DNA from: a virus
DNA: 64,000 nt
Strand: one strand, 5' to 3'
IMG/VR virus record: IMGVR_UViG_3300046558_000178
Coordinates: 1-64,000 of that record
Both the position numbers and the translations under genes were made by a program. Numbering within the stretch: the stretch's first letter is position 1; each line of letters starts with the position of its first letter. Of this stretch, positions 1 through 64,000 are shown piece after piece. The notes beneath the pieces are model-generated. The model ran no database searches and was not told the DNA's origin. It saw nothing but the letters and a program-made list of their open reading frames with translations.

Positions 1-302
1 TCGGCAAGGCCTTCGACTACTCCGCACCGATCGGCGTGATCCACCGCGCCGCCGACGTGGCCGGGGTTGAGCAGGCCGCCATCTCGCTGGAAGTCGACGG
101 CGTGACGAAGCAGTCCAGCCACATCACGCATCTGATCTGGTCCATCAGCGAGACCATCGCCAACCTGTCCACGCTGTTCACGCTGCAGCCGGGCGACCTG
201 ATTTTCAGCGGCACGCCGGAAGGTGTGGGCGCCGTGAAGCCGGGCCAGACCCTGGTCGGCAAGATCGACGGCCTGTCCACGCTGGCCGTCAAGATCGTTT
301 AA
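1..302 (+). CDS. Fumarylacetoacetate hydrolase family protein (3' part only)
   Basis: Only the C-terminal ~99 residues are present; the start lies before the window. The reading frame begins at base 3 and ends at TAA 300-302. The segment SGTPEGVGAVKPG with the preceding LQPGDLIF is the conserved C-terminal core of the FAH superfamily (fumarylpyruvate or acylpyruvate hydrolases), which cleave C-C bonds in catabolism of aromatic acids. Substrate cannot be told from this piece. Its stop overlaps the stop of the convergent SIR2 gene by a few bases. This is host chromosome, not phage. Confidence 0.85.
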   Translation, partial: GKAFDYSAPIGVIHRAADVAGVEQAAISLEVDGVTKQSSHITHLIWSISETIANLSTLFTLQPGDLIFSGTPEGVGAVKPGQTLVGKIDGLSTLAVKIV

Positions 303-1150
303 GTAGCCGCCAGCGCCGCCGCAATCGCCTGCAATCCCGCCAGTGCGCCCATAGTCAAGCCGACATCCAGCGCGCTGGCCACTTGCGGCTCGCGCGGATT
401 GATGCGCACCAGGCGGCCGCCGTGCTGGTGCACGATGTGGTTGCTGAAATGGCGCACCGACGGTATCGCCGTTCCGGCGCCCAGTTCCACCACCACCGGC
501 CGCCGCGTTTTCGCCAGCCACGCCTGTTGGCGCGCGGCCTGCGCTTCCGAGTGCCGCTCCAGCCAGTCCCCATCGCCGAACATCAGGATATTCGGCCGCG
601 CCAGGCCGCCGCAGTGAGGGCAGGTGGGCGGCGCGTTGCGCAAGCGGCACGCATCCGCATCCACTTCCGGCGCGAACGCGTCGGCCGGCCAGATATCGTC
701 GCCGCACGGCGCCATGCACTGCAAATGATGGATGGACCCGTGGCACTCCACCACGCGCTGCGCATCGAATCCCGCCAGCTGGAACTGCCCATCCACATTG
801 CTGGTGAAGACGCTGCAGCCATGCTCCATCCGCCCGCCCCATTCACGCAATAGTGCAAAGCCCTGATGCGGCACGGTGGCGCGGTAGAGCGCCAGACGGT
901 GTCCGTAAAAGCCCCAGGCCAGCGCGGGATCTTGCAGGAACGCCCGCGGCGACGCGATGCTGGAAAAGTCCAGTCGTGCCCGTCCCAGCGCCGGATAGGC
1001 CTTCCAGAAACCCTCGTTGCCGCGAAAATCCGGCAGCCCCGAATCCACGCCCATGCCCGCGCCCGCCGCGACGATAAGCGCGTCCGCCTGCCCGATGAGT
1101 TGCGCCGCGTGGGCAAGCAGATAGTCAGTGGAGGACATGGTTGATGGCAT
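299..1150 (-). CDS. SIR2-family NAD-dependent protein deacylase
   Basis: The protein has the Rossmann NAD-binding signature GAGMGVDSGLPDFRG near residues 30-45, a catalytic-His region VVECHGSIHHLQC, and two cysteine pairs (CMAPC and CPHC) that would hold the structural zinc. Length (~283 residues) suits a bacterial sirtuin. These cytoplasmic enzymes remove acyl groups from lysines using NAD+. Starts at 1150 or 1138 both give a sensible N-terminus; neither has a clear Shine-Dalgarno site. It is convergent with the FAH gene and divergent from the tRNA. Host gene. Confidence 0.88.
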   Translation of the reverse strand: MPSTMSSTDYLLAHAAQLIGQADALIVAAGAGMGVDSGLPDFRGNEGFWKAYPALGRARLDFSSIASPRAFLQDPALAWGFYGHRLALYRATVPHQGFALLREWGGRMEHGCSVFTSNVDGQFQLAGFDAQRVVECHGSIHHLQCMAPCGDDIWPADAFAPEVDADACRLRNAPPTCPHCGGLARPNILMFGDGDWLERHSEAQAARQQAWLAKTRRPVVVELGAGTAIPSVRHFSNHIVHQHGGRLVRINPREPQVASALDVGLTMGALAGLQAIAAALAAT

Positions 1151-1182
1151 AGAAATAATGATGTCACAAGCATAAAGCAGTA

Positions 1183-1211
1183 TTACCAAATCCCAAAGCT
1201 GCTGCTATAAT
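1183..1211 (+). promoter_or_regulatory. Sigma-70 promoter of tRNA-Pro
   Basis: A perfect -10 hexamer TATAAT lies at 1206-1211, with TTACCA at 1183-1188 as a 4/6 -35 element and a 17-bp spacer. Transcription would start about 1218, just before the mature tRNA at 1224. Confidence 0.7.
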
Positions 1212-1223
1212 GCGTGCGTCTGT

Positions 1224-1300
1224 CGGGGCGTAGCGCAGCCTGGTAGCGTACTTGCATGGGGTGCAAGGGGTCGGAAGTTCGAATCTTCTCGCCCCGACCA
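1224..1300 (+). tRNA. tRNA-Pro(GGG), likely attachment site of the prophage
   Basis: This is a 77-nt cloverleaf with the 7-bp acceptor stem CGGGGCG/CGCCCCG, encoded CCA at 1298-1300, anticodon stem CTTGC/GCAAG and loop ATGGGGT, giving anticodon GGG. The T loop is GTTCGAATC. The sequence changes from host-type to phage-type genes directly after it, which is typical of tyrosine-recombinase integration into a tRNA 3' end. Confidence 0.95.
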
Positions 1301-1317
1301 GACAAATCAAAGACTTA

Positions 1318-1342
1318 GGCCAGCCGATGAGCTGGCCTTTTT
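1318..1342 (+). terminator. Intrinsic terminator after tRNA-Pro
   Basis: Perfect 7-bp stem GGCCAGC/GCTGGCC with a 6-nt loop, followed by five T. It would end the tRNA transcript. It may be phage-derived if the crossover is inside the tRNA. Confidence 0.7.
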
Positions 1343-1355
1343 CTTGTCTGCGAAA

Positions 1356-1379
1356 TTTACCCCTACATTTACCCCTACA
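1356..1379. repeat. Tandem 12-bp repeat beside attL (possible recombinase arm sites)
   Basis: Two perfect head-to-tail copies of TTTACCCCTACA lie 55 bp from the tRNA 3' end and just before the AlpA-like gene. Position and repetition suggest arm-type binding sites for integrase or excisionase. The role is inferred. Confidence 0.5.
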
Positions 1380-1422
1380 GATTGGTGGCCTTGCAAAACA
1401 TCATCTGGAACCGTCTGAGCCA

Positions 1423-1623
1423 TTACCCGTTTGCACGACTTGCAGCGATGCACTCCTCCTGCCAGCGCGCCACGTCGGCGGAATCCCAGGCGATAGCGCG
1501 CGGCCCGAGGTGGATTGGAGCAGGGAAGGCGCCAGCTTTAACCCTGCGGAGGATGGTGCTGCGCGATTGGCCTGTGGCCTCGATCACGGCGGGTAGGCGG
1601 AGAAATTTTTTGGTCATGGTCAT
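1423..1623 (-). CDS. AlpA-family DNA-binding regulator / excisionase candidate
   Basis: 66 residues. The order is a winged-helix MerR-like motif (LPAVIEATGQSRSTILRRVK), then AGAFPAPIHLGPRAIAW, then DVARWQEECIAAS, the classic AlpA/phage_AlpA pattern. AlpA proteins bind DNA and act as transcription activators or excisionases. It is the last gene of the leftward operon, next to the putative attL, the position of xis in lambda-like phages. Its start overlaps the stop of the MazG-like gene (ATGA). Confidence 0.85.
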   Translation of the reverse strand: MTMTKKFLRLPAVIEATGQSRSTILRRVKAGAFPAPIHLGPRAIAWDSADVARWQEECIAASRANG

Positions 1624-2300
1624 GCGGCTTTTCCTTCCGATTTAATCTGATTCTTTTCCGTCGCGCACACGCAGCGCTTCCCGAATGCGGCGCCGAAGTC
1701 GTTGCAGATGCCGCAGGCCGCCGCCGGCGCCACGCCGGGCAGTGGCCCATACTTCGGCTTCGCTGCCTGCTTGGCGCGGATCGCGTCGACCTTCGTCCAA
1801 ATCCTTGCAAGCTCTGTTTCGCCAGCGGCATGCATGCCCAACCCCTGCGCCAGGCAGAGCGCGGCCAGCGTGACCATGACTCCGCCTACCTCCTGCGCCT
1901 TCTCGCCGACGTCACGGCCGTACACGTAGTCCACCAGCTGGTGCGCCTCGCTGGCGGTGCAGCCGCACGCCTGGACCAGTTCCAGCGCCTCCTCGAGGAA
2001 GCGGTGGTTGCGCTCCTCGCGGTCGCCGGAGATCATCTCGCCGAAGCAGGCCATCATCCAGGGCTGCACGCGCGCTTGGAATGGCTCGGCTGCTGGTGGC
2101 GCGTTGGCGGCAGCGATTTTCGCCTCAATCGCTTCGATATCATTGCGGCGTTCCATCTTCCCGCGACCGCGCGGCAACCCCCAGTCCTTTTCAAGGTGAT
2201 CGTCCCATTGGTCGCCGAGTATTTGGCACGCCCGCCCGAACCCGATTTTACGGCCGGTCTGCTCGAGCAGTTTCATTTCATCAGACTCATAGCTGTTCAA
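1620..2300 (-). CDS. MazG-like phage protein (putative nucleotide pyrophosphohydrolase fold)
   Basis: 226 residues. The centre (about residues 96-160) carries RNHRFLEEALELVQA and, later, DVGEKAQEVGGVMVTLAA, an all-alpha EExxE-type pattern seen in MazG-like phage proteins. These hydrolyse non-canonical or signalling nucleotides, but catalytic competence is not proven here. A C-terminal cluster CGICNDFG...CVC could bind metal. Part of the leftward early operon, overlapping the AlpA gene by 4 bp. Confidence 0.6.
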   Translation of the reverse strand: MNSYESDEMKLLEQTGRKIGFGRACQILGDQWDDHLEKDWGLPRGRGKMERRNDIEAIEAKIAAANAPPAAEPFQARVQPWMMACFGEMISGDREERNHRFLEEALELVQACGCTASEAHQLVDYVYGRDVGEKAQEVGGVMVTLAALCLAQGLGMHAAGETELARIWTKVDAIRAKQAAKPKYGPLPGVAPAAACGICNDFGAAFGKRCVCATEKNQIKSEGKAA

Positions 2301-2315
2301 TTCGTTCTCCCGGAA

Positions 2316-2582
2316 TTAATCTTCGAAGGCGCGTTTAATGCCTGCGCGGTCCAGTCCTGCCGCCTTGCATCCGGCCTCGGTAGCGTGAAAATACGTGCTG
2401 CCGTTGTTCTGCGTGTGGCCCTGAGTGGCGTAGCCGGCCGCGACCAGGCGCTGCATGTGCTCGTTGTCAGCGCTGCCCGCGCAGTAGTAGTTCCGCCAGC
2501 CCCATTTGTTCTTCGGATAGCGGCCGGGAATCGCGCCCAGCATGTGGCGCAGCTTGTCCATGTCTTCAGTGGTAACGCTCAT
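2316..2582 (-). CDS. Small phage protein of unknown function
   Basis: 88 residues, with an aromatic-rich middle (NKWGWRNYYCAG) and a C-terminal AGLDRAGIKRAFED. I do not recognise a domain. It lies 15 bp upstream of the MazG-like gene in the same operon, and codon use fits its neighbours. Confidence 0.6.
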   Translation of the reverse strand: MSVTTEDMDKLRHMLGAIPGRYPKNKWGWRNYYCAGSADNEHMQRLVAAGYATQGHTQNNGSTYFHATEAGCKAAGLDRAGIKRAFED

Positions 2583-2611
2583 AGTTTCTTTCGCGCCCTG
2601 TGGGCGAACGG

Positions 2612-2812
2612 TTAGGCCGGCTCGGCGCCGACAACTTGGCCGGCGACTCGGGCGGTCGCTTTCAATTCCGCCAGAATCATTTCGGCATGCTCGTGCGACA
2701 GCGCATAGATGTAGGTGGAGAATTTCCCATCCGCCGTATCGAATTCGAGATCAAATAGCAGCCATTTCCGGCCGCTGACGTGCGCAGTGAATTTCTGTGG
2801 GATGAAGTCCAT
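2612..2812 (-). CDS. Small phage protein of unknown function
   Basis: 66 residues, predicted soluble alpha/beta (RKWLLFDLEFDTADGKFSTY followed by a helix HEHAEMILAELKATARV). No family recognised. Expressed in the leftward early operon between two other short genes. Confidence 0.6.
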   Translation of the reverse strand: MDFIPQKFTAHVSGRKWLLFDLEFDTADGKFSTYIYALSHEHAEMILAELKATARVAGQVVGAEPA

Positions 2813-2840
2813 CGTGTGCCTCTCTGCCTTGGACGAATGA

Positions 2841-3209
2841 TTAAAGGACGGACTTGCCGCGCACGTCCACGACGCCGACCTTATCTTTCAACCGGTCGAC
2901 CTTTCCGCGCAGGCTCTTTTCTTCCTTCTTCAAAGCCGTCACGCGATCCTGCATGTCGCTCAGATCCCGTTTGACGCTGGCATAGTCCTGCCAGGCCCGC
3001 TGCAGCGTCTGCGCCTGGTGGAGCAGGAAGTTGAACGGGTCAAATGCCTGATCGCATCGGGCGCAGTGAATCGTTCGCTCGTGCGCGTCGATGCGCAGCT
3101 GCTCGTGGTTGCAGAAATATGGCTTCCCGGCTGGCGGCTTTTCGATCAGCAGCGTTTGCTCTGGCAGATCAGCAGGTTTGAAGGCGTGGATCACGTTGTC
3201 GTCGCTCAT
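2841..3209 (-). CDS. Zinc-finger plus coiled-coil phage protein
   Basis: 122 residues. An N-terminal finger-like segment has Cys/His at FCNHEQ...IHCARCDQAF, consistent with one zinc site. The C-terminal half (SVKRDLSDMQDRVTALKKEE onward) is a charged heptad-type coiled coil, so it probably oligomerises. No enzymatic motif is visible. Function unknown; leftward early operon. Confidence 0.6.
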   Translation of the reverse strand: MSDDNVIHAFKPADLPEQTLLIEKPPAGKPYFCNHEQLRIDAHERTIHCARCDQAFDPFNFLLHQAQTLQRAWQDYASVKRDLSDMQDRVTALKKEEKSLRGKVDRLKDKVGVVDVRGKSVL

Positions 3210-3211
3210 GG

Positions 3212-3415
3212 CTATTCCTCATCCCTGATGATCGGCATCCGGCGCAGCCCACCGTTGACGGCCTCACCGTGAAGGATGCCGCTGCAATCCGCGTATGCGC
3301 GCTCGCCGTTCACCCGGGCCGTTTGCATACGGCGTTTCGGGCATTCGGGATGCGAGCAGCCGTCGAAGTGACGTTCGCCGCGCTGGCAGGTGTCGCACTT
3401 TTCGCGCTTAGCCAT
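3212..3415 (-). CDS. Small cysteine-rich phage protein
   Basis: 67 residues from ATG 3415. Two cysteine pairs (CDTCQRGE and GCSHPECPKRR) with histidines suggest a zinc-ribbon-like fold. The start overlaps the 3' end of the next gene upstream by 8 bp, typical of this operon. Function unknown. Confidence 0.55.
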   Translation of the reverse strand: MAKREKCDTCQRGERHFDGCSHPECPKRRMQTARVNGERAYADCSGILHGEAVNGGLRRMPIIRDEE

Positions 3416-3875
3416 GGTCAGCCTCCACGATATTGGAGACGACCCAAGTGCGCACAATTTCAAATCGGCGCTCGGCGGCGTTTTTCACTTCGACGCGTTT
3501 CCATTCGTTCGGATATGGCTCACCAGTGCGCACCCATTCGTGCTCGCCCACCGCCTCATCATTGATCCACATGATTTCGCGTGCCAAAGCTTCGGCGATG
3601 TTGAAGTTCGCGCCCAAAGCCTCAGAGTCGTAGGTGTCAATGCTTGCCAGGTTCAGCCCTTTGGCGTGGCCGACAACACCAAGCGCACAGAACTCGCCAT
3701 CAGATTCCAGTTCGCCAGCAACTAGGCGCTTTCCCGGCATAGCGTCGAGCGCAGCCAGAAGTTCGCGCAACAGCGCCTGGCCGCGCTTGCCCTTGATAGC
3801 TGAATTGACGGCTCCACGGTAGCGAATAAGGCCCCACTGGTCATCGCAATCATCGCTGTATCCGCTGCGGCTCAT
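3408..3875 (-). CDS. Conserved phage hypothetical protein
   Basis: 155 residues, soluble. It begins YSDDCDDQWGLIRYRGAVNS and carries a repeated acidic/aromatic pattern; this type occurs in early regions of many betaproteobacterial phages. No catalytic motif. The start overlaps the stop of the upstream gene (ATGA at 3872-3875), so the two are translationally coupled. Confidence 0.65.
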   Translation of the reverse strand: MSRSGYSDDCDDQWGLIRYRGAVNSAIKGKRGQALLRELLAALDAMPGKRLVAGELESDGEFCALGVVGHAKGLNLASIDTYDSEALGANFNIAEALAREIMWINDEAVGEHEWVRTGEPYPNEWKRVEVKNAAERRFEIVRTWVVSNIVEADHG

Positions 3876-4894
3876 TTCGTCTCCCTTGCGGCGAGGGCGA
3901 CGATCTGAGCATCGATAGCCTCATCCACTGTTTCGCGGGCAAAGCGCACGCCATGGAATGCCTGCCCAACTGACAGGTAAAACGCGCAAATTCCAGGCTC
4001 GCTAATATCACGCAGCCAGCGATAGCGTTCCGCATCCAAAGACAGTGCGAAGAACTTCGCGCGCAGCCAGTCTTGCCATTCGTTATCCAAAATTGGCATG
4101 ATTTCAGCAAGCTCTTCATTTACGCAAGCGCACCTTGTCTTCTCGAAAACTAAGGCGCGCTCCGCTTTTTCGGCGCGATCCATCCAATACCCACAGAGCC
4201 GATCGAATGCTTGACGTTGCTGCTCCATCGCACCATCCTGCCCTTGGCTGCTACCGGCAGCGGCGAGCGCGGCGCGCACAACATCAACGGTAGCATCAGA
4301 TACCGAACCCATTATCGCGCCGTCTTTCAAGCACTTTTCAACTTGGCGCCTTTGCTCATCGTTCAGTCTGATTTGTGCGGCGCGATATACCGGGAACATA
4401 TCTGCGTATTGGCCATCTGCCTTCGGTGGCTCAGTAAGAAGTGCAACTTCATAGGTTTCGCTCATGTAGCAGAATGGCTCATCACTCAGCGTGGCCGGTG
4501 CTGGCTTGGCTTCGCTCTGCGATTTCTTCGCCAGTTCTCGCACTTTATCGCACGCGAAATACCATACGTCGCCGTGCTTATGCATCGCAAGCTTGCCAAG
4601 GTCCATATTGCCCGGTGCGCTGTTATGTACGGCTCGCGCATATCCTTTGTCGAAAGCTTCTTCGATGGCTTCGCCCTGCTGCGCCTGGAGGGCTGCGCGG
4701 AGGTCGGTGGCCGCGTCGGCGTTGTAATCACGCTGTGCCTGCATGAAGCTGGCGATTTCTTCCACATATCGCATCAGCTTGTCCGATGAGAACGTGAAGC
4801 TATCACCTTCAGCCTCTTCTGACGTGCCGCTAACAATAGCGAACCTCCGCGCCATGCGGTGTATGAGGAACTTGTTAAAAGGGGCTGCGCTCAT
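3872..4894 (-). CDS. Large Ea-like accessory phage protein
   Basis: 340 residues from the ATG at 4894. The C-terminus has the signature DAERYRWLRDIS with a trailing DEAIDAQI segment, seen in many dispensable early-region proteins of lambda-like phages. A middle segment LCGYWMDRAEKAE also occurs in the upstream neighbour, reflecting a 45-bp DNA repeat. Start and stop overlap both neighbours by 4 bp. Probably a non-essential early function; activity unknown. Confidence 0.6.
   Translation of the reverse strand: MSAAPFNKFLIHRMARRFAIVSGTSEEAEGDSFTFSSDKLMRYVEEIASFMQAQRDYNADAATDLRAALQAQQGEAIEEAFDKGYARAVHNSAPGNMDLGKLAMHKHGDVWYFACDKVRELAKKSQSEAKPAPATLSDEPFCYMSETYEVALLTEPPKADGQYADMFPVYRAAQIRLNDEQRRQVEKCLKDGAIMGSVSDATVDVVRAALAAAGSSQGQDGAMEQQRQAFDRLCGYWMDRAEKAERALVFEKTRCACVNEELAEIMPILDNEWQDWLRAKFFALSLDAERYRWLRDISEPGICAFYLSVGQAFHGVRFARETVDEAIDAQIVALAARETK
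4161..4205. repeat. 45-bp imperfect direct repeat, copy 1
   Basis: 41 of 45 bases match the stretch at 5828-5872. Both copies are in coding frame and give YWMDRAEKAE. It lies inside the Ea-like gene. Confidence 0.85.
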
Positions 4895-6432
4895 GGCTGT
4901 CCTTCCGGTGCTGCACCAGCATAAAGGTTCACGCCGTTGCGGATTTCTTCGGACGGCGGCGCATACCATTTGATGCCATTCAGAGCGCTTTCATCGGTGA
5001 TGGCAACAGTTGGGGCGGCAACTGGTGCAGGCTGGCTTACAGATTTGCGGGAACGGATTTCTTCCGCAATGGCGCATCCATCAGGGTTTCCAGTGTCCCA
5101 ACCATCGGCAATTTCTGCCGCGGTCTCTAGGGCATCGTTGTAGGCTTCTGCCGAAGACACGGCAGGCTGGCGCAGGGCCATGCAGGCACTTGATGGAAAC
5201 TGTGCCGCAAGATGCTGCCATTGTGCATAGAATTCTTGCCCCATGCCTCGGCAAGTGGTGGCATCATAAAAATTCCCGGTGCGGAAATAGACATTTTTCG
5301 GCAGCACTGGCAGTTCCTCGCCCATGGCTGGGGCCGGGGTGGCGTCACCGTAACCGCACGAATCGCAGGGCTCACTGAGCGGCGCATTGCCGTCGCTTTC
5401 CAGGCCGCTGTAGCCCGCGTGCTGCATGCCGGTATCGTTGCAGTCTTTGCACCTTGGCGCTTCCGCCTTCGCTGGCTGTGCTGCGATGGATGCGCGCGCC
5501 GCTTGCCAAGTCTTCCACGAGAGCAGAGTATCCAAATTGACAGGCTCTCCGTCGTGCATTGGAATATAGCTGGTATATTTGTCCTCGTACCAAGCGCGCC
5601 ATTCCGCCCGCTCATCCGGCGCTGCGCACTGTGCCTTAACAGCAGGTTGCGGCGCGGTAGAGCGATCACCAGTCGTGAAGGAACGCAAGCGTTTCAGGAC
5701 TTCCGGCGCGTCTTTCTTCCGGCTGATCGCATAGCAAGCGGCGCCCAGCAATCCACGAGGGACCACTATCGGGTCTTCGATATCTTGCGATTCCACCTTT
5801 ACCGGTAGGCTAGTGCGTACGGAATTTTCGGCTTTTTCTGCGCGATCCATCCAATACCAACAGAGCCGTTCGGACGCTCCAACAGCGGCGGCAATCGCGG
5901 CGCGGGCGAACTTGCGGAAACCTTCGCTGGGGCGCGTGCCGGGCAAGCCGTGAACCATCAGCGCATCGATTTGCGCATCCGTCAGCGCGGGCTGTGCCTG
6001 CGGGGTGTCAAGATTTTCGAGCGCGGCGCGGCTTTGGCTTATCCATGCCGCATACAGCGAGTCGAGATCATCGCCCTCTGCAGTGCAGAACGAGGACATG
6101 CTGTCTGGATCGTTGCCACACCGCTGGATTGCTTCGTCGTACGCGATGGCGGCGCGGGCGGCGCTGCGCAGTCCGACCAGTTCGGCCTCTTGTTGCTCCA
6201 CCAGGGCGACCAGCTCGGAAATGGCGGCGGGATTGGCGGCGGCGATAAAATCGCGATTCGCTTCGCTGACCGTGATTGTGCAGCAGCCATCGCGGAGAAT
6301 TGCGCCATGCAGGACATCGCCATCGCCGCCGCGTGCGCTGCTCAGGCGCAGATAGCTGTTGCTTGTCCACCACGCCCACTTGCCCGGCGTTGCCGCCTGC
6401 GCCAATTCCTTCAGTTTGTCGCGTTCCATCAT
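4891..6432 (-). CDS. Ea22/Ead-like early phage protein
   Basis: 513 residues from ATG 6432. The N-terminus has the Ead/Ea22 pattern: ATPGKWAWW near the start and NRDFIAAANPAAISELVALV near residue 60, followed by a coiled coil. The rest is a mosaic: a LCWYWMDRAEKAE repeat, a Cys-rich spot CKDCNDTG, and a C-terminal EEIRNGVNLYAG. Ea22-type proteins are non-essential early proteins linked to the lysis-lysogeny choice. The start overlaps the stop of a 38-residue membrane protein by 4 bp (ATGA). Confidence 0.65.
   Translation of the reverse strand: MMERDKLKELAQAATPGKWAWWTSNSYLRLSSARGGDGDVLHGAILRDGCCTITVSEANRDFIAAANPAAISELVALVEQQEAELVGLRSAARAAIAYDEAIQRCGNDPDSMSSFCTAEGDDLDSLYAAWISQSRAALENLDTPQAQPALTDAQIDALMVHGLPGTRPSEGFRKFARAAIAAAVGASERLCWYWMDRAEKAENSVRTSLPVKVESQDIEDPIVVPRGLLGAACYAISRKKDAPEVLKRLRSFTTGDRSTAPQPAVKAQCAAPDERAEWRAWYEDKYTSYIPMHDGEPVNLDTLLSWKTWQAARASIAAQPAKAEAPRCKDCNDTGMQHAGYSGLESDGNAPLSEPCDSCGYGDATPAPAMGEELPVLPKNVYFRTGNFYDATTCRGMGQEFYAQWQHLAAQFPSSACMALRQPAVSSAEAYNDALETAAEIADGWDTGNPDGCAIAEEIRSRKSVSQPAPVAAPTVAITDESALNGIKWYAPPSEEIRNGVNLYAGAAPEGQP
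5828..5872. repeat. 45-bp imperfect direct repeat, copy 2
   Basis: Partner of 4161-4205 (41/45 identity), in the same coding phase. The two could recombine and delete about 1.7 kb. Confidence 0.85.
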
Positions 6433-6545
6433 GCCGCACTCCATTCCGAATATGCTCTGACCATGGCGCCGGAATACAAGGCCACCATCACGATCAGCAG
6501 GATGATCAGGCCCCAGTTCGGGCCGGTTTGCGGTTTGTTTTCCAT
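6429..6545 (-). CDS. 38-residue single-span membrane protein
   Basis: It reads MENKPQTGPNWG, then a hydrophobic span LIILLIVMVALYSGAMV, then a short basic/acidic tail. One transmembrane helix with the N-terminus probably inside. The stop overlaps the start of the Ea22-like gene (ATGA), which supports translation. Function unknown. Confidence 0.6.
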   Translation of the reverse strand: MENKPQTGPNWGLIILLIVMVALYSGAMVRAYSEWSAA

Positions 6546-6571
6546 TGCAGGCCTTTCGGTTGATGTTGGGT

Positions 6572-6823
6572 TCATGTGACCTCCTTTGCGGCTGCCCGCC
6601 TAACCCTGTCCCACGTTTTCTGGTTCATCAGCAGCACGGCGCCGCCGTTCAGACTGATGACTTGGCCGTCGGGAACGGTCTCCCAGTAGCCGAAGAAATC
6701 AGCCATCCACGCATTTGTCTTAGCGACCAGTTCAGGGTCTTGTATCCGCGCAAACTCAGGGCTGCACTGCATGCGTGGGCGCGCGGGCGAGATCTGGACC
6801 TTTGCCCCGAAGATTGAGGTCAT
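6572..6823 (-). CDS. Small phage protein of unknown function
   Basis: 83 residues, soluble. It contains WMADFFGYWETVPDGQVISL and a C-terminal basic helix WDRVRRAAAKEV. No known domain recognised. The start overlaps the stop of the DUF551 gene by 4 bp. Confidence 0.6.
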   Translation of the reverse strand: MTSIFGAKVQISPARPRMQCSPEFARIQDPELVAKTNAWMADFFGYWETVPDGQVISLNGGAVLLMNQKTWDRVRRAAAKEVT

Positions 6824-7233
6824 GCTGCCCTCCGCTTCGGCGCCGCCGGCAGGTCCATCCAGGCCACAACCAGCGCCGATTCGATTGGCGTTGCATCGGC
6901 GTATCGCCAGACATCACCGTCACGGACGCCGGGCCACACTTCCTCATCCGAGAGCGCGAGCAGCACCAGGATATCGTCGTCCGGGAGGCGGTCGGCGACA
7001 GATGTCCAGCCGGTGGGCACCGAGCTGCGCAAGTCAGCGGTGGTGCCAATGCCGTCCAGCGCTTCGATTTCTTCCGTGGTCATGCCTATGCAGGCATTCC
7101 AGCACGCGGCTAGGCGTCGGGCGTCATCCCTCCTCATGCTAGCGGCGACAATCATGCCCTTTGCACTGTTGATGTCGCAAGAATACTGCCAGACGGTCAC
7201 ATGCAGCCGCCCCTGGGTGTGCTGGCCGCTCAT
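6820..7233 (-). CDS. DUF551-family phage protein
   Basis: 137 residues from ATG 7233. The C-terminal half has the DUF551 pattern: GWTSVADRLPDDDILVLLAL and the closing VVAWMDLPA. DUF551 proteins are common in phage early regions and have no established function. The N-terminal half (HVTVWQYSCDINSAKG, RRDDARRLAACWNACIG) is a separate short conserved segment. Start overlaps the rdgC stop (ATGA). Confidence 0.7.
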   Translation of the reverse strand: MSGQHTQGRLHVTVWQYSCDINSAKGMIVAASMRRDDARRLAACWNACIGMTTEEIEALDGIGTTADLRSSVPTGWTSVADRLPDDDILVLLALSDEEVWPGVRDGDVWRYADATPIESALVVAWMDLPAAPKRRAA

Positions 7234-8498
7234 GATGCCGCTCCCGGCGCCGCCGCCATGTTGCGCACGCCCTTGGTCATCGCCGGCGCAGCGCTGTCCT
7301 CGCTTGCTTCTTCCATGTTGACGTAGGCGGCCAGCAGATGCATCTGGCGGTTGGTGTCGTATGTTGCCGTGCACAAGCTTGTTAAGGCACCCAGGTCGCT
7401 TACGCCGAGCTTGGCTGCTTCTGACTTGATCTCAGCACCCAGTTCGGCCATGCGGCCAGCGAATTTATCGCCGAGGAGCGTCTGGGCGGCCGTATGCGCC
7501 TCGTACATCTTGGCTGCCACTTCCACCGTCCGGCGCGCTTTGCCGACGGTGCCGCCCAGTGCCAGCACCGTTTCGCCGCGTGTTGCGGGCGCAGGCTTCG
7601 CAACCGGTGCCGCGCCGTCCACCTCGCCACCCATCGCCTGCACCACATCAGCCAGCATCTTCGCCAGCTCGCCGGTCATCAGCGCAAAGTCGCCGTCGAA
7701 GCGCTCGTCGTCGTTGCGGGCGCTCTTGTTTTCCGTCAGCACGTCCAGCGCCCTGATCGACTTGATGGCCAGCGACTCGTCCAGCACAAAGCTGATCTTC
7801 GATTCCCAGGTCATCGCCAGGCGCGTGCACTGCTTGCCGGCGGCGATGTGTCGGCGTACGTCGTCCGCTTCCAGTGTGTGGCGCACGTACTTGACCTGGG
7901 CGCGGCTTTCGCCGGTGGCGCGCATGGTCGCATCGCGGTCGACCGTGAAGCCGGCCGGGGACTCGTCTGCTTGCAGCCATTCGGTCATCACACCCACCGG
8001 TGATCGCTGCACGCGCAGGCTTTCCAGCGGCATGCGGTCGACCGCCTTCAGCAGCAGCTTGATTACTTCATCGGCCTTACCCGGGCTGGCAGCGTCTACG
8101 ACCAACCAGCCGTTGATCGGGTCGATCCAGACGGCCGTAGTGCTGGCGACGGAAAACGCCTTCGGCAGCAGTTCATCTGCTACGCGCTCGCGCAGTTCCT
8201 TCATGGCCTTCTTGCCGGGCGCGAAGCCTTGCGCTTCTTCCAGCTCGGCGCCGCGGGCCTTAGCCACCTGGTTGATAACGGTGGCGGGCAGCAGCTTCTT
8301 TTCGGTCTGAAGCTGAAGCAGCCATTGGCGGTTGACTACGTGGACCAGGTCGGCGCCGCGCGGTGCGGCCCAGCCTTGGCGCAACAGTTCGTTGCTGCTG
8401 GCGGGCGTGAAGGCGTGCGGCGCCAGGGCGGCGATCATCTGCTCGGCGGAAAACGCCCAGCCGGCGGGCACGCGGTATATTTGAGCGTTTTTGAACAT
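7230..8498 (-). CDS. rdgC: RdgC-family recombination-associated protein with C-terminal extension
   Basis: 422 residues. Residues 1-300 match RdgC: the start MFKNAQIYRVPAGWAFSAEQ, then LAPHAFTPASSNELLRQGW, and the segment YVRHTLEADDVRRHIAAGKQ. RdgC forms a ring-shaped dimer that binds DNA and restrains RecA filaments. Canonical RdgC is about 300 residues; here ~120 more follow, with an Ala/Pro linker and then a helical segment VEVAAKMYEAHTAAQTLLGD of unknown role. Present in the leftward operon directly after the DGR, where it may act on recombination or cDNA intermediates (inference). Confidence 0.85.
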   Translation of the reverse strand: MFKNAQIYRVPAGWAFSAEQMIAALAPHAFTPASSNELLRQGWAAPRGADLVHVVNRQWLLQLQTEKKLLPATVINQVAKARGAELEEAQGFAPGKKAMKELRERVADELLPKAFSVASTTAVWIDPINGWLVVDAASPGKADEVIKLLLKAVDRMPLESLRVQRSPVGVMTEWLQADESPAGFTVDRDATMRATGESRAQVKYVRHTLEADDVRRHIAAGKQCTRLAMTWESKISFVLDESLAIKSIRALDVLTENKSARNDDERFDGDFALMTGELAKMLADVVQAMGGEVDGAAPVAKPAPATRGETVLALGGTVGKARRTVEVAAKMYEAHTAAQTLLGDKFAGRMAELGAEIKSEAAKLGVSDLGALTSLCTATYDTNRQMHLLAAYVNMEEASEDSAAPAMTKGVRNMAAAPGAAS

Positions 8499-8517
8499 GG
8501 TGGCTCCTGTGTTGTGC

Positions 8518-9222
8518 TTAGTCGTCGTAGCCGGGGTAGGCGGTGTCGAAGTCGTCCTCCGTGGCGCCGGCCGGGAAAATCAGTTTCGTCTTCGCGGTGT
8601 ACATCTGGAACAGGCGCTTCTCGAAGGAGAAGAGTGGGCCGACAAACAGCTTGTTCTCGATGTCGTTGCCGTCGATAGTCAGGGCCCAGACTTCACCGCC
8701 GTTCCGGGTGCGCAGGCGGATGGCGCAGCTGTATTTGCTCGTGGCGCGCTCTTTGTCGATGAAGATGTCGGCGTAACCATCGCTGCTATCGGAATGCTGA
8801 ATGTGCAGCGTGAATTCTTGGCCGCGCAGATCATCCGCGTCGTACTGATCCATGCGGTGCGTCACGAATTCGGCCAGCAGATTCTCGAGCGTGATCTCGG
8901 CTGGCGCCGGCGACAGCATCTCGGAGATGTCCTTATCCAGCAGTTCGGTGAACTGCTCGGTCATTGCGGCGCCAACGCGCTTCTGGATGATCTTGCCGAC
9001 CAGGTCGCGGTAGGACGGCAGGTCGATGCCGGATAGGTTCACGTCAATGAGGCTGGCGACCTTCGCCTTGATGGCCTTGTTGAAGTCGCTGCTGTAGGTG
9101 AACTGGTCGGCAATGGCGGAAGTGACGGCCTTTGCTATGTGCGTCTCGATTGCCTGCTCGATGGTGCCGGATATAACCACGTTTTCGAATGCTGCGGCTA
9201 CTGCGTTTTTCAGTGCGTCCAT
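8518..9222 (-). CDS. Phage protein of unknown function next to DGR reverse transcriptase
   Basis: 234 residues, soluble. The N-terminal half is helical (DALKNAVAAAFENVVISG, AIETHIAKAVTSAIADQF); the C-terminal half is probably beta-rich. No catalytic motif recognised. It is 8 bp downstream of the reverse transcriptase gene in the same transcript, so it is expressed with the DGR. Whether it takes part is unknown. Confidence 0.6.
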   Translation of the reverse strand: MDALKNAVAAAFENVVISGTIEQAIETHIAKAVTSAIADQFTYSSDFNKAIKAKVASLIDVNLSGIDLPSYRDLVGKIIQKRVGAAMTEQFTELLDKDISEMLSPAPAEITLENLLAEFVTHRMDQYDADDLRGQEFTLHIQHSDSSDGYADIFIDKERATSKYSCAIRLRTRNGGEVWALTIDGNDIENKLFVGPLFSFEKRLFQMYTAKTKLIFPAGATEDDFDTAYPGYDD

Positions 9223-9230
9223 GATTTTCC

Positions 9231-10214
9231 TTATTTGGTGGCAGATCTGATGGATGGTCCGGTATGGCTGAACATTGCTTTGTAGGAGGAGAGCGCCTGG
9301 CTGCGGTCATACCCGCCGACCTCATGCTGGCGCAGGCGCTGGTGGTACCGCCGCCGGCCGTAGGCGCCGACGGAGACATGGTTTGGCCAGACGACGTAGC
9401 CGAGGAAGGGCACGCCGTCGGACACCGGTGCCAGGCGCACCTTTTTCGGATGGATGGTCAGACCGTCGGCTGCCAGGCGCTCGACGATTGCGGCACTGAT
9501 CGCCATCAGCTGCTCGCGGGATTCGCCCACGATCACCATGTCGTCCACGTACCGGACGTAGTGGCGAACGCGCAGCACTTCCTTCACCCAATGGTCGAAA
9601 TCGTTCAAGTAGACGTTTGCGAAAAGCTGGCTGCTCAAGTTTCCGATGGGCATCCCCTTGTCCCGGGTGCGCCGATAGACGCTCGTGGCCGGGAATAAGT
9701 GATCATGCTCATCGCCCGACCGGAACGAGTCCACCAGGCTCACCAACAGCGTGCGGATGTCCTGGTCGCCGATGTAGCGCAGGACCCGCGCCTTCAAGAG
9801 AGAATGATTCACCGAATAGAAATACTTCGAAATGTCCAGCTGCAATACCCACTTCGCATCCCGCGCGCGGGCGAAGCCGGCCACCCGGCGCACCGCAGCG
9901 TGCGTGCCGCGGCCCGGCAGGTTGCCGTATGTGTCCGCGATAAAGCGCGGCTGCCAGATTGGCAGCATGTAGTCGTAAAGCATCCAGTGGACGATTCGGT
10001 CCTTCATCGGCGCATCCACGACGTGGCGGAACTTCTTCTCGCGCACCACGAACGTCTTGTACGGCCCGAAGGTGTACCGGCGTTCGCGCAGCTGCTGCTG
10101 GATGCTGGCAAGGTAGCGGAGTGGATCGTCGCCGAAGCGCTGCACGCGCGGGCTCTTGGACTTGTTTTTCCTGGCTTTCAGCCAGCAGCCGAACAGGCTG
10201 GACAGGTCGGTCAT
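9231..10214 (-). CDS. DGR reverse transcriptase
   Basis: 327 residues from ATG 10214. Group-II-like reverse transcriptase: VLQLDISKYFYSVNH (first catalytic Asp, residue 127), GMPIGNLSSQLFANVYLNDF at 187-206 (the DGR-type IGxxxSQ motif) and YVDDM at 222-226 (catalytic Asp pair). DGR RTs copy the template RNA with errors at adenines and deliver the cDNA to the variable repeats. The frame is open back to 10526 through the template repeat, but the conserved protein starts at 10214. No strong Shine-Dalgarno site. Confidence 0.95.
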   Translation of the reverse strand: MTDLSSLFGCWLKARKNKSKSPRVQRFGDDPLRYLASIQQQLRERRYTFGPYKTFVVREKKFRHVVDAPMKDRIVHWMLYDYMLPIWQPRFIADTYGNLPGRGTHAAVRRVAGFARARDAKWVLQLDISKYFYSVNHSLLKARVLRYIGDQDIRTLLVSLVDSFRSGDEHDHLFPATSVYRRTRDKGMPIGNLSSQLFANVYLNDFDHWVKEVLRVRHYVRYVDDMVIVGESREQLMAISAAIVERLAADGLTIHPKKVRLAPVSDGVPFLGYVVWPNHVSVGAYGRRRYHQRLRQHEVGGYDRSQALSSYKAMFSHTGPSIRSATK

Positions 10215-10246
10215 GCGGTGGAACTGTGCTGGCGCTGGGCCGCTTT

Positions 10247-10276
10247 CCGCTGCGGCACTCGGAAGCCCCGCAGCGG
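10247..10276 (-). promoter_or_regulatory. Structured RNA hairpin between DGR template and RT gene
   Basis: Perfect 9-bp inverted repeat CCGCTGCGG/CCGCAGCGG with a 12-nt loop, 108 bp downstream of the template repeat in the transcribed direction. It sits where the Bordetella DGR has the spacer RNA needed for cDNA priming. Two copies of GGCCCAGCGCCA (coding strand) flank it. Confidence 0.55.
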
Positions 10277-10384
10277 TCTTCGGTTTGGCGCTGGGCCGTG
10301 CTTTCGGGTTTATCCCAGGAGCTGATCGACCAAGAATTGGCTTTCCGTGAGCGGGCTCAGCGTCTAAGCATATAATTTTTGGGT

Positions 10385-10499
10385 CAGCGGAAGCCGACAT
10401 TGTCGTTGGCGTTGGACGGATTCGCGTTGTTGAGCCTGAACACGCCGGCGTTGTCGCCGTCGTTCCAGTAGCCGCCGCGGATGAGCGCATTGCCGGACC
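10385..10499 (-). repeat. DGR template repeat (TR)
   Basis: 115 bp aligning without gaps to both variable repeats. On the transcribed strand it has nine AAC/AAT codons; every difference from VR1 (12) and VR2 (13) is at one of those adenines. Immediately past its 3' end the TR reads TGACCC where both VRs read TGCACC, the expected IMH*/IMH difference that makes transfer one-way. Confidence 0.96.
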
Positions 10500-10522
10500 T
10501 ACCAGACCACCCCCTTCGTTGA

Positions 10523-11377
10523 TCATGATGCTGCCTTTCCGGCGCGCAGCAGGCCGCCGACCAGGCGGCCAAGCTCAACGGCTAAGCCAGCGCGATGGTC
10601 GAACGCAAGTTTGAGCTTGCTTAGCCGTGGAGCCTGGGTCAGGTAGTGCTTGAGCAGATCGATGTCGGCCGAGATGGAGTGCAGCACCGCCCGGCGGTCC
10701 GCCGCTGTCCCGTAGGCGTAGACGTTGCCCATGACACGTGCCATGCACGCGCGCACGTTCTCGCCGAAGGTGGCGCGCAGGTCGCGTGGCATCTTGATGA
10801 TGTCGTGCAGCAGCTGCGTGTCCAGGTCCTGGGCTTGTGTCTTCAGCTTAAAGCCGGCGCTGTCGGGGTTGGCCAGCATCTGTTTCGTCGCAGCCTGGTT
10901 GACCTCACCTCGGGCTCGCAGGTCTGCGATCACTTGCTGAACAATTTTGTCGGAGACTGCATTGAGCACTGAAGCATTGGCGCCGGCCTGGTCGGAAACG
11001 TAAAGCGTGTAGCCTTCGGCGCGGCTGCCGAGGTAGACCACGTACGGAATCTGGAATTCTTCCACCATGGACCACAGCCGCTTTTTGAAATTCCCGGCGG
11101 GGAAGCCCACGCGAATGTGTGGCGCGTCGCTGGTATTGACCAGTTTCAGCTGGTAGCCCTTGAGGGTATTGAGTGCGTGCGCGGTGCGATCGTAGCCGTG
11201 CAGGAAGCGGCCGACTTGCACCAGTACGAGGTGGCCGGGATGCTTCTGCTCCAGCTGGGCCGAGACGTCGGCCATCGGATCTTCCTGGCCAAGGCCGACC
11301 TCGATTCCACGATATGCGCGAATCGAGAACTGGCCCATCTCGGCCTGTGTCGGCACTTGCGATTCGGTTTTCGGCAT
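10523..11377 (-). CDS. avd: DGR accessory protein: MutS-domain-I-like domain fused to Avd four-helix bundle
   Basis: 284 residues. Residues ~48-125 resemble the MutS mismatch-recognition domain I (HLVLVQVGRFLHGYD, with the conserved Phe of GDFYELF; then VGFPAGNFKKRL and QIPYVVYLG). Residues ~180-284 match Avd, the pentameric helical protein that binds DGR RTs (LLHDIIKMPRDLRATFGENV ... LGRLVGGLLRAG). Both domains are in one uninterrupted frame. Avd is essential for mutagenic reverse transcription in Bordetella phage. The MutS-like half may read mismatches or guide the cDNA (inference). It lies between the variable target gene and the TR. Confidence 0.8.
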   Translation of the reverse strand: MPKTESQVPTQAEMGQFSIRAYRGIEVGLGQEDPMADVSAQLEQKHPGHLVLVQVGRFLHGYDRTAHALNTLKGYQLKLVNTSDAPHIRVGFPAGNFKKRLWSMVEEFQIPYVVYLGSRAEGYTLYVSDQAGANASVLNAVSDKIVQQVIADLRARGEVNQAATKQMLANPDSAGFKLKTQAQDLDTQLLHDIIKMPRDLRATFGENVRACMARVMGNVYAYGTAADRRAVLHSISADIDLLKHYLTQAPRLSKLKLAFDHRAGLAVELGRLVGGLLRAGKAAS

Positions 11378-11406
11378 TTTCGTCCTGCCTATTCAATATT
11401 GAGAGG

Positions 11407-11433
11407 CCCGGTCACCGCTGCGCAGTGACCGGG
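11407..11433 (-). promoter_or_regulatory. Hairpin downstream of VR1 (DGR target-recognition element)
   Basis: Perfect 9-bp inverted repeat CCCGGTCAC/GTGACCGGG with a 9-nt loop, 40 bp past the VR1 end and beyond the stop codon. DGR homing needs such hairpins or cruciforms near the VR. The same place after VR2 has a related hairpin with a compensating base-pair change. Confidence 0.65.
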
Positions 11434-11457
11434 AACCAGTGACCTGGGACCAGAGAC

Positions 11458-12228
11458 CTACAGGGGTTTGGTGCAGCGGAAGCCGACAAGGTCGTAGGCG
11501 TAGGACGGAGACGCGTGGTCGAGCCTGAACACGCCGGCGTAGTCGCCGTCGCCCCAGTAGCCGCCGCGGATGAGCGCAGTGCCGGACCAGTTGGCGCCGG
11601 CACGAGGCCGCCAGCCCATGCCACGTTCCATGGACGCATACGGCGCCGTGGCGATCGACGGCGAGTCGGCGGCAAAGGCCTGCGAGATCAGGCCATTGGC
11701 GTCGCCCTGGACGTCATCGAAGACCCAGGTAAAGGCGTTGCCTGCAGCGTCCACCACGGTCTGGTCGTCATCCAGGTAGAAGGCGCGGCGCTCGGAAGGG
11801 TCACGTGAAACGAAATCGCCGGCGTACGGTTCATCAACGTCGTCCAGGTCGAGGCGCAGGCCTTGGAACATGCTGCCCTCGCCGACGATTCCACTGACCC
11901 AGTTCGCCCGCTGCAGGAACAAGTTGAACGCCAGCGACAGCGCCTGGGTCTCGGTGATCAGCGCGAAGCCGGCATCGGCGCAGGCCTGGCGCGCATCGGA
12001 GTAGTTGATATCGACCCAGGGCTTGCCGGTGGCGCTTACAACAGCTTTGCCGTCTGCACCCTCCGAGCACAGGTACTGGCCGGCTTGGAAGGCTGGTACG
12101 ACAATGCTCGGGCGCGTAACCACGCCTCCGACAATCACGCACGGCAGCGTGGTTTCGGGCACGGTGACGAACAGGTTTTTCTCGATTTCCGCTACTGCGT
12201 GCTGCTCGGTATGGGTTGCTGTGTTCAT
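11458..12228 (-). CDS. DGR variable protein 2 (C-type-lectin/FGE-like fold)
   Basis: 256 residues. The C-terminus GMGWRPRAGANWSG, then RGGYWGDGD, ends VGFRCTKPL: the formylglycine-generating-enzyme-type C-type lectin fold used by DGR targets. VR1 covers the last ~40 codons and sets nine exposed residues (T, G, Y, D, H, S, Y, Y, L where the template gives Asn). It lacks the ~65-residue N-terminal extension of its paralogue. It should bind a variable ligand; location is unknown because it is not in the tail module. Confidence 0.88.
   Translation of the reverse strand: MNTATHTEQHAVAEIEKNLFVTVPETTLPCVIVGGVVTRPSIVVPAFQAGQYLCSEGADGKAVVSATGKPWVDINYSDARQACADAGFALITETQALSLAFNLFLQRANWVSGIVGEGSMFQGLRLDLDDVDEPYAGDFVSRDPSERRAFYLDDDQTVVDAAGNAFTWVFDDVQGDANGLISQAFAADSPSIATAPYASMERGMGWRPRAGANWSGTALIRGGYWGDGDYAGVFRLDHASPSYAYDLVGFRCTKPL
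11474..11588 (-). repeat. DGR variable repeat VR1
   Basis: Aligns base for base to TR 10385-10499 with 12 substitutions, all opposite template adenines (for example AAC to GGC, AAT to CTT, AAC to TAC). No other change in 115 bp. Confidence 0.96.
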
Positions 12229-12321
12229 GATGCTCCTTGGATGGGTGTAAGGACTTCAACTTGCTGCTGGATCGAACTGCGGGCGAGGATCAGGGCGGCT
12301 CGCCTGTGTAATTCACTCGAA

Positions 12322-12525
12322 TCATTTCGGCTCCTTCGGCCTTGGCGCGCGCCGCGCGTCGGCCAGCATGCGGTCCGCGACAGCCTGCAGACGGTCGCGG
12401 TCTTCAACCGCCGATTCGTTGGCGCGAAAACTCTTGCTGGACCGCAGGCTGGACCTCGTTCGGCACTGGCGCACTGCAGCTCGATCCAGGCGTGCCAGTC
12501 GTTGTTCCTCGGTTTCGGTTTGCAT
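12322..12525 (-). CDS. Small charged phage protein (Rz-like composition)
   Basis: 67 residues rich in Arg/Glu/Ala (EEQRLARLDRAAVRQ ... DRDRLQAVADRMLAD), probably helical. A good Shine-Dalgarno site GGAGGG precedes ATG 12525. A competing frame open from 12647 to 12225 has natural-looking ends but a shadow-like middle, so the gene content of 12225-12650 is uncertain; an 11-codon ORF starts at 12325 with an ATGA overlap. Confidence 0.5.
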   Translation of the reverse strand: MQTETEEQRLARLDRAAVRQCRTRSSLRSSKSFRANESAVEDRDRLQAVADRMLADARRAPRPKEPK

Positions 12526-12627
12526 GCGCCCTCCGCAGCAATTTGGCGGCCCGCGCCGTAGCGCTGGCCAATCGGATTGAATGGCTGAATGTGTGGCCGG
12601 CGCACCAAGTGCTCCAGGCCGAGCGGA

Positions 12628-12771
12628 TTACGGATGCCATGCCGCATTCACTTCCTGCAGGGCGACCAGCACCTGCTGCTGCGCCTCGTCATCGCTGCGC
12701 GCGGCATCTACATAGAACAGCCCCAGCAGGCTAAAGGCGGCGAGGACGCGGATCCATGGGCGCCAGCTCAT
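12628..12771 (-). CDS. Small membrane or exported protein
   Basis: 47 residues: SWRPWIR, then hydrophobic VLAAFSLLGLFYVDAA, then a polar tail. This could be a signal peptide or an anchor. The ATG overlaps the stop of the gene upstream (ATGA at 12768-12771). It sits between the two DGR target genes; function unknown. Confidence 0.55.
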   Translation of the reverse strand: MSWRPWIRVLAAFSLLGLFYVDAARSDDEAQQQVLVALQEVNAAWHP

Positions 12772-12911
12772 GGCAGACTCGCGATGGCGGCGCCGACCAC
12801 ATCGGCCAGCCATTCAGCCAGCGCGAGCAGCAGCATCACGGCCGTGATCAGGACGCTGCCGTTGCGCTCGCACCAGCCGCCGCGCGCTCCGAACACGATC
12901 CGCGCGCTCAC
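12768..12911 (-). CDS. Small membrane protein with GTG start
   Basis: 47 residues. A basic N-terminus (SARIVFGARGGWCERNG) is followed by one hydrophobic span (VLITAVMLLLALAEWLADVV). The GTG start overlaps the upstream stop (GTGA) and its own stop overlaps the next ATG, so three short genes form a coupled chain between the DGR targets. Function unknown. Confidence 0.55.
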   Translation of the reverse strand: MSARIVFGARGGWCERNGSVLITAVMLLLALAEWLADVVGAAIASLP

Positions 12912-13138
12912 GACACAACTCCCGACCGGCCCGCCAACTGCATAGCGCCACAGCGGAAGTAGTCATCCGCGCGGTGAGCGCCTGCAGGCATTTGCTCCGG
13001 CGCGTCCAGGCTACCGTCGTTCAGGACGGATTCGAGTCCGCTGTCCTGGTAGCGGAAGTGCAGCTGGTCGCTTACACGCAACCGGGAGTTCCTTCCACCG
13101 GTGGCGAGGCGCAGCTTTGAAGCGTGGTTTGCGTGCAT
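12908..13138 (-). CDS. Small phage protein of unknown function
   Basis: 76 residues from the second ATG (13138; another lies at 13141). Basic N-terminus, polar middle, RADDYFRCGAMQLAGRS near the end. No family recognised. First gene after the small LGW-motif gene, in the cluster between DGR targets. Confidence 0.5.
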   Translation of the reverse strand: MHANHASKLRLATGGRNSRLRVSDQLHFRYQDSGLESVLNDGSLDAPEQMPAGAHRADDYFRCGAMQLAGRSGVVS

Positions 13139-13153
13139 CACGATCTCCTGGTG

Positions 13154-13303
13154 CTAACGTGAGCGAACATTGGGCGTGCCGATCAGGCCCCAGCCGAGCT
13201 GGCGGCGAACTTCTTCAGGCGCTGGTGGCGGCAGGCGGGACAGTAAGCGCTGCTTTGTCCAGATGCGGACTTGCTCTTTGGTTGGGTGATTAACTGTTGC
13301 CAT
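13154..13303 (-). CDS. Small phage protein with RRQLGW motif
   Basis: 49 residues. The motif PEEVRRQLGWGL near the C-terminus is shared with the 53-residue protein at 28583-28744 (DEIRRQLGWDL), so the two are related small proteins in the early and late regions. Role unknown. Confidence 0.55.
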   Translation of the reverse strand: MATVNHPTKEQVRIWTKQRLLSRLPPPAPEEVRRQLGWGLIGTPNVRSR

Positions 13304-13320
13304 GACTATCTCCAAGGAAT

Positions 13321-13341
13321 GGCCGCCGCTGCGCGGTGGCC
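13321..13341 (-). promoter_or_regulatory. Hairpin downstream of VR2 (DGR target-recognition element)
   Basis: Stem GGCCGCC/GGTGGCC around loop GCTGCGC on the plus strand. Relative to the VR1 hairpin the loop and position are conserved, and one pair changes from T-A to C-G. The sequence between hairpin and stop codon is also conserved (GAGACCTACAGGG). Confidence 0.6.
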
Positions 13342-13368
13342 GGTTACCCGTGACCTGGGGCCAGAGAC

Positions 13369-14268
13369 CTACAGGGTTTTGGTGCAGCGGAAGCCGACAA
13401 AGTCGACGGCGTAGGACGGAGTCGCGTAGCCGAGCCTGAACACGCCGGCGACGTCGCCGTCGTTCCAGTAGCCGCCGCGGATGAGCGCACCGCCGGACCA
13501 GTCGCGGGCCCCGTCAGGGCGCCAGCCCATGCCGAACTGGCCAGAGGCGTATGGGGCGACGATCAGGGATGGGGAGTCGTCAGCGAGGCGCGTGCACAGG
13601 CCATTGCTGTCGCCCTGGACGTCGTCGGAGGTCCAGGTGTAGATGTTGCCGGCTAGGCCGTAGACCTTTTCGCCGTTGGTCAGCACGTGCCAGCTGCGTT
13701 CTTCGGGATCATCACTCACGTAGTCAGCCGTCTGTGCGCTGCGCACCGTGCCCTTGTGCAGCCCCTGGAAGACCTTGCCGATGCCGACGGCGCCACCGGT
13801 CCAGTTTTCGGCCTGCTGGACTACATGCAGACGGATGGCAAGCTCCTGTGACTCGCGCGCCAGCTCGTAGCCGACCGCCGAGCACGCAGCTGCTGCAGCG
13901 TTGAAGTTCACGTTCACCCATGGCTTCGCCGAGGCGCTCAGCTGGAGCGCACCGTTATCGTCTTTCGACGCGGGGTACTTGGCGTATTTGAAGGCGGGAA
14001 CGATGCGACCATTCGGCAGCAACGTCTCAGGCACGGTGACGAAGTGCTCGTCGGAGACCAGGCCCAGGTTGGACATCAGCGAGGGCGATCCGGACACGAC
14101 GCGCTTCTCGGCGTCGAGAACGATCAGATGCAGGCCGGATGTGGCATGGCGGAACTTGGTGAAGCCCTCCCAGGCGCTTTCCACGGCCAGGCCGGTGATA
14201 TTGCGGTCGTTCAGGCGCGCAGTGAAGGTGCGCTCCTCGATCAGTTCCAGTGCTGCAGGTTGGTTCAT
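13369..14268 (-). CDS. DGR variable protein 1 (C-type-lectin/FGE-like fold, extended N-terminus)
   Basis: 299 residues from ATG 14268, which has GGAGA 6-7 bp upstream (an earlier ATG at 14280 is also possible). The C-terminal domain (FGMGWRPDGARDWSG, RGGYWNDGD, VGFRCTKTL) matches the paralogue at 11458. VR2 covers the last ~40 codons. An N-terminal region of ~65 extra residues (EERTFTARLNDRNITGLAVE) may attach the protein to a partner. It is the first gene after pL, so the whole DGR lies in the pL transcript. Confidence 0.88.
   Translation of the reverse strand: MNQPAALELIEERTFTARLNDRNITGLAVESAWEGFTKFRHATSGLHLIVLDAEKRVVSGSPSLMSNLGLVSDEHFVTVPETLLPNGRIVPAFKYAKYPASKDDNGALQLSASAKPWVNVNFNAAAAACSAVGYELARESQELAIRLHVVQQAENWTGGAVGIGKVFQGLHKGTVRSAQTADYVSDDPEERSWHVLTNGEKVYGLAGNIYTWTSDDVQGDSNGLCTRLADDSPSLIVAPYASGQFGMGWRPDGARDWSGGALIRGGYWNDGDVAGVFRLGYATPSYAVDFVGFRCTKTL
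13385..13499 (-). repeat. DGR variable repeat VR2
   Basis: Aligns without gaps to TR 10385-10499 with 13 substitutions, all at template adenines (AAT to GGT, AAC to GTC twice, AAC to GGC, AAT to TTT and others); one AAC codon is unchanged. Confidence 0.96.
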
Positions 14269-14306
14269 CGCTGTCTCCATCGGGTGATTGCTGCGTCGAT
14301 GAAGAT

Positions 14307-14335
14307 ATTAAACACCATGTTTAAAACTAATGCAA
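14307..14335 (-). promoter_or_regulatory. pL: leftward early promoter driving the DGR operon
   Basis: On the minus strand, -35 TTGCAT (14330-14335) and -10 TTTAAT (14307-14312) are 17 bp apart. Transcription would begin near 14300. Both elements overlap the operator pair 14308-14348. Confidence 0.75.
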
Positions 14336-14348
14336 ACACTATGTTTAA
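14308..14348. promoter_or_regulatory. OL operator pair (CI/Cro sites at pL)
   Basis: Two 17-bp imperfect palindromes, TTAAACACCATGTTTAA at 14308-14324 and GCAAACACTATGTTTAA at 14332-14348, with centres 24 bp apart. The second is identical (17/17), reversed, to the site at 15550-15566; the first differs by one base from the site at 15574-15590. They should bind the same repressors. Confidence 0.85.
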
Positions 14349-14386
14349 AAAGATGCGATTTTTTGCAAAACCGGGGCAGTGAGGCG

Positions 14387-14411
14387 AAAAAAAAGCCCGC
14401 GCGAGGCGGGC
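14387..14411 (-). terminator. Intrinsic terminator after the cI transcript
   Basis: On the minus strand a 6-bp GC stem GCCCGC/GCGGGC with a 5-nt loop is followed by eight T. It ends leftward transcription from cI and the 14475 gene before pL. Confidence 0.85.
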
Positions 14412-14474
14412 GTGGCACGGGGTGACGAATTAAGGCGACGCCAGCCGGTGGGAGGTAAGTTGTCTGCGCGTCAT

Positions 14475-14726
14475 CTATTGCGGCCCGGCGCTCCGAGCTG
14501 CCAGTATGCCGCGGTCAAACGCGCTGGAAGTTTGCGGCTCTGATTCTATGAATGACCGCTCCGTAGGATCGGCTTTATTCCAATAGGCCATGCCCGCCTG
14601 GAAATGTGCTTCTTGTCGCGCGGCATGCCATTTCGAAAAAAATGAAAGCGGCTTAGTGGATGGGCCGTCTGCGCAACTGGGTGAACTGAGATCGGGCCCG
14701 GCGTTTATGTTGAAAGCCTTCTTCAT
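14475..14726 (-). CDS. Unknown protein in the 'rex' position (putative lysogenic conversion gene)
   Basis: 83 residues, soluble: a polar N-terminus then FFSKWHAARQEAHFQAGMAYWN. A Shine-Dalgarno site (GAGGG) lies ~8 bp before ATG 14726. It lies between cI and the terminator before pL, exactly where lambda carries rexAB, so it should be transcribed in the lysogen. No homology recognised; a superinfection-exclusion role is a guess from position only. Confidence 0.55.
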   Translation of the reverse strand: MKKAFNINAGPDLSSPSCADGPSTKPLSFFSKWHAARQEAHFQAGMAYWNKADPTERSFIESEPQTSSAFDRGILAARSAGPQ

Positions 14727-14804
14727 GACGTGCCCTCAAATAGTAATAGATGAGCTAACATATTAATGGACAATTGTTACTGGAAAACTATCCAATTGTT
14801 GCAC

Positions 14805-15515
14805 TCATATACGATCTGATTCCTTGCGGACTACGCGGCCGACGATGATGCATTCTCCATTGCGGCACCGCTTGCGTGAGTACATGCGCTGGTCGGAGTT
14901 ATCCGAAACCAGCCACCAGTCTCCCTGGTCGCGTACCAGGCGCTTGATCACCGCCTCGCCCTCATAGTTGAACGCGTACACGGCGCCATCCTCCATACGC
15001 GTGTCAGCCGTGTTCACGATGACATGGTCGCCCTCGTAGAGGTTCGGCTCCATGCTTTCGCCTCTCACCGATAGGGCGATGAGCTTCGCAGGGTAGTAGC
15101 CGTTACGGTCCACCCAGTACTTCGGCACGCTTTGCCGGCCGCCCTCGCGGTTATCAGGGGAGGTTTGGAATCCGGTGATGCCGGCTTGCAGCTGCAGCTT
15201 CACTTTCTGGATTTGATAGAAACCAGGGTCGCCATCTTCCGCGACCACCACGGGGATGTAGTTGGCCAAGCCTGGCCCGACCATGTCGCCCACGCCATCG
15301 CGAAGCCAGATGGCATTGCACCCGATCACCTCCTGCGCGCTGAGCAACCCATCGCTGGAGATGCCGCGCACCTCCCAGTTGTTCACCGTCTGCGGAGACA
15401 CATTTAACAATTTGGCGACCGCACTTTGTCCTTCTGCATGGCGCAGCTCGGCAGCGGCCTGATAGAGGCGCGTCATTTGTGGGTGCATACCAACCCCATT
15501 CTCAGTATTTTTCAT
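14805..15515 (-). CDS. cI: CI-like repressor with S24 autoprotease domain
   Basis: 236 residues from ATG 15515 (GAGG just upstream). The N-terminal helix-turn-helix is AVAKLLNVSPQTVNNWEVRG. The C-terminal LexA/CI peptidase has the nucleophile Ser in VRGESMEPNLYEGDHVIVN and the general-base Lys in AVIKRLV. RecA-stimulated self-cleavage should trigger induction; an Ala-Gly in the linker (LQAGITG) could be the cut site. It should bind the five 17-bp sites at OL and OR and repress pL and pR. Confidence 0.9.
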   Translation of the reverse strand: MKNTENGVGMHPQMTRLYQAAAELRHAEGQSAVAKLLNVSPQTVNNWEVRGISSDGLLSAQEVIGCNAIWLRDGVGDMVGPGLANYIPVVVAEDGDPGFYQIQKVKLQLQAGITGFQTSPDNREGGRQSVPKYWVDRNGYYPAKLIALSVRGESMEPNLYEGDHVIVNTADTRMEDGAVYAFNYEGEAVIKRLVRDQGDWWLVSDNSDQRMYSRKRCRNGECIIVGRVVRKESDRI

Positions 15516-15534
15516 AGCCTCAATGATCCCTGAA

Positions 15535-15590
15535 CTAAACAAAATGTTGTTAAACATAGTGTTTGCGTTTTTCTTAAACATGGTGTGTAA
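15535..15590. promoter_or_regulatory. OR operators between cI and cro
   Basis: Three 17-bp sites: CTAAACAAAATGTTGTT (15535-15551, weakest), TTAAACATAGTGTTTGC (15550-15566) and TTAAACATGGTGTGTAA (15574-15590). The last two overlap the -35 and -10 of pR, with centres 24 bp apart, the same spacing as at pL. Confidence 0.85.
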
Positions 15591-15591
15591 T
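15563..15591 (+). promoter_or_regulatory. pR: rightward early promoter (possible leaderless cro mRNA)
   Basis: -35 TTGCGT (15563-15568), 17-bp spacer, -10 TGTAAT (15586-15591). The expected start, ~7 bp after the -10, coincides with the cro ATG at 15598, so the mRNA may have no 5' leader. Confidence 0.7.
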
Positions 15592-15597
15592 GTGGAT

Positions 15598-15840
15598 ATG
15601 GACGAGAAAAACCAAATTCAGGCCGACAAGGAGCTTATCGAGTCTTTGGGCGGACCTACCAGGCTGGCCGAGCTGCTCGGCTTCGACAAGGCAAAGGGCG
15701 GCGTGCAGCGCGTCCAAAACTGGATGACACGCGGCATTCCTGCGAGGGAAAAGCTGGCGCGGCCGGAGATTTTTCTTCAGCAGTTGGGCCGCGCCGGGCC
15801 AGGCACAGCCGACGTCGCCCCGGCCACCGTGGCCGACTAA
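15598..15840 (+). CDS. cro: Cro-like repressor
   Basis: 80 residues: helix-turn-helix GGPTRLAELLGFDKAKGGVQ followed by RVQNWMTRGIPAREK, as in Cro/YdaS-type proteins. Divergent from cI across the shared operators. Cro would shut down cI and later dampen early transcription. The start follows the -10 of pR directly and has no Shine-Dalgarno site. Confidence 0.75.
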   Translation: MDEKNQIQADKELIESLGGPTRLAELLGFDKAKGGVQRVQNWMTRGIPAREKLARPEIFLQQLGRAGPGTADVAPATVAD

Positions 15841-15906
15841 CCGAATTCACAAGCGCATCACCCGTTTCACCTGAACGCCTGCAACCCCACCCTTAGGAGA
15901 ACCAGC

Positions 15907-16179
15907 ATGAAGACGAGTAGCAAAGCCCCGCGCAATGTCGTTGTTAAAGCCCTTCTTAACCCGGACGAGTTCTTGGATTTTCGTAATGCGTGTGCTGAAT
16001 CCGATGTTTCGCATAGCAAGGCGCTCCGTGAGTTGGTGAGGGGCTTTGTTGCCCGCTGTAGGAATAGTAGTGGACCTCCTGCCAAGAAGGAATGGCCAAG
16101 TGCTGGCCAGAACATGGCCATGTTGATCACCGCGCGCCGGAGCTTGTTTGGCCCGCAGATGATCCCCCAACGTCTTTGA
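15907..16179 (+). CDS. RHH-like phage regulatory protein
   Basis: 90 residues. Segment LNPDEFLDFRNACAESDVSH followed by SKALRELVRGFVA looks like a ribbon-helix-helix domain (beta strand, then two helices). A Shine-Dalgarno site (AGGAGA) precedes ATG 15907. First gene after cro, a place for a CII-like or other regulator. Just after it, 16170-16230 carries a short open segment (FDGRLCYRVGTDGTVQQE) that looks like the remnant of another gene's C-terminus. Confidence 0.55.
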   Translation: MKTSSKAPRNVVVKALLNPDEFLDFRNACAESDVSHSKALRELVRGFVARCRNSSGPPAKKEWPSAGQNMAMLITARRSLFGPQMIPQRL

Positions 16180-16249
16180 CGGCCGCCTGTGCTACCGCGT
16201 CGGCACGGACGGGACCGTGCAACAGGAATGATTTTTAACGGAGTAACTG

Positions 16250-16624
16250 ATGAAAAACATAGTGAACTGGACCCAATACATCGCCGTGCAGGTCGTGTTC
16301 TTTGCCTGCTTGTACGCGTGGAAGGTTGATCACATTGAAGGCGCGGGCGACGTGCTGCAGAGCTTGCTGTGGGTGCTTGCCTTCGCGGGCATCGCGCTGG
16401 GGTTCTCGGATCCGCGCGGGGAAATCCAGCCGCGAAGCCATCTGCGGGGGATTGTTGGCACCGTCAATTCCACCGTGCTGCTGACCATCCTCACCTGGTA
16501 CGGCCATTTCATCCTCGTCATTTTCTACGCGCTGGGCCTGCTTGGCGCGAAGGTCTACCGCGACCAGTTCGGTGCCGACGGCAAGCCGCTGCCGGTCGCC
16601 ACGCCGGCGCACGCCGAATCGTAG
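16250..16624 (+). CDS. Multi-span membrane protein
   Basis: 124 residues with about four hydrophobic spans (YIAVQVVFFACLYAW, LLWVLAFAGIALGF, VNSTVLLTILTWY, FILVIFYALGLLGA). An inner-membrane protein of unknown function in the rightward early operon. Possible roles include exclusion or signalling; nothing in the sequence decides. Confidence 0.65.
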   Translation: MKNIVNWTQYIAVQVVFFACLYAWKVDHIEGAGDVLQSLLWVLAFAGIALGFSDPRGEIQPRSHLRGIVGTVNSTVLLTILTWYGHFILVIFYALGLLGAKVYRDQFGADGKPLPVATPAHAES

Positions 16625-16673
16625 CAACTCTCAATTTCACAACCACCAAGGAGAACCCCATGGAGACACCGCC

Positions 16674-16796
16674 ATGAGCGAGCAGCACGCGCCACAGGAG
16701 CAGGACACTGCAACGCTGCCAATCCAGCCAGGCCACGTCATGGCCCGCGAGCACTACGAGCGCCTGGCGCGTGAGGCCGCGCAGCAGCAGAAATGA
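16674..16796 (+). CDS. Small phage protein, 40 residues
   Basis: Polar protein with a helical C-terminus (VMAREHYERLAREAAQQQ). A five-codon frame (METPP) with its own AAGGAG site ends by overlapping this ATG (ATGA), so translation may be coupled. Function unknown. Confidence 0.5.
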   Translation: MSEQHAPQEQDTATLPIQPGHVMAREHYERLAREAAQQQK

Positions 16797-16822
16797 AAAA
16801 GGGCCGGCATGCAGGCCGGCCC
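16796..16822 (-). terminator. Strong hairpin with T-run on the minus strand
   Basis: 8-bp GGGCCGGC/GCCGGCCC stem, 6-nt loop, with five T on the minus strand. It could block antisense transcription entering from the right; on the plus strand it lacks a T-run and may act only as an attenuator. Confidence 0.4.
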
Positions 16823-16855
16823 AGTCTGAAACAGTAACCAGAGAGGTCACCCACG

Positions 16856-17062
16856 ATGCTACCACAGCAGCCGACTCCAAGCCCCCGAGCCAGCACGCCA
16901 ACTGAGCGAATTATCAAAAGCGTCTTCGATTGGCGCAACAAGGACAAGGACGCCATCGCGGCGAAGGGTGACCGCGATGCGCAGCGTGCGGAGTACCGCG
17001 CGCGCAACGAAATGCGCGAGGCGGTTGATGTCGCGCAACGCAAACAGGGTGACCAGCCATGA
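16856..17062 (+). CDS. Small basic phage protein
   Basis: 68 residues. A Pro/Ser-rich start is followed by a charged helix (SVFDWRNKDKDAIAAKGDRD). AGAGAGG lies ~10 bp upstream of the ATG. Its stop overlaps the next ATG. No family recognised. Confidence 0.55.
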   Translation: MLPQQPTPSPRASTPTERIIKSVFDWRNKDKDAIAAKGDRDAQRAEYRARNEMREAVDVAQRKQGDQP

Positions 17063-17424
17063 CGGGCCGCCCAAACCCAATTCCGCTGGAGCAGGCCCTC
17101 GATATGGTCGAAGCCTTCGTGCGTGCACGCCGGCAAGTGAGGTTGGCCGATCTGGCTGCCGCCATGGACCTGGGCATCAGCACCGTTCGGCACTATGCAC
17201 GCGAGCTGGAACTCGATGGCCGGCTGCACAAGGTCAAACCATTCGGCGTAGGCCTGCCGCGCAGCGCCGTATGGGCAGCAGGGCCGGCGCCATTTGTCGA
17301 AGAACCTGCCGAGCACGAGGCCGTCCACGTCATGGTGCAGAAATGGAAGGCTGGGCCGACGCGTACCAGCTGGCTGGAAGCGCATTTCTTCGGCCGCGTT
17401 GCTGCGCATGGAGCACGGGCATGA
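17059..17424 (+). CDS. HTH DNA-binding phage protein
   Basis: 121 residues. LADLAAAMDLGISTVRHYAR is a clear helix-turn-helix, followed by a wing-like ELDGRLHKVKP. The C-terminus (VHVMVQKWKAGPTRTSWLEA) may be a separate helix. It probably controls early genes or replication. ATGA overlap with both neighbours. Confidence 0.6.
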   Translation: MTGRPNPIPLEQALDMVEAFVRARRQVRLADLAAAMDLGISTVRHYARELELDGRLHKVKPFGVGLPRSAVWAAGPAPFVEEPAEHEAVHVMVQKWKAGPTRTSWLEAHFFGRVAAHGARA

Positions 17425-18341
17425 AGGCCATTGACCTATTCTCCGGCGCGGGCGGATTCTCGACCGGCGCTCGCATGGCCGGAATCGACGTGGTGTGGGC
17501 AGCCAATCACTGGCCGGCCGCCGTCGCGATCCACTCGCAGAACCACCCTGGCGCCGCCCACCTGTGCCAGGACCTGCACCAGGCAAACTGGCTTGACGTG
17601 CCCGCGCACGACATCCTGCTGGCGTCACCCTGCTGCCAGGGTCACAGCAAGGCGCGCGGCAAGGCCAGCGGCAACCCGCAGCACGACGCCAGCCGGTCCA
17701 CCGCATGGGCCGTCGTCTCGGCCGCCGAATACCACCGGCCCGCCTTCGCCGTCATCGAGAACGTGCCCGAGTTCACGCGCTGGGCGCTTTACCCGGCCTG
17801 GTGCGCGGCGATGGGTGCCCTAGGCTATGCGCTGACGCCCATGATCGTCGACGCCGCCGACCACGGCGCGCCCCAGCATCGCGAACGCCTTTTCATCGTC
17901 GCGGTCCGAGCCAAGCATCCGCTGATGATTCACTTGGATAAGCGCGCGTATGTCCCGGCCAGCAGCTTCATCGACTTCGGCGTCGGCAAGTGGTCGCTGG
18001 TCGACAAGCCGGGTCGCGCCGCCGCGACGCTGCGCCGGGTCCAGGCAGGCCGCCGCGCGCACGGGAATCGCTTCGTCATGCCGTACTACGGTGGCGGGTC
18101 CGGCCTGACGGGTCGCTGCCTAAGCAGGCCACTGGGCACGATCACCACCCGCGACCGTTGGGGTGTTGTCGACGGCGACCGCACGCGCATGCTCACCACT
18201 CAGGAGTGCCGCGCCGCGATGGGTTTCCCCGATGACTACATCCTGCCGGCGGCGCACCGCGATGCTGTTCACATGCTCGGTAACGCCGTTTGCCCGCCGC
18301 CCGCGCGGGACGTCATCACAGCTATGTTGGAGGCAGCATGA
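17421..18341 (+). CDS. DNA (cytosine-5) methyltransferase
   Basis: 306 residues from the ATG overlapping the upstream stop. Motif I DLFSGAGGFSTG (5-16, AdoMet binding), motif IV ASPCCQGHS with the catalytic Cys at ~71, motif VI VIENVPEF (~111), motif VIII QHRERLF, and motif X LGNAVCPPPA. The fold and order are complete. No restriction gene is adjacent, so it is an orphan phage methylase that probably shields phage DNA from host restriction. Recognition sequence unknown. Confidence 0.92.
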   Translation: MKAIDLFSGAGGFSTGARMAGIDVVWAANHWPAAVAIHSQNHPGAAHLCQDLHQANWLDVPAHDILLASPCCQGHSKARGKASGNPQHDASRSTAWAVVSAAEYHRPAFAVIENVPEFTRWALYPAWCAAMGALGYALTPMIVDAADHGAPQHRERLFIVAVRAKHPLMIHLDKRAYVPASSFIDFGVGKWSLVDKPGRAAATLRRVQAGRRAHGNRFVMPYYGGGSGLTGRCLSRPLGTITTRDRWGVVDGDRTRMLTTQECRAAMGFPDDYILPAAHRDAVHMLGNAVCPPPARDVITAMLEAA

Positions 18342-18511
18342 CCACCAATCCTTTGCAAGGCAACGTCCTCGCCGACAAGGTCATCGCCGCGGCGCTGTAC
18401 AACATCGATGCGCACCTGGCGCGCCTACAGGCGAAGGCGGCCATCGCTGCTGCAGCCCAGGCCATGCCAATGGCTGATCGCCGGCCGCTGCTTGACGGGA
18501 GCGCACCATGA
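18338..18511 (+). CDS. Small alanine-rich phage protein
   Basis: 57 residues, a single long helix (AALYNIDAHLARLQAKAAIA). Overlaps the methyltransferase stop by 4 bp and the next gene by 4 bp. Function unknown. Confidence 0.5.
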   Translation: MTTNPLQGNVLADKVIAAALYNIDAHLARLQAKAAIAAAAQAMPMADRRPLLDGSAP

Positions 18512-18642
18512 TCCAGCGCCATGCCATGCCCACCGGCGCCCCAATGATCACCGCGCGCTGCATACACGCACATATGCAGTATGCCGCGAAACTCGAATTC
18601 GCGTTCCTGATGCTGAAGCTGGGCGTGAGGACGGTGGCATGA
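18508..18642 (+). CDS. Small phage protein, 44 residues
   Basis: Coupled by ATGA overlaps at both ends. Composition is Met/Ala/His rich (HAHMQYAAKLEFAFLMLKLG). No family recognised; supported mainly by the perfect overlap pattern. Confidence 0.45.
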   Translation: MIQRHAMPTGAPMITARCIHAHMQYAAKLEFAFLMLKLGVRTVA

Positions 18643-19436
18643 ACCAGGCTGACATTTTCTCAGCCGGCGCCCGGGTCCTGCCGCCGGAAATCTCCGATCT
18701 GATCGCGCGCGGCGCCATCTTCGTGATCAATCACAGTGGCGGCAAAGATTCGCAGGCCATGTACTTGATGCTGCGCCAGCACGTGCCGGCCAGTCAGCGC
18801 ATCCTCGTGCACGCTGACCTGGGAGAAGTCGAGTGGTCCGGCGCAGTCGACCAGATCCGCACCACTACCGACGGTGAGCCTCTGCATATCTGCCGGTCCC
18901 GGCGCGGCCTGCTGCAGATGATCCGTGAGCGCGGCATGTTCCCGAGCCCAAGCCAGCGCCAGTGCACATCTGACCTGAAGCGCGGGCCGATCGAGCGGAC
19001 TATCCGCCAGCTCGGCGTCAAGCTGATCGTGAACTGCATGGGCATGCGCGCCGAGGAGTCATCCGGCCGCGCCAAGCTGACGCCGTTCAAGCTCAACGCG
19101 CGCAATAGCCGCGCTGGCCGGAAATGGTACGACTGGCTGCCGATCCACGACCTGACCACCGATGAGGTGTTCGCTACCATCGCTGCAGCCGGCCAGCGCC
19201 CGCACTGGGTCTACGCCGCTGGCATGTCGCGCTTCAGCTGCTGCTTTTGCATCATGAGCAGCAAAGCCGACCTGACTACGGCCGCGCGCCTGAATCCGGC
19301 GTTGTACCGTACCTACGTCGAGCTGGAGCGCAGCACCGGCCAAGTAATGCTGATGCCATCGAAGAAGTATGGGCGGCAGACCCTGGAGCAAGTGACCGGA
19401 GTTGCGGTTCAGGCGCTTGAAGGGAGTGCAGCGTGA
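18639..19436 (+). CDS. PAPS-reductase/DndC-like PP-loop protein
   Basis: 265 residues. The PP-loop INHSGGKDSQAM (near residue 32) binds ATP in the adenine-nucleotide alpha-hydrolase superfamily. Cys residues at RQCTSDLK and FSCCFCIMSS could hold an iron-sulfur cluster or act as thiols. Phage proteins of this class are annotated as phosphoadenosine phosphosulfate reductase family; the true reaction is unknown. It follows the C5 methyltransferase by two tiny genes, so a role in modifying DNA, RNA or nucleotides is plausible (inference). Confidence 0.8.
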   Translation: MNQADIFSAGARVLPPEISDLIARGAIFVINHSGGKDSQAMYLMLRQHVPASQRILVHADLGEVEWSGAVDQIRTTTDGEPLHICRSRRGLLQMIRERGMFPSPSQRQCTSDLKRGPIERTIRQLGVKLIVNCMGMRAEESSGRAKLTPFKLNARNSRAGRKWYDWLPIHDLTTDEVFATIAAAGQRPHWVYAAGMSRFSCCFCIMSSKADLTTAARLNPALYRTYVELERSTGQVMLMPSKKYGRQTLEQVTGVAVQALEGSAA

Positions 19437-19651
19437 CCTCACCAAGCCTAGTCACCAGTCTGGATCAGCTTCAGCGCTCCCTCTGGCCCACCTACGTTCT
19501 CAAGCTTATTCCGGTACCCACATCGTGGGCAGAGGAAGTAGCAGCCGAAGTGATCGATGGCGGGCTCAACCTCGGAAAATTTCAGGTCTGCGGTGCATCG
19601 CTTGCAGGTCCACATGGTGCGCCTCCATGCAAAAAGGGAATCCTATCATGA
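19433..19651 (+). CDS. Small phage protein with GTG start
   Basis: 72 residues; the GTG overlaps the previous stop (GTGA) and its own stop overlaps the next ATG. Sequence TSPSLVTSLDQLQRSLW onward gives no known domain. Support comes from the coupled position. Confidence 0.45.
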   Translation: MTSPSLVTSLDQLQRSLWPTYVLKLIPVPTSWAEEVAAEVIDGGLNLGKFQVCGASLAGPHGAPPCKKGILS

Positions 19652-19824
19652 TCTACGACCTCGCCCGCACAGAGCGCCAGCACCGCGCCATCCAGGCCGA
19701 CACTAAGCCGCCACTGCATTTCGCCATGCGCACCTGCACCGGTGAGTGCCGCCGGCAGCGCTCGGTCGGGCAGTTCAGGGCTGGTAGCACGGTGTGCATG
19801 CGCTGCACGCGGAGGCAGGCATGA
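19648..19824 (+). CDS. Small zinc-ribbon-like phage protein
   Basis: 58 residues, with CTGEC and CMRCTRR as two cysteine pairs 22 residues apart, a likely zinc ribbon. Last gene of the first coupled block of the rightward operon; the next 470 bp encode an antisense gene. Confidence 0.55.
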   Translation: MIYDLARTERQHRAIQADTKPPLHFAMRTCTGECRRQRSVGQFRAGSTVCMRCTRRQA

Positions 19825-19832
19825 CGCTGAGT

Positions 19833-20294
19833 TTAGAAGTCGTCCGTTCCGAGCATGATTGTCGGTGGATGGTTGGCGCATCTGGCGTGGGCCAATGCCG
19901 CTTCGCGGATCTTGTCCAGATGGATCGAGAAAATTTCCATAAGCGACAAGTCCCCGGGGCCTGCCAACAAGAGGAGCGCGCTTCGGGATACTCGGCCTGG
20001 CCAGGTTCGCCCATTCAGCCGGACCCGGAAGGCGATGCAGTCATTGCCAGTTTCAATGGGTCGATCGATCTGGCCCAGATGGTTGTCGATGAATTCTCGC
20101 GCACGCGTTATCGCGTCTTCGGTCGCGAAGTTCTGCAGGACATGCCCCTCAGGAGTCACGCCGCGCTCAATAGTTGCTTGGCTTTTATCTGCCACGCGAT
20201 AGTGACCGAGCCAGCCTGCACGAAGCGCCGAATATTCGACCTTCACATCGATAACGTGCTCCCTGTACGGGACGGTTTCCTCGGAATGATTCAT
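19833..20294 (-). CDS. Antisense 'moron' gene of unknown function
   Basis: 153 residues from ATG 20294, with AAGGTG ~8 bp upstream. The C-terminal part (CIAFRVRLNGRTWPGRVSRS ... FSIHLDKIREAA) resembles small DUF1488-type proteins. The N-terminal half (YREHVIDVKVEYSALRAGW) is separate. It is the only minus-strand gene within the rightward early operon and has its own strong promoter, so it can be expressed from the silent prophage. Chosen over the opposite frame because of promoter, RBS and composition. Confidence 0.65.
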   Translation of the reverse strand: MNHSEETVPYREHVIDVKVEYSALRAGWLGHYRVADKSQATIERGVTPEGHVLQNFATEDAITRAREFIDNHLGQIDRPIETGNDCIAFRVRLNGRTWPGRVSRSALLLLAGPGDLSLMEIFSIHLDKIREAALAHARCANHPPTIMLGTDDF

Positions 20295-20318
20295 GGCGCC
20301 CACCTTGTGAAAAAGGCA

Positions 20319-20346
20319 AGTATAGCATGAGGCGCCCGTCCCTCAA
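20319..20346 (-). promoter_or_regulatory. Sigma-70 promoter of the antisense moron
   Basis: On the minus strand -35 TTGAGG (20341-20346) and -10 TATACT (20319-20324) are 16 bp apart. No CI-type operator overlaps it, so it should fire in the lysogen. Confidence 0.7.
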
Positions 20347-20758
20347 TCGCAGCGCCACGCCAATGAAACGTACCGCAATCGCGCGCGGCGAGCGCATCGA
20401 GGCCCGCGAGGTGTCGAAGCTACCCATGCCGGCGCGGAAGGCTACACTGAAGTCCAAGGGGCCACGCATGACGCCGATCCGGAAATCCGCACGCGACGAA
20501 GAATGCACGCTGCGCTTCCCGGTATGCAATGGCGACACGAAAACGACCGTATGGGCGCACTCGAATAACTACCAGGACGGCAAGGGCGGCAGCATCAAGG
20601 CGCGCGACGAAGAGGGTTGCTATGCCTGCTTTGCATGTCACTCGTGGCTTGATGGTGGCTACGCCGGCCATATGCTGCGCGAGACCGTTGAAGTATTTTT
20701 CAATCTGGCACGCATCAACAGCCAGGCCATTTTACGTAGGAAGGGATTGATGAAATGA
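20327..20758 (+). CDS. YbcO/DUF1364-family phage nuclease
   Basis: 143 residues. Core: ARDEECTLRFPVCNGDTKTT, then WAHSN, GKGGSIKARDEEG, and CYACFACHSWLDGG, with paired Cys and His ligands. This is the DUF1364 (YbcO-like) pattern, a small metal-dependent endonuclease type in the nin region of lambdoid phages. Start could be 20327 or the Met at 20363; neither has a clear ribosome site. Stop overlaps the next ATG. Confidence 0.75.
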   Translation: MRRPSLNRSATPMKRTAIARGERIEAREVSKLPMPARKATLKSKGPRMTPIRKSARDEECTLRFPVCNGDTKTTVWAHSNNYQDGKGGSIKARDEEGCYACFACHSWLDGGYAGHMLRETVEVFFNLARINSQAILRRKGLMK

Positions 20759-21174
20759 ACCTCGAATTTATCGCTCTGGGGGGGGGCTTGATCATGGGCG
20801 CCTTCTGCGTGTACGGCATCAGCCACAGCATCTGCAAGGCCAATGCCGCCAAAAAAGTTGCTCCGTACGAGACGGTGGACGGCGAGCGTCGCTACTTCAC
20901 TCCAACGGAATGGGCTACCCGCCGCGACGCGCTGGCCGATCAGCTCTTCGGCGACGGCAAGAGGCCCGTCAAGGTCAGTCCGGAATTCGATGCCCCGCAG
21001 TTCTGCGCCGACTGGCTGGGCACCAATCCCGCACAGGTACGCAACCCGGTCGTGATGGTGCGCGGGATCAAGCGGGACAAGCACGGGCAAGTGGTTAAAA
21101 AGAACGGTGCGGAAGTGGAGACCTGGCTGAATTATTCCGCCGAGTGCGAGCGCCTCGGCATCAAGGAGACCTGA
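20755..21174 (+). CDS. Phage protein with N-terminal membrane anchor
   Basis: 139 residues. Hydrophobic start (EFIALGGGLIMGAFCVYGIS), then a soluble part with APYETVDGERRYFTPTEW and QFCADWLGTNPAQV. Probably a membrane-tethered early protein; function unknown. A G7 run occurs at 20780-20786 in the anchor. Confidence 0.55.
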   Translation: MNLEFIALGGGLIMGAFCVYGISHSICKANAAKKVAPYETVDGERRYFTPTEWATRRDALADQLFGDGKRPVKVSPEFDAPQFCADWLGTNPAQVRNPVVMVRGIKRDKHGQVVKKNGAEVETWLNYSAECERLGIKET

Positions 21175-21175
21175 C

Positions 21176-22021
21176 ATGAACGACCAACAAATCTACGCCC
21201 TGATGGCCAAGACCCCGAAAATCCGCGCGGTGCAGATCGCCGACGCGCTGGATGTGGATCTCGAGGATGTGAACGAGAAGCTGCGCTTCCTGGTGAGCAT
21301 GGGGGATATCGTACAGTCCAACGGATTTTCGCCTAACGGCCACGCCGCTCAAGTCTATGACTTGAGCGAGAAATCGCGCTCGCGCCAAGGTATCGCGCCA
21401 CTGCCCGCGATCCAGCCGCCAGCGACCGAGCAGTCGGTGGCGTCAGTCGAAGCGCCCATGATGGCGCCGACACCCAGCGCTGCACCATCGGCCGCGCCAG
21501 CAGCGTCCATCTCGCCAACCAGCGACGAGCCCGGCCGCGCCGCGCGCGCCCTGGCCTTTATCGAAACGCACGGTAGCGCAACGGACGCCCAGCTGCGCGC
21601 CATCATGGGACTAAAGGACGACGTTTTCCCATCCTCCTACCTGAATATGGCCGTGAAGGCTGGCAAGGTCGTGAAGGTCGGCCGCGAGTGGAAGATCGGA
21701 GACGGCCGGCCGCTACGCCCGCTGAAGCGACAGCCAGCCTTCGGCGTGCCGCTGAACCTGCCGGGTGCCTCGCCGTTCGATGTGCCAACCCCACCGCCGG
21801 CGGCGCCAAAGGTAAAGCGTCAGACGGCCGCACCCGTGCCGACCGAGGCGCCAACACCGGCCCCACCAGCCGCGCCGGCGCAACCGCTGCGCTGCGGCGT
21901 TTGGTTGGACGGTATGTTCGAACTGCGCCGAGGCAGCGTTACGACGGAGTTGACCCAGGCCGAAGCGCAGGTGCTGCGCGCATTCCTGAATCGCGTGCTG
22001 CCGGCTGAGGAATCAGCGTGA
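21176..22021 (+). CDS. Two-domain winged-helix phage protein
   Basis: 281 residues. Two helix-turn-helix units: AVQIADALDVDLEDVNEKLR near residue 18 and ATDAQLRAIMGLKDDVFPSS near residue 135, separated and followed by Pro/Ala-rich linkers. The C-terminus (RCGVWLDGMFELRRGSVTTE) is a short conserved tail. Likely DNA-binding in replication or early control; it precedes the replication initiator gene. Confidence 0.6.
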   Translation: MNDQQIYALMAKTPKIRAVQIADALDVDLEDVNEKLRFLVSMGDIVQSNGFSPNGHAAQVYDLSEKSRSRQGIAPLPAIQPPATEQSVASVEAPMMAPTPSAAPSAAPAASISPTSDEPGRAARALAFIETHGSATDAQLRAIMGLKDDVFPSSYLNMAVKAGKVVKVGREWKIGDGRPLRPLKRQPAFGVPLNLPGASPFDVPTPPPAAPKVKRQTAAPVPTEAPTPAPPAAPAQPLRCGVWLDGMFELRRGSVTTELTQAEAQVLRAFLNRVLPAEESA

Positions 22022-22045
22022 CCTTCACAAGAAGCGAGAATTGAC

Positions 22046-22849
22046 GTGGCCCGCGCACGAAATATAAAACCCAAGTTTTTCACCAATGAAGAATTGGTGG
22101 AACTGCCATTCGGCACGCGTCTGTTGTTTATCGGCCTCTGGACCATCGCTGACCGCGAAGGTCGCATGGAGGACCGGCCGAAGAAGATCAAGATGGAACT
22201 GTTCCCGGCGGACGACTTCAATATCGATGCCGCCCTCAATGAGTTGCAAGCGTCAGGTTTCGTGGCCCGCTACGAGCATAACGGATCGAACTACATCCAA
22301 GTGCTGAATTTCTGCAAGCATCAAAACCCGCATAGGGATGAGCGTGCCAGCACCATACCAGCACTGTGCGCGCACAGTGCAAGCACGGTGGTTGAACCTG
22401 AGTCGCACCCTGCCGCTCCGGCTGATTCTCCGATTGCTGATTCTCCGATACCTGATACCGGATCCCTGAACCCAGAAGCGTCCGTCGCGCCAAGCGCTCC
22501 GGCGGACGCGCGGGTGACAGCTGCCGACTTGAGCATCGCCATGCGCAAAGCCGGCGTACAGGCCCAGTCCGCCGATCCTCGCCTGATCGCGCTAGCAGCT
22601 CAGGGCGTGCAGGCGGAGACCGCCACGGCCGCCTGTGCCGTGGCGGTGGAAGCCCAGGGTGTGGGAAAGGTCAAGCCCGGCTACGTGTTCGCGATTCTTG
22701 AACGCTGGGCGGCAGAGGCCGCGACCTTGAAGGTGACCGGCGCAGCGCCACCACCGGCGCGCGCTGCACCACCGGGCCGCGTGTCGCGACACGTTGGATT
22801 CGACAAACTGGACTACTCTGAGGGCATTGAAAATGGACGAATTACGTAG
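22046..22849 (+). CDS. Replication initiator (lambda-O-like position)
   Basis: 267 residues from GTG 22046. The N-terminus KPKFFTNEELVELPFGTRLL is the DnaD/O-like winged-helix type typical of phage replisome organisers. A linker with short direct repeats (GCTGATTCTCCGAT twice near 22430-22455) could be part of the origin. The C-terminal domain (AIMRKAGVQ-like helices) should contact the helicase loader encoded next, whose start it overlaps by 17 bp. Confidence 0.75.
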   Translation: MARARNIKPKFFTNEELVELPFGTRLLFIGLWTIADREGRMEDRPKKIKMELFPADDFNIDAALNELQASGFVARYEHNGSNYIQVLNFCKHQNPHRDERASTIPALCAHSASTVVEPESHPAAPADSPIADSPIPDTGSLNPEASVAPSAPADARVTAADLSIAMRKAGVQAQSADPRLIALAAQGVQAETATAACAVAVEAQGVGKVKPGYVFAILERWAAEAATLKVTGAAPPPARAAPPGRVSRHVGFDKLDYSEGIENGRIT

Positions 22850-23612
22850 GACCACAATCACCACGGAGACGCGTGCGGCTGATTGCGAGACCCACGGTGG
22901 ATACGAGAGCACCGCCTTTAAGCTCGGCGCACGCATCATGCATTGGTCCTCCTGCCCGGCATGCGCTGGTGAGGCGCGCGCCGTGGAGATCGCGAAAGCT
23001 GCGCAGGAAGAGGCGGCTGTGCGCCAGCGGCAGCTTGAGACACGCTTGAGCCAGTCCGGCATACCGCAGCGGTACCGCAGCAAGAGCTTCGCGAATTTTG
23101 TTGCGACGGATGACGCGATGGAGCAAGCGCTGGCGACCGCGATGCGGTTCGCGCAGGATTTCGACCAGCATTTCGAGAAGGGCACGTTCATGGTCTTTTC
23201 CGGGCCGCCCGGCACCGGAAAGAGCCATCTGGCGACCGCTATCGCCCAGGCCGTGCTGGCGGGCGGCACGGCGATGTACACGTCGGCCATCGACGCTGTG
23301 CGCTTGATTCGCGATACCTGGCGCCGCAACTCGGAGCGCACCGAGTCACAGGTGCTCGCCATGCTTGCTTCCATCGATCTGCTGATCCTCGATGAGGTGG
23401 GCGTGCAGTACGGCACCGAGGCGGAGCAGGTGAACCTGTTCGACATCATCGATAAGCGCTACCGCGACAAGATGCCGACCATCCTGCTGACGAACCAGAA
23501 TCGTCCGGGCCTGAAGCAGTTCCTCGGCGACCGCAGTTTCGACCGGCTGCGCGAAGGTGGAATCTGGGTCACGTTCGACTGGGGCTCGCAGCGCGGCGCG
23601 GTGCCGGCATGA
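22833..23612 (+). CDS. dnaC: DnaC-like helicase loader ATPase
   Basis: 259 residues from ATG 22833. AAA+ ATPase: Walker A SGPPGTGKSH, Walker B LLILDEVG, sensor-1 ILLTNQNRPG. An N-terminal CETHGGYES...CPACAG segment is a zinc finger seen in this subgroup. It should load the host DnaB helicase at the phage origin. Overlaps the initiator gene in front and the next gene behind. Confidence 0.9.
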   Translation: MDELRRTTITTETRAADCETHGGYESTAFKLGARIMHWSSCPACAGEARAVEIAKAAQEEAAVRQRQLETRLSQSGIPQRYRSKSFANFVATDDAMEQALATAMRFAQDFDQHFEKGTFMVFSGPPGTGKSHLATAIAQAVLAGGTAMYTSAIDAVRLIRDTWRRNSERTESQVLAMLASIDLLILDEVGVQYGTEAEQVNLFDIIDKRYRDKMPTILLTNQNRPGLKQFLGDRSFDRLREGGIWVTFDWGSQRGAVPA

Positions 23613-23854
23613 ACTGCCTCGGCTGCTCCCGCATGAACCTTCAGACCTACCCGAAGCACGCCGCGGTCGGCTTCGGCCACTGCCCGCTGGATATGGCCGG
23701 CGTCTTCAATAATTTGCGCATGGAGCGCCAGTGCAAGTCGTTCACGGCGGCGACGGCCGACGTGGTGGCCGCGCGCATCACATGGGACGAAAAGCGCCGA
23801 GGCGGGCAGGGCGGCAACACCGGTGCGGTGGGACCTACTGTTTCCACCATCTGA
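23609..23854 (+). CDS. Small cysteine-containing phage protein
   Basis: 81 residues. CLGCSRMNLQTYPKHAAVGF then CPLD; a probable small zinc site. Often found after dnaC in phages of this group. ATGA overlap with the loader gene. Confidence 0.6.
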   Translation: MNCLGCSRMNLQTYPKHAAVGFGHCPLDMAGVFNNLRMERQCKSFTAATADVVAARITWDEKRRGGQGGNTGAVGPTVSTI

Positions 23855-23910
23855 CCGAGTCCCAACCGATCACAATTAAACCAGGTGCATCCTTGATAAA
23901 TAGTGAAATC

Positions 23911-24255
23911 ATGAAAGCAGCGAACATTCGACTGGCCACACTCCTTGGCTGGACCAGCCTCTTTGCCATCGGTGGGGCGCTACTCGGCACGCCGCCGGCC
24001 GGCCTGCCGAGTAGCCGCGGTCAGGCGCTGGTGCCGGACTGGTGTGGCGGTTGGGCGGCCGCCGGCGCGCTGATCGGCGCGCATGGCATCGATCTGGAGT
24101 GGGTGAATGGTGACACCGCCGTGACGGCGCTGGTGAATACATGCCAGATGTACGAGAAATTCACCGAGCAGCTGGCGGACCATGCGACGCCTGACGATGC
24201 CGTTCGGCTCGCGGTCGTTCGCGCGGTAACGGCGATGTTGGAGCAGCGGTCATGA
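23911..24255 (+). CDS. Phage protein with one hydrophobic span
   Basis: 114 residues from ATG 23911. ATLLGWTSLFAIGGALLG is a probable membrane span; the C-terminal half (YEKFTEQLADHATPDDAVRL) is helical. Function unknown. It is translationally coupled to the next gene (ATGA). Confidence 0.55.
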   Translation: MKAANIRLATLLGWTSLFAIGGALLGTPPAGLPSSRGQALVPDWCGGWAAAGALIGAHGIDLEWVNGDTAVTALVNTCQMYEKFTEQLADHATPDDAVRLAVVRAVTAMLEQRS

Positions 24256-24626
24256 CGGGCATCGCCTGGAGGAAACCCGGCGCCGCCAAGAAGAAGCCGA
24301 AATACGGCAACTCGAAGGTGACATTGAACGGCGAGAAATTCGATTCGCGGGCCGAACTGGCGCGCTACCAGGTGCTGCTCAAGCTGCAGCACGCTGGCGG
24401 AATCAGCCAGCTCACCCGTCAGGTGTCGTTCGTGCTGGCGCCGAAGGCAGTCGTGGGCGGCAAGCTGAAGCGCAGCCTGATCTACCGGGCCGACTTCCAG
24501 TACCGCGACCACGCGACCGGGCGCATGGTGGTGGAGGACGTGAAGGGGATGCTGACCGAGGCCTATAAGATTAAGCGGCACTTGATGAAGACCCTGCACG
24601 GCATCGACATCCTGGAGACGTCATGA
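24252..24626 (+). CDS. DUF1064-family phage nuclease-like protein
   Basis: 124 residues. KYGNSKVTLNGEKFDSRAEL, then RADFQYRDHATGRMVVEDVK, is the DUF1064 pattern, a restriction-endonuclease-like (PD-(D/E)XK-type) fold with acidic residues in the E...D...EDVK places. Probably processes phage DNA. Overlaps the integrase start by 4 bp. Confidence 0.75.
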   Translation: MTGIAWRKPGAAKKKPKYGNSKVTLNGEKFDSRAELARYQVLLKLQHAGGISQLTRQVSFVLAPKAVVGGKLKRSLIYRADFQYRDHATGRMVVEDVKGMLTEAYKIKRHLMKTLHGIDILETS

Positions 24627-25666
24627 GCGTGGACGTGTTCAAGCCTGGCAAGTCGAAGGTCTGGCATTACCGGTTCCAGGTGGGTGGCGTGCGCGTGCAG
24701 CGCAGCACGAAGTTGCGGGAGAAGGGCGCGGCCGAGAAGGTGGCCGAGCGGGCCTACTCGAACGCCGTAGAGCGCGCCAACGGCGGCAAGGTGATTCCGA
24801 CGCTGGGTGAACTCTTCGCCGAGTGGGAGCAAGTGCGCGCCCCGGTGGCCAGCGCGGCACACCGCAAGGCGGTGGATGTAGTGCGGCGTCTGCACATGTA
24901 CGACCTGGCCGACCTGCCGCTAAGCGCGCTTACCACCATCAGGATGGAGCGAGCCCGGAATCTGCACCTGCAGGATCACAAGCCCGCCTCCGTCAATCAC
25001 TGGCTGCGGGTTATGAAGTTGATGGTCAACTGGGCGGTGGCGCGTGAGATTTTGCCGCGTCTGCCGTGGAAGTTGGCATTGATGAAAGTCCAGAAGCGAC
25101 CACGCACCATTCTTCCGTTGGATGTGGCCATGGCGTGGTTCACCGAGGTCGACGCCGCCACTCCGCGTACACCATTTGTGGCCACTGCCATCCGGCTGAT
25201 GTTTGGCGCCGGCTTGCGCGAAAGCGAGGCGGCCAGTGCGCGATGGGAGTGGCTCGACTGGGAGCGTTGCACCTATACCCCTGGGGTGACCAAGGGCCGC
25301 GAAGCAGAACCTATCCCGCTGCCACAGTGGTTGCTCGACCACCTGACGCCGCGGCGCCAATCAGAGGGCTTGATCGCGCCGCGCGCTGATGGCACACAAC
25401 TACCGGCTGGGTTCGCGCGCAGCACCATGGTGATCGCGAACATGAAGTGCCGGACCAAGGGCATCACGCCACACCGCCTACGCGGCAGCTTCGCCACACT
25501 GCTCTCGGAGAATGGCGCGAACATTCAGACCATCCAGGCGGTGATGCGGCACAAGAGTCACACCACGACCATGACCTATTTGGAAAAGGACATGAGCAAG
25601 GTGTCTGCAGCCCAATCGAAAATAGCCGGAAAAATCGGGTTCGCAGGGCGAGAAAATGGCGAGTGA
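24623..25666 (+). CDS. int: Tyrosine-type site-specific integrase
   Basis: 347 residues. Catalytic set: Arg199 in GAGLRESEA, His284/Arg287 in PHRLR, His310 in MRHKSH and nucleophile Tyr319 in MTYLEK. An N-terminal SAM-like core-binding part precedes it. It would recombine attP with the tRNA-Pro site. Oddly, it is translationally coupled to DUF1064 at the end of the replication operon, over 23 kb from attL, so it should be made from pR during early lytic growth rather than beside xis. Confidence 0.93.
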   Translation: MSVDVFKPGKSKVWHYRFQVGGVRVQRSTKLREKGAAEKVAERAYSNAVERANGGKVIPTLGELFAEWEQVRAPVASAAHRKAVDVVRRLHMYDLADLPLSALTTIRMERARNLHLQDHKPASVNHWLRVMKLMVNWAVAREILPRLPWKLALMKVQKRPRTILPLDVAMAWFTEVDAATPRTPFVATAIRLMFGAGLRESEAASARWEWLDWERCTYTPGVTKGREAEPIPLPQWLLDHLTPRRQSEGLIAPRADGTQLPAGFARSTMVIANMKCRTKGITPHRLRGSFATLLSENGANIQTIQAVMRHKSHTTTMTYLEKDMSKVSAAQSKIAGKIGFAGRENGE

Positions 25667-25910
25667 CTTCAAAGCGAGCCATATAGATATTGAATCTCCT
25701 GATGACTAGTGGTCATCAGTAAAAGACGAAGATGCCGAGCGCGTCCGCCAGGCGCAGGCGATTGCCGTACTGGCGCGACAGGTTAGGGAGGGTATCGTGA
25801 TGGGGCGGGAGCGCTAGCGGGTGTTCGCCGATTTCCAATTCATCAGATTTCAGGCGCTGCTGGGTGCCGGCTTAACTGAGGCGCAGGCGATCCAGTTGGT
25901 GAAGTCGTAG
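25656..25910 (+). pseudogene. Small reading frame split by in-frame TAG codons
   Basis: One frame from ATG 25656 reads 17 codons, TAG (25707), 35 codons, TAG (25815), 30 codons, TAG (25908). The segments look coding (WSSVKDEDAERVRQAQAIAV; GAGLTEAQAIQLVKS). It is either a decayed small gene overlapping the integrase 3' end or two tiny genes. The rest of 25667-25944 shows nothing else. Confidence 0.4.
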
Positions 25911-25944
25911 GCCGTGCACAGGGATTGGATTGTGCAATCCAAAG

Positions 25945-26664
25945 TCAGGACTTTTTTTTCTTCGGTTTTGCTGTTGGCTCGGCAGACTCCGATGTGACTG
26001 CGTTGATAATCTTATCCACTAAGGGGACGAATTTAGCCACGTCTGCAACGGTCGCGATAGCATGCAGCTGCGCACTCAGAAATAAGTTCGCTGAGCGTTT
26101 ATCGTCAGCGTCAAGCCCGGCTTTGTTATCCTGATCAGCCTCCAAAATGCTGCGACAAAGGAAAGCGAGCAGCGCAAGAGCTGGCTGTGAGGCTGTCGTT
26201 GGCTGCCTGGTAACTATTTGCGCAGGTGGCGGATGCATGTCTGAAAGAGCAGGGAAGCGATCAGGTCGCTCAATGATCCAATTTGCGTACAGCTCGGCTA
26301 GATAGTGCGGTTCCACTTGATCAATCGAGCTAACCGGCTCGAGAGCGCTTGTTTCGTCGGGCGCATCAGCGACAGCTGCTTCGTAAGCTCTGGCAAAGGC
26401 ACCAAACGACTTGTTGGGGCTTACATCCTCACGCGCACACCACTCTACATATTCTGAAAGAAGCTCAAGCTTTCTTCGCTCGTTGGCCGCTCGCAATCCT
26501 GGTGCTCGAAGGCTTTCTTCCAGCCTCGCAACAATTTCGGCGTTCAAGGAGCGCCCGGCAGCCTCGGCAGTAGCCTCTATGCGAGCCTTTAATTCAGGCT
26601 GCATACGGACGCCGAAAGGTGCGATATGCGAAGTTGGTTGGCGTGTGTTTTTGGGATTGCTCAT
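25945..26664 (-). CDS. Arc/Mnt-type RHH repressor with C-terminal extension
   Basis: 239 residues. The N-terminus PFGVRMQPELKARIEATAEA plus GRSLNAEIVARLEESL is an Arc-family ribbon-helix-helix. The remaining ~180 residues are mostly helical, end in KPKKKKS and are not a known domain. Divergent from a second, minimal Arc protein, with two direct repeats between them. By analogy with P22 immI this is the Mnt-like member. Confidence 0.8.
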   Translation of the reverse strand: MSNPKNTRQPTSHIAPFGVRMQPELKARIEATAEAAGRSLNAEIVARLEESLRAPGLRAANERRKLELLSEYVEWCAREDVSPNKSFGAFARAYEAAVADAPDETSALEPVSSIDQVEPHYLAELYANWIIERPDRFPALSDMHPPPAQIVTRQPTTASQPALALLAFLCRSILEADQDNKAGLDADDKRSANLFLSAQLHAIATVADVAKFVPLVDKIINAVTSESAEPTAKPKKKKS

Positions 26665-26718
26665 AGCTTCACAGTGTAATCAAAATGTGCTTGACTCGAT
26701 AGCTTCATGGTGTAATCA
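26663..26718. promoter_or_regulatory. Operator repeats of the immI-like locus
   Basis: Two 20-bp direct repeats, ATAGCTTCACAGTGTAATCA (26663-26682) and ATAGCTTCATGGTGTAATCA (26699-26718), 18/20 identical and 36 bp apart. A TTGACT (26691-26696) between them may be the -35 of the rightward gene. Likely RHH binding sites. Confidence 0.75.
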
Positions 26719-26752
26719 TTACAGCCTGAAGTCATTATTTGAGGAGGGTGAA

Positions 26753-26932
26753 ATGGCAAGTCCGATTCCCTCGTTTGGCGTACGTATGCCGCCTGAGTTG
26801 AAGGAGTGGCTTAGCGAGGAGGCAACCAGAAATCGCCGTAGCTTGAACGGCGAAATAATCAAGCGTTTGGAGGAGAGTAGGGCGCAGCAGAATCGCGCCA
26901 GGAAACCGAAGGACGAAAAAGCAAAGCCCTAA
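26753..26932 (+). CDS. arc: Arc-like RHH repressor
   Basis: 59 residues: SFGVRMPPELKEWLSEEATR then RRSLNGEIIKRLEESR, a complete Arc domain, with a short basic tail. Strong Shine-Dalgarno GAGGAGGG. It is followed by the antirepressor gene, as in P22, where Arc limits ant expression. Confidence 0.85.
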   Translation: MASPIPSFGVRMPPELKEWLSEEATRNRRSLNGEIIKRLEESRAQQNRARKPKDEKAKP

Positions 26933-26998
26933 CCGAAGAAGCTGGGGAGCAGATCGGAAAGGGCTTTTGTCCACACAATTTTGAGAAGAGGTGAACAA

Positions 26999-27889
26999 AT
27001 GAATGTTACAGGGACAGCAGCTGTAAATCAAGGCTTGGCGTTTGAGCACGTGAGCTTCCAAGTCGTCTTTCGTGACCAGCAACAATGGTTGATGTTGAGC
27101 CAGCTCGCCGAAGCGCTCTATGGTAAAAGGGGATCGCAAAACGCGACCCCCTTTGAATCGCGGGTGCGCGATCTGTATCGTCGTCATTCAGACGAGTTCT
27201 CGGACAAGATGACGGCACTGGTGGAGATGGCCACTGCCGGCGGCAAGCAAATGGTCCGCATATTTAGCCTGCGCGGCGCCCACCTTCTGGCCATGTTCGC
27301 GCGAACCGATGTGGCCAAGGCGTTCCGCCGGTGGGTGCTGGACTTGCTGGAACGCGAAGTAATGGGGCAGGCGGCCGCGCCGGATGACTGCTGCCCTGAT
27401 GCCCGCCAACAGCTGCAATGCGCCGTGCGCGCGCTGCAGTCCAAGATGACTTCCCATCAGGTCTACCGGCGCGTGCACCTGCAGTTCGGTGTGAACTCGA
27501 TCGACGACCTGGGCGCGCGGATGCCGCAGGCCGTGGCGTTCGTGAACGGCTTGGCCGCCAGCTGGGAACTGGTCGACCAGCCCGCGCTGCCCGCGCCAGC
27601 ACAAGGACTGAGCGCGCGAGACCTCGAGAACATGACTTGCCTGTGCAACGAGGTGGAATACGTGCGCAGCGCGTGGGGTGCCTATTGCCCACACCTGGAG
27701 GCTTTGACCCCGCTCATGGCCGGCCAGCTGGGCGAGCACATCCTCGGCGCAGCCGCTGCCGCGCGCCACCTGGTGCGCGATCACGACCTGCCGTCGGACC
27801 GCGAATACGCTGCCGGCTACCCTTGGCGCGGCAGCGACGTAGCCCGTCGCGCGTACGTGGACACCGCCCAAAACCAGCTCGCGAGCTGA
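26999..27889 (+). CDS. ant: Antirepressor (P22 Ant / phage_AR_N type)
   Basis: 296 residues from ATG 26999 (AAGAGGTG upstream). The N-terminal domain (WLMLSQLAEALYGKRGSQNA ... RRHSDEFSDKMT ... IFSLRGAHLLAMFARTDVAK) is the P22_AR_N antirepressor domain. The C-terminal ~170 residues are helical and specific. Ant should bind and inactivate the CI-type repressor of this or a superinfecting phage. Order mnt-like / arc / ant matches P22 immI. Confidence 0.82.
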   Translation: MNVTGTAAVNQGLAFEHVSFQVVFRDQQQWLMLSQLAEALYGKRGSQNATPFESRVRDLYRRHSDEFSDKMTALVEMATAGGKQMVRIFSLRGAHLLAMFARTDVAKAFRRWVLDLLEREVMGQAAAPDDCCPDARQQLQCAVRALQSKMTSHQVYRRVHLQFGVNSIDDLGARMPQAVAFVNGLAASWELVDQPALPAPAQGLSARDLENMTCLCNEVEYVRSAWGAYCPHLEALTPLMAGQLGEHILGAAAAARHLVRDHDLPSDREYAAGYPWRGSDVARRAYVDTAQNQLAS

Positions 27890-27974
27890 GCCATGGGCTG
27901 ACCACGGCGCGTTTGGGGCTATTGGAAGAGGTCGCTCTGCTATTCTGTTCACATGGACTGAAGGAGCCACCGAA

Positions 27975-28394
27975 ATGGATGACAAACTGTTGAATCAGTA
28001 CTGCCTGGATTGGGTTCATTGGTGCTATACGCGCCGATATTACATAGCTCCTGGCGGGAAATCAGCGCTCGCGAACATGCAGCCCAGCAGGACCGGGTTG
28101 CCACCGAACGCTAGGAACAATCCAGACATGCAGTTCTTTAACATGGCACTACACACCTTGGCCGACATGAAGGAGCATCATGACGCCATGGTGTGCTTCA
28201 ACCTTTACTACGTCGAGCAGGCCGACAACGTGAAACGCCTGGCGGACCAACTCGGCATCAGCCGGCCGACATACTACAATCGGGTGAAGTCATTCGCTCG
28301 CAAGGCATTCGCATTGTCCCAAAGCCTCAAGAAGGCGCACTTCGCGAACGAGCCAAGCGCGGCCCCAGATCAGGAGTTGGAGAAGGCTGCTTAG
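27975..28394 (+). CDS. Q-like late antiterminator / late regulator
   Basis: 139 residues. The C-terminal helix-turn-helix LADQLGISRPTYYNRVKSFA resembles sigma region 4 and phage Q-type proteins. The N-terminus (YCLDWVHWCYTRRYYIAPGG) is rich in aromatic residues. AAGGAG lies upstream of ATG 27975. It is directly followed by a promoter-terminator pair, the layout through which Q proteins act on late transcription. Confidence 0.7.
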   Translation: MDDKLLNQYCLDWVHWCYTRRYYIAPGGKSALANMQPSRTGLPPNARNNPDMQFFNMALHTLADMKEHHDAMVCFNLYYVEQADNVKRLADQLGISRPTYYNRVKSFARKAFALSQSLKKAHFANEPSAAPDQELEKAA

Positions 28395-28479
28395 TGTAAA
28401 GTTGAAGTTAGACATAATAGGGCGTGACATGCCTTTACACTTTGCCTCAAAATAGCACCTGTTTTAGTAGTCTGAAAAA

Positions 28480-28507
28480 TTGACTCTAACAGTTCGCTAC
28501 TTACAAG
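28480..28507 (+). promoter_or_regulatory. pR'-like late promoter
   Basis: -35 TTGACT (28480-28485), 16-bp spacer, -10 TACAAG (28502-28507). It lies 85 bp after the Q-like gene and 17 bp before a terminator, as in lambda. Confidence 0.55.
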
Positions 28508-28523
28508 ATATGTCTGGGCGAAG

Positions 28524-28553
28524 GGCTCGCAGCTTCTGTTGCGGGCCTTTTTT
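28524..28553 (+). terminator. tR'-like terminator
   Basis: 8-bp stem GGCTCGCA/TGCGGGCC (one G-T pair) and six T. It should stop late transcription until antitermination. Confidence 0.75.
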
Positions 28554-28582
28554 CATTTCCGCGCCCGTTCCGCGAGGTCGCC

Positions 28583-28744
28583 ATGGCAGAGATTCAAGGA
28601 TCGCTCAAGCAGCTGGTCCGCGACTACATGGACCGCCGCGCCGAGAGCGACGATCCACCGCCGTCACGCGATGAAATCCGCCGTCAGTTGGGATGGGATT
28701 TGCTGCCGGAAAACAAGCGGCCAGACCAGGTCGATAAAGACTAA
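28583..28744 (+). CDS. Small phage protein with RRQLGW motif
   Basis: 53 residues with DEIRRQLGWDLLPENK. It shares the RRQLGW motif with the protein at 13154-13303. First gene past the late terminator; function unknown. Confidence 0.6.
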   Translation: MAEIQGSLKQLVRDYMDRRAESDDPPPSRDEIRRQLGWDLLPENKRPDQVDKD

Positions 28745-28759
28745 CCCAGGAGAATCATC

Positions 28760-29005
28760 ATGAGCACTACCATGCGCGCCAAGCTGGCCATCAACCGCAT
28801 TGAACAACATACCGCGTCCGAGACGCTGCACTTCAACGCCGTCTGTAAGAGTAGCGCGTACCCGGCGGACGGCAGTGACGAAGACAACACTTTCGCCAAG
28901 TTCTCGCCGTCGGCGACCCTGTCAATCCAGATCACCAACCCAGCCCTGGTCGGCCAGTTCAAGGTGGGTGAAAAGTACTACGTTGACTTCACCCCGGCCG
29001 AATAA
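28760..29005 (+). CDS. Conserved small phage protein
   Basis: 81 residues, beta-rich (AETLHF-type start, FSPSATLSIQITNPALVGQF, VGEKYYVDFTPAE). Good ribosome site GGAGAATC. This family recurs at the start of late regions of siphoviruses of Burkholderiales; role unknown. Confidence 0.65.
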   Translation: MSTTMRAKLAINRIEQHTASETLHFNAVCKSSAYPADGSDEDNTFAKFSPSATLSIQITNPALVGQFKVGEKYYVDFTPAE

Positions 29006-29085
29006 CCGGTTAGCGGTAAGGCGCGCAATCCCGCGCGCTCATCCGCCAAACAGAGTCTCCGCCGCCGCTACCAAGCGCCGGCCTT

Positions 29086-29115
29086 GCCGCCGCGCCCACG
29101 CGCTGCGGCTTTTTT
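29086..29115 (+). terminator. Probable intrinsic terminator
   Basis: Interrupted stem GCCGC-GCG/CGC-GCGGC followed by six T, in the 29006-29129 gap; the rest of the gap shows no gene. Confidence 0.5.
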
Positions 29116-29129
29116 ATTTGAGGTGCCCT

Positions 29130-29255
29130 ATGTCGTTGCTCGCAGTGATGCTGATCCTGTTCAGTGCCGACAAGCCCGCACCGGTACCCAGCGTGCCACG
29201 CGCGCCTAAGAGCACCTGGCCATACCCATGCACCCGCACCACTACCGCGACCTGA
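29130..29255 (+). CDS. Small Pro/Thr-rich peptide, possibly anchored
   Basis: 41 residues, hydrophobic start SLLAVMLILFSAD, then a Pro-rich tail. GAGG lies upstream. It overlaps the next gene by 28 bp in another frame. Weak call. Confidence 0.4.
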   Translation: MSLLAVMLILFSADKPAPVPSVPRAPKSTWPYPCTRTTTAT

Positions 29256-29428
29256 TTGTGCGCGCCGTGCGCGCGGCCGACGGCAAGGTGCTGGAACAGC
29301 TCGTGGTTCAGCTCAGCGACGCCGCGCGGGCCCGCGAGATCCTGCGCGCCAAGGGCTATGGCCTGACCGGCATGTCGGCCAGCGCGACGGCGGCGCAGGT
29401 GCCGGATGCCAGATATTCAAAGGACTGA
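29228..29428 (+). CDS. Small phage protein
   Basis: 66 residues: HYRDLIVRAVRAADGKVLEQ and AREILRAKGYGLTGMS. Helical, soluble, no known domain. Followed two bases later by the next gene. Confidence 0.55.
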   Translation: MHPHHYRDLIVRAVRAADGKVLEQLVVQLSDAARAREILRAKGYGLTGMSASATAAQVPDARYSKD

Positions 29429-29430
29429 CC

Positions 29431-29910
29431 ATGCGCAACATCGTGACCTCGCAACAAATATACCCGGTGTTGCAGGCACTGCTCGGCCTACCTGACCTGT
29501 GCACTCGATTCGAGCTGCGCGTCGCACACAACCAAGCCGTCACCGTCGAGTGCGAGTACTACCCGAGCTTGGACGTCAAGGGCATCGCGCAGCTGACTGC
29601 TGTCCTCGGCGAGTATGAACTCGTGCGGCGTGAGACACCAGTTGGTGCTCCTGCGCAGTCGCTTGATTGGTACGCATGGGCGCATGAGGCAGACCCTTTA
29701 CTACAGGGCATGCCGTATGACGCATGGGTATGCCACCGCGCCGGAGTCGCACATGTAGCGGAAGCTATTGGCTTCGACGCCTGGATGCGCGAGCGCACTG
29801 AGGTTGCACACCACGCTTTCATGAAGACGACCGGGCCGAAGCCGGCACCTCAGCGATTCGCTACTGGCGGCGATATTCCCGGCGGCTACTACCTGGTTGG
29901 TGAGAAATGA
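29431..29910 (+). CDS. Phage protein of unknown function
   Basis: 159 residues, soluble. YPVLQALLGLPDLCTRFELR at the start and ATGGDIPGGYYLVGEK at the end. No motif recognised. Part of a coupled block leading to the HNH gene (ATGA with the next). Confidence 0.6.
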   Translation: MRNIVTSQQIYPVLQALLGLPDLCTRFELRVAHNQAVTVECEYYPSLDVKGIAQLTAVLGEYELVRRETPVGAPAQSLDWYAWAHEADPLLQGMPYDAWVCHRAGVAHVAEAIGFDAWMRERTEVAHHAFMKTTGPKPAPQRFATGGDIPGGYYLVGEK

Positions 29911-30152
29911 ACAGGGTGCAGCACATCACCAACAACGCTGTGCTCGGCGCGCCGGCCGGATGGGACCAGGGCGAACTGCCGTGCAGTGCGCTGCCGATCA
30001 CGCGCGTCAGCTACGACGGCATCGCCGTCGTCATGTCGTACTGGAAGCCGACCTCCGAAGAACTGGCTGTGCTCAATGATGGTGGATCCGTCGCGCTGTC
30101 GGTGATTGGCGTAACGATGCCGCCTGTGATGCTGTCGGTCGATCCGCAATGA
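29907..30152 (+). CDS. Small phage protein
   Basis: 81 residues; beta-rich (RVSYDGIAVVMSYWKPTSEE). Overlaps both neighbours by 4 bp. Function unknown. Confidence 0.55.
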   Translation: MNRVQHITNNAVLGAPAGWDQGELPCSALPITRVSYDGIAVVMSYWKPTSEELAVLNDGGSVALSVIGVTMPPVMLSVDPQ

Positions 30153-30469
30153 AGCTCACCCGTCTGCAGCCGCGGCTCAAGGCGACGAGCACTTCCCGCC
30201 TGACCACGCTCCAGACCCGCCCGGACGTGGTGGAGCGCAAGCGCGGCCGTGCCGGTGTGGCCGACCGCACGAGCATCAAGCGCCGTGACGAGGGCCTGTG
30301 CCAAGAGTGCTTGCGCATCGGTCGCCCTGGTCCCGGCTGGCTGGTGGACCACATCGTACCCCTGTGGGAGGGCGGCACCGACGAAGCCGAGAACAAGCAG
30401 ACGTTGTGCGAGGAGCACCACGACGCCAAGACGAAGCGCGAGGCGGCACGCCGTCACCGAGGGTATTGA
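30149..30469 (+). CDS. HNH endonuclease
   Basis: 106 residues. CQECL, VDHIVPLWEGGTDEAENKQT and CEEHHDAKT are the zinc and HNH elements of the beta-beta-alpha metal fold (catalytic His in VDHI). Phage HNH proteins next to terminase assist cos cleavage and packaging. It lies just upstream of the terminase small subunit. Confidence 0.88.
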   Translation: MKLTRLQPRLKATSTSRLTTLQTRPDVVERKRGRAGVADRTSIKRRDEGLCQECLRIGRPGPGWLVDHIVPLWEGGTDEAENKQTLCEEHHDAKTKREAARRHRGY

Positions 30470-30541
30470 TTGCGAAGATGACGCAGCGGCCCGCCTGACC
30501 ATCCACAGGGGCAGGCGCAGCGCGAGGAGCACCCGGGGGCG

Positions 30542-30563
30542 GGTTGCATCTCTGCAACCTTTT
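30542..30563 (+). terminator. Hairpin with short T-run before terS
   Basis: Perfect 7-bp stem GGTTGCA/TGCAACC, loop TCTC, four T. It lies in the GC-rich gap 30470-30622 between the HNH and terS genes, where cos sites of HK97-like phages lie; no cos sequence can be identified by eye. Confidence 0.45.
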
Positions 30564-30622
30564 GGGTGGACACCGCAATGTACCGCACGCGCAGAAAATA
30601 AGTCACCTGGAGGATTTTGTTA

Positions 30623-31114
30623 ATGGCTTTAACAGGCAAACGCAAGGCCTTTGCCGATGCCGTTTTCATAGGGAAAACCAATAAAGAGGCGGCAATCGCA
30701 GCGGGCTACAGCATTAACAGCGCGGGTCCGGCTGGATCACGTCTGGCGAAGTACCCAGAAGTCGTTGAGTACTTAGCTGCACGCCGAGCCGCATTACCTG
30801 ATCGGGAGCAACAACAGTCGGAGCCAGCCGCCCCGGTCGCGCCCGCATCATCGGACCCAGATGCACCGTTCAACCTCGCCCTGGCGCTTCAACATGATGA
30901 CCCGCAGGCATTTCTCAAGGCGGCCATGAACGACATAGCCCTTGATCCACGCCAGCGCATCGACGCAGCAAAGGCGCTCATGCCATACACGCACCAGAGG
31001 TTGGGCGAGGGTGGAAAGAAGGATCAGAAGAACGCAGAGGCAAAAAAGGTTGCGAGCCGGTTTTCTCCCGCCGCGCCTCCGAAACTGGTGGCCGCTGGCG
31101 GTAAGAAGGTCTGA
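30623..31114 (+). CDS. terS: Terminase small subunit
   Basis: 163 residues. N-terminal HTH: ALTGKRKAFADAVFIGKTNK then EAAIAAGYSINSAG (Terminase_2-type), followed by a low-complexity Pro/Ala linker and a second helical unit RIDAAKALMPYTHQRLG. Ribosome site GGAGG before ATG 30623. It recognises phage DNA for packaging with the large subunit encoded 2 bp downstream. Confidence 0.8.
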   Translation: MALTGKRKAFADAVFIGKTNKEAAIAAGYSINSAGPAGSRLAKYPEVVEYLAARRAALPDREQQQSEPAAPVAPASSDPDAPFNLALALQHDDPQAFLKAAMNDIALDPRQRIDAAKALMPYTHQRLGEGGKKDQKNAEAKKVASRFSPAAPPKLVAAGGKKV

Positions 31115-31116
31115 TC

Positions 31117-32829
31117 ATGGAATGGACAACTACCTGCCTCGATTGGGAGCACAGACTGATTGAGGGCAGGTCAATTATTCCAGCGCCGATCTTCATTGAC
31201 CAAGCCGAGCAGGCGCTCGCGATCTTCAAGCAGCTGCGCGTCACCGACCTACCAAAGTCAATCGTTGATGCTGAAACGGGCGATCTTCGAAGCCCGAACT
31301 TCGGGGAGTGTTCGGAGCAATGGGTCTTCGACTTCGTCGGCGCCATATTCGGGGCATACGACGCGGAGGCCGGCAAGCAGCTGATCCGGGAGTTCTTCCT
31401 GTTGATCAGCAAGAAGAACACGAAATCGACAATAGCCGCAGGAATCATGCTCACGGCGGTGATCCTGTGCTGGCGCGAGGAAGAGGAGCATCTGATCCTG
31501 GCGCCGACAAAGGAAGTTGCCGACAACAGTTTCAAGCCGGCGGCTGGCATGGTCCGCGCCGACGAAGAGCTCTCCGCCCTATTTCATATTCAAGACCACA
31601 TTCGAACGATCACGCACCGGGTCTCGCGGGCTTCGCTCAAGGTGGTGGCCGCCGACACCGACACGGTCTCCGGCAAGAAGTCCGGGAAAGTTCTGGTCGA
31701 CGAGCATTGGATTTTCGGCAGTCGAGCCAATGCAAGCGGCATGTTCATGGAAGCGACGGGCGGCCAGGTCTCGCGCGAAGAGGGGTGGGTCATCTACCTG
31801 TCCACCCAGAGCGAAGAGCCGCCGGCTGGCGTATTCAAGGAGAAGTTGGACTACTACCGTGACGTGCGGGACGGGAAGATCGAGGATCGGAAATCACTCG
31901 GGGTGCTGTACGAATACCCCGAGAATATGATCAAGACGAAGGGTTATCTCAAGCCAGAGAACTTCTACATCACCAACCCAAACATGGGGCGGTCGGTCAG
32001 CAAGGAGTGGCTGGAGGATAACCTCAGGAAGAACCAGCCGAAGCAGGACGGCTCCTTCCGAAAATTTCTGGCGAAGCACCTGAACGTCGAAATTGGCATG
32101 AACCTGCGGTCGGACCGATGGGCCGGTGCGGACTTCTGGGAAGACGCGAAGGCGGGCTTCGTGATCACGCTCGATGAGTTGATCAGGCGTTGCGAAGTAA
32201 TCGTTTTCGGGATCGATGGCGGCGGACTGGACGATTTGCTCGGGTTGGCGGCCATAGGCCGCGAACGCGAAACTCGCAGATGGTTGGTCTGGACGCATGC
32301 GTGGGCGCACAAGATTGTACTCAAACGGCGCGCAGAGATTGCGCCGCGGCTGCTGGACTTTCAGGCTGACGGCGACCTTACGATCGTTGACCGGCCGGGT
32401 GATGACGTAGCCGAATTGGCTGACATGGTGTGCAGGGTTCGGGATGCTGGACTCCTTCCCGAAAAGCACGCAATCGGCGTCGACGCGGCAGGGATTGGCG
32501 ACATCGTTGACGAGTTGACGTCCGATGAGCGAGGTTTTGAGGCCGGCCCCGATGGGCAAATCATCGCAATCGGCCAGGGATGGCGCCTGAACGGGGCGAT
32601 CAAGACCACAGAACGAAAAATAGCGGGCGGCGAAATGCTGCATGGCGACCAGCCAATGATGGCTTGGTGCGTTGGGAACGCTCGCGTCGAACAACAGAAG
32701 AACGCGATTTCTATCAACAAACAGGTGTCTGGCACCGCAAAGATCGACCCATTGATGGGTGTGTTCGACGCAGTGACTTTGATGTCGCTCAATCCTGCCG
32801 CGAACGGTAAATCATTCTGGGAATCCTGA
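31117..32829 (+). CDS. terL: Terminase large subunit
   Basis: 570 residues. ATPase: Walker A-like LLISKKNTKST, Walker B KVLVDEHWIF, and coupling motif region LSTQSEEPP. The nuclease domain has FGIDGGGLDDLLGLA and GVDAAGIGDIVDEL with the metal-binding Asp residues. HK97-type packaging motor that cuts and pumps DNA into proheads. The stop overlaps the next ATG. Confidence 0.93.
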   Translation: MEWTTTCLDWEHRLIEGRSIIPAPIFIDQAEQALAIFKQLRVTDLPKSIVDAETGDLRSPNFGECSEQWVFDFVGAIFGAYDAEAGKQLIREFFLLISKKNTKSTIAAGIMLTAVILCWREEEEHLILAPTKEVADNSFKPAAGMVRADEELSALFHIQDHIRTITHRVSRASLKVVAADTDTVSGKKSGKVLVDEHWIFGSRANASGMFMEATGGQVSREEGWVIYLSTQSEEPPAGVFKEKLDYYRDVRDGKIEDRKSLGVLYEYPENMIKTKGYLKPENFYITNPNMGRSVSKEWLEDNLRKNQPKQDGSFRKFLAKHLNVEIGMNLRSDRWAGADFWEDAKAGFVITLDELIRRCEVIVFGIDGGGLDDLLGLAAIGRERETRRWLVWTHAWAHKIVLKRRAEIAPRLLDFQADGDLTIVDRPGDDVAELADMVCRVRDAGLLPEKHAIGVDAAGIGDIVDELTSDERGFEAGPDGQIIAIGQGWRLNGAIKTTERKIAGGEMLHGDQPMMAWCVGNARVEQQKNAISINKQVSGTAKIDPLMGVFDAVTLMSLNPAANGKSFWES

Positions 32830-33023
32830 TGCAAAAACTTACCGCAGCCATCCCTGATGCCCTGATCGTCGTCGGTGGGGTCTCTGTCGCCTTCGGCGCC
32901 TGGATCTTGCACCCTGCGGCCGGCTTCATTACAGGCGGCGCGATCGCGATCACTTTCGGCATCATGGCGGCCAAGGTCAAGGCGGATGCACGCGCCGCTG
33001 CCCGGGCCGGGGTGGCGGAATAA
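32829..33023 (+). CDS. Small membrane protein between terL and portal
   Basis: 64 residues with two hydrophobic spans (ALIVVGGVSVAFGAWIL, AGFITGGAIAITFGIMA) and a basic/Ala tail. Small two-span proteins occur here in several HK97-like phages; role unknown. Coupled to both neighbours by overlapping start and stop. Confidence 0.65.
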   Translation: MQKLTAAIPDALIVVGGVSVAFGAWILHPAAGFITGGAIAITFGIMAAKVKADARAAARAGVAE

Positions 33024-34255
33024 TGTCGTTCTTCGTAACGAGTGCCACGCGCCGCAACCAGGCATTTCAAGAGCCCTTCTGGCAGGAAATGGCCGGCTGG
33101 CTGTCGTCCGTAACCGGGAAGGCCGTCACGATCCGTACCGCGATCCAGGTCGCAACCGTATTCGCATGCTGTCGAGTGATTGGCAACGGCATTGCGCAAG
33201 TGCCGTTCAAGCTTATGCAGGAAAGCGCGGACGGAAGGAGTCGCGTTCCAGCCAAGTCACACCCGCTTTACAGGTTGATGACCCTGAAGCCCAATGGCTG
33301 GCAGACGAGCTTCGAGTTTCGTCAGATGCTGGCCTGGCACATCGAACTGTGCGGCAAGGCGTTCGTCTTCAAAAATCGCAGCGTAACCGGCAAGATACTG
33401 GAGCTGATTCCATTCGCTCCTGGTGCAGTGTCCATGCGACGCGATACGAATCTGAACTTGTTCTATGATGCCGTCGGCCTCGACGGCACTATGCGCACCT
33501 TCACGCAAGATCAGATTTGGCATCTGCGCGGCCCGACGCTCGATGGTATCGAGGGGCTGGAGGTAATCAAGCTAGCGCGGGAAGCGATTGGCCTGGCGAT
33601 GGCGACCGAGGAAGCGGTAGCCCAGTTGCACAAGAATGGTGTGCGTAATTCTGGTGTGTACGCCGTGGATGGAACACTCGACAAGGAGCAGCATAAATCG
33701 CTCAGCGCCTGGGTCAATCAGCAGTTCGGAGGCTTGCAGAATACTGGTAAGGCGATGATCCTCGACCGCGGCGCCAAGTTCCTGAATACGTCGATGAGCG
33801 GAATTGACGCCCAATCGCATGAAACACGAAAGCTGCAGATCGAGCAAATCTGCTCCTTCTTCGGCGTCCTTCCGATCAAGGTTGGCTATTCCGACAAAAC
33901 CGCCACGTTTGCGAGCGCTGAGGAGTTCAACCGAGCTCACCGCGAAGACTGCCTGGCGCCGCGATGGGAGGCGTTCGAACAGTCGGCGGCGATTAGCCTG
34001 CTGACCGACAAGGAGCTGGAGCAGGGGCTTTACTTCAACTTCACCGAAGAAGGCATGATGCGCGGCTCGGCTAAGGACACGAAAGACGTGCTCCTCGGCT
34101 ACGTCAACGGTGGCCTCATGTATCCGAACGAGGGGCGCGCACTGCTTGACCTGAATCCCGACCCGGACCCAGCGAGCGACAAGTTGCGCATCCCTGCAAA
34201 TATCGTTGGCGACCCCGCCAAGGCGCCAACCGGCGCACCAGCAGCAAACCAGTAA
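33023..34255 (+). CDS. Portal protein (HK97 family)
   Basis: 410 residues. HK97-type portal features: VATVFACCRVIGNGIAQVPF near the start, the clip/stem region GIEGLEVIKLAREAIGLAMA, and FGVLPIKVGY. The C-terminus is Pro/Ala rich. Forms the dodecameric DNA gate of the head. Followed 9 bp later by the head protease. Confidence 0.92.
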   Translation: MSFFVTSATRRNQAFQEPFWQEMAGWLSSVTGKAVTIRTAIQVATVFACCRVIGNGIAQVPFKLMQESADGRSRVPAKSHPLYRLMTLKPNGWQTSFEFRQMLAWHIELCGKAFVFKNRSVTGKILELIPFAPGAVSMRRDTNLNLFYDAVGLDGTMRTFTQDQIWHLRGPTLDGIEGLEVIKLAREAIGLAMATEEAVAQLHKNGVRNSGVYAVDGTLDKEQHKSLSAWVNQQFGGLQNTGKAMILDRGAKFLNTSMSGIDAQSHETRKLQIEQICSFFGVLPIKVGYSDKTATFASAEEFNRAHREDCLAPRWEAFEQSAAISLLTDKELEQGLYFNFTEEGMMRGSAKDTKDVLLGYVNGGLMYPNEGRALLDLNPDPDPASDKLRIPANIVGDPAKAPTGAPAANQ

Positions 34256-34264
34256 GGACAATCC

Positions 34265-35287
34265 ATGCCGAAACCCACTATGCAGCCGCAGGCCGCAGGC
34301 CGAGTCCTGTCCGCTGAAAACGAACGCCTGCTGCGCGAGGCGCGCGACAACCTCGACACCGTGCTCTCCAAGCTGGCACTGGAAGACCCCGAGGATGCCG
34401 GCTCGATCCGCTACGTGAACCGCATGGCGCTCAAGCCCGGCCGCGTGCGCGTGAACGCCGACACCGGCAACGGCGAGGCTGAGGTGTTGATCTACGGCGA
34501 CATCGGCGGCGGCTGGTGGGACGAGGGCATTACTGGCGAATCGATCACCAACGAGATCGCGGCACTCGACGCCGACACGATCAACGTGCGCATCAACAGC
34601 GGTGGCGGGCTGGTGTTTGAGGGGTTGGCTATCTACCAGGCGTTCGCGCGCCACTCGGCCAAGATCATCGTCCACATCGACAGTATCGCCGCATCGATCG
34701 CCAGCGTGATCGCGATGGCCGGCGACGAAATCCGCATCAGCGAAGGTGCCAACTTGATGATCCACAAGCCGTGGTCCGGCGTGTGGGGTGATGCGAACGC
34801 GATGCGGAAGGAGGCTGATGTTCTCGATCAGCTCGAAGCGGGTCTCATCAACATCTATGCGGCGCGCACCGGCGCGAAGCGTTCCGACCTGGAAGCGTGG
34901 GTCAACGCCGAGACCTGGTTCCTCGGCCAGCAGGCGGTCGACGCCGGCTTTGCCGACTCGATGACCCCAGCGAAAAAGAAGAAGGCCGCCAGCTCGGCCC
35001 TGTTCAACCTGTTCAAACATGCTCCGCAGAGCCTACTGGCATCTGTCGACACTCCAGAAATCCGCGCATTCGAAACTTTTCTCCGCGACGGAGAGGGTCT
35101 TTCGAACGCGCAGGCAAAGCGCATTGCCGCCCAGGCAGCGCGCGGGTTGGATCGCGACGATCCAACCACCCCGCAAGTCAAGCCCCTCCGCGATGTTGGC
35201 GGCGAGCCTGCGGAAGAAGCAAACCGCGAGCTCGCGAAGCGGCTGGCGGCAAGCATCACCCAGTTCACCTCCACCATCAAGGAATAA
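34265..35287 (+). CDS. ClpP-like prohead protease
   Basis: 340 residues. ClpP fold: NVRINSGGGLVFEGLAIYQA, nucleophile Ser in IDSIAASIASVIAMAGD, catalytic His in ANLMIHKPW. The C-terminal ~110 residues (after SMTPAKKKK) are helical and may act as scaffold. Processes the head and matures the capsid. Typical length for this phage group. Confidence 0.92.
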   Translation: MPKPTMQPQAAGRVLSAENERLLREARDNLDTVLSKLALEDPEDAGSIRYVNRMALKPGRVRVNADTGNGEAEVLIYGDIGGGWWDEGITGESITNEIAALDADTINVRINSGGGLVFEGLAIYQAFARHSAKIIVHIDSIAASIASVIAMAGDEIRISEGANLMIHKPWSGVWGDANAMRKEADVLDQLEAGLINIYAARTGAKRSDLEAWVNAETWFLGQQAVDAGFADSMTPAKKKKAASSALFNLFKHAPQSLLASVDTPEIRAFETFLRDGEGLSNAQAKRIAAQAARGLDRDDPTTPQVKPLRDVGGEPAEEANRELAKRLAASITQFTSTIKE

Positions 35288-35290
35288 ATC

Positions 35291-36520
35291 ATGGCTGACA
35301 AAGACGCCGTTACTGAAGTAATGGAAGCGTTCAATGAGTTCAAGAAAACGAACGACGAGAACCTGAAAAAGCAAAGCGCCGCGCTGGACGAAAAGCTCGA
35401 CAAGATCAACAAGGTCTTCGATAAGCACGAGCCGATGAACCAACAACTCGTGATGATCGAGAAGCAGAACCAGGCGATGCAAACCCAACTCGATGCCATC
35501 GAGAAGATTGCCAACCGCGCCGGGCTGGGTGGTCAGGCCGACCCGCAAGCCAAGGCTGCGCAGGAATACCTGGCAGCCTTCGACCGCGTGATGCGCCGCC
35601 AGGCCGGTGATCGCGATCCTGCCGACATGCAGATCATCAAGGAGCGCTCGGCCGCGCTGGTCAAGGGTGACGACGCCAGCACCGGCTATCTGCTGGCTCC
35701 ACCGGAAATGCAGAAGGAAATCATCAAGAACATCATCGAGATGACCCCGATGCGCTCGCTGGCCACTGTGCGCAACATCGGCGTCAGCAGCTGGAAGGCC
35801 CCGAAGAAGACCGGCAACGGCGCGGCCTCCCGCATCGGTGAGACCCAAAAACGCACCAATACCGGCGACCCGGCCTACGGCATGCTGGAAATCCACGCGC
35901 CGGAAATGTTCGCCCGCGTCGAAGTGTCGTTGCAGATGCTCGAGGACTCGGACTACGACCTGGCGGCGGAGTTGCGCGAGGACGCATCCGACCAGTTCGC
36001 CGTGCGCGAGGGCCAGGAGTATGTGTCTGGCCTGGGTGGTTCGAGCCAAGCAGCCGGCTTCCTGCTGGACGCTGCCGGCCTGCCGTTCATCGTGAGCGGC
36101 GATGCTACCAAGATCACTGCCGATGGCCTGATCGACGCCTACCACGGCCTGAAAACCGCCTACGCCAAGAACGGCGTGTGGACGATGAATCGCTCGACCC
36201 TCGGCGCGATCCGCAAACTGAAGGACTCGACCAACCAGTACCTATGGGTTCCGGGCATTGCCAACAGCATCGCCAACACCATCGCAGGCGCTTCGTACGC
36301 CGAGATGTCGGACATGCCGAACATCGGAGCGAACTCCTACCCAGTCGCCTTCGCGGACTGGAAAAAGCTGTACGTCATCATCGACCGCGTCGGCATTTCG
36401 TTCCAGTCGGACTACATGACCGGCGCCGACGACGGCCTGGTGATCTTCCGCGCCCGTAAGCGCACCGGCGGCGGCGTGCGACAGACCGAAGCCGGCGTCC
36501 GCGTGAAGATTTCGACCTAA
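35291..36520 (+). CDS. Major capsid protein (HK97 fold)
   Basis: 409 residues. A charged N-terminal coiled coil (delta domain, ~1-100: EVMEAFNEFKKTNDENLKKQ) acts as internal scaffold and is normally removed by the protease. The fold follows: STGYLLAPPEMQKEIIKNII, EGQEYVSGLG, and the terminal FRARKRTGGGV. Forms the icosahedral shell. Confidence 0.94.
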   Translation: MADKDAVTEVMEAFNEFKKTNDENLKKQSAALDEKLDKINKVFDKHEPMNQQLVMIEKQNQAMQTQLDAIEKIANRAGLGGQADPQAKAAQEYLAAFDRVMRRQAGDRDPADMQIIKERSAALVKGDDASTGYLLAPPEMQKEIIKNIIEMTPMRSLATVRNIGVSSWKAPKKTGNGAASRIGETQKRTNTGDPAYGMLEIHAPEMFARVEVSLQMLEDSDYDLAAELREDASDQFAVREGQEYVSGLGGSSQAAGFLLDAAGLPFIVSGDATKITADGLIDAYHGLKTAYAKNGVWTMNRSTLGAIRKLKDSTNQYLWVPGIANSIANTIAGASYAEMSDMPNIGANSYPVAFADWKKLYVIIDRVGISFQSDYMTGADDGLVIFRARKRTGGGVRQTEAGVRVKIST

Positions 36521-36529
36521 GCCATGACG

Positions 36530-36551
36530 ATCCCCGGCTGATGCCGGGGAT
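36530..36551 (+). terminator. Stable hairpin after the capsid gene
   Basis: Perfect 9-bp stem ATCCCCGGC/GCCGGGGAT with a TGAT loop, 10 bp past the capsid stop, without a proper T-run. It may stabilise the capsid mRNA or partly terminate. Confidence 0.5.
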
Positions 36552-36581
36552 TTCCGCAACCCATTTTGAGGAGCCTTCCCC

Positions 36582-36974
36582 ATGCGTGACCTGAAATCCA
36601 ACATCAAGCCGATGCAGTCGCTGGTGCCGATCAGCCGCACCGCCGCCGCCAACGGAGCCGGCGTTGACGTGTCCGGTTTCAACTCGGCCGTCGTCGTGTT
36701 CTCCAGCGGCGCGATCGGCGGCACCGCCGCCCCAACCTTCACCTTCGAGGTGCAGGAGAGCACTGACAACGTGAGCTTCACCGCCGTTGCGGACGCAGAT
36801 ATCCGCGGTGTCGAGCCCGTGGTGACAGCCGCTAACCAGGTTTCGATGGTCGGCTACATCGGATACAAGCGGTACATCCGTGCCGTGCTGAAGACGGTTT
36901 CCGGCACCACGCCAACCCTGGACTGCAGCGCAACGGTGATCCTCGGTAATCCGGCCAGCGTGCCAACTGTCTAA
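36582..36974 (+). CDS. Putative head decoration protein
   Basis: 130 residues, beta-rich: SGFNSAVVVFSSGAIGG, FTFEVQESTDNVSFTAVADA, YIGYKRYIRAVLKTVSGTTP. This pattern resembles structural proteins found right after capsid genes. No experimental role known; the call is from position and composition. Confidence 0.6.
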   Translation: MRDLKSNIKPMQSLVPISRTAAANGAGVDVSGFNSAVVVFSSGAIGGTAAPTFTFEVQESTDNVSFTAVADADIRGVEPVVTAANQVSMVGYIGYKRYIRAVLKTVSGTTPTLDCSATVILGNPASVPTV

Positions 36975-37016
36975 ATCTTATGCGGGGCGGCCAACCCGTC
37001 CCGTCAAGGGTCTCCC

Positions 37017-37376
37017 ATGAAAATTCTTATGTCCCAAACCGAACCAGGATCGGTTGACGGAATTCGTACTGCGGTCTATGCGGCCGGCGTGAAATATGAC
37101 CTGAGCGCCACCGACGGCGAGCGTTTACTGGCTGCAGCGTTCGTGGCCGCCGGGATGGCGGAACACTTTGCGGCCGACGCTGCTCTGTCGGACGTTGGTA
37201 ACGGCGCTGCGTCGGATGATGGCGACGAAGCTGCGGCGGGTCCGACCGACTCACCTTCGCAGAGCAGTGACATGAACAAGGCCGAAATGCAGGCCACATT
37301 GACTGAGAAGGGTATTGCTTTCCCGGTTGCCGCGAACAAAGCTGCCCTGCAAGCACTGCTTGACGCCGCCGAATGA
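37017..37376 (+). CDS. Small head-region protein with SAP-like C-terminus
   Basis: 119 residues. N-terminal beta part (KILMSQTEPGSVDGIRTAVY), acidic linker, and a C-terminal MNKAEMQATLTEKGIAFPVA helix pair like SAP/HeH modules of head-joining proteins. Function unknown. Confidence 0.55.
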   Translation: MKILMSQTEPGSVDGIRTAVYAAGVKYDLSATDGERLLAAAFVAAGMAEHFAADAALSDVGNGAASDDGDEAAAGPTDSPSQSSDMNKAEMQATLTEKGIAFPVAANKAALQALLDAAE

Positions 37377-37404
37377 TCAACGTAGTCAAATAGGAGCGGA
37401 AAAA

Positions 37405-37998
37405 ATGGCAAAATTTGTACACTCGGACGTGCTGGATGGTGGCCTGAACGCGATCAAGAACGCGGCCATCCGCGTGCTGCTGGTGAACGGCTACACCGTT
37501 GGCGACAGCTACGCGACCGTCGTTGGTAACATGCTGGCCCAGGCCACCATGGCGTCTGGCGACTACACGCTGGCGTCAAGCGGCAACAACCGCACGCTGA
37601 CCACGGCTACTAAGAATTCGACCGCCACCGCCGCGCAGGCCGACATCGTGTCCACGCGCTCGGCCACCGCCGGCTCGACCACTACGCTGACCGATAGCAC
37701 GCAGGCGTGGACCGTCAACGCCTTCGCCAACAAGGTCGTCACCATCGTGGCCGGCACCGGCGCCGGGCAGTCGGCCATCATCACCAGCAACACCACCACC
37801 GCGCTGACCTTCCCGGCCCTATCCACCGCGCCGGACGCGACCAGTACCTACCGTGTCAACAACAACCTGTACCTCGCATATTGCGACAATGTGTCCAAAG
37901 TCCTGATGGTGACCGATGAAACCAGCAACATCGCGGTGGGGAGCGGCGACACGGTGAACTTCCCGTCAATTGTCTATACGAACGTGCAGCCAACGTAA
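37405..37998 (+). CDS. Head-region structural protein, beta-rich
   Basis: 197 residues from ATG 37405 (AGGAGCGG upstream). Thr/Ser/Ala-rich beta repeats (TLTTATKNSTATAAQADIV, TTTLTDSTQAWTVNAFAN). Probably a virion protein, perhaps a head fibre base; the call rests on location and composition. Confidence 0.5.
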   Translation: MAKFVHSDVLDGGLNAIKNAAIRVLLVNGYTVGDSYATVVGNMLAQATMASGDYTLASSGNNRTLTTATKNSTATAAQADIVSTRSATAGSTTTLTDSTQAWTVNAFANKVVTIVAGTGAGQSAIITSNTTTALTFPALSTAPDATSTYRVNNNLYLAYCDNVSKVLMVTDETSNIAVGSGDTVNFPSIVYTNVQPT

Positions 37999-38001
37999 GT
38001 C

Positions 38002-39111
38002 ATGACCTTCGCTGACAACTACGCTGGCGCGGCCGGCGCGCCGATTTACTGCGCCATGGATGCGCCATCGCCTGAACCATTGGGGGCGCTGCCTGCGTGG
38101 TTGGTCGGCAAGCCGTTAAACGAATGGTTCGATATACCCGGCACATCGGGAGCAGGTGGCTGCTCGCTTGAGGAATTCTCCGGCTGGGCGCTTGCCGGAA
38201 CCAAATTGGTTGCGGCCGCTTGTGGCGGACATCATGTACCCGACAATAGAGTCAATGCCATCGAGTTGAACGTTGATGCGCCCGCATGGCCGACGACTCC
38301 ATTGAACGCAGCATCACCATCGTCCGCATGGGCCCCAGATCAGCCTTATTGCACTGATGGCAAGCCATCGTCTCGGCACATTCGACATACCGCCAAGTGG
38401 ATGCCAGAACTTAACCGGGTGATGCTGATCGGCGCGCCCGCGCTCTATACGATAGTGAGTCCGGGCAGTAAGTCGAATGTGGATGGTTTCAATCTTGACA
38501 CGAACGCCTGGGATGCAGCCGGGACGTACCCAAATATCATCGGCGGTGATCCCTATTGTGACGGTGGATCATGCCTTGACCCGAACGGTAACGCATGGGC
38601 CTACGGCTGCACGCGGAAATTCGACAAGACCACGCGCACCTGGTCCACCCCACTGACCGCGACCGCCCCAAACCGGGTGCGCTTGCCATGGGCGCGTGCC
38701 GATGCACTGGACATGATGTTTGGACTGCAGCGCGGCGATGGATGGGCGGGCGCCGGCGCATCGGCGATCAGGCACGTTGGCAACGTCCAGGCGCAGATAA
38801 CGTTCAATGCCAGCGCGGTGTACACGCAATTCTTGGCTGATCCAGCCTATGAGGCGGGCATGGATTATGACCCCGTCAATAACGTATTCCTGTTTTATTC
38901 CGGGAACATTGGTGGCTTGATATACAGGATAACGCCGAATACCGGCACCGTGTGGGACATGGACCTGTTCCCATACGGCCCGGGAAATGTGAACCCCGTC
39001 GCATCCACGGCAAGCACGCAAAGCCGGTTCACGTACGTCCCAGCCTTCAGGGGATTCGTTTTGCTACCCAAAAATTCCAGCAATCTTAAATTCATGAGGA
39101 CCGCCCCATGA
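38002..39111 (+). CDS. Beta-propeller/kelch-like virion protein
   Basis: 369 residues. Successive Trp/Gly-rich blades (EEFSGWALAGTKLVAAACGG, HTAKWMPELNRVMLIGAPAL, NVDGFNLDTNAWDAAGTYP, YDPVNNVFLFYSGNIGG) are spaced ~50 residues apart, the look of a kelch/galactose-oxidase propeller. No enzyme motif. Start 3 bp after the previous stop; the next gene overlaps its end by 4 bp. Confidence 0.6.
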   Translation: MTFADNYAGAAGAPIYCAMDAPSPEPLGALPAWLVGKPLNEWFDIPGTSGAGGCSLEEFSGWALAGTKLVAAACGGHHVPDNRVNAIELNVDAPAWPTTPLNAASPSSAWAPDQPYCTDGKPSSRHIRHTAKWMPELNRVMLIGAPALYTIVSPGSKSNVDGFNLDTNAWDAAGTYPNIIGGDPYCDGGSCLDPNGNAWAYGCTRKFDKTTRTWSTPLTATAPNRVRLPWARADALDMMFGLQRGDGWAGAGASAIRHVGNVQAQITFNASAVYTQFLADPAYEAGMDYDPVNNVFLFYSGNIGGLIYRITPNTGTVWDMDLFPYGPGNVNPVASTASTQSRFTYVPAFRGFVLLPKNSSNLKFMRTAP

Positions 39112-41441
39112 CCTTCGCGGTACTGACTCATACCAAAGTTGGCGGCGCGAACGGCGGCACCACGCCTACGATAGACACTACCGGCGCCAATCTGATCGTC
39201 ATGTCCGCCGCTTATTCCGGCTCGGCCGCCATCAGCGACAGCAAGGGCAACACGTACACGCTCGGCCTGTCGCGCGGAAGTTCGATCATTGCGCTGTTTT
39301 ACTGCATCAACCCCATTGTTGGAACCGGGCACACGTTCACCATAGCGGCGTCGGTGGGTTCAATTACTGTGGCGGCGTTCAGTTCAACGCTGACGCCGGC
39401 CGTGGACACTAGCGTGACATCGCAAGGTTCCAATGGCAATGGCCTGAATCACACCATTGGTACTTCTGCCCTGACCCCAAGCGGAAACAACGGGTTGGTG
39501 GTGTCAGCTGGTAGTTTCCCTGCCGCATACGGCGGCGTGCTGACCGCCGGCAGCGGCTTCGCACTGGCCGACAGCCAGAACTATGTCAGCGGTACAAATT
39601 TCGGCTGCGACCTGGTGTGCCAGATCCAGACCACGGCCAGCACGATCGCGGCCAATGCGGTGGTGTCCAGTTGGGGGAGTAACGCGCTCGTATCCGATAG
39701 TGTTTCCATGGCGTTCAAGGATGTCGTGCCACCCGCGACGATTAACCTCGTTGGCGCAAGCCTGTCTCAGTCAGCCTCGATCAGCGCCGGCGCGATAACT
39801 GTCACGGCAGGTTCCTCGGGCACGGTAGCGATTACCAATCCAGTTTCCTTTGCCGGCTTCCAGCGCGCGGGCGCCATTGGATCGATCCCGATCACAGGCA
39901 CGGTGACGGGCGCGGCCGAGGACATCGAGGCAAGCTTTAACGGCGGCGCCTACCAGACCATCGCCACGTCCGTCGCGGCAGGCAGTTACAGTGGCGTGCT
40001 AACCGGGCAGGCGCAGGGGCAGGGCACTCTCACGGTACGCAAGAAAATCACCAACACCGCCTTGGCTACGGTGGCAAACGTCGGCATCGGCGACGTGTTT
40101 CTGATCGGCGGTGACAGCATTAGCGAAGGGCGTGGCGCGTCGGCGCAGTCGTATAGCCACGCCACATTGCACGCTGCGGACTTTCGCCAGGACGACGCAT
40201 GGAAGGACGGCAACGACGCGACCGACACCGGCACGAGCGCGGGCTCGCATTGGCCGCTGCTTGCTACGCACATTATGGCCTCGCAGGGTGTGCCGGTGTT
40301 CTTCATCTCCTGCGGCACCGGCGGAACCGACGTTGCGGGCTCCAATAGCTCATGGGCCAAACCAGGCGGCGACTACAACGTCATGGTGCAGCAGGTGATC
40401 GATTCGCGCGCCGGCGGCGTCAAAGCGGTGCTAATGCACCTTGGCCCGAACGCGATTGTCAACAGCAACAACGCCGCAATCGCGCTGGCGACCTACCGGA
40501 CCGCGCTCGACACACTGGCCAGCAACTTGGCCGGTGATGTGGCCGGCGCTCCTAAGCTTCACGTTGGCATCTGCGGCGAGGTCGGCACCGGGAACCCGCC
40601 TGACCGGCGCACGGCCGAGGACAATATCCGTGGCGGTATCTTATCGGCATGGAATAACAACGGCGCGGCCATCAAGCCCGGCCCGGTGTTGATCGAGCAG
40701 GACTACGGCGACAACGTCCATCCGAGCACGACGCCGCAGCTGCAGGTGGTTGCGGATCGCTGGTGGGCGGCCATCAGCCAATCGCTGTACGGTGGCACGA
40801 ACGGACGCGGGCCGCGTTTGTCCAGCGCGCAGTGGAACATCGGCCGCACGGTGCTGACCGTTACATTCGACCGAGCGCTGAAAACCGGCCTGACCTTCGC
40901 CACGCAGCCGTGGATCGTTAAGGACAACGGCGCGGCGATGACAGTGAGCAGCGTCGCATACCACAGCACCAACGCGAGTGCGATCCTGATCACCACCAGC
41001 GCCGCTGCGACCGGCCCCGCTAATACCACCACACTGACGTTTGCCAGCGGAGATGACGCCGTGGGCCGTGTTATCCCGATTTCCACGGATATCACGTTGC
41101 CCAGTGCAGGCGCGGTGAACCTGCCGGCCGAGCCGATCTACGCGGCGGCCGTGGCGGAATTGGTTGCTGGAACTATCACGCACAACCCACTGGCGCGCAA
41201 CACAGATTCAGGCGCAGCAGGGGCTTCGCGCCAGTTGTGGAACAATGAAGTAGGCCTGGTTATCTACTTCTACTCGATGACGACCGGCTTGCCGGTGACA
41301 AGTAAAACTGGTTGGGCCACGGACGGCGCGGGCGTGCCACCGGCCACGTCGGATGTGTTGCTGGTGCCTGGAACGAGTTACGATGTGCGCTACGTTCTAG
41401 CCGGCGGCGCGCGCGGTTCTGCTGTTTTGGTAGCTGCATGA
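39108..41441 (+). CDS. SGNH-hydrolase virion protein
   Basis: 777 residues. Beta-sandwich N-terminus, one copy of the NLVGASLSQSASISAGAITV linker at ~212, then an SGNH/sialate-esterase domain: block I GGDSISEG (Ser ~336), a Gly/Asn block HLGPNAIV and block V GDNVHPS (Asp/His ~533). A C-terminal SwmA-like beta domain (LTVTFDRALKTGLTF) and a strand-rich end follow. SGNH enzymes deacylate glycans, so it may trim acetyl groups from host capsule or O-antigen. It is encoded in the head module, not with tail genes. Confidence 0.75.
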   Translation: MTFAVLTHTKVGGANGGTTPTIDTTGANLIVMSAAYSGSAAISDSKGNTYTLGLSRGSSIIALFYCINPIVGTGHTFTIAASVGSITVAAFSSTLTPAVDTSVTSQGSNGNGLNHTIGTSALTPSGNNGLVVSAGSFPAAYGGVLTAGSGFALADSQNYVSGTNFGCDLVCQIQTTASTIAANAVVSSWGSNALVSDSVSMAFKDVVPPATINLVGASLSQSASISAGAITVTAGSSGTVAITNPVSFAGFQRAGAIGSIPITGTVTGAAEDIEASFNGGAYQTIATSVAAGSYSGVLTGQAQGQGTLTVRKKITNTALATVANVGIGDVFLIGGDSISEGRGASAQSYSHATLHAADFRQDDAWKDGNDATDTGTSAGSHWPLLATHIMASQGVPVFFISCGTGGTDVAGSNSSWAKPGGDYNVMVQQVIDSRAGGVKAVLMHLGPNAIVNSNNAAIALATYRTALDTLASNLAGDVAGAPKLHVGICGEVGTGNPPDRRTAEDNIRGGILSAWNNNGAAIKPGPVLIEQDYGDNVHPSTTPQLQVVADRWWAAISQSLYGGTNGRGPRLSSAQWNIGRTVLTVTFDRALKTGLTFATQPWIVKDNGAAMTVSSVAYHSTNASAILITTSAAATGPANTTTLTFASGDDAVGRVIPISTDITLPSAGAVNLPAEPIYAAAVAELVAGTITHNPLARNTDSGAAGASRQLWNNEVGLVIYFYSMTTGLPVTSKTGWATDGAGVPPATSDVLLVPGTSYDVRYVLAGGARGSAVLVAA

Positions 41442-44400
41442 GCATCGCCACCTTCACCCTGAAGTCGGCGACGAGCTCCGCAGCGGCGCCATTCTCGACC
41501 GGCCACGCATTCAAGCGCGGCGACGTGCCGGTCGGGTCGCAGCTTGTTAGCGGCCTGTCTGATATGCAGGTAGTGGCGAAGAACGCCTGGCCGGACGGCT
41601 CGCTGAAGTTCGCCGTGATCTCTGGTCGTGCGGCGCTGACAGGCGGCACCGCGCTGCCTGTGGTGCTGTCGATCGGCACGCCGGCCGGTGGTACGGCGCT
41701 CACCACCGCCGACTTGAAGGCCACCGGCATCACTGCCACCACCGACGCGGGGGGCTTCGGCTCGGCGTCATGGGCCACCACGGATTGGGATGCGCCGTTG
41801 CAGACGTGGATCAGCGGCCCGAGGATGAGCAGCTGGATTTACCGCAAGCAGATTGGCAGCGATCCTCATCTGGTGGCCTTTCTGGAGGTGCGGCTGTATG
41901 CTGGCGGCGAGGTGAACGTGCTGCCGTGGTTGGAGAACGGCTACTTCCGCGTGGCGGCTCCAACCAATAAGAGCGACACCTACACCTTCACGCTGGGTGG
42001 CACCTCGCGTTTTAGTCTGGCCATCGACCTGAAACACCATCAGCGCACGGTGCTGATCAACGGCACGGCACTATCCTATTGGCTTGGTGTGGAGCCTGGC
42101 GTGACGCCACTGGTGGATCCCGCTTACATCCAGGCCACCGAACTGGTGCCGACATACTCCGCCGTGCTGGCGGCTGGCGCGGCCCGCGTGACTGCGCAGG
42201 TGGCGACCTTTGCCCCGCTCCAGCAGGGTAATTTCGACTACAGCTCCGATTCGATGGCGCAGTCCGGCTACCAGCGCCCAATTGGCCTGCTGCCGGAGCA
42301 CGACATGCTGTACCTGGTGGCTGATCCTGCTGACCGCCCGGCACTGCACGCCTCAGTGGTGCGCAATGGCTACTCCGCCGGCCGCTATGGCATCCACTTC
42401 CGCGACGAGACGACAATAACGCAGAGCCCACCAGCATTCTCCAGCTACCCGACACTGGTGTTGGACCCTGCTGGTATCAAGGACACCGGTGGCTCGACCA
42501 CCAGCACCTACACGCCGGCCACCACAGGTGGCAGCGGTCCTCAGTGGGACGCGGCGCACTGCCCCAGCGTGGGCTACATGGCGTATCTGCTGACCGGACG
42601 TTTTTACTTCAAAGAGGAAGTCCAGTTCGCCACCATCGCCAACCATTTCGCGGTCACCGATTGGGTGCGTGGTGGCGGCAATGGCACGCCGGCCTACACC
42701 CCAAGGGCTGGATTCACTGGCGCGTCCGGCATCTGCAACTCGATGACGCAGACACGACAAGGTTCCTGGCGTTTCCGCACGCTGGCGCAGGCGCTCGCCG
42801 CCACGCCGGATGCGGGCGACCCTTTGCGCAGCGAGTTGGTGGCCAGCGTCGAGGCAAATTGCGAGTACTTCCACCAGATATATGTGGCGCAGTCCAACAA
42901 TCCGTTTGGCGTCATCGAGCCGGCAGCGGACGAGATTTACACCGACGTTGCCACCGACCGGCGCATGGTGCCAATCTGGCAGCAGGATTTCGGCACCGCC
43001 GCATGGGGTATGGCGCTCGCGCTTGACCTGCCAATATCGACCGCCAAAAAAGTCAAGATGGTGGCTTTCTTCGCATGGAAAGCCAGGTCGGTCGTGCATC
43101 GCCTGGGCCTTTCATCCGGTTACCGCTTCGAGCAGGCCGGCGTGTATGAATACCCTGCCTCGGCGTCCACCACGCCGGATTTTCAGCATGGCACCGGCCC
43201 ATGGTACGCCGATGACGCGGCGGCCTACGCGGCCACATCGGTGGGCAAGCAAGCCCGCGCGCAGACTGACAATGTGCTGGATTACTTCCTGGTTGATTAC
43301 GGTCCGCCCGAGAAAAGCGTGTGGGCCAACCTGGTGCCAGCCATCGCCTACGCCACCCGCCATGGGGTGACTGGCGCCGTGGCCGCCTACGTGCGCCTGA
43401 CCGGCGCATCCAACTACTCAACAATGACGGCTGGTTTCAACACCACGCCAGTCTGGTCGGTGATGCCGGCTGCAGCGACGGTGCTGTCACCGGCGGTAGG
43501 TATAGGCCACGTTACGCGTGTGGACACCACCGACTATATCAGCGGCGTGACGGTGTGCGGCGATGCCGGCTTCGGCGTGCTGGCGTCCGAGATCCCGGAA
43601 GGTTTCGCGAATCCGTCTATGCTGGCCAACGACGTGGATGGCGCAGACCCGGCGAACACCGTCTACCGAGTGCAGGTGCTGACGGGGCCCAGCGTGGGCT
43701 CGCTTGTCGTGTACGAGGATGGCTCCGCCGTCTACACGCCGCCAAGCGCCGGCTACGTCGGCGTGGCAGCCGGTACGCATCGCGTCTGGAAGAACAATGA
43801 GCCGGCCTACGACGATACCTACAGCTTCACCAGCGGCAGCCAGGTCGGCACCGCCAACCTGACCGGGGCCAATCTCAGCGGGCCAGCCACGGTGTCGGTG
43901 GGTGCAGTTACGGTGACTCGCACCGTGAACCTGACCGGCACGAACCTGTCGCAGTCGGCCACGGTCACCAGTGGTGCCGTCACCGTCCCGCACGCTGTGA
44001 ACTTGGCCGGCGCCGACCTGAGCCAAACAGCCATCGTGAGCAGCGGCGCGGTGACGATAACGCCGCCGGCGCCGCCTCCGCTAGATCTGCGCTTTGCTCG
44101 CCCAACGGCAGATGTCACTGCCGGCGACTGGCTGCCGTCGTCCGGATCCAGCCTGTGCACCATGATAAACGAGCCGAGCGCGGACAATTCCGACTTCATC
44201 TACACCACCACGCCGGGGAGTTCTGCGGAGGTCCTGCTGAATCCGGTACAAGATCCTGGCACCAGCAACGGCCAAGTGGTGCGGTATCAGGTGTGGTCTC
44301 TTACTGGCGCCGGCGTGACTGTGGAGTTTAAGCAAGGCGCCCAAGTCATCGCTAGATGGAACCACGCGACGCTGCCAACGGTACCAACGATTTATGCCCG

Positions 44401-44473
44401 GATGCTCTCACCATCGGAATGCGACAGCATCACCGACTATACCAACCTACAGATTAAATTCACGGCGGTGTAA
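41438..44473 (+). CDS. Large (1011-residue) surface-type virion protein
   Basis: The N-terminal ~600 residues look like a carbohydrate-active or large beta/alpha domain (LPWLENGYFRVAAP, FHQIYVAQSNNPFGVIEPAA, IYTDVATDRRMVPIWQQDFG). A cadherin-like segment (VYEDGSAVYTPPSAGYVG) follows, then three ~24-residue repeats with NLTGTNLSQSATVTSGAVTV near residues 805-870, then a C-terminal jelly-roll-like domain. Function unknown; probably binds or modifies host surface sugar. Coupled to the SGNH gene by ATGA. Confidence 0.6.
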   Translation: MSIATFTLKSATSSAAAPFSTGHAFKRGDVPVGSQLVSGLSDMQVVAKNAWPDGSLKFAVISGRAALTGGTALPVVLSIGTPAGGTALTTADLKATGITATTDAGGFGSASWATTDWDAPLQTWISGPRMSSWIYRKQIGSDPHLVAFLEVRLYAGGEVNVLPWLENGYFRVAAPTNKSDTYTFTLGGTSRFSLAIDLKHHQRTVLINGTALSYWLGVEPGVTPLVDPAYIQATELVPTYSAVLAAGAARVTAQVATFAPLQQGNFDYSSDSMAQSGYQRPIGLLPEHDMLYLVADPADRPALHASVVRNGYSAGRYGIHFRDETTITQSPPAFSSYPTLVLDPAGIKDTGGSTTSTYTPATTGGSGPQWDAAHCPSVGYMAYLLTGRFYFKEEVQFATIANHFAVTDWVRGGGNGTPAYTPRAGFTGASGICNSMTQTRQGSWRFRTLAQALAATPDAGDPLRSELVASVEANCEYFHQIYVAQSNNPFGVIEPAADEIYTDVATDRRMVPIWQQDFGTAAWGMALALDLPISTAKKVKMVAFFAWKARSVVHRLGLSSGYRFEQAGVYEYPASASTTPDFQHGTGPWYADDAAAYAATSVGKQARAQTDNVLDYFLVDYGPPEKSVWANLVPAIAYATRHGVTGAVAAYVRLTGASNYSTMTAGFNTTPVWSVMPAAATVLSPAVGIGHVTRVDTTDYISGVTVCGDAGFGVLASEIPEGFANPSMLANDVDGADPANTVYRVQVLTGPSVGSLVVYEDGSAVYTPPSAGYVGVAAGTHRVWKNNEPAYDDTYSFTSGSQVGTANLTGANLSGPATVSVGAVTVTRTVNLTGTNLSQSATVTSGAVTVPHAVNLAGADLSQTAIVSSGAVTITPPAPPPLDLRFARPTADVTAGDWLPSSGSSLCTMINEPSADNSDFIYTTTPGSSAEVLLNPVQDPGTSNGQVVRYQVWSLTGAGVTVEFKQGAQVIARWNHATLPTVPTIYARMLSPSECDSITDYTNLQIKFTAV

Positions 44474-44653
44474 ATGGACGTCAGAGTCGGTGAAGTTTAT
44501 TTCGATGCTCTCGGCAATGCAACAAACGTCGGATGGGTGGAGTTTGATGTGATGGCCGTTGTTTGTGTCCGAGGGCCAGAAGGCCCCGGATATACTCCTC
44601 ACCGAAATGAGCAAATGACCCGACCAGTCGCAATACAAAGGAACGACCGATGA
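44474..44653 (+). CDS. Small protein at the end of the surface-protein block
   Basis: 59 residues (VGEVYFDALGNATNVGWVEF ... GPEGPGYTPHRNEQ). Starts directly after the previous stop and overlaps the connector start by 4 bp. Function unknown. Confidence 0.5.
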   Translation: MDVRVGEVYFDALGNATNVGWVEFDVMAVVCVRGPEGPGYTPHRNEQMTRPVAIQRNDR

Positions 44654-45210
44654 CCACACGACTGATCACGCCGCCGGCCGCGCTGCCGGTCACTTTGGCA
44701 GCCGCAAAGAAGAATTTAAAGATCGACGGAACCGATCAAGACGATGAGGTCAGTGACTGGGTGAGGGGCATTGCGTCACACGTCGAGCACTACACGGGCC
44801 GCGCGCTGATCGCGCAACAGTGGCGCGTGACGCTCGACAGGTTCCCTGACGCCATCAACCTCGAAAAATCACCCATCGTGTCGGTGGAAGGCGTGCAGTT
44901 CCTCGATGCGGATGGTGTGCTTCAGACACTGGACCCGGCTGATTACATTGTCGACGCGGTCTCCGAGCCTGGCTATGTGGTGCCGGGGCGCGGCAAGGCG
45001 TGGCCAGCCACCTATCGGGAGATCAATGCCGTGAGCGTGGACTACACCTGCGGATACGGCGCCAGCCCGGCGGCTATCCCGGCTGGAATCAAGCTGTACA
45101 TCCTGGCGAAGCTACGCGAACAGTTCGACCCGGCGGTGCGCATGGAGCGTGATACCGTCCAGAGCAGTTTCATCGACAGCCAACTGGACCCATTCAAGGT
45201 GTACGCATGA
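44650..45210 (+). CDS. Head-tail connector (HK97 gp6-like)
   Basis: 186 residues. Helical start PVTLAAAKKNLKIDGTDQDD, then EVSDWVRGIASHVEHYTGRA and VDYTCGYGASPAAIPAGIKL, the phage_connect_1/gp6 pattern. Forms the ring under the portal. First gene of the connector block after the large surface-protein insertion. Confidence 0.82.
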   Translation: MTTRLITPPAALPVTLAAAKKNLKIDGTDQDDEVSDWVRGIASHVEHYTGRALIAQQWRVTLDRFPDAINLEKSPIVSVEGVQFLDADGVLQTLDPADYIVDAVSEPGYVVPGRGKAWPATYREINAVSVDYTCGYGASPAAIPAGIKLYILAKLREQFDPAVRMERDTVQSSFIDSQLDPFKVYA

Positions 45211-45527
45211 GCTTCGCCGCCACGCTACGCCACAAAGTCTCAATCCAAGAGCTTCCGTCCGGTAGTGACGCCAACGGCCAACCGCTGACCGACTGGGTGG
45301 AGCTATGCGCGCCATACGCGGATATCCTCGGCACCGGTGGGTTAGAGACGATCAAGGGCGGAGCAGTCACCTCCATTGTGAAGAAGTCAATCAGGATCCG
45401 TTACCGGACCAACGTGACTGCGGGCATGCGGGTGGTGCACGGCGTGACGATCTACAACATCCTGGCCGTGGTACCTGACGAACGCGGCCGAGTTTATACG
45501 GACCTTATCTGCGAGACGACCGGATGA
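45207..45527 (+). CDS. Head closure / head-tail joining protein (HK97 gp7-like)
   Basis: 106 residues: LRHKVSIQELPSGSDANGQP and RIRYRTNVTAGMRVVHGVTI, the phage_H_T_join family. Adaptor ring between connector and tail. ATGA overlaps at both ends. Confidence 0.85.
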   Translation: MSFAATLRHKVSIQELPSGSDANGQPLTDWVELCAPYADILGTGGLETIKGGAVTSIVKKSIRIRYRTNVTAGMRVVHGVTIYNILAVVPDERGRVYTDLICETTG

Positions 45528-46045
45528 CACTCCTTCGCGTTGATATGGCCGGGCTGAACGACATATTGGACCAGATTGGCGACCACGCCGAGGCAGCAGC
45601 GCGCCCAGCCGCGCAGGCTGCCGCGCAGGTTCTGTATGACGAGGTGGGGAGGAACGTGGCACTCTTGGGCCGAAAGACGGGCAACTTGACCAGCGCCATA
45701 TACCAGGCCTTTTCCTCAGCTAATAGCGGGCCAGGACATGCGACTTACCACGTGAGCTGGAATAAGCGCAAAGCGCCGCATGGAGGTCTGGTCGAGTTCG
45801 GACACATCCAGCGCTACGTCTCGTATGTGGGGAGTGACGGCAATTGGTACACCGCAATCCGCCCTTCGATGAGAGGAAAGCCAAAGCCGACACGGAATGC
45901 CTCCCAGGCCGTGAAGGATGCCTATTACGTGCTGCTGCCGGCGCCCAAGCAGGTCGCCGCGCAGTCGTTCGTCCGCAAAGCGACATCAAAGTTCGATGCA
46001 GCGGCGGCCGCCGCGCAGGCAAAGTTGCTTGAGGAAATTCAATGA
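45524..46045 (+). CDS. HK97 gp10-like tail-joining protein
   Basis: 173 residues: VDMAGLNDILDQIGDHAEAA, then VLYDEVGRNVALLGRKTGNL and HGGLVEFGHI, the HK97-gp10_like family. Part of the neck/tail completion complex. Coupled to both neighbours. Confidence 0.85.
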   Translation: MTLLRVDMAGLNDILDQIGDHAEAAARPAAQAAAQVLYDEVGRNVALLGRKTGNLTSAIYQAFSSANSGPGHATYHVSWNKRKAPHGGLVEFGHIQRYVSYVGSDGNWYTAIRPSMRGKPKPTRNASQAVKDAYYVLLPAPKQVAAQSFVRKATSKFDAAAAAAQAKLLEEIQ

Positions 46046-46395
46046 CACTGGAATTGACCTTGGTGGCCGTGTTGAAAACGGTCTGCGTCCGGACCTTCAC
46101 TGACTTCGCTCAGCCAAATACTGCGCGCCCATACGTCACCTTTCAACAAATTGGTGGCCAGGCAATAGAAGTGCTGGGTAAGGAGGTTCCTTCGAAGGAA
46201 AACGCCGAGATGCAAATAAACGTTTGGGCGGATTCCCGCCCTGAAGCGAAGGCGTTGATTAAGAGCATTGAGCAGGCCCTCATCCTGAGTACAGAATTTC
46301 AAGCCACTCCACTGGCCGCGGCCGCCTCCGACTTTGACTCGAGCATCCCGGTCTATAGCAGCAGGCAGGACTTCAGCATATGGGCTGACCGGTAA
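46042..46395 (+). CDS. Tail terminator-like protein (DUF3168)
   Basis: 117 residues: PYVTFQQIGGQAIEVLG then EMQINVWADSRPEAKALIKS and VYSSRQDFSIW, the DUF3168 tail-completion pattern. Caps the tail tube at the neck. Confidence 0.82.
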   Translation: MTLELTLVAVLKTVCVRTFTDFAQPNTARPYVTFQQIGGQAIEVLGKEVPSKENAEMQINVWADSRPEAKALIKSIEQALILSTEFQATPLAAAASDFDSSIPVYSSRQDFSIWADR

Positions 46396-46415
46396 CGCGC
46401 CCAATTCAAAAAAAC

Positions 46416-46446
46416 AAGCCGCCTTGAGAAATCAGGCGGCTTTTTT
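46416..46446 (+). terminator. Intrinsic terminator 1 before major tail gene
   Basis: Stem AAGCCGCC/GGCGGCTT-type with an 11-nt loop and six T. Confidence 0.85.
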
Positions 46447-46470
46447 CATGCCCGAAAGGGTTTCACGACG

Positions 46471-46490
46471 CCCGCTTTTGCGGGTTTTTT
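46471..46490 (+). terminator. Intrinsic terminator 2 before major tail gene
   Basis: Stem CCCGC/GCGGG with loop TTTT and six T, in tandem with the previous one. Confidence 0.8.
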
Positions 46491-46509
46491 CATTTTAGAG
46501 GCCCACAAA

Positions 46510-47157
46510 ATGGCGTTTTCGCTTCCCAATGGCACCAGCTATTCGCTGGCCGCCACCTATGCAGCCGCAATCGCAGTCACCGCCGCCACGAACGCGTCCG
46601 AGGCAGTCCTGACCACAGCAGCAAACACCTACGCAGTGGGTGACCTGCTGGAATACACGTCGGGATGGACCCGGGCAAACAATCGCATTTTCCGCGTCAA
46701 GCTAGCGACCGGTACGAGCGCGACCCTGGAAGGGTTCGATACCACCCTGACTTCGCTATTCCCCGCCGGCGCTGGCGTGGGCTCGCTCCGCAAAATCCTG
46801 ACCTGGACGCCGATCACCCAAGTGATCTCCTGCGAACCTTCGGGCGGCGACGCGAAGTTTGCGACGGTCGAGCCGATGGATACCGACACGGAACTCAACA
46901 TCCCTGCCGGTTACTCGGCCCAGTCGTTGGCCATGACCATCGGCGACGACCCAACTCTGCCCCATCACGCGGCGCTGAAGGCCGTATCCGATGCGCGCAA
47001 GATCAACGCTCTGCAAGCCCAATTGCCGAGCGGCAGCAAGATCTTCTACAACGGTTATTGCACGTTCGATGAAACGCCGTCGCTGACGAAAGGCCAGGTC
47101 ATGGCCGTGAAGGCGAGCTTCGCCTTGCAGGGACGCGCGGTCCGTTACGCCAGCTAA
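46510..47157 (+). CDS. Major tail tube protein
   Basis: 215 residues: beta-rich tube fold with GDLLEYTSGWTRANNRIFRV, ISCEPSGGDAKFATVEPMDT and YNGYCTFDETPSLTKGQVMA. Forms the flexible tail tube. It is isolated by two terminators upstream and one downstream. Confidence 0.85.
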   Translation: MAFSLPNGTSYSLAATYAAAIAVTAATNASEAVLTTAANTYAVGDLLEYTSGWTRANNRIFRVKLATGTSATLEGFDTTLTSLFPAGAGVGSLRKILTWTPITQVISCEPSGGDAKFATVEPMDTDTELNIPAGYSAQSLAMTIGDDPTLPHHAALKAVSDARKINALQAQLPSGSKIFYNGYCTFDETPSLTKGQVMAVKASFALQGRAVRYAS

Positions 47158-47191
47158 CCACCACGTTTTCGCCCGGTCGAGGGCTTTCCAG

Positions 47192-47219
47192 CCGGCGGGT
47201 CATTCCCGTCGGTCTTTTT
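47192..47219 (+). terminator. Intrinsic terminator after major tail gene
   Basis: 8-bp stem CCGGCGGG/CCCGTCGG (one G-T pair), 5-nt loop, TCTTTTT. Confidence 0.75.
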
Positions 47220-47242
47220 CACCCACCAGAAAGAAAACAATT

Positions 47243-47665
47243 ATGGCGAAAATTATCCTCGGCAAACCGCCGGAGTCGTTCCAGCGCACCCTGGCTTTCC
47301 TGCAAGTAGACGGCAGCCCTGGCAGTATGGGCGTGACTTACATCTACCGTACCCGCACCGAATTCGGCGCCTTCACTGACGGCCTGATCGAACAGGGCCG
47401 CGCCGCTGCCGCCGCCGAAATGGACAAGCTAGCCGACTTGGCCAAGCAGGGCCAACCCATCCCCGAACTGACCCAATCGGAGATCCTTGCCCGTGAAGCG
47501 AAGGCGAATGTCGGCTACGTCATGAGCTGCATCAAGGGCTGGGACTTGGACGTCCCATTCGACCTGGCCGCCGTCATGCAGCTGGCTGATGAAGTTCCTG
47601 CTGCGATCCACTCGATCTGCGACAACTACCGCGCCGCTATCGTCGAAGGCCGCCAGGGAAACTGA
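47243..47665 (+). CDS. Tail assembly chaperone, short form (gpG-like)
   Basis: 140 residues in the zero frame (LGKPPESFQRTLAFLQVDGS ... YRAAIVEGRQGN). Chaperones the tape measure during tail assembly. The last codons contain a slippery site, so a longer -1 product is also made, as with lambda G and GT. Confidence 0.88.
   Translation: MAKIILGKPPESFQRTLAFLQVDGSPGSMGVTYIYRTRTEFGAFTDGLIEQGRAAAAAEMDKLADLAKQGQPIPELTQSEILAREAKANVGYVMSCIKGWDLDVPFDLAAVMQLADEVPAAIHSICDNYRAAIVEGRQGN
47656..47662 (+). promoter_or_regulatory. -1 ribosomal frameshift site GGGAAAC
   Basis: Heptamer of the X XXY YYZ type (G GGA AAC) directly before the TGA at 47663. Shifting into -1 continues with CTG ACC GGC into a 101-codon open frame. 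Confidence 0.9.
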
Positions 47666-47967
47666 CCGGCGCCGCCCGCGCACTGTACACGCCTGGCCCG
47701 ACCGACGATCAGCTGAAATCTGCCGGCCTGACCCGTGCCGACTTCACCGAAAACGACTTCGAAGTGTGGCCGGAAAACTGGCCGGCATTTCGGTTGTTGG
47801 TCGACCTGCAGACACAGTGGCGCGGTGGCGGCGCCGGCCTGGACTACAACGTCATGTTCCACAAGATGGACCGCATAGGCCTGACTTCCGAGCAATACGA
47901 TGCCCTGGAGGATGATATGCGCATCCTGGAACAGGCAGCAATGAGCGCGATGCACGAGAAAGATTGA
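47662..47967 (+). CDS. Tail assembly chaperone frameshift extension (T part of GT)
   Basis: Open only in the -1 frame and without its own ATG near the start: LTGAARALYTPGPTDDQLKS onward, with WPENWPAFRLLVDLQTQWRG, the usual sequence of gpGT extensions. The fusion of 140+101 residues binds the tape measure. Ends 7 bp before the tape measure gene. Confidence 0.88.
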   Translation: MTGAARALYTPGPTDDQLKSAGLTRADFTENDFEVWPENWPAFRLLVDLQTQWRGGGAGLDYNVMFHKMDRIGLTSEQYDALEDDMRILEQAAMSAMHEKD

Positions 47968-47974
47968 GGAATCG

Positions 47975-50900
47975 ATGACCGAAGAACGTCGCATCCAGCT
48001 TGTCGCCGAGGTTGACGCCACCGGCGCGCGCACTGGCCTGAATGAAATCAGCCGCGAAGCCGGAACAATGGCCGCCAGCGTTGCGCGCTCCAGTGAGCAG
48101 GCCGAAGCTGCGGTTGCCGGTGTTGGAGGGGGCGCTACGCGATCGGCGCAGCAGGTGGAAGCCAACACCCGCAACCTGATCGCCTCGATCCAGCGTCAGA
48201 CGGCTGCGCTTGAAGCGGGTTCGCGTAGCGGTAGTGCATATTATGATGTATTGGCGCGTCAGCGCGGGGTCGACCCGGCCAGGCTGGACCGATACCTCGC
48301 GCAGCTGCACGCGGTTGAGGCGGCTCAGGTGAGTGCTACGGCCGCGCAACAAGCGGCGGCCGAGGCGGCACTCAATGAAGCAGCCGCCCAGCGGGAGGTC
48401 GCCAAAGCCCAGGCTGGTCGCGACGCCTTTTTGTCAGGCCTGCGTGAGCAGATCCAGATCTACGGACGTTCGTCGGAGGAGATCCTGCGATACCGCGCCG
48501 CTCAGGCCGGTGAGGCCGATGCGGCGGCGCCGATGATTTTGCAGTTGCAGAACATCAGGGTGGCGCATGAGGCAGCGGCGGATGCTGCGCGCGCGGAGGC
48601 GAATGCCGAACGACAGGCCGCTCAGGCCCAGACAAGTCGGGAATCGCTGCTGACCGGCTTGCGCGAGCAAATTGCGCTGTACGGAAAATCCACCGAGGAA
48701 GTGCTCCGATACCGCGCCGCTCAGGCCGGCGCTGCCGACGCGGCTGCACCACTGATCGCGCAACTTGAGCGCATGCGGGCCGCGCAGGCGGCTGTCGCCG
48801 AGGAGGCCCGTGCCAGCGAGCGCGCTCAACAGCAGGCTGCGCAGGCGCAGGCCGGCCGGGACACGTTTATTGCCAACCTCCAGCAGCAGTCCGCCGCAAT
48901 TGGACGGACCCGCGCGGAACTCCTCGAACTTCAGGCTGCACAGTTGGGTGTGGCCGGCCAAGCCGCGCCGTTCATCGCCAGGTTGCGAGAAGCGGAGCAG
49001 GGGCTGAACAATACGGGTATGTCCGCCCGCGCCACTGCAGCTGCGCTACGGGGTGTGCCGGCGCAGTTCACGGACATCGTGGTCTCATTGCAGGGCGGAC
49101 AGGCTCCACTGACGGTTTTGTTGCAACAAGGCGGACAACTCCGCGACATGTTCGGCTCGACCGGCGGCGCGGCGCGCGCGCTTGGCGGGTATGTACGGGG
49201 GCTTATCACCCCTTACACCTTGGCTGCCGCCGCGGCTGTCGGCCTGGCCTATGCGCACCACGTGGGCGCAGAGGAAGCGCAGGCATATAGCCGGGCGCTG
49301 ATCCTCTCAAACAATGCGGCAGGCGCAACCGGCGATGGTCTGGCTGAAGCCGCGCGGCGCATCGGCCAAATATCCGGGAACCAGGGCGCCGCCGCTGGCG
49401 CCCTGGTACAGCTTGCGGAAACCGGCCGTGTGCCGGCGGAGAGCATGCAGCGGTTCGCTCAAGTGGCCGTTGAGGCGCAGAAGGTAATCGGGCGCAGCGT
49501 GACCGATACCGTGGCCGACTTTGCCGCGCTCGGAAAAACGCCATTGGAAACGCTCGACCAGATCAACCAGAAATACCGGTTCATCACGGCGTCGACTTAC
49601 GCCCAGGTGAAAGCACTTCAGGATCAAGGCCGTGCGGCCGAGGCTGCCGATGTAGCGCAGCAGGCGTATGCCGACGGCATCGACAAGCAGCGCCAAAAAG
49701 TGCTGGACAGTCTGTCCGACTGGGAACGTGGCTGGATCCGAATTAAGAAGGCAGCAGCTGGCGCACTCGACTCGGTACTCGACTTCGGACGCGGAGCTAC
49801 CGACTTCGAAAAACTCAACGCCCTGCTGACTGCCCGCGAGACGATCGAGGCGAATATGGCTCGCGCCGAGCAGGAGCGCGATAAAGGTGCCGTCGCGCGA
49901 TACCAGAAGCAGCTTGATCGTAATAAGAATGACATCAATGCCATTCGTGCCAAAGGAGACGCAGCGCGACAGACTGCCCAGGAGGAAAAGGAGAGCGACC
50001 GCCTCGCCGAGGCTAAAAACAAATGGCTCAAGGATGGCGATCAGTTCCTGACTCGTGCGGCCCAACTGGAACGCGATGTGACCAGGGCGCGCAACGAGGG
50101 CGCCGCCGCTGGCGAATCGCAAGCTGAAATTGAAAAACGCGTCGGCAACATTCGCAAGCGATACTCCGATATCTTCAATGATGGCATCGATTCCAACATT
50201 GAGGCGCTAAAGCGCCGCGCCGCCGTCGAGGACGTATTGACCCAGCGCGCCGTCGCTGCGATCACAGCGCGACGCGGCGCCGGCGACATTCGCGAAGAAG
50301 ATTCGATCAATCAAACCGCTGATGCCGAAGACCAAGCGTTCCAGCGCCGGCGCGCTAACTTGGTGGCCGAGCTTGCGCTTGCAAAAGGTAAGCAGAATAG
50401 CTTGAAAGAGCAGCAGTCCCTGAGTGGGCAGATCGACGTTCTCGATGCTCAGCGCACCAGTGCGCAATTGGGCCGTGGCTATGCGCTCGCCGCTCTCACC
50501 CGGCAACGTCTGCTCGACAGTGACCGTCTCCGCAACGCGGGTGTCGCATCAGCGCAGGATGAGCGCCAGGCGTTGATTGATCAAATCAAGGCGCAACGCG
50601 AATCCAACGAAGAAATTGGCCTGGTTGGCGGCGATCTCCTGAACGTGCGCTTGCGGCGTGCTGAAGTAATCGCTGGATTGAAGGAAGAGAGCGCCGCCGC
50701 GCTGGAGGCTATTGAGCCGGGTGGCGCCCTAGCACAACAGTATCGTGACCAGGCGGCGGCAATGCGGAAGTTGTCCGACGAGAACCGAGCCGGCTTCGTC
50801 AAGGAGCGCGACCCGTACGCCAACCTGATTTCCTCGGTCCGACGCTACGGCGACGAGGCTTCAAACGTAGGCGCGCAGGTGGGTGACGCGCTGACCAATA

Positions 50901-51445
50901 GTTTCCGTAGTGCTGAGGACGCCTTCGTTCAATTCGCCACGACCGGCAAACTTAGCTTCAAAAGCCTTGCCTCGTCCATCCTGGCGGACATCGCGCGAAT
51001 TCAGGCGAAGAAGGCTATCGCCGGCCTTATCAACATGGCCATCGGCGCATTTTCCGGCGGAAGCCAGCCGACGAGTGGCCCGGGAACTTCAGGGTGGGAT
51101 GGCTACGGCAATACGATCGATGTAGCTGGGGCTCGGGCGGCCGGCGGCCCGGTCACGGGCGGTTTGCCGTATCTGGTCGGCGAGAAGGGGCCGGAGGTCT
51201 TCACCCCATCAACGAGCGGCCGCATCATCGCCAATCATGCGCTGGGCGGCGGGTCTGGCGGGGACGTCAACATCACCATGGTGACTAATGTCACGTCCAG
51301 CAGCGCAAATACCGAAGTGTCGGGCGGTGACGGCACGCAGGCGCGCGCCGCGGCCGATGCTCTGAACGCCAAATTCAAGCAGGTGATCGCACAGGAAATG
51401 CGGCAGGGTGGCCTGCTGTGGAATATGAAAATGGGGCGCGGATGA
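47975..51445 (+). CDS. Tail tape measure protein
   Basis: 1156 residues. The N-terminal third has three ~72-residue coiled-coil repeats (YGRSSEEILRYRAAQAG, YGKSTEEVLRYRAAQAG, IGRTRAELLELQAAQLG). A middle Gly/Ala-rich hydrophobic segment (PAQFTDIVVSLQGGQAPLTV; LITPYTLAAAAAVGLAYA) is lambda-H-like. The C-terminus has GGLPYLVGEKGPEVFTPS. Sets tail length (roughly 1.5 Angstrom per residue in known phages) and enters the host envelope. Confidence 0.95.
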   Translation: MTEERRIQLVAEVDATGARTGLNEISREAGTMAASVARSSEQAEAAVAGVGGGATRSAQQVEANTRNLIASIQRQTAALEAGSRSGSAYYDVLARQRGVDPARLDRYLAQLHAVEAAQVSATAAQQAAAEAALNEAAAQREVAKAQAGRDAFLSGLREQIQIYGRSSEEILRYRAAQAGEADAAAPMILQLQNIRVAHEAAADAARAEANAERQAAQAQTSRESLLTGLREQIALYGKSTEEVLRYRAAQAGAADAAAPLIAQLERMRAAQAAVAEEARASERAQQQAAQAQAGRDTFIANLQQQSAAIGRTRAELLELQAAQLGVAGQAAPFIARLREAEQGLNNTGMSARATAAALRGVPAQFTDIVVSLQGGQAPLTVLLQQGGQLRDMFGSTGGAARALGGYVRGLITPYTLAAAAAVGLAYAHHVGAEEAQAYSRALILSNNAAGATGDGLAEAARRIGQISGNQGAAAGALVQLAETGRVPAESMQRFAQVAVEAQKVIGRSVTDTVADFAALGKTPLETLDQINQKYRFITASTYAQVKALQDQGRAAEAADVAQQAYADGIDKQRQKVLDSLSDWERGWIRIKKAAAGALDSVLDFGRGATDFEKLNALLTARETIEANMARAEQERDKGAVARYQKQLDRNKNDINAIRAKGDAARQTAQEEKESDRLAEAKNKWLKDGDQFLTRAAQLERDVTRARNEGAAAGESQAEIEKRVGNIRKRYSDIFNDGIDSNIEALKRRAAVEDVLTQRAVAAITARRGAGDIREEDSINQTADAEDQAFQRRRANLVAELALAKGKQNSLKEQQSLSGQIDVLDAQRTSAQLGRGYALAALTRQRLLDSDRLRNAGVASAQDERQALIDQIKAQRESNEEIGLVGGDLLNVRLRRAEVIAGLKEESAAALEAIEPGGALAQQYRDQAAAMRKLSDENRAGFVKERDPYANLISSVRRYGDEASNVGAQVGDALTNSFRSAEDAFVQFATTGKLSFKSLASSILADIARIQAKKAIAGLINMAIGAFSGGSQPTSGPGTSGWDGYGNTIDVAGARAAGGPVTGGLPYLVGEKGPEVFTPSTSGRIIANHALGGGSGGDVNITMVTNVTSSSANTEVSGGDGTQARAAADALNAKFKQVIAQEMRQGGLLWNMKMGRG

Positions 51446-51777
51446 CAACGACATTCACCTGGCAGCACGATGCTAAACCCACTGGCACCACGACGCTGCG
51501 AGTACTGACGGCGCAGTTCGGCGACGGATACAAGCAGACCGCCGCCGACGGCCTGAACAACAAGGTTCAGAGTTGGCCGCTGACCTTCACGGGCACGTCG
51601 GCCAAGCTGACGCCGATCCGGGACTTCCTTGACGCGCGCGGCGGCTACCAGTCCTTCCTCTGGACGCCGCCGCTCGGTACTCAGGCGCTATTCAAGAGCG
51701 CGACCTATGCGATGCGCCACCTCGGCGGCGATGCCTACGAGATTTCGACAACATTTGAGCAGAGCTTCCAGCCATGA
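51442..51777 (+). CDS. Minor tail protein (lambda gpM family)
   Basis: 111 residues from ATG 51442 (ATGA overlap). LRVLTAQFGDGYKQTAADGL then VQSWPLTFTGTS and FLWTPPLG are the gpM/DUF2460-type signature. Tail-tip component. Confidence 0.85.
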   Translation: MTTTFTWQHDAKPTGTTTLRVLTAQFGDGYKQTAADGLNNKVQSWPLTFTGTSAKLTPIRDFLDARGGYQSFLWTPPLGTQALFKSATYAMRHLGGDAYEISTTFEQSFQP

Positions 51778-52460
51778 TCACCACAGACATCCAGGCGCTT
51801 GAGCCGGGCGCCAAGGTCGAGCTATTTGAACTCGACGCCACCATGATTGCGGGTGGCAGCCTCTTGCGCTTTCACGGCTACCAGCAGGCCGGCGTGATCT
51901 GGTGGCAGGGCCACGAGTACACCGCGTGGCCGATCCAGGCCGACGGCTTCGCGAAGACCGCCGAAGGCCAGCAGCCGATGCCGAAGCTGTCGGTGGGGAA
52001 CGTCGACGGCTCGATCTCGGCGCTGTGCATCGTCATGGACGACATGGTGGGCGCCAAGCTGATCCGGCACGTCACATTCGGGAAGTACCTGGACGAGCTG
52101 AATTTCCCCGGTGGGAATCCGACCGCGGATTCGTCGCAGGAATTCCCGATCGACGTCTGGTACATCGAGCAGAAGACAACGGAAACGAATGAGGTGGTCG
52201 AATTCGAGCTGATGAGCGCGCTGGACTTTCAGGGGCAGATGCTGCCGCGGCGCCAAATCATCGCCAATCTGTGCTCGTTCCCATACAAGGGCCCCTATTG
52301 TGGCTACATTCCCGGGGCGATGTTCGATGCAAATGATCAGCCGGTCACCGATCCCGCGCTGGACGTGTGCAGCAAGCGCTTGGGCGGCTGTAAGAAGCGG
52401 TTCGGCCCCACCAACGTCCTCAACTTTGGCGGCTTCCCGGCCGCAGCACTGACTCAATGA
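51774..52460 (+). CDS. Minor tail protein L (Fe-S)
   Basis: 228 residues. The C-terminal part carries four cysteines in CSFPYKGPYCGY and DVCSKRLGGCKKRFG, the ligands of the iron-sulfur cluster in lambda gpL. Tail-tip hub component. Coupled to gpM and gpK genes by overlapping ATGA. Confidence 0.88.
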   Translation: MITTDIQALEPGAKVELFELDATMIAGGSLLRFHGYQQAGVIWWQGHEYTAWPIQADGFAKTAEGQQPMPKLSVGNVDGSISALCIVMDDMVGAKLIRHVTFGKYLDELNFPGGNPTADSSQEFPIDVWYIEQKTTETNEVVEFELMSALDFQGQMLPRRQIIANLCSFPYKGPYCGYIPGAMFDANDQPVTDPALDVCSKRLGGCKKRFGPTNVLNFGGFPAAALTQ

Positions 52461-53197
52461 ATCTCCAACCTCAAATTGAAGCGGCGATCCGCGCGCACGC
52501 GGAGCAGGTATACCCGCGCGAGTGCTGCGGCCTGGTTGTTGTCGTGAAAGGCCGGGCGCGCTACATCGCCTGCGCTAATACGGCAACCGGCACCGAGCAT
52601 TTCATCCTGCCAGGCGAGGACTACGCGTCCGCTGAGGAATTAGGCGAGATCATCGCGGTCGTCCACTCACACCCGGATGCGCCGGCGGCGCCGAGCCAGG
52701 CCGACCTGGTGTCGTGCGAGTCGTCCGGACATCAATGGCACATCGTGCGGGTCGACCTGGCGGACGACTCGCCGGCCGCAGGCGAGATCGTATCGTTCGA
52801 GCCGACCGGCTACCAGGCACCGCTGGTCGGTCGCCAGTTCGCGCACGGCGTACTGGACTGCTACCAGCTGATCGTGGACTGGTACGCGCGGGAGCGCGGC
52901 ATCACGCTCAAGCAGTTCGCGCGCGCAGACGAATGGTGGAACGACGGCAAGAGCGACCTCTACACGGAGGGATTCCCGCAAGCCGGCTTCGTCAAGATCG
53001 CGGACGGTGAGCAGCCCCAGGCGGGGGACGTGATCCTGATGCAGATCCGTGCGAAGAACGGCGTGCCGAACCACGCCGCAATCTATCTCGGTGACGGTCT
53101 GATGCTGCACCACCTATACGGCAGGCTGTCGAGCCGCGATATCTACGGCGGCTTCTACCTCGAAAACACGCGCTCGATCCTGCGCTACAAGGCATGA
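52457..53197 (+). CDS. Tail-tip assembly protein K (JAMM + NlpC/P60)
   Basis: 246 residues. The N-terminal Mov34/JAB metalloprotease pattern is VVHSHPDAPAAPSQADLVSC; the C-terminal NlpC/P60 domain has Cys in HGVLDCYQLIVDW and His in NHAAIYLGDG. Such two-domain proteins cut peptidoglycan during DNA entry and help assemble the tail tip. Confidence 0.9.
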   Translation: MNLQPQIEAAIRAHAEQVYPRECCGLVVVVKGRARYIACANTATGTEHFILPGEDYASAEELGEIIAVVHSHPDAPAAPSQADLVSCESSGHQWHIVRVDLADDSPAAGEIVSFEPTGYQAPLVGRQFAHGVLDCYQLIVDWYARERGITLKQFARADEWWNDGKSDLYTEGFPQAGFVKIADGEQPQAGDVILMQIRAKNGVPNHAAIYLGDGLMLHHLYGRLSSRDIYGGFYLENTRSILRYKA

Positions 53198-53850
53198 ACA
53201 CGATGGATACTGTCCGTACCATACGGCTTTACGGCAAACTGGGTACCCGTTTTGGCCGCGTCCACCGCCTGGCGGTTGGCAGCACCGCAGAGGCGGTCCG
53301 CGCCTTGGGTGTGCTGCTGCCTGGCTTCACGCACGAGCTGATGACCAGCCGCGAGCGCGGCATCAGCTACGCCTGTTTTCTCGGAAAAACCAACATCGGC
53401 AAAGACCAGTTGCAGTTATCGGGCGGCGCCGAAGACATCCGGATTGCGCCGGTGATGGCTGGCGCAAAACAGGGCGTGCTGCAGACGATTCTTGGGGCGG
53501 TCCTGATTGTAGTTGGCGTTGTGGTGACTGGTCTCAGTTATGGGTGGGCCGCGCCGGTCGGCGGCGCCATCGGCAAGATGGGCGTCGCGATGATGCTTGG
53601 TGGTGTGATCCAGATGTTGTCGCCTCAACAGCAGCAGCAATCGGCGAAGGACAGTCCAGAAAACGGAACGTCCTACAACTTCAACGGGCCGGTGAACACC
53701 ACCGCTCAAGGCAATCCCGTGCCGGTCCTATACGGCCGCATGATCGTCGGTTCGGCGGTAATCTCGGCCGGCATCATGGCGCAGGACCAGGCTTACTACG
53801 GCGCTCCTACGCCGCGCGGCAGCATCCCGCACGCACTCGACCTGCTTTAA
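53194..53850 (+). CDS. Tail assembly protein I
   Basis: 218 residues (start 53194, or the in-frame ATG 53203). N-terminal ubiquitin-like part (IRLYGKLGTRFGRVHRLAVG) and a glycine-rich hydrophobic middle (LSYGWAAPVGGAIGKMGVAM), as in lambda gpI. Helps assemble the tail tip before J is added. Confidence 0.85.
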   Translation: MNTMDTVRTIRLYGKLGTRFGRVHRLAVGSTAEAVRALGVLLPGFTHELMTSRERGISYACFLGKTNIGKDQLQLSGGAEDIRIAPVMAGAKQGVLQTILGAVLIVVGVVVTGLSYGWAAPVGGAIGKMGVAMMLGGVIQMLSPQQQQQSAKDSPENGTSYNFNGPVNTTAQGNPVPVLYGRMIVGSAVISAGIMAQDQAYYGAPTPRGSIPHALDLL

Positions 53851-53859
53851 GGATTACGT

Positions 53860-56800
53860 ATGACCGATATTATTGGCTATGGCGGCGGCAAGGGCGGCGG
53901 CGGGCAGCATGTGCATTACGAGGCCACTGACAGCCTTCACAGCACCTCCTACGCACGCGTGCTGGATTTGGTATCGGAAGGCGAGATCGTGGGATTGGCC
54001 AAGGGGCTGCAGTCGATCTACTTGGACGGCACGCCGATCGAGAGCGCCAACGGAGCCAGCAACTTCAAGGACGTCGCGGTCGATTTTCGCACCGGGACGC
54101 AAGGGCAGGATTACATCCCTGGCTTCCCAGATGTGGAAAATGAAGTGGGCGTGGGCGTGGAGCTGCGCTCAGGCGCGCCATGGGTACATGCCATCAGCAA
54201 TCTGGCACTTTCTGCCATCCGTATCACGCTCGCCGTGCCGGCACTGAGCCAGGCCAATACGACAAACGGCGACATCAACGGCTACAAGATCGACTACCAA
54301 ATCGAGATGTCCAAGGATGGTGGCGCGTACTCGGTGGTGCTGTCGAACAGTTTCAACGGCAAGACGACGACGCAGTATGCGCGCAGCGCGCGGGTCGACC
54401 TGCCGCCGGCCACTTCCGGCTGGTCGATCCGAGTCACTCGGCTGACGGCCAATGCGAACACCGCGGCGATTGCCGACACCACGACGGTAGTCAGCTACAC
54501 CGATGTGATCGACGCCAAGCTGCGCTACCCCATGTCGGCTATTGTCGGCGTGCAGGTCGACGCAAAGCAGTTCCAGAACGTCCCAACGCGCTCCTATGAT
54601 CTGCTGGGCCGCATCATTCAGGTGCCGACCAATTACGACCCGGTCGCGCGCACCTACGGCGGCGTGTGGGACGGGACCTTCAAACCCGCATGGACCGACA
54701 ACCCGGCCTGGGTGTTCCGCGATCTCGCGCTGAATGATCGCTACGGCCTGGGCCACCGTATCACTGCCACACAGCTGGATAAGTGGTCGCTATACGCGAT
54801 CGCCCGCTACTGCGACGAGATGGTGCCAGACGGGAAGGGCGGCACCGAGCCGCGCCTCACCTGCAATCTTTATCTCCAGTCGCAGAAGCAAGCCTACGCA
54901 GTCCTTCAGGATATCGCCTCGGTCTTCCGGGGTATCGCGTACTGGGGCGGCGGCAGCATCATCGCCTCGGCGGACATGCCGATGGACCCTGTCTACGTCT
55001 ACACGGCGGCCAATGTCATCGGCGGCAAATTCTCGCGCGTCGGCAGCGGCAAGGCGACGCGCTACACCGTCGCCCTGGTGAGCTGGAACGACCCGGCCGA
55101 CTTCTACAAGGCCAAGGTCGAGTACGTCGAAGACGCGGAGGGCATCAAGCGCTACGGCATCCAGCAGGTGAGCCTGACCGCCTTCGGCTGCACGTCGCAG
55201 GGTCAGGCGCAGCGCGCCGGGCGGTGGGCGCTGGCCACTTCGCGCCTGGAGACGGGCATGATCAGCTTCGACGTGGGTATGGACGGCGCCATCGCGTTGC
55301 CTGGCCAGATCGTCCGGATCGCGGATCCGTCGCGCATGGGGCGCCGCAATGGCGGGCGTGTCAAAGCAGCATCGGACCGCGTGGTGGTGTTGGACAAGGC
55401 GCCCACGATCAGCGCGGGCGACCGCCTCACCGTGATCCTGCCGTCAGGCGTGAGCGAGACCCGTACCGTGCAATCCATCGCCGGCGACGCCGTTACGGTG
55501 ACCGCCGACTGGACGGCCCTGCCGGTGGCCGAGTCAGTCTGGTCGGTGGACAATAGCGACCTGGTGGCGCCCACCTATAAGGTCCTGTCGGTGACCGAGA
55601 AGGACGGGCTGACCTTCAGTATCACCGCCACCCAGCACGAGCCTGGAAAATTCGCGTTTGTGGACGCGAATACGGCGGTGGTGACGCGCCCTGAGACGGC
55701 GCTGGACGTGGCCAGCCAGGCGGCGCCCAGCTCTGTGACGGTGAGCGCCTTCACGGTGTCGCTGCAGGATGTGCAGAAGCTCGCGCTGACGGTATCTTGC
55801 GCGCCGGTGCCGGGCGCGACCGCCTACGAGGGAGCATACCGCCGCGATAACGGCAACTGGCTCATCCTGCCTCGCCAGCCCGGGCCCAGCTTCGACGTCA
55901 TCGACGTGCTGCCGGGCACGTACACCGCAAAGCTCAGCGCCGTGAACTCCATCGGCATCACGTCGGTCGAGATGCTGTCCGCGCCAACCGTGGTGGGAAA
56001 GGATGCAAATCCGAAAAACGCCGGAGTGATCCTGACCGCGAGCGCGGCCACGTTCCACGTCAGCGATACCGGAACAAATCCGGCCGTCATCAGCTTCACG
56101 GCCAACCTGATTGACCTAGTGGGGACGGTGACGTTTTCCGCCGTGGGCGCCACGCTCTCGGTCAGCGGCAACACCGCGACGCTTTCGTACGCCGATATGC
56201 CCGGCACGCTTGCCTCGATCACCGCGACCATTACTTCGCTTGGCCAGCCCTTCAGCGACACGTGCGACATTACCAAGGTGTCCGACGGCACGACCTCGTA
56301 CACGTGGATCAAATACGGCACCTCGGCGGCCGGCGCCGGCCTGACGGACAATCCTGCCGGGATGTCTTACATCGGCCTGGCGTTCAACAGAACCACCGCC
56401 ACCGAGTCGACGAACGCGGGCGACTACACCTGGTCGCTTATCAAGGGTTCGAACGGCGCAGACGGCACGTCCGTGCACGTCGGCATGGTGTACCTGCAGT
56501 CACCCACCCAGCCGACCACGCCGACCGGCGGCAGCTTCAACTTCTCGACCGCTGTGCTCACCGCACCGGCGGGCGGCTGGGCGACGACCCAGCCCGCCGT
56601 GAGCACCACGCCGACCTGGGTGGCCCAGTACGCGTTCACGGCCGCGACGATTGGCGCCACTGTTACCGGTGGGACCTGGTCCACGCCGGTCGCGGTGTCG
56701 CGGCAGGGTGCAGATGGGGTAACCGGCTCGCAGTCGTCCGTCGCGCGGATGTACCAGTTTGCGCCCGCCACGCCCGCAAAGCCGACTGGCACCACCTCGT

Positions 56801-59049
56801 TCAACTGGCCGACGTCCGTCAACAGCGGCTACTCGGCCTCCGATGGGTGGAGCGTCGGCGTGCCCACCAATCCCGGCACGCCCGGCTGGCGGCTGTACGT
56901 GGCCGAAATGCCGATTACGGCCGCTGGCGGCGTGTCGACGTCGAGCGTGACGTATTCCGCGTCCACAGTGTCCGCCTGGGCCCAGAACGGTGCCAACGGC
57001 AATTCGGGCGTGCAGAATGCCATGCCGACGGTCTACCAGTGGGCGGCGACCATCCCCAGCGCGCCCGCCGGCGCCGCAACCTACACCTGGGCCACGTCGT
57101 CGTTCGGCGCGGCGCCCGCCAGCTGGTCATTGACTCCCGGCACATCGCCGTCGCCTGGCTTTACCCTGTGGGCCGCAAGGGTCGCGCTCACCGATTCCGC
57201 CGCCAATGCTACGACAGCATTCAACTGGGCCAGCTCGGGCATCACGGCTGCGGGCTACGCTGGCACGAATGGCACTGGCACGCCGGGCGCGGAGGGCGCA
57301 TCCTATGTCACAGCCTACTGTGCATCGAGCACGGCATCGACCACCACTGCGCCATCGGCCACGACTGGCCGCACAAGCCTGCCAGCCACCAACAGCGGCG
57401 GCCTCGTCGGCACCTACTCGGCGACCGTACCCGCGCTGAGCTCGGGCCAATTCCTCTACCAGACGGACGGCATCTATAACCCGGCGACCAATCAAGTCAT
57501 CTGGTCGATCCCCTATTGGTCGTCGCTTAAGGTCGCCTCGCTGTCGGCCATCGTCGTCAATACCGGCGACCTTAATATCTCGGGCACGATCAAGAGCGCG
57601 AACGATAAGTTTCAAGTCAATGCGTCGGGCGATGTGATTATGCGCTCGGCGTCGCTGCAGGACGCGGCCGGTAATGTGATCATCGGCCTAGGCGCCCCCC
57701 TGGCTGCCGGCTATGAAGCGCCGAACACGAAGAATAGCGATATCGTGGTCGGCGGCGCGAATCTGTACCCGGACGGTGGATTTGAGCGGGGTACCCATCC
57801 CTGTACCGAGCGCAGTGCTATTGCCGCTATGGCCATTAGCAGCAATATCAGTGGGCTAGTACCTTATGAAGGCAGTAAATTTCTGTTCTTCGATACTGTT
57901 GCTGGCAGCAACCTGGACATGTATCTCTATCTGGGCGGACCATTGTGTCCGGTTAAGCCGGGGCATCAGTACGTATTTAGCTTCATGTATGCCACAGCGA
58001 CGAATTCGAGCATTGCTGGTAGTAGCTCGTATCTGCGATTGTCTAATGGTTCGCATGTTTTCATTCCTTTACCTGTGGCAAATACCAGCGCCGTATGGAC
58101 CCGTTGTGAAATGCTTTGGACATGTCCCGCAGGCATAACCACGATCGAGGCGCGATTCGGCATTCACTGTGATTACTACTGTTGGATGTCAGTTGACTGT
58201 ATCAAACTGGAAGAAGGGAATAAGCGTACGCAGTGGGGGCCCGCGCAGGTTGATATTGATGCAGATATCGCGCTGGCGCAATCCGCCGCCGACGCCGCCA
58301 ATAATGCCATCAACGACGCCACCACCGGGCTTGCTCAACGCCTGCGCTCCAATGCCGCCAACGTCCTCTCCGGCGGCGCTGGCATTGCAGTCGGCTCGCT
58401 GACTTGGAACGCCAGCGGCGCGCGCACTGGTGGGTATGGCGTTGGGCTCACGTCGTCGGGCCTTGTTGGCTATCTAAGCGACGGCACGCTGTTTTTCTCA
58501 CTTAGCCCAGGCGGCTTGGCAATCAAGGGCGACATCAGCGGATCGACCGGCACGTTCGGCGATGTCTCTATTGGCACCAAAATGTATTCGGGCCAGACCG
58601 CGTATGACGTGGGGGCCGGCTTCTGGATGTCCGGCGGTGGCACGCCGCAGATGTCGATCGGGGTTGCCGGTGGCCCAGCGCTACTCTGGAACGGGTCGAA
58701 CTTGATTATCCGGAAGGCGACGTTCGACGCGTTTTCGGCAAGTGTAAGCGGCGGCCTGCTCACCGCCGTGGCCAACGGCTTCCAGGGCTACGGAAACCTG
58801 ACAGCAACTGCGTCAGGTGGCTCGGCCCCATATCAATACACCTGGAGCGTCACCTACAGCAGCGCCAGCGGTATCGCAGTCAGTTATACCGTATCGGCCG
58901 GGGCCGGCACTTCCGTGACCTCATTCGGGGGATCGGCGTCGAACATGCAGATCCAGGCGACGATTACCTTAACCGTCACGGACAGTAATGGCCGCACCGC
59001 GACGGTTCTTCGGCAGCATAACGTCACTCATGGGACCTACGGCGGATGA
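53860..59049 (+). CDS. Central tail fibre / host-specificity protein J
   Basis: 1729 residues. The N-terminal ~620 residues are the conserved gpJ hub (ARVLDLVSEGEIVGLAKGLQ; FRDLALNDRYGLGHRI; fibronectin-III-like linker near 620-720). Residues ~870-1200 are four ~92-residue repeats beginning YLQSPTQPTTPTGG, YQFAPATPAKPTG and YQWAATIPSAPAG. A lower-GC ~170-residue carbohydrate-binding-like module (NLYPDGGFERG ... IKLEEGNKRTQWGP) sits near 1305-1465, then a beta-rich tip. Determines receptor binding. Confidence 0.9.
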   Translation: MTDIIGYGGGKGGGGQHVHYEATDSLHSTSYARVLDLVSEGEIVGLAKGLQSIYLDGTPIESANGASNFKDVAVDFRTGTQGQDYIPGFPDVENEVGVGVELRSGAPWVHAISNLALSAIRITLAVPALSQANTTNGDINGYKIDYQIEMSKDGGAYSVVLSNSFNGKTTTQYARSARVDLPPATSGWSIRVTRLTANANTAAIADTTTVVSYTDVIDAKLRYPMSAIVGVQVDAKQFQNVPTRSYDLLGRIIQVPTNYDPVARTYGGVWDGTFKPAWTDNPAWVFRDLALNDRYGLGHRITATQLDKWSLYAIARYCDEMVPDGKGGTEPRLTCNLYLQSQKQAYAVLQDIASVFRGIAYWGGGSIIASADMPMDPVYVYTAANVIGGKFSRVGSGKATRYTVALVSWNDPADFYKAKVEYVEDAEGIKRYGIQQVSLTAFGCTSQGQAQRAGRWALATSRLETGMISFDVGMDGAIALPGQIVRIADPSRMGRRNGGRVKAASDRVVVLDKAPTISAGDRLTVILPSGVSETRTVQSIAGDAVTVTADWTALPVAESVWSVDNSDLVAPTYKVLSVTEKDGLTFSITATQHEPGKFAFVDANTAVVTRPETALDVASQAAPSSVTVSAFTVSLQDVQKLALTVSCAPVPGATAYEGAYRRDNGNWLILPRQPGPSFDVIDVLPGTYTAKLSAVNSIGITSVEMLSAPTVVGKDANPKNAGVILTASAATFHVSDTGTNPAVISFTANLIDLVGTVTFSAVGATLSVSGNTATLSYADMPGTLASITATITSLGQPFSDTCDITKVSDGTTSYTWIKYGTSAAGAGLTDNPAGMSYIGLAFNRTTATESTNAGDYTWSLIKGSNGADGTSVHVGMVYLQSPTQPTTPTGGSFNFSTAVLTAPAGGWATTQPAVSTTPTWVAQYAFTAATIGATVTGGTWSTPVAVSRQGADGVTGSQSSVARMYQFAPATPAKPTGTTSFNWPTSVNSGYSASDGWSVGVPTNPGTPGWRLYVAEMPITAAGGVSTSSVTYSASTVSAWAQNGANGNSGVQNAMPTVYQWAATIPSAPAGAATYTWATSSFGAAPASWSLTPGTSPSPGFTLWAARVALTDSAANATTAFNWASSGITAAGYAGTNGTGTPGAEGASYVTAYCASSTASTTTAPSATTGRTSLPATNSGGLVGTYSATVPALSSGQFLYQTDGIYNPATNQVIWSIPYWSSLKVASLSAIVVNTGDLNISGTIKSANDKFQVNASGDVIMRSASLQDAAGNVIIGLGAPLAAGYEAPNTKNSDIVVGGANLYPDGGFERGTHPCTERSAIAAMAISSNISGLVPYEGSKFLFFDTVAGSNLDMYLYLGGPLCPVKPGHQYVFSFMYATATNSSIAGSSSYLRLSNGSHVFIPLPVANTSAVWTRCEMLWTCPAGITTIEARFGIHCDYYCWMSVDCIKLEEGNKRTQWGPAQVDIDADIALAQSAADAANNAINDATTGLAQRLRSNAANVLSGGAGIAVGSLTWNASGARTGGYGVGLTSSGLVGYLSDGTLFFSLSPGGLAIKGDISGSTGTFGDVSIGTKMYSGQTAYDVGAGFWMSGGGTPQMSIGVAGGPALLWNGSNLIIRKATFDAFSASVSGGLLTAVANGFQGYGNLTATASGGSAPYQYTWSVTYSSASGIAVSYTVSAGAGTSVTSFGGSASNMQIQATITLTVTDSNGRTATVLRQHNVTHGTYGG

Positions 59050-59636
59050 ACCAATACGTTGTCGCAGACCTATCCTGGCGCGTGATGGGCTTCATCGAAG
59101 CCGACGAGCCGCCGGAGATGGAAGATCGCCTGGTTGCAGAAATGCCGGATACGGTACCGCACTGGCCGGAGGCGCCGTATCCCGAGGCTGAGCTGATTTA
59201 TTCCGGCGGCAACCTGCATTGGCACGACCCCCGCCCGGTGGGTGAGGTCGCGGCCAGGTGCATCGCCGCGATCGATGCGGACGCCGATGCCGCGCGGCTG
59301 CTGGCTATCGGTGACCCTGGTCGCTCGCTTGAGTATCTGCAGGCCGAGGCGGCAGCGCGGACCTGGTGTGCTGCTGCCTACGCCGGCGCCGCGCCGGAAG
59401 ATGTCGCCAGCTGGGCGGACGCGAAGGAGTGGACCAACCAGCAAGCGGCCGACGACATCATTGCCACGGCCGACCGCTGGCGCGCCGCCCTGAGCGCGAT
59501 TCGCCGGCTGCGCCTGCTGGCGAAGGAGGGGATTCGTCGAATCGCCGCCGATGTGGCTGGCACGAACGCGGAGATCGACACCGTCCTGACCACCTTTCAA
59601 TCCGACCTTACCGACCTGATGCAAGGAGTTCCATGA
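59046..59636 (+). CDS. Tail-fibre-associated protein
   Basis: 196 residues. N-terminal beta part (VVADLSWRVMGFIEADEPPE), Trp-rich centre (WADAKEWTNQQAADDIIATA), helical C-terminus. Layout resembles tail fibre assembly or cap proteins (DUF4376-like). Overlaps J by 4 bp and the next gene by 4 bp. Confidence 0.55.
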   Translation: MNQYVVADLSWRVMGFIEADEPPEMEDRLVAEMPDTVPHWPEAPYPEAELIYSGGNLHWHDPRPVGEVAARCIAAIDADADAARLLAIGDPGRSLEYLQAEAAARTWCAAAYAGAAPEDVASWADAKEWTNQQAADDIIATADRWRAALSAIRRLRLLAKEGIRRIAADVAGTNAEIDTVLTTFQSDLTDLMQGVP

Positions 59637-60091
59637 GCACCATCAAAGTGATTTTCACCCACCGCCGCTGGAACCCGATCTCGTGGCTCATTCGCTGGGC
59701 CATGCCGCGCAGCCGCTTCGCTTTCGCCTTGTCCTCGCACGCCATCGTGGTCGGCCCGGACCAGTGCTACGAGGCGACGATGCTGCACGGCGTGCGCGCG
59801 GTGGATTACGCCAAGGCCATTGATGGCCAGGTCATTGTCCGGGAGCGCCGGTACCAGGTTCCGGACGCGGCCGCCGGCCTGGCGTGGGCGGCGGAGCAGG
59901 CCAGGCGCAAGGTGCCTTATGACTGGCGCGGCGCGCTGGGCCTGAGTCTCGCACCTGGCCGAGACTGGGCCGAGGCGGACGCCTTCTTCTGCTATGAATT
60001 TGCGGCTGCCGTGCTGCGCGCTGGCGGCCGCGACCTGTTCTCCGACCTGTCGCACGTCGGCGAGACAGCGCTACTCGCCATCAACCCATGA
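59633..60091 (+). CDS. Permuted papain-like peptidase/amidase (YiiX/C40-type)
   Basis: 152 residues. SSHAIVVG gives the catalytic His and FFCYEFAAAVL the Cys, in the permuted order (His before Cys) of NlpC/P60-like proteins. MLHGVRAVDY lies between. Common at the end of siphovirus tail modules; may cut peptide bridges at entry. Coupled to neighbours. Confidence 0.65.
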   Translation: MSTIKVIFTHRRWNPISWLIRWAMPRSRFAFALSSHAIVVGPDQCYEATMLHGVRAVDYAKAIDGQVIVRERRYQVPDAAAGLAWAAEQARRKVPYDWRGALGLSLAPGRDWAEADAFFCYEFAAAVLRAGGRDLFSDLSHVGETALLAINP

Positions 60092-60570
60092 CCAACCAGC
60101 CCCGCTTCGGCGGTTTTTATTCTATGAAAGCTTCCATGCCCGCTATCGAAACCACCTCCGCCGGCGCCGGCGCCCTCATCAAGATTTTCGGCGTGCCGGC
60201 GCTGGCCGGCGCCGCCGCCACGGCGCTGACGTTCCTGTTCATGTGGCCCAAGAGCCGCCGCGAGGCGTTCGTGCGGTTCACATCCTCCATCCTGACGTCG
60301 GCGATCCTCGGACCGCTGCTGGTGATCGCCATGCACAGCTGGTGGCCGAGCCTATTTTCATCGGCGCGCGACGTGACCGCGCTGTATGGCGCTGATCCAG
60401 CTCTGGGGATGCTGTTCGTGTCCGGGCCCATCATGGTACTGGCCGGCCTGCCGTCGTGGTGGTTGTTAGGCGGCGTCGTGCTGTGGTTGGAGCGGCGCCG
60501 TGGCAAGGATATCGCGGAGATGGCGCACGATGCGGCTGAGGCCGTCAAGGATGTGCGAGGTGCACTATGA
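60088..60570 (+). CDS. Putative holin
   Basis: 160 residues (an inner ATG at 60124 may be used). Three hydrophobic spans (FGVPALAGAAATALTFLFMW, ILTSAILGPLLVIAMHSW, MLFVSGPIMVLAGLPSWWLL) and a charged C-terminus. Directly upstream of the lysozyme with a 4-bp overlap, so a holin is likely; forms the membrane lesion that releases the endolysin. Confidence 0.7.
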   Translation: MTNQPRFGGFYSMKASMPAIETTSAGAGALIKIFGVPALAGAAATALTFLFMWPKSRREAFVRFTSSILTSAILGPLLVIAMHSWWPSLFSSARDVTALYGADPALGMLFVSGPIMVLAGLPSWWLLGGVVLWLERRRGKDIAEMAHDAAEAVKDVRGAL

Positions 60571-61082
60571 CACTCGACCAACTGCTGCAAATCATGCCCT
60601 TCGCCCGCAAGCGCGCGCCTGGCTTCCTCGATGCTCTGAACGCGACCATGGCCGAATTCGACATCAACTCGCCGGAGCGCCAGGCCGCCTTTATCTCCCA
60701 GATTGGTCACGAGTCTGGCCAGCTGCAGTATGTGAGGGAGTTGGCCAGCGGCGATGCGTATGAGATGCGCAAGGATCTGGGCAACACATGGCCAGGTGAC
60801 GGCCGCCGCTACAAGGGGCGCGGCCTGCTGCAGATCACCGGCCGCGCCAACTATGCTGCGTGTGGCGCCGCGCTCGGCCTGGACCTGGTCGAGCAGCCTG
60901 ATCTGCTGGAGCAGTACGGCAACGCATGCCGCTCGGCGGGGTGGTTCTGGAAGACACATGGCCTGAACGAGTTGGCCGATGCCGGTGACCAGGTGAAGGT
61001 GACGCGACGCGTGAACGGCGGCACCAATGGCCTGGATGACCGCATGACGTTGTTCCGCATCGCGCAGCAGGTGCTGGCATGA
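60567..61082 (+). CDS. Endolysin, GH19 chitinase-like lysozyme
   Basis: 171 residues. FISQIGHESGQLQYVREL contains the catalytic Glu of GH19, followed by YKGRGLLQITGRANYAACG and RRVNGGTNGLDDRM. No signal peptide, so it depends on the holin. Hydrolyses peptidoglycan at lysis. Confidence 0.92.
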   Translation: MTLDQLLQIMPFARKRAPGFLDALNATMAEFDINSPERQAAFISQIGHESGQLQYVRELASGDAYEMRKDLGNTWPGDGRRYKGRGLLQITGRANYAACGAALGLDLVEQPDLLEQYGNACRSAGWFWKTHGLNELADAGDQVKVTRRVNGGTNGLDDRMTLFRIAQQVLA

Positions 61083-61456
61083 GCGCGCTCGGCAGGAAGC
61101 TGTACGACATGGGCGATAGTCAGGTCGCTTTCGATTGCCCTGGCTGTGGCGAGGTTCATGTGCTGCCCGTGGCGCCGGCCGCCAGCGGCACGCCACGCCC
61201 GATATGGGGCTTCAACGGCAACGGCGACGCGCCGACGTTCACACCATCGGTGCTAGCCACCAACGGCCATTACATGCAGGGATACACCGGCCCGGAATGC
61301 TGGTGCAACTTCACCGCGCGGACGGGCCGAGTGTCGCCATTCAAATGCGGCATCTGTCACAGCTTCGTCACCGATGGCCAGATCCAGTTTCTCAGCGACT
61401 GCACGCATGCGCTCGCCGGGCAGACAGTGTCACTTCCAGACTGGAGCAAATCGTGA
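61079..61456 (+). CDS. Zinc-binding phage protein in the lysis cassette (DUF6527-like)
   Basis: 125 residues. FDCPGCGEVHVLPV, PTFTPSVLATNGHY, CWCNFTARTG, CGICHSFVTDGQIQFLSDC; several Cys/His pairs for zinc, and a pattern common in phages between lysozyme and Rz. Role unknown. Overlaps both neighbours by 4 bp. Confidence 0.6.
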   Translation: MSALGRKLYDMGDSQVAFDCPGCGEVHVLPVAPAASGTPRPIWGFNGNGDAPTFTPSVLATNGHYMQGYTGPECWCNFTARTGRVSPFKCGICHSFVTDGQIQFLSDCTHALAGQTVSLPDWSKS

Positions 61457-61848
61457 GCGCGCTCGACACGCTGGCTGGTGCTGCCGGCGACCAGGTCTGG
61501 AAGGTGGCCGCTGCCGCGCTGGCCGGCCTGCTCCTGGTGGTGGGCGTGGCTGGCGGAACGGCCCTGTGGCTGCAAGACCGCGCACTGACCCAGGCGCAGG
61601 CCGACCTGAAGGCGGCGAACATCCGCGCCGATGACTACCAATCCGCGATCCGCGAACAGAACCGCGCCACCGAGGCGCTGGCCAAGGCCAAGGTCGAGGC
61701 TGACGCGCGCGGCGCTGCTGCCCGGGCCCAGGCGGCGGAGCAGGGCAAGCGGTTCGACGGCGCACTTCAGCAGATGGCCGGTGTGCACGCCACGAGCTGC
61801 GCGGGCGCCATGCCCTTTGTGAACAAGCTGTGGGAGGATGTGCGATGA
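61453..61848 (+). CDS. Rz-like i-spanin
   Basis: 131 residues from GTG 61453. One N-terminal transmembrane helix (AAAALAGLLLVVGVAGGTAL) followed by a periplasmic coiled coil (ADLKAANIRADDYQSAIREQ). Inner-membrane spanin that joins Rz1 to fuse membranes in lysis. GTGA overlap in front, ATGA behind. Confidence 0.85.
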   Translation: MSALDTLAGAAGDQVWKVAAAALAGLLLVVGVAGGTALWLQDRALTQAQADLKAANIRADDYQSAIREQNRATEALAKAKVEADARGAAARAQAAEQGKRFDGALQQMAGVHATSCAGAMPFVNKLWEDVR

Positions 61849-62099
61849 AGGCGATGCTGATGATGACCGCGCTGTTGACCGGCTGCGCCAGCGCGCCGCC
61901 GGCGATGCAAACCGTGGAGGTGCCGGTCTATGTGCCGTGCGTGAAGGATGCGGACATTCCCGCCACACCTGTTTATGAGTTTGACCGGCTGCAGCCGGGC
62001 GCCGCCGACGGCGAAAAGGTCCTGGCGCTGGCGCGGGACTGGCCGCGCGGCAGGGCATATGAGGCCCTGCTGCGCGTGGCTATTGAGGGGTGTCTGTAG
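61845..62099 (+). CDS. Rz1-like o-spanin lipoprotein
   Basis: 84 residues. Lipobox LLTGCAS near residue 14, then a Pro/Val-rich stretch (APPAMQTVEVPVYVPC). Outer-membrane lipoprotein partner of Rz. Overlaps the Rz stop by 4 bp rather than being embedded in it. Last gene of the lysis cassette. Confidence 0.82.
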   Translation: MKAMLMMTALLTGCASAPPAMQTVEVPVYVPCVKDADIPATPVYEFDRLQPGAADGEKVLALARDWPRGRAYEALLRVAIEGCL

Positions 62100-62235
62100 T
62101 AGCGGTGCGCCGTGGTCGGGATGGACGCCCTTTCGATTCTTTCGTGTGGCACTCCATTCAGGAAATGAGAGGAATGCCCGGGAAGCTGCCGGATGCGGCG
62201 GTGTGATGCTGCTCAGCTACATAGACTGGCGAAAT

Positions 62236-62342
62236 TGCAACAAAATTGCGCACTGCAATATCTTGTTGCACATGCCTTGCGCAACCATGCAGGATTTGCG
62301 ATACACTTCGATCATCATCTTGTTGACGGCGTTGTCAACAAG
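62236..62342. promoter_or_regulatory. Inverted-repeat region in the 62.1-62.4 kb gap
   Basis: Two inverted repeats in an AT-richer gap without a convincing gene: TGCAACAA ... TTGTTGCA (62236-62270, with inner ATTGC/GCAAT) and a perfect CTTGTTGAC/GTCAACAAG (62319-62342, 6-bp spacer). Both contain the core TTGTTG/CAACAA. They may be operator sites for the gene pair that follows. Gap 62100-62415 shows nothing else. Confidence 0.4.
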
Positions 62343-62415
62343 GCAGTAGGTATGTTGGCAGCACAAGTGTGCGAACAAAGCAAGACCAGCATAGCTGGCT
62401 GTTACGGAGCACAAA

Positions 62416-62625
62416 ATGAAAACGATCGTACGGATTATTACAGATGGCATTCTTGCCATAGCCGACACATACACGTCGCCACGCGAATACAGTCGACCCG
62501 CCCAAGACGGCTTCTTGAAAGATAAGGAAAACCTGCGGAGTGATGTCAGGCAGGTAGGGGAAGACTTAAGCCAAACAATTACAAAATATGGCCAACAATC
62601 AAACCAGCCTTCAAGCTACCGATAA
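62416..62625 (+). CDS. Small protein of right-end gene pair
   Basis: 69 residues: KTIVRIITDGILAIADTYTS, then a polar C-terminus (DVRQVGEDLSQTITKYGQ). GGAG lies 7 bp before the ATG. Overlaps the next gene by 38 bp. Lower GC than the phage core; function unknown. Confidence 0.55.
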   Translation: MKTIVRIITDGILAIADTYTSPREYSRPAQDGFLKDKENLRSDVRQVGEDLSQTITKYGQQSNQPSSYR

Positions 62626-63049
62626 AGATGGTCAAACCGTGTCGGTGCAACACACCCAGACCGACAGCCCAATCCTTCCAGCTGCAAATCTTAAGGCGCT
62701 GGCTGATATTCGCCCCGACCTTATTGATTTTGTACTGGATCAAACAAGAACTGAAGCAGATCATCGCCGCAAAAGCCAGGGCCGTGTCGAGGGCTTCGTC
62801 TTCGTTGAAAGAATCTCAGGAGTAGTTGCTGGTGCTATTATCGCGCTCTTCGTTTTTGCGCTAGGTGGGTACCTCGTGCTCCAGGGGCATGATTGGGCTG
62901 GAGTGGCCATATGCGGTACAACGTTAGTCGGCATAGTTAGCTTGTTCGTATCCCGCCAGTGGTCCGCCCGCGCGCCGACGCAGATCCCGGAAAAACCGAC
63001 GAAGCGAACCACGTCGAAAAAAGCTTTGCCGAGCAAAATAAGGCACTAA
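62588..63049 (+). CDS. DUF2335-family membrane protein
   Basis: 153 residues. RPDLIDFVLDQTRTEADHRR then two hydrophobic spans (GVVAGAIIALFVFALGGYLV, WAGVAICGTTLVGIVSLFV) is the DUF2335 pattern; the C-terminus is basic. Membrane protein of unknown role, here in a short AT-richer pair past the lysis genes where lysogenic conversion genes sit. The gap 63050-63142 shows no gene. Confidence 0.65.
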   Translation: MANNQTSLQATDKDGQTVSVQHTQTDSPILPAANLKALADIRPDLIDFVLDQTRTEADHRRKSQGRVEGFVFVERISGVVAGAIIALFVFALGGYLVLQGHDWAGVAICGTTLVGIVSLFVSRQWSARAPTQIPEKPTKRTTSKKALPSKIRH

Positions 63050-63142
63050 GCCTGCCCACCGCGGGATTTTTTCCGCCCAACTGGTGGTATTCCCTGCTAA
63101 ATTGCGGCGGGGCCAGAGCCCGGCGGACCTTGCTACTGGAGA

Positions 63143-63826
63143 TTAGGCGCTGCCGGGCATCGCAACTTCATCCGCCAAGTACTCACCCTGATTCCGCACG
63201 CTCCCCACCGCCTTGTCGACCATGTACCACGCGAAGCTGTCGGGCCCCAACGCCATTGACCGCGCCAGCTCGGCGGCCTGCTCGCTGGAGATTGCCGGGT
63301 CAAGCCAGGTCGTCGCGTCCGCCGCGGTGAACACCACCGGCCGCCTGTCGTGGATGTCGACCATGCCGCCCTGGGCGTCGGCCGTGACGATCGTGAAGCC
63401 GTGCGATGCCGCGTGCTCGGTCGGCTCGCCGAAGCAGGCGAGGGCGGCCATGTACAGCGGTCCGCCGTCCACGTGGTGGATGTGCCAGGGCTGCTTCGCA
63501 CCTTTCTCGCCAGTCCACTCATACCAGCCGTCCGCCGGCACAATGCAGCGTCCGCGCGTCAGCAGTTGCCCCCAGTAGTGGTTCGTGACTTTCTCCAGCC
63601 GCGCGTTTACCGCGACCGGCACCTTCCCTTGAGCCCACACCGCCTGGTAGCCCCAGTGCAGGTCGTCTAGCAGCAGCGCGCCGCCCTCAACGCGGAGCAC
63701 TGGCCGGCGCATCGTCGGCGCCACGTTCCAGCACGGCGCGGCGGTGCTGCGATTGACGAATTCATCCACCCAGCCGATATCGGCCAGCGCCTTCTCTACG
63801 TCGCTCTGATGGAACCGTCCGCACAT
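63143..63826 (-). CDS. SOS response-associated peptidase (SRAP, YedK/HMCES)
   Basis: 227 residues from ATG 63826: MCGRFHQ, in which Cys2 (after Met removal) forms the covalent crosslink with abasic sites. WNVAPTM, WGYQAVWAQG, NARLEKV, GRCIVPADGWYEW (conserved Glu) and HGFTIVTADAQ complete the family. Protects single-stranded DNA at abasic lesions. A LexA box lies 54 bp upstream. Either host chromosome beyond the prophage or prophage cargo; no attR is seen on its left. Confidence 0.93.
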   Translation of the reverse strand: MCGRFHQSDVEKALADIGWVDEFVNRSTAAPCWNVAPTMRRPVLRVEGGALLLDDLHWGYQAVWAQGKVPVAVNARLEKVTNHYWGQLLTRGRCIVPADGWYEWTGEKGAKQPWHIHHVDGGPLYMAALACFGEPTEHAASHGFTIVTADAQGGMVDIHDRRPVVFTAADATTWLDPAISSEQAAELARSMALGPDSFAWYMVDKAVGSVRNQGEYLADEVAMPGSA

Positions 63827-63879
63827 GTGGCCTCCGCGTTGTCGTCTTGGCACTTTACAATAAAACGTCAGGCGATATA

Positions 63880-63895
63880 CTGTATGAATGTACAG
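63880..63895. promoter_or_regulatory. LexA (SOS) box
   Basis: CTGTATGAATGTACAG fits CTGT-N8-ACAG exactly and extends to the 22-bp palindrome-like ATACTGTA...TACAGTAT (63877-63898). It lies between the SRAP gene and a divergent gene, so both should be damage-inducible. Confidence 0.88.
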
Positions 63896-63910
63896 TATCA
63901 GTGAGATGTC

Positions 63911-64000
63911 GTGAAAGTTATTGTGACCCCTATGCGGCGGCGCGGAGTTGAGATCCCGAGGCGGATGCTGAGGGACCGCAGTACGGCCATTTACAAGGGC
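63911..64000 (+). CDS. Unidentified LexA-controlled gene (5' part only)
   Basis: An open frame from GTG 63911 runs to the window end (KVIVTPMRRRGVEIPRRMLR, then DRSTAIYKG). It starts 16 bp after the LexA box. Too short to identify; UmuD-type proteins are often found here but the sequence does not prove that. Confidence 0.4.
   Translation, partial: MKVIVTPMRRRGVEIPRRMLRDRSTAIYKG

Follow-up and report, generated by a model that had tools for sequence, protein, structure and literature searches.

Phage diversity-generating retroelements (DGRs) are commonly interpreted as diversifiers of tail fibres. The window analysed here, a 64,000-nucleotide stretch of a 66,551-bp prophage record (IMGVR_UViG_3300046558_000178), carries a DGR on its minus strand. 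The cassette lies in what is predicted to be an early block, away from the tail genes, unusually for a phage DGR. The location of its targets raises the question of what role a hypervariable protein made early would have. The cassette consists of the following features.

9231..10214, minus strand: DGR reverse transcriptase (RT), 327 aa; RVT_1 E = 5e-25, PHROG 1423 E = 3e-101; SQ and YVDD motifs.
10385..10499, minus strand: template repeat (TR), 115 bp, with 24 adenines and nine AAC/AAT codons, followed by GCTGACCC (IMH*-type).
10523..11377, minus strand: accessory protein, 284 aa, with an N-terminal MutS-domain-I-like domain and a C-terminal Avd.
11458..12228, minus strand: target gene 1, 256 aa, variable repeat (VR) at the C terminus; PHROG 9572 sulfatase-modifying factor.
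11474..11588, minus strand: VR1, 12 substitutions relative to TR, all at TR adenines.
13369..14280, minus strand: target gene 2, 303 aa, VR at the C terminus, with an extra N-terminal ~75 aa; FGE-sulfatase E = 1e-4.
13385..13499, minus strand: VR2, 13 substitutions relative to TR, all at TR adenines.

The first-pass annotation had proposed one template serving two target genes. The TR aligns without gaps to VR1 and VR2 over the full 115 bp, and no further TR/VR copy was found in the 66,551-bp record, which upholds that reading. The alignment count reproduces the 25 substitutions (12 + 13) at template adenines; read by hand, all of them fall inside the nine AAC/AAT codons, which hold 18 A. The hypergeometric probability of A-only substitution, with 24 A in 115, is 4.4e-10 for VR1 and 5.1e-11 for VR2. 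The six TR adenines outside these codons are unchanged in the window, and some are mutated in relatives. Family-wide, 1358 of 1407 mismatches lie at template A (82 TR/VR pairs, 45 family loci). Because the two targets are paralogues (49% identity), the TR/VR likeness might be ascribed to gene duplication or recombination instead of retrohoming. This is vanishingly improbable: VR1 and VR2 differ at 12 positions, 12/12 of them template-A sites, and the pattern is repeated in 45 loci beside an RT. Chance, duplication and recombination were tried as origins of the repeats and rejected on the A-restricted substitutions.

The RT reading frame is intact in the window and has the motifs reported for it, GMPIGNLSSQ at residue 187 and YVDDM at residue 222. 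Among the family RT ORFs, the SQ motif occurs in 53/54 and YxDD in 53/54. Downstream of the shared core, the TR continues with GCTGACCC and each VR with GCTGCACC; this IMH*/IMH-type difference, also described earlier, is conserved in the family. The relatives' templates listed likewise carry GCTGACCC, except for the variant L038 and for L034, whose row took a hybrid copy. Each VR lies in a coding target, at its 3' end. Judged from its sequence, the cassette is a genuine DGR.

The first-pass annotation called the element active-looking and suggested comparing the VRs of related lysogens. Three near relatives (L004, L005, and L045) were compared; their template is identical except for a single base in L045. 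In the orthologous VRs, 11-20 of the 24 template-A sites and 0/91 other sites are changed, against 5-18% divergence in the remaining gene. The VRs have therefore been overwritten from the TR since divergence, and by this comparison the pattern is the signature of recent retrohoming in the lineage. The substituted base is A48>G in the L045 template. Both L045 VRs carry G, as expected from copying of the new template, although some relatives with template A have G there too. A real but dormant DGR, with old VR differences and homing ended in the window phage, would fit the RT frame of L045, which is broken in its assembly. We regard dormancy as improbable given the unchanged non-A sites beside diverged gene bodies, the L045 G that tracks the template change (with the caveat just given), and the intact RT motifs in the window. 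Comparison thus supports the active-looking description.

In described phage DGRs a hairpin or cruciform with a 7-10 bp stem and a GRNA loop follows the VR, and a GC-rich hairpin lies downstream of the VR in the BPP-1 DGR (PMC3240598). Two hairpins occupy this position in the window.

11407..11433, minus strand: hairpin downstream of VR1, CCCGGTCACTGC-GCA-GCGGTGACCGGG.
13321..13341, minus strand: hairpin downstream of VR2, GGCCACCGC-GCA-GCGGCGGCC.

The first-pass annotation does not mention them. Folded singly, the two are unremarkable. A loose hairpin count with 35% background was set aside for a comparison of VR and TR flanks and a covariation test. The family alignment reveals a covarying 9-bp hairpin downstream of the VRs that is absent downstream of the TR, with a loop that is mostly a GNA triloop or GTNA. 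Of the cells, 96.5% are paired, 7/9 pairs have changes on both sides, and 0/500 shuffles scored as high.

The gene at 10523-11377 had been left unnamed. Its Avd domain is identified by NF033474 (E = 1.5e-6, residues 181-277) and by PHROG 3206. Pfam MutS_I is found in 14/31 accessory orthologues (best E = 3.9e-4), and the window sequence alone falls short of E = 1; the single-sequence scores for NF033474 and MutS_I are under the curated cut-offs. The structure model (pLDDT 75.5) matches MutS by Foldseek (E 1.5e-3) and the DGR Avd chains 8ub8/4dwl, with TM ~0.8 by target length. Identified by HMM and fold, the MutS_I-Avd fusion is seen in 52 accessory ORFs of the family loci. It is conserved within the clade of the window phage, and distant DGRs have Avd alone, unfused. 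The sequence profile gave chance-level matches against the PDB, with MutS at E = 1.9 and its GDFYE aligned over GKFLH; the F-x-E to F/W-L-H change is therefore a lead and not a result. PMC10053308, citing an earlier survey, lists MSL (MutS-like) as a known DGR accessory attributed to PF01624 (MutS_I). The N-terminal domain of the window accessory belongs to the same family, but in this protein it is joined covalently to Avd. The MutS-like domain may have a role in helping the mutated cDNA.

The two targets were described as C-type-lectin-fold genes sharing one template. The sharing stands, and the C-type-lectin (FGE) fold is likely on the evidence of profiles: the target family profile matches FGE structures (E = 0.002) and the DGR variable protein TaqVP (E = 0.015). 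The structure model of target 2 is poor over the VR, and fold comparison gave no convincing match.

The setting of the cassette is apparently a complete prophage of ~64.6 kb integrated at a tRNA-Pro gene.

1256..1305, plus strand: attL core of 50 bp that overlaps the tRNA-Pro 3' end; an identical attR is at record position 65857-65906.
7230..8498, minus strand: RdgC (PF04381, E = 7e-104), a member of the leftward gene row that holds the DGR.

RdgC is a frequent companion of the DGR family found here. Cultured carriers are Duganella sp. BJB476, whose prophage is arranged alike, and Solimicrobium silvestre S20-91. Searches by tblastn of phage records with target 2 and the accessory protein, and of plasmids with the accessory protein, returned no match, and the named isolates therefore come solely from genome contigs. 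The tail genes (terminase to J) occupy 31-59 kb.

Upstream of target gene 2, the cassette meets the immunity region.

14307..14348, minus strand: PL/OL-like promoter-operator with sites TTAAACATAGTGTTT (14334-14348) and TTAAACATGGTGTTTAA (14308-14324).
14335-14330 and 14312-14307, minus strand: proposed -35 TTGCAT and -10 TTTAAT with a 17-nt spacer, hexamers placed by eye.
14395..14411, minus strand: intrinsic terminator-like stem, GCCCGCCTCGCGCGGGC + T8, separating the repressor unit from the DGR operon and lying immediately upstream of the operator copy.
14805..15581, minus strand: CI-type repressor (HTH + S24 peptidase); Peptidase_S24 E = 1.6e-20, PHROG 4 E = 1e-39.
15550..15590, plus strand: CI/Cro intergenic operator pair, with the same sites and the same 24-bp spacing as 14308-14348, inverted.

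The operator pair occurs only twice in 66.5 kb. The start of the operon at copied repressor operators was not seen in the earlier reading. The DGR operon is predicted to begin at the operator copy just after the terminator, as an early-left operon, and we infer that CI would bind and repress this copy. Given the position of the DGR in this operon and the operator copy at its promoter, we predict that the cassette stays silent in the lysogen and is switched on when the prophage is induced or early in infection. A first operator scan required palindromes and was positive for the window only; later scans relaxed the requirement and included controls. At a cut-off of <=6 mismatches of 28, an inverted operator copy separates the repressor from the first left-arm DGR target in 13/16 related phages; two relatives have no detectable copy and one is borderline. 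In two other relatives some 10-11 kb separate the copy from the first target, and a single shared transcript is therefore uncertain there. A strict sigma-70 scan found no promoter at the operators, which would suit shared sites that serve another regulator or are chance repeats. That reading is very improbable, since the 13 phages have several unrelated operator types, each matching its own CI/Cro intergenic region, and shuffled controls never reach the cut-off (0/48).

A stronger contender, which we place just short of an even call, is that the targets act as virion adhesins of the ordinary kind, as Mtd does in BPP-1, and that the operator copy merely marks the landing site of the cassette. 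Most viral DGR targets of predicted function are tail proteins (PMC8144416), no signal peptide was seen by eye in the targets, and their fold family resembles other DGR ligand binders. Against adhesins, no VR lies near the tail genes, the main targets in 16 records share the repressor's strand and lie to its left-arm side, the remote targets of two relatives adjoin the repressor, and the 13 phages with the operator copy represent several immunity types. When the phage J family was used to search for spread targets, only the window and G011 gave informative results.

Phage lambda has divergent CI/Cro operators at PR/OR and PL/OL, with the second set driving the leftward early operon downstream of cI. 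The window phage likewise has a second operator set, at a predicted leftward operon downstream of cI; the sequences are unrelated, and the window operon carries a DGR. The BPP-1 DGR (mtd-avd-TR-brt) shares the order target-accessory-TR-RT, A-specific TR/VR differences, a VR at the target 3' end, an IMH-type end difference, and a hairpin downstream of the VR (PMC3240598). It differs in sequence, the best RT matches among phage records being <60% identical and about 31-36% in the matches listed. It also has a lone Avd and not a MutS_I-Avd fusion, and GRNA tetraloops where the window family has mostly GNA triloops or GTNA; the window has two targets in an early-left operon away from tail genes. 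The nd4/nd12 phage DGRs also have one template and two C-lectin targets, and cassettes with two targets make up about 13% of DGRs (PMC10743442); in the window both VRs are C-terminal, and phage type and genome location are different. In the Bacteroides Hankyphage prophage, silencing a CI-like repressor was reported to induce DGR activity (PMC12135933). Hankyphage is Mu-like, transposable, and diversifies a tail fibre, whereas the window has a duplicated operator directly at the DGR operon.

We consider it highly probable that the window holds a genuine DGR controlled by CI/Cro operators in the phage early-left operon and retrohoming to two targets. At the level of sequence, what is established is the TR/VR pattern, intact RT, hairpin covariation, domain fusion, operator duplication, and lineage retrohoming signature; the cDNA mechanism and the functions of the MutS-like domain and of the targets we infer. 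The RT, bound to the Avd half of the fused accessory, would copy the TR-containing transcript with errors at adenines, and the cDNA would replace the 3' end of either target gene. Two features would guide homing: the VR-only 3' element, which reads GCTGCACC where the TR has GCTGACCC, and the hairpin downstream of each VR. The second CI/Cro operator copy at the promoter would keep the cassette off in the lysogen and release it at induction or early infection. A further idea, possible but doubtful, is that in this clade the DGR diversifies early-expressed non-virion proteins from repressor-controlled promoters (e.g. for counter-defence or superinfection exclusion) and not receptor-binding proteins of the tail, with a mismatch-reader-like MutS_I fused to Avd helping mutated cDNA survive or pair. 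This kind of DGR is already known, and its regulatory niche, early-left behind copied repressor operators, appears new. Through the MutS_I-Avd fusion, a connection of DGRs with mismatch recognition becomes testable. The repeated location of targets between the repressor and the remaining early-left arm, behind copied operators, suggests that the lysis-lysogeny switch sets the timing of hypermutation.

The diversity-generating retroelement (DGR) lies on the minus strand, and its parts are arranged in the following transcription order.

14280-13369, minus strand: target gene 2, first in the cassette
Between target genes 2 and 1, minus strand: three small ORFs
12228-11458, minus strand: target gene 1
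11377-10523, minus strand: accessory gene
10499-10385, minus strand: template repeat (TR)
10214-9231, minus strand: reverse transcriptase (RT), last in the cassette

The RT has an RVT_1 domain and the SQ and YVDD motifs reported by the first-pass annotation, which had also described one template for two target genes and 25 substitutions confined to template adenines in nine AAC/AAT codons. These descriptions were confirmed. The variable repeats VR1 and VR2, which end target genes 1 and 2, both match the single TR, and no copy beyond these three was found in the 66,551-bp IMG/VR virus record. The TR differs from VR1 at 12 of 115 positions (P 4.4e-10) and from VR2 at 13 of 115 (P 5.1e-11), each one a template adenine, and the nine codons, read by hand, hold all of these changes. 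VR1 and VR2 differ from each other at 12 positions, which are all template-A sites.

Relatives were collected by tblastn of the RT against viral contigs, which gave 46 close (64-94% identity) and 34 distant loci, and six bacterial genomes were added by a search with the accessory protein. Template A is the site of 1358 of the 1407 mismatches in 82 TR/VR pairs from 45 close loci. In L004 and L005, the nearest relatives, the 115-bp template is identical to that of the window, and the L045 template differs by a single change, A48>G. The VRs of orthologous targets were compared in pairs among these four phages, as the first-pass annotation had proposed. They differ at 11-20 of the 24 template-A sites and at none of the 91 other sites in all 12 comparisons, and the target genes outside the VR differ by 5-18%. 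Ordinary divergence cannot yield the absence of non-A changes, therefore these sequence comparisons reveal the signature of retrohoming from a shared template in the lineage. The new G of the L045 template is present in both L045 VRs, which fits copying from the changed template; G is also found there in some phages with template A. The reading frame of the L045 RT (8001-8926) is interrupted near residue 104, perhaps by a sequencing error or because the RT has decayed.

The 284-residue accessory protein appears to be a MutS_I-Avd fusion. The Avd match (NF033474, E=1.5e-6; PHROG 3206) covers residues 181-277, and Pfam MutS_I is detected in 14 of 31 orthologues (best E=3.9e-4). In the predicted structure (mean pLDDT 75.5, pTM 0.48), the N-terminal part resembles MutS and the C-terminal part resembles Avd chains of DGR complexes. 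The E-values are modest, yet the results are consistent between the two methods and for both halves. Across the family loci, 52 ORFs carry this fusion. An N-terminal MutS-like domain was not seen in the 34 distant loci, where the accessories detected are lone Avd-sized ORFs of 115-154 residues. A MutS-like DGR accessory (MSL, PF01624) is on record (PMC10053308). A speculative role for the MutS-like half is the binding of heteroduplex DNA or mismatches. One subgroup (L022, L030, L033, L037, L042, L046) has a shorter accessory of about 262-267 residues, and several of its members have wider TR-RT spacing.

A GC-rich hairpin lies 20-40 nt downstream of the VR end. The TR flanks lack it: 0% score above the 95th percentile of random segments compared to 64% of VR flanks. 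Across 35 distinct hairpins, pairing holds in 96.5% of the cells of the 9-bp stem, and both sides have changed in 7 of the 9 pairs; none of the 500 shuffles or slid controls comes as high. In the hairpins of described phage DGRs, stems of 7-10 bp carry GRNA tetraloops (PMC3240598), whereas the loop here is mostly GNA and at times GTNA. In related locus L034 (5574-7827), the accessory gene is tandemly duplicated around a TR/VR hybrid (6644-6757) that is the same as the TR and continues into an IMH of the VR type and a hairpin. Unequal crossing-over of a VR with the TR could have produced this arrangement, or it may be an assembly artefact.

A 50-bp repeat overlaps the tRNA-Pro 3' end (1256-1305) and recurs at 65857-65906, thus the record is apparently a complete prophage of ~64.6 kb with host flanks. 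The DGR occupies the arm opposite the structural genes, between the repressor and the AlpA-like gene.

31-59 kb, plus strand: packaging, head and tail genes
14805-15581: CI-type repressor, bordering the DGR arm
1423-1623: AlpA-like gene, near attL

Only the AlpA-like gene is near attL; the integrase gene (24623-25666, plus) is mid-prophage, with attL ~23 kb and attR ~40 kb away. RdgC (7230-8498, minus) belongs to the same leftward gene row as the DGR, adjoins it in many relatives, and is possibly linked to recombination during homing. An antirepressor-like gene (26981-27889, plus; PHROG 5060, E=3e-31) may feed into the lysis-lysogeny switch as a second input.

Target gene 2 is preceded, at a distance of 27 bp, by two operator-like sites with a spacing of 24 bp. 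An inverted copy of the pair is in the CI/Cro intergenic region, and none was found elsewhere in the 66,551-bp record. Since a terminator-like stem (14411-14395) stands between the repressor unit and the operator copy, the DGR operon probably starts at this copy. Candidate promoter hexamers placed there by eye (TTGCAT-17-TTTAAT) resemble those on the cro side (TTGCGT-17-TGTAAT), also placed by eye; a strict promoter scan did not call the DGR-side hexamers. Targets and repressors were then located in 16 related phages by whole-record searches (the G005 repressor by eye from sequence), and the CI/Cro operator pair of each was used as the query. A second copy at ≤6/28 mismatches is present in 13 of 16 phages and in 0 of 48 shuffles. 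One further phage has a copy at 7 mismatches, a level also reached by 5 of 48 shuffles, and no second copy was found in G006 or G008. Each of these 13 copies has the repressor on one side and the first left-arm target on the other, with the gap to that target ranging from roughly 30 bp up to roughly 11 kb. The operator sequences differ from phage to phage and the layout is the same, therefore the arrangement has been kept through changes of immunity type. Extra targets adjoin the repressor in G004 and G005 (18/18 and 23/23 substitutions at A), and 20 of 22 substitutions are at A in the extra target of G012.

The DGR itself, two targets per template (about 13% of DGR cassettes; PMC10743442) and repressor-linked activity, as in hankyphage (PMC12135933), are already known. 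The open-access literature searched gave no report of a DGR clade that resides in an early-left operon behind copies of the repressor operators. Most likely, with operator control inferred from sequence, repressor loss or early infection would turn on the leftward operon. By analogy with known DGRs, the RT and fused accessory would convert the TR transcript to A-mutated cDNA, which would replace the 3' end of either target via the VR-only element and hairpin.
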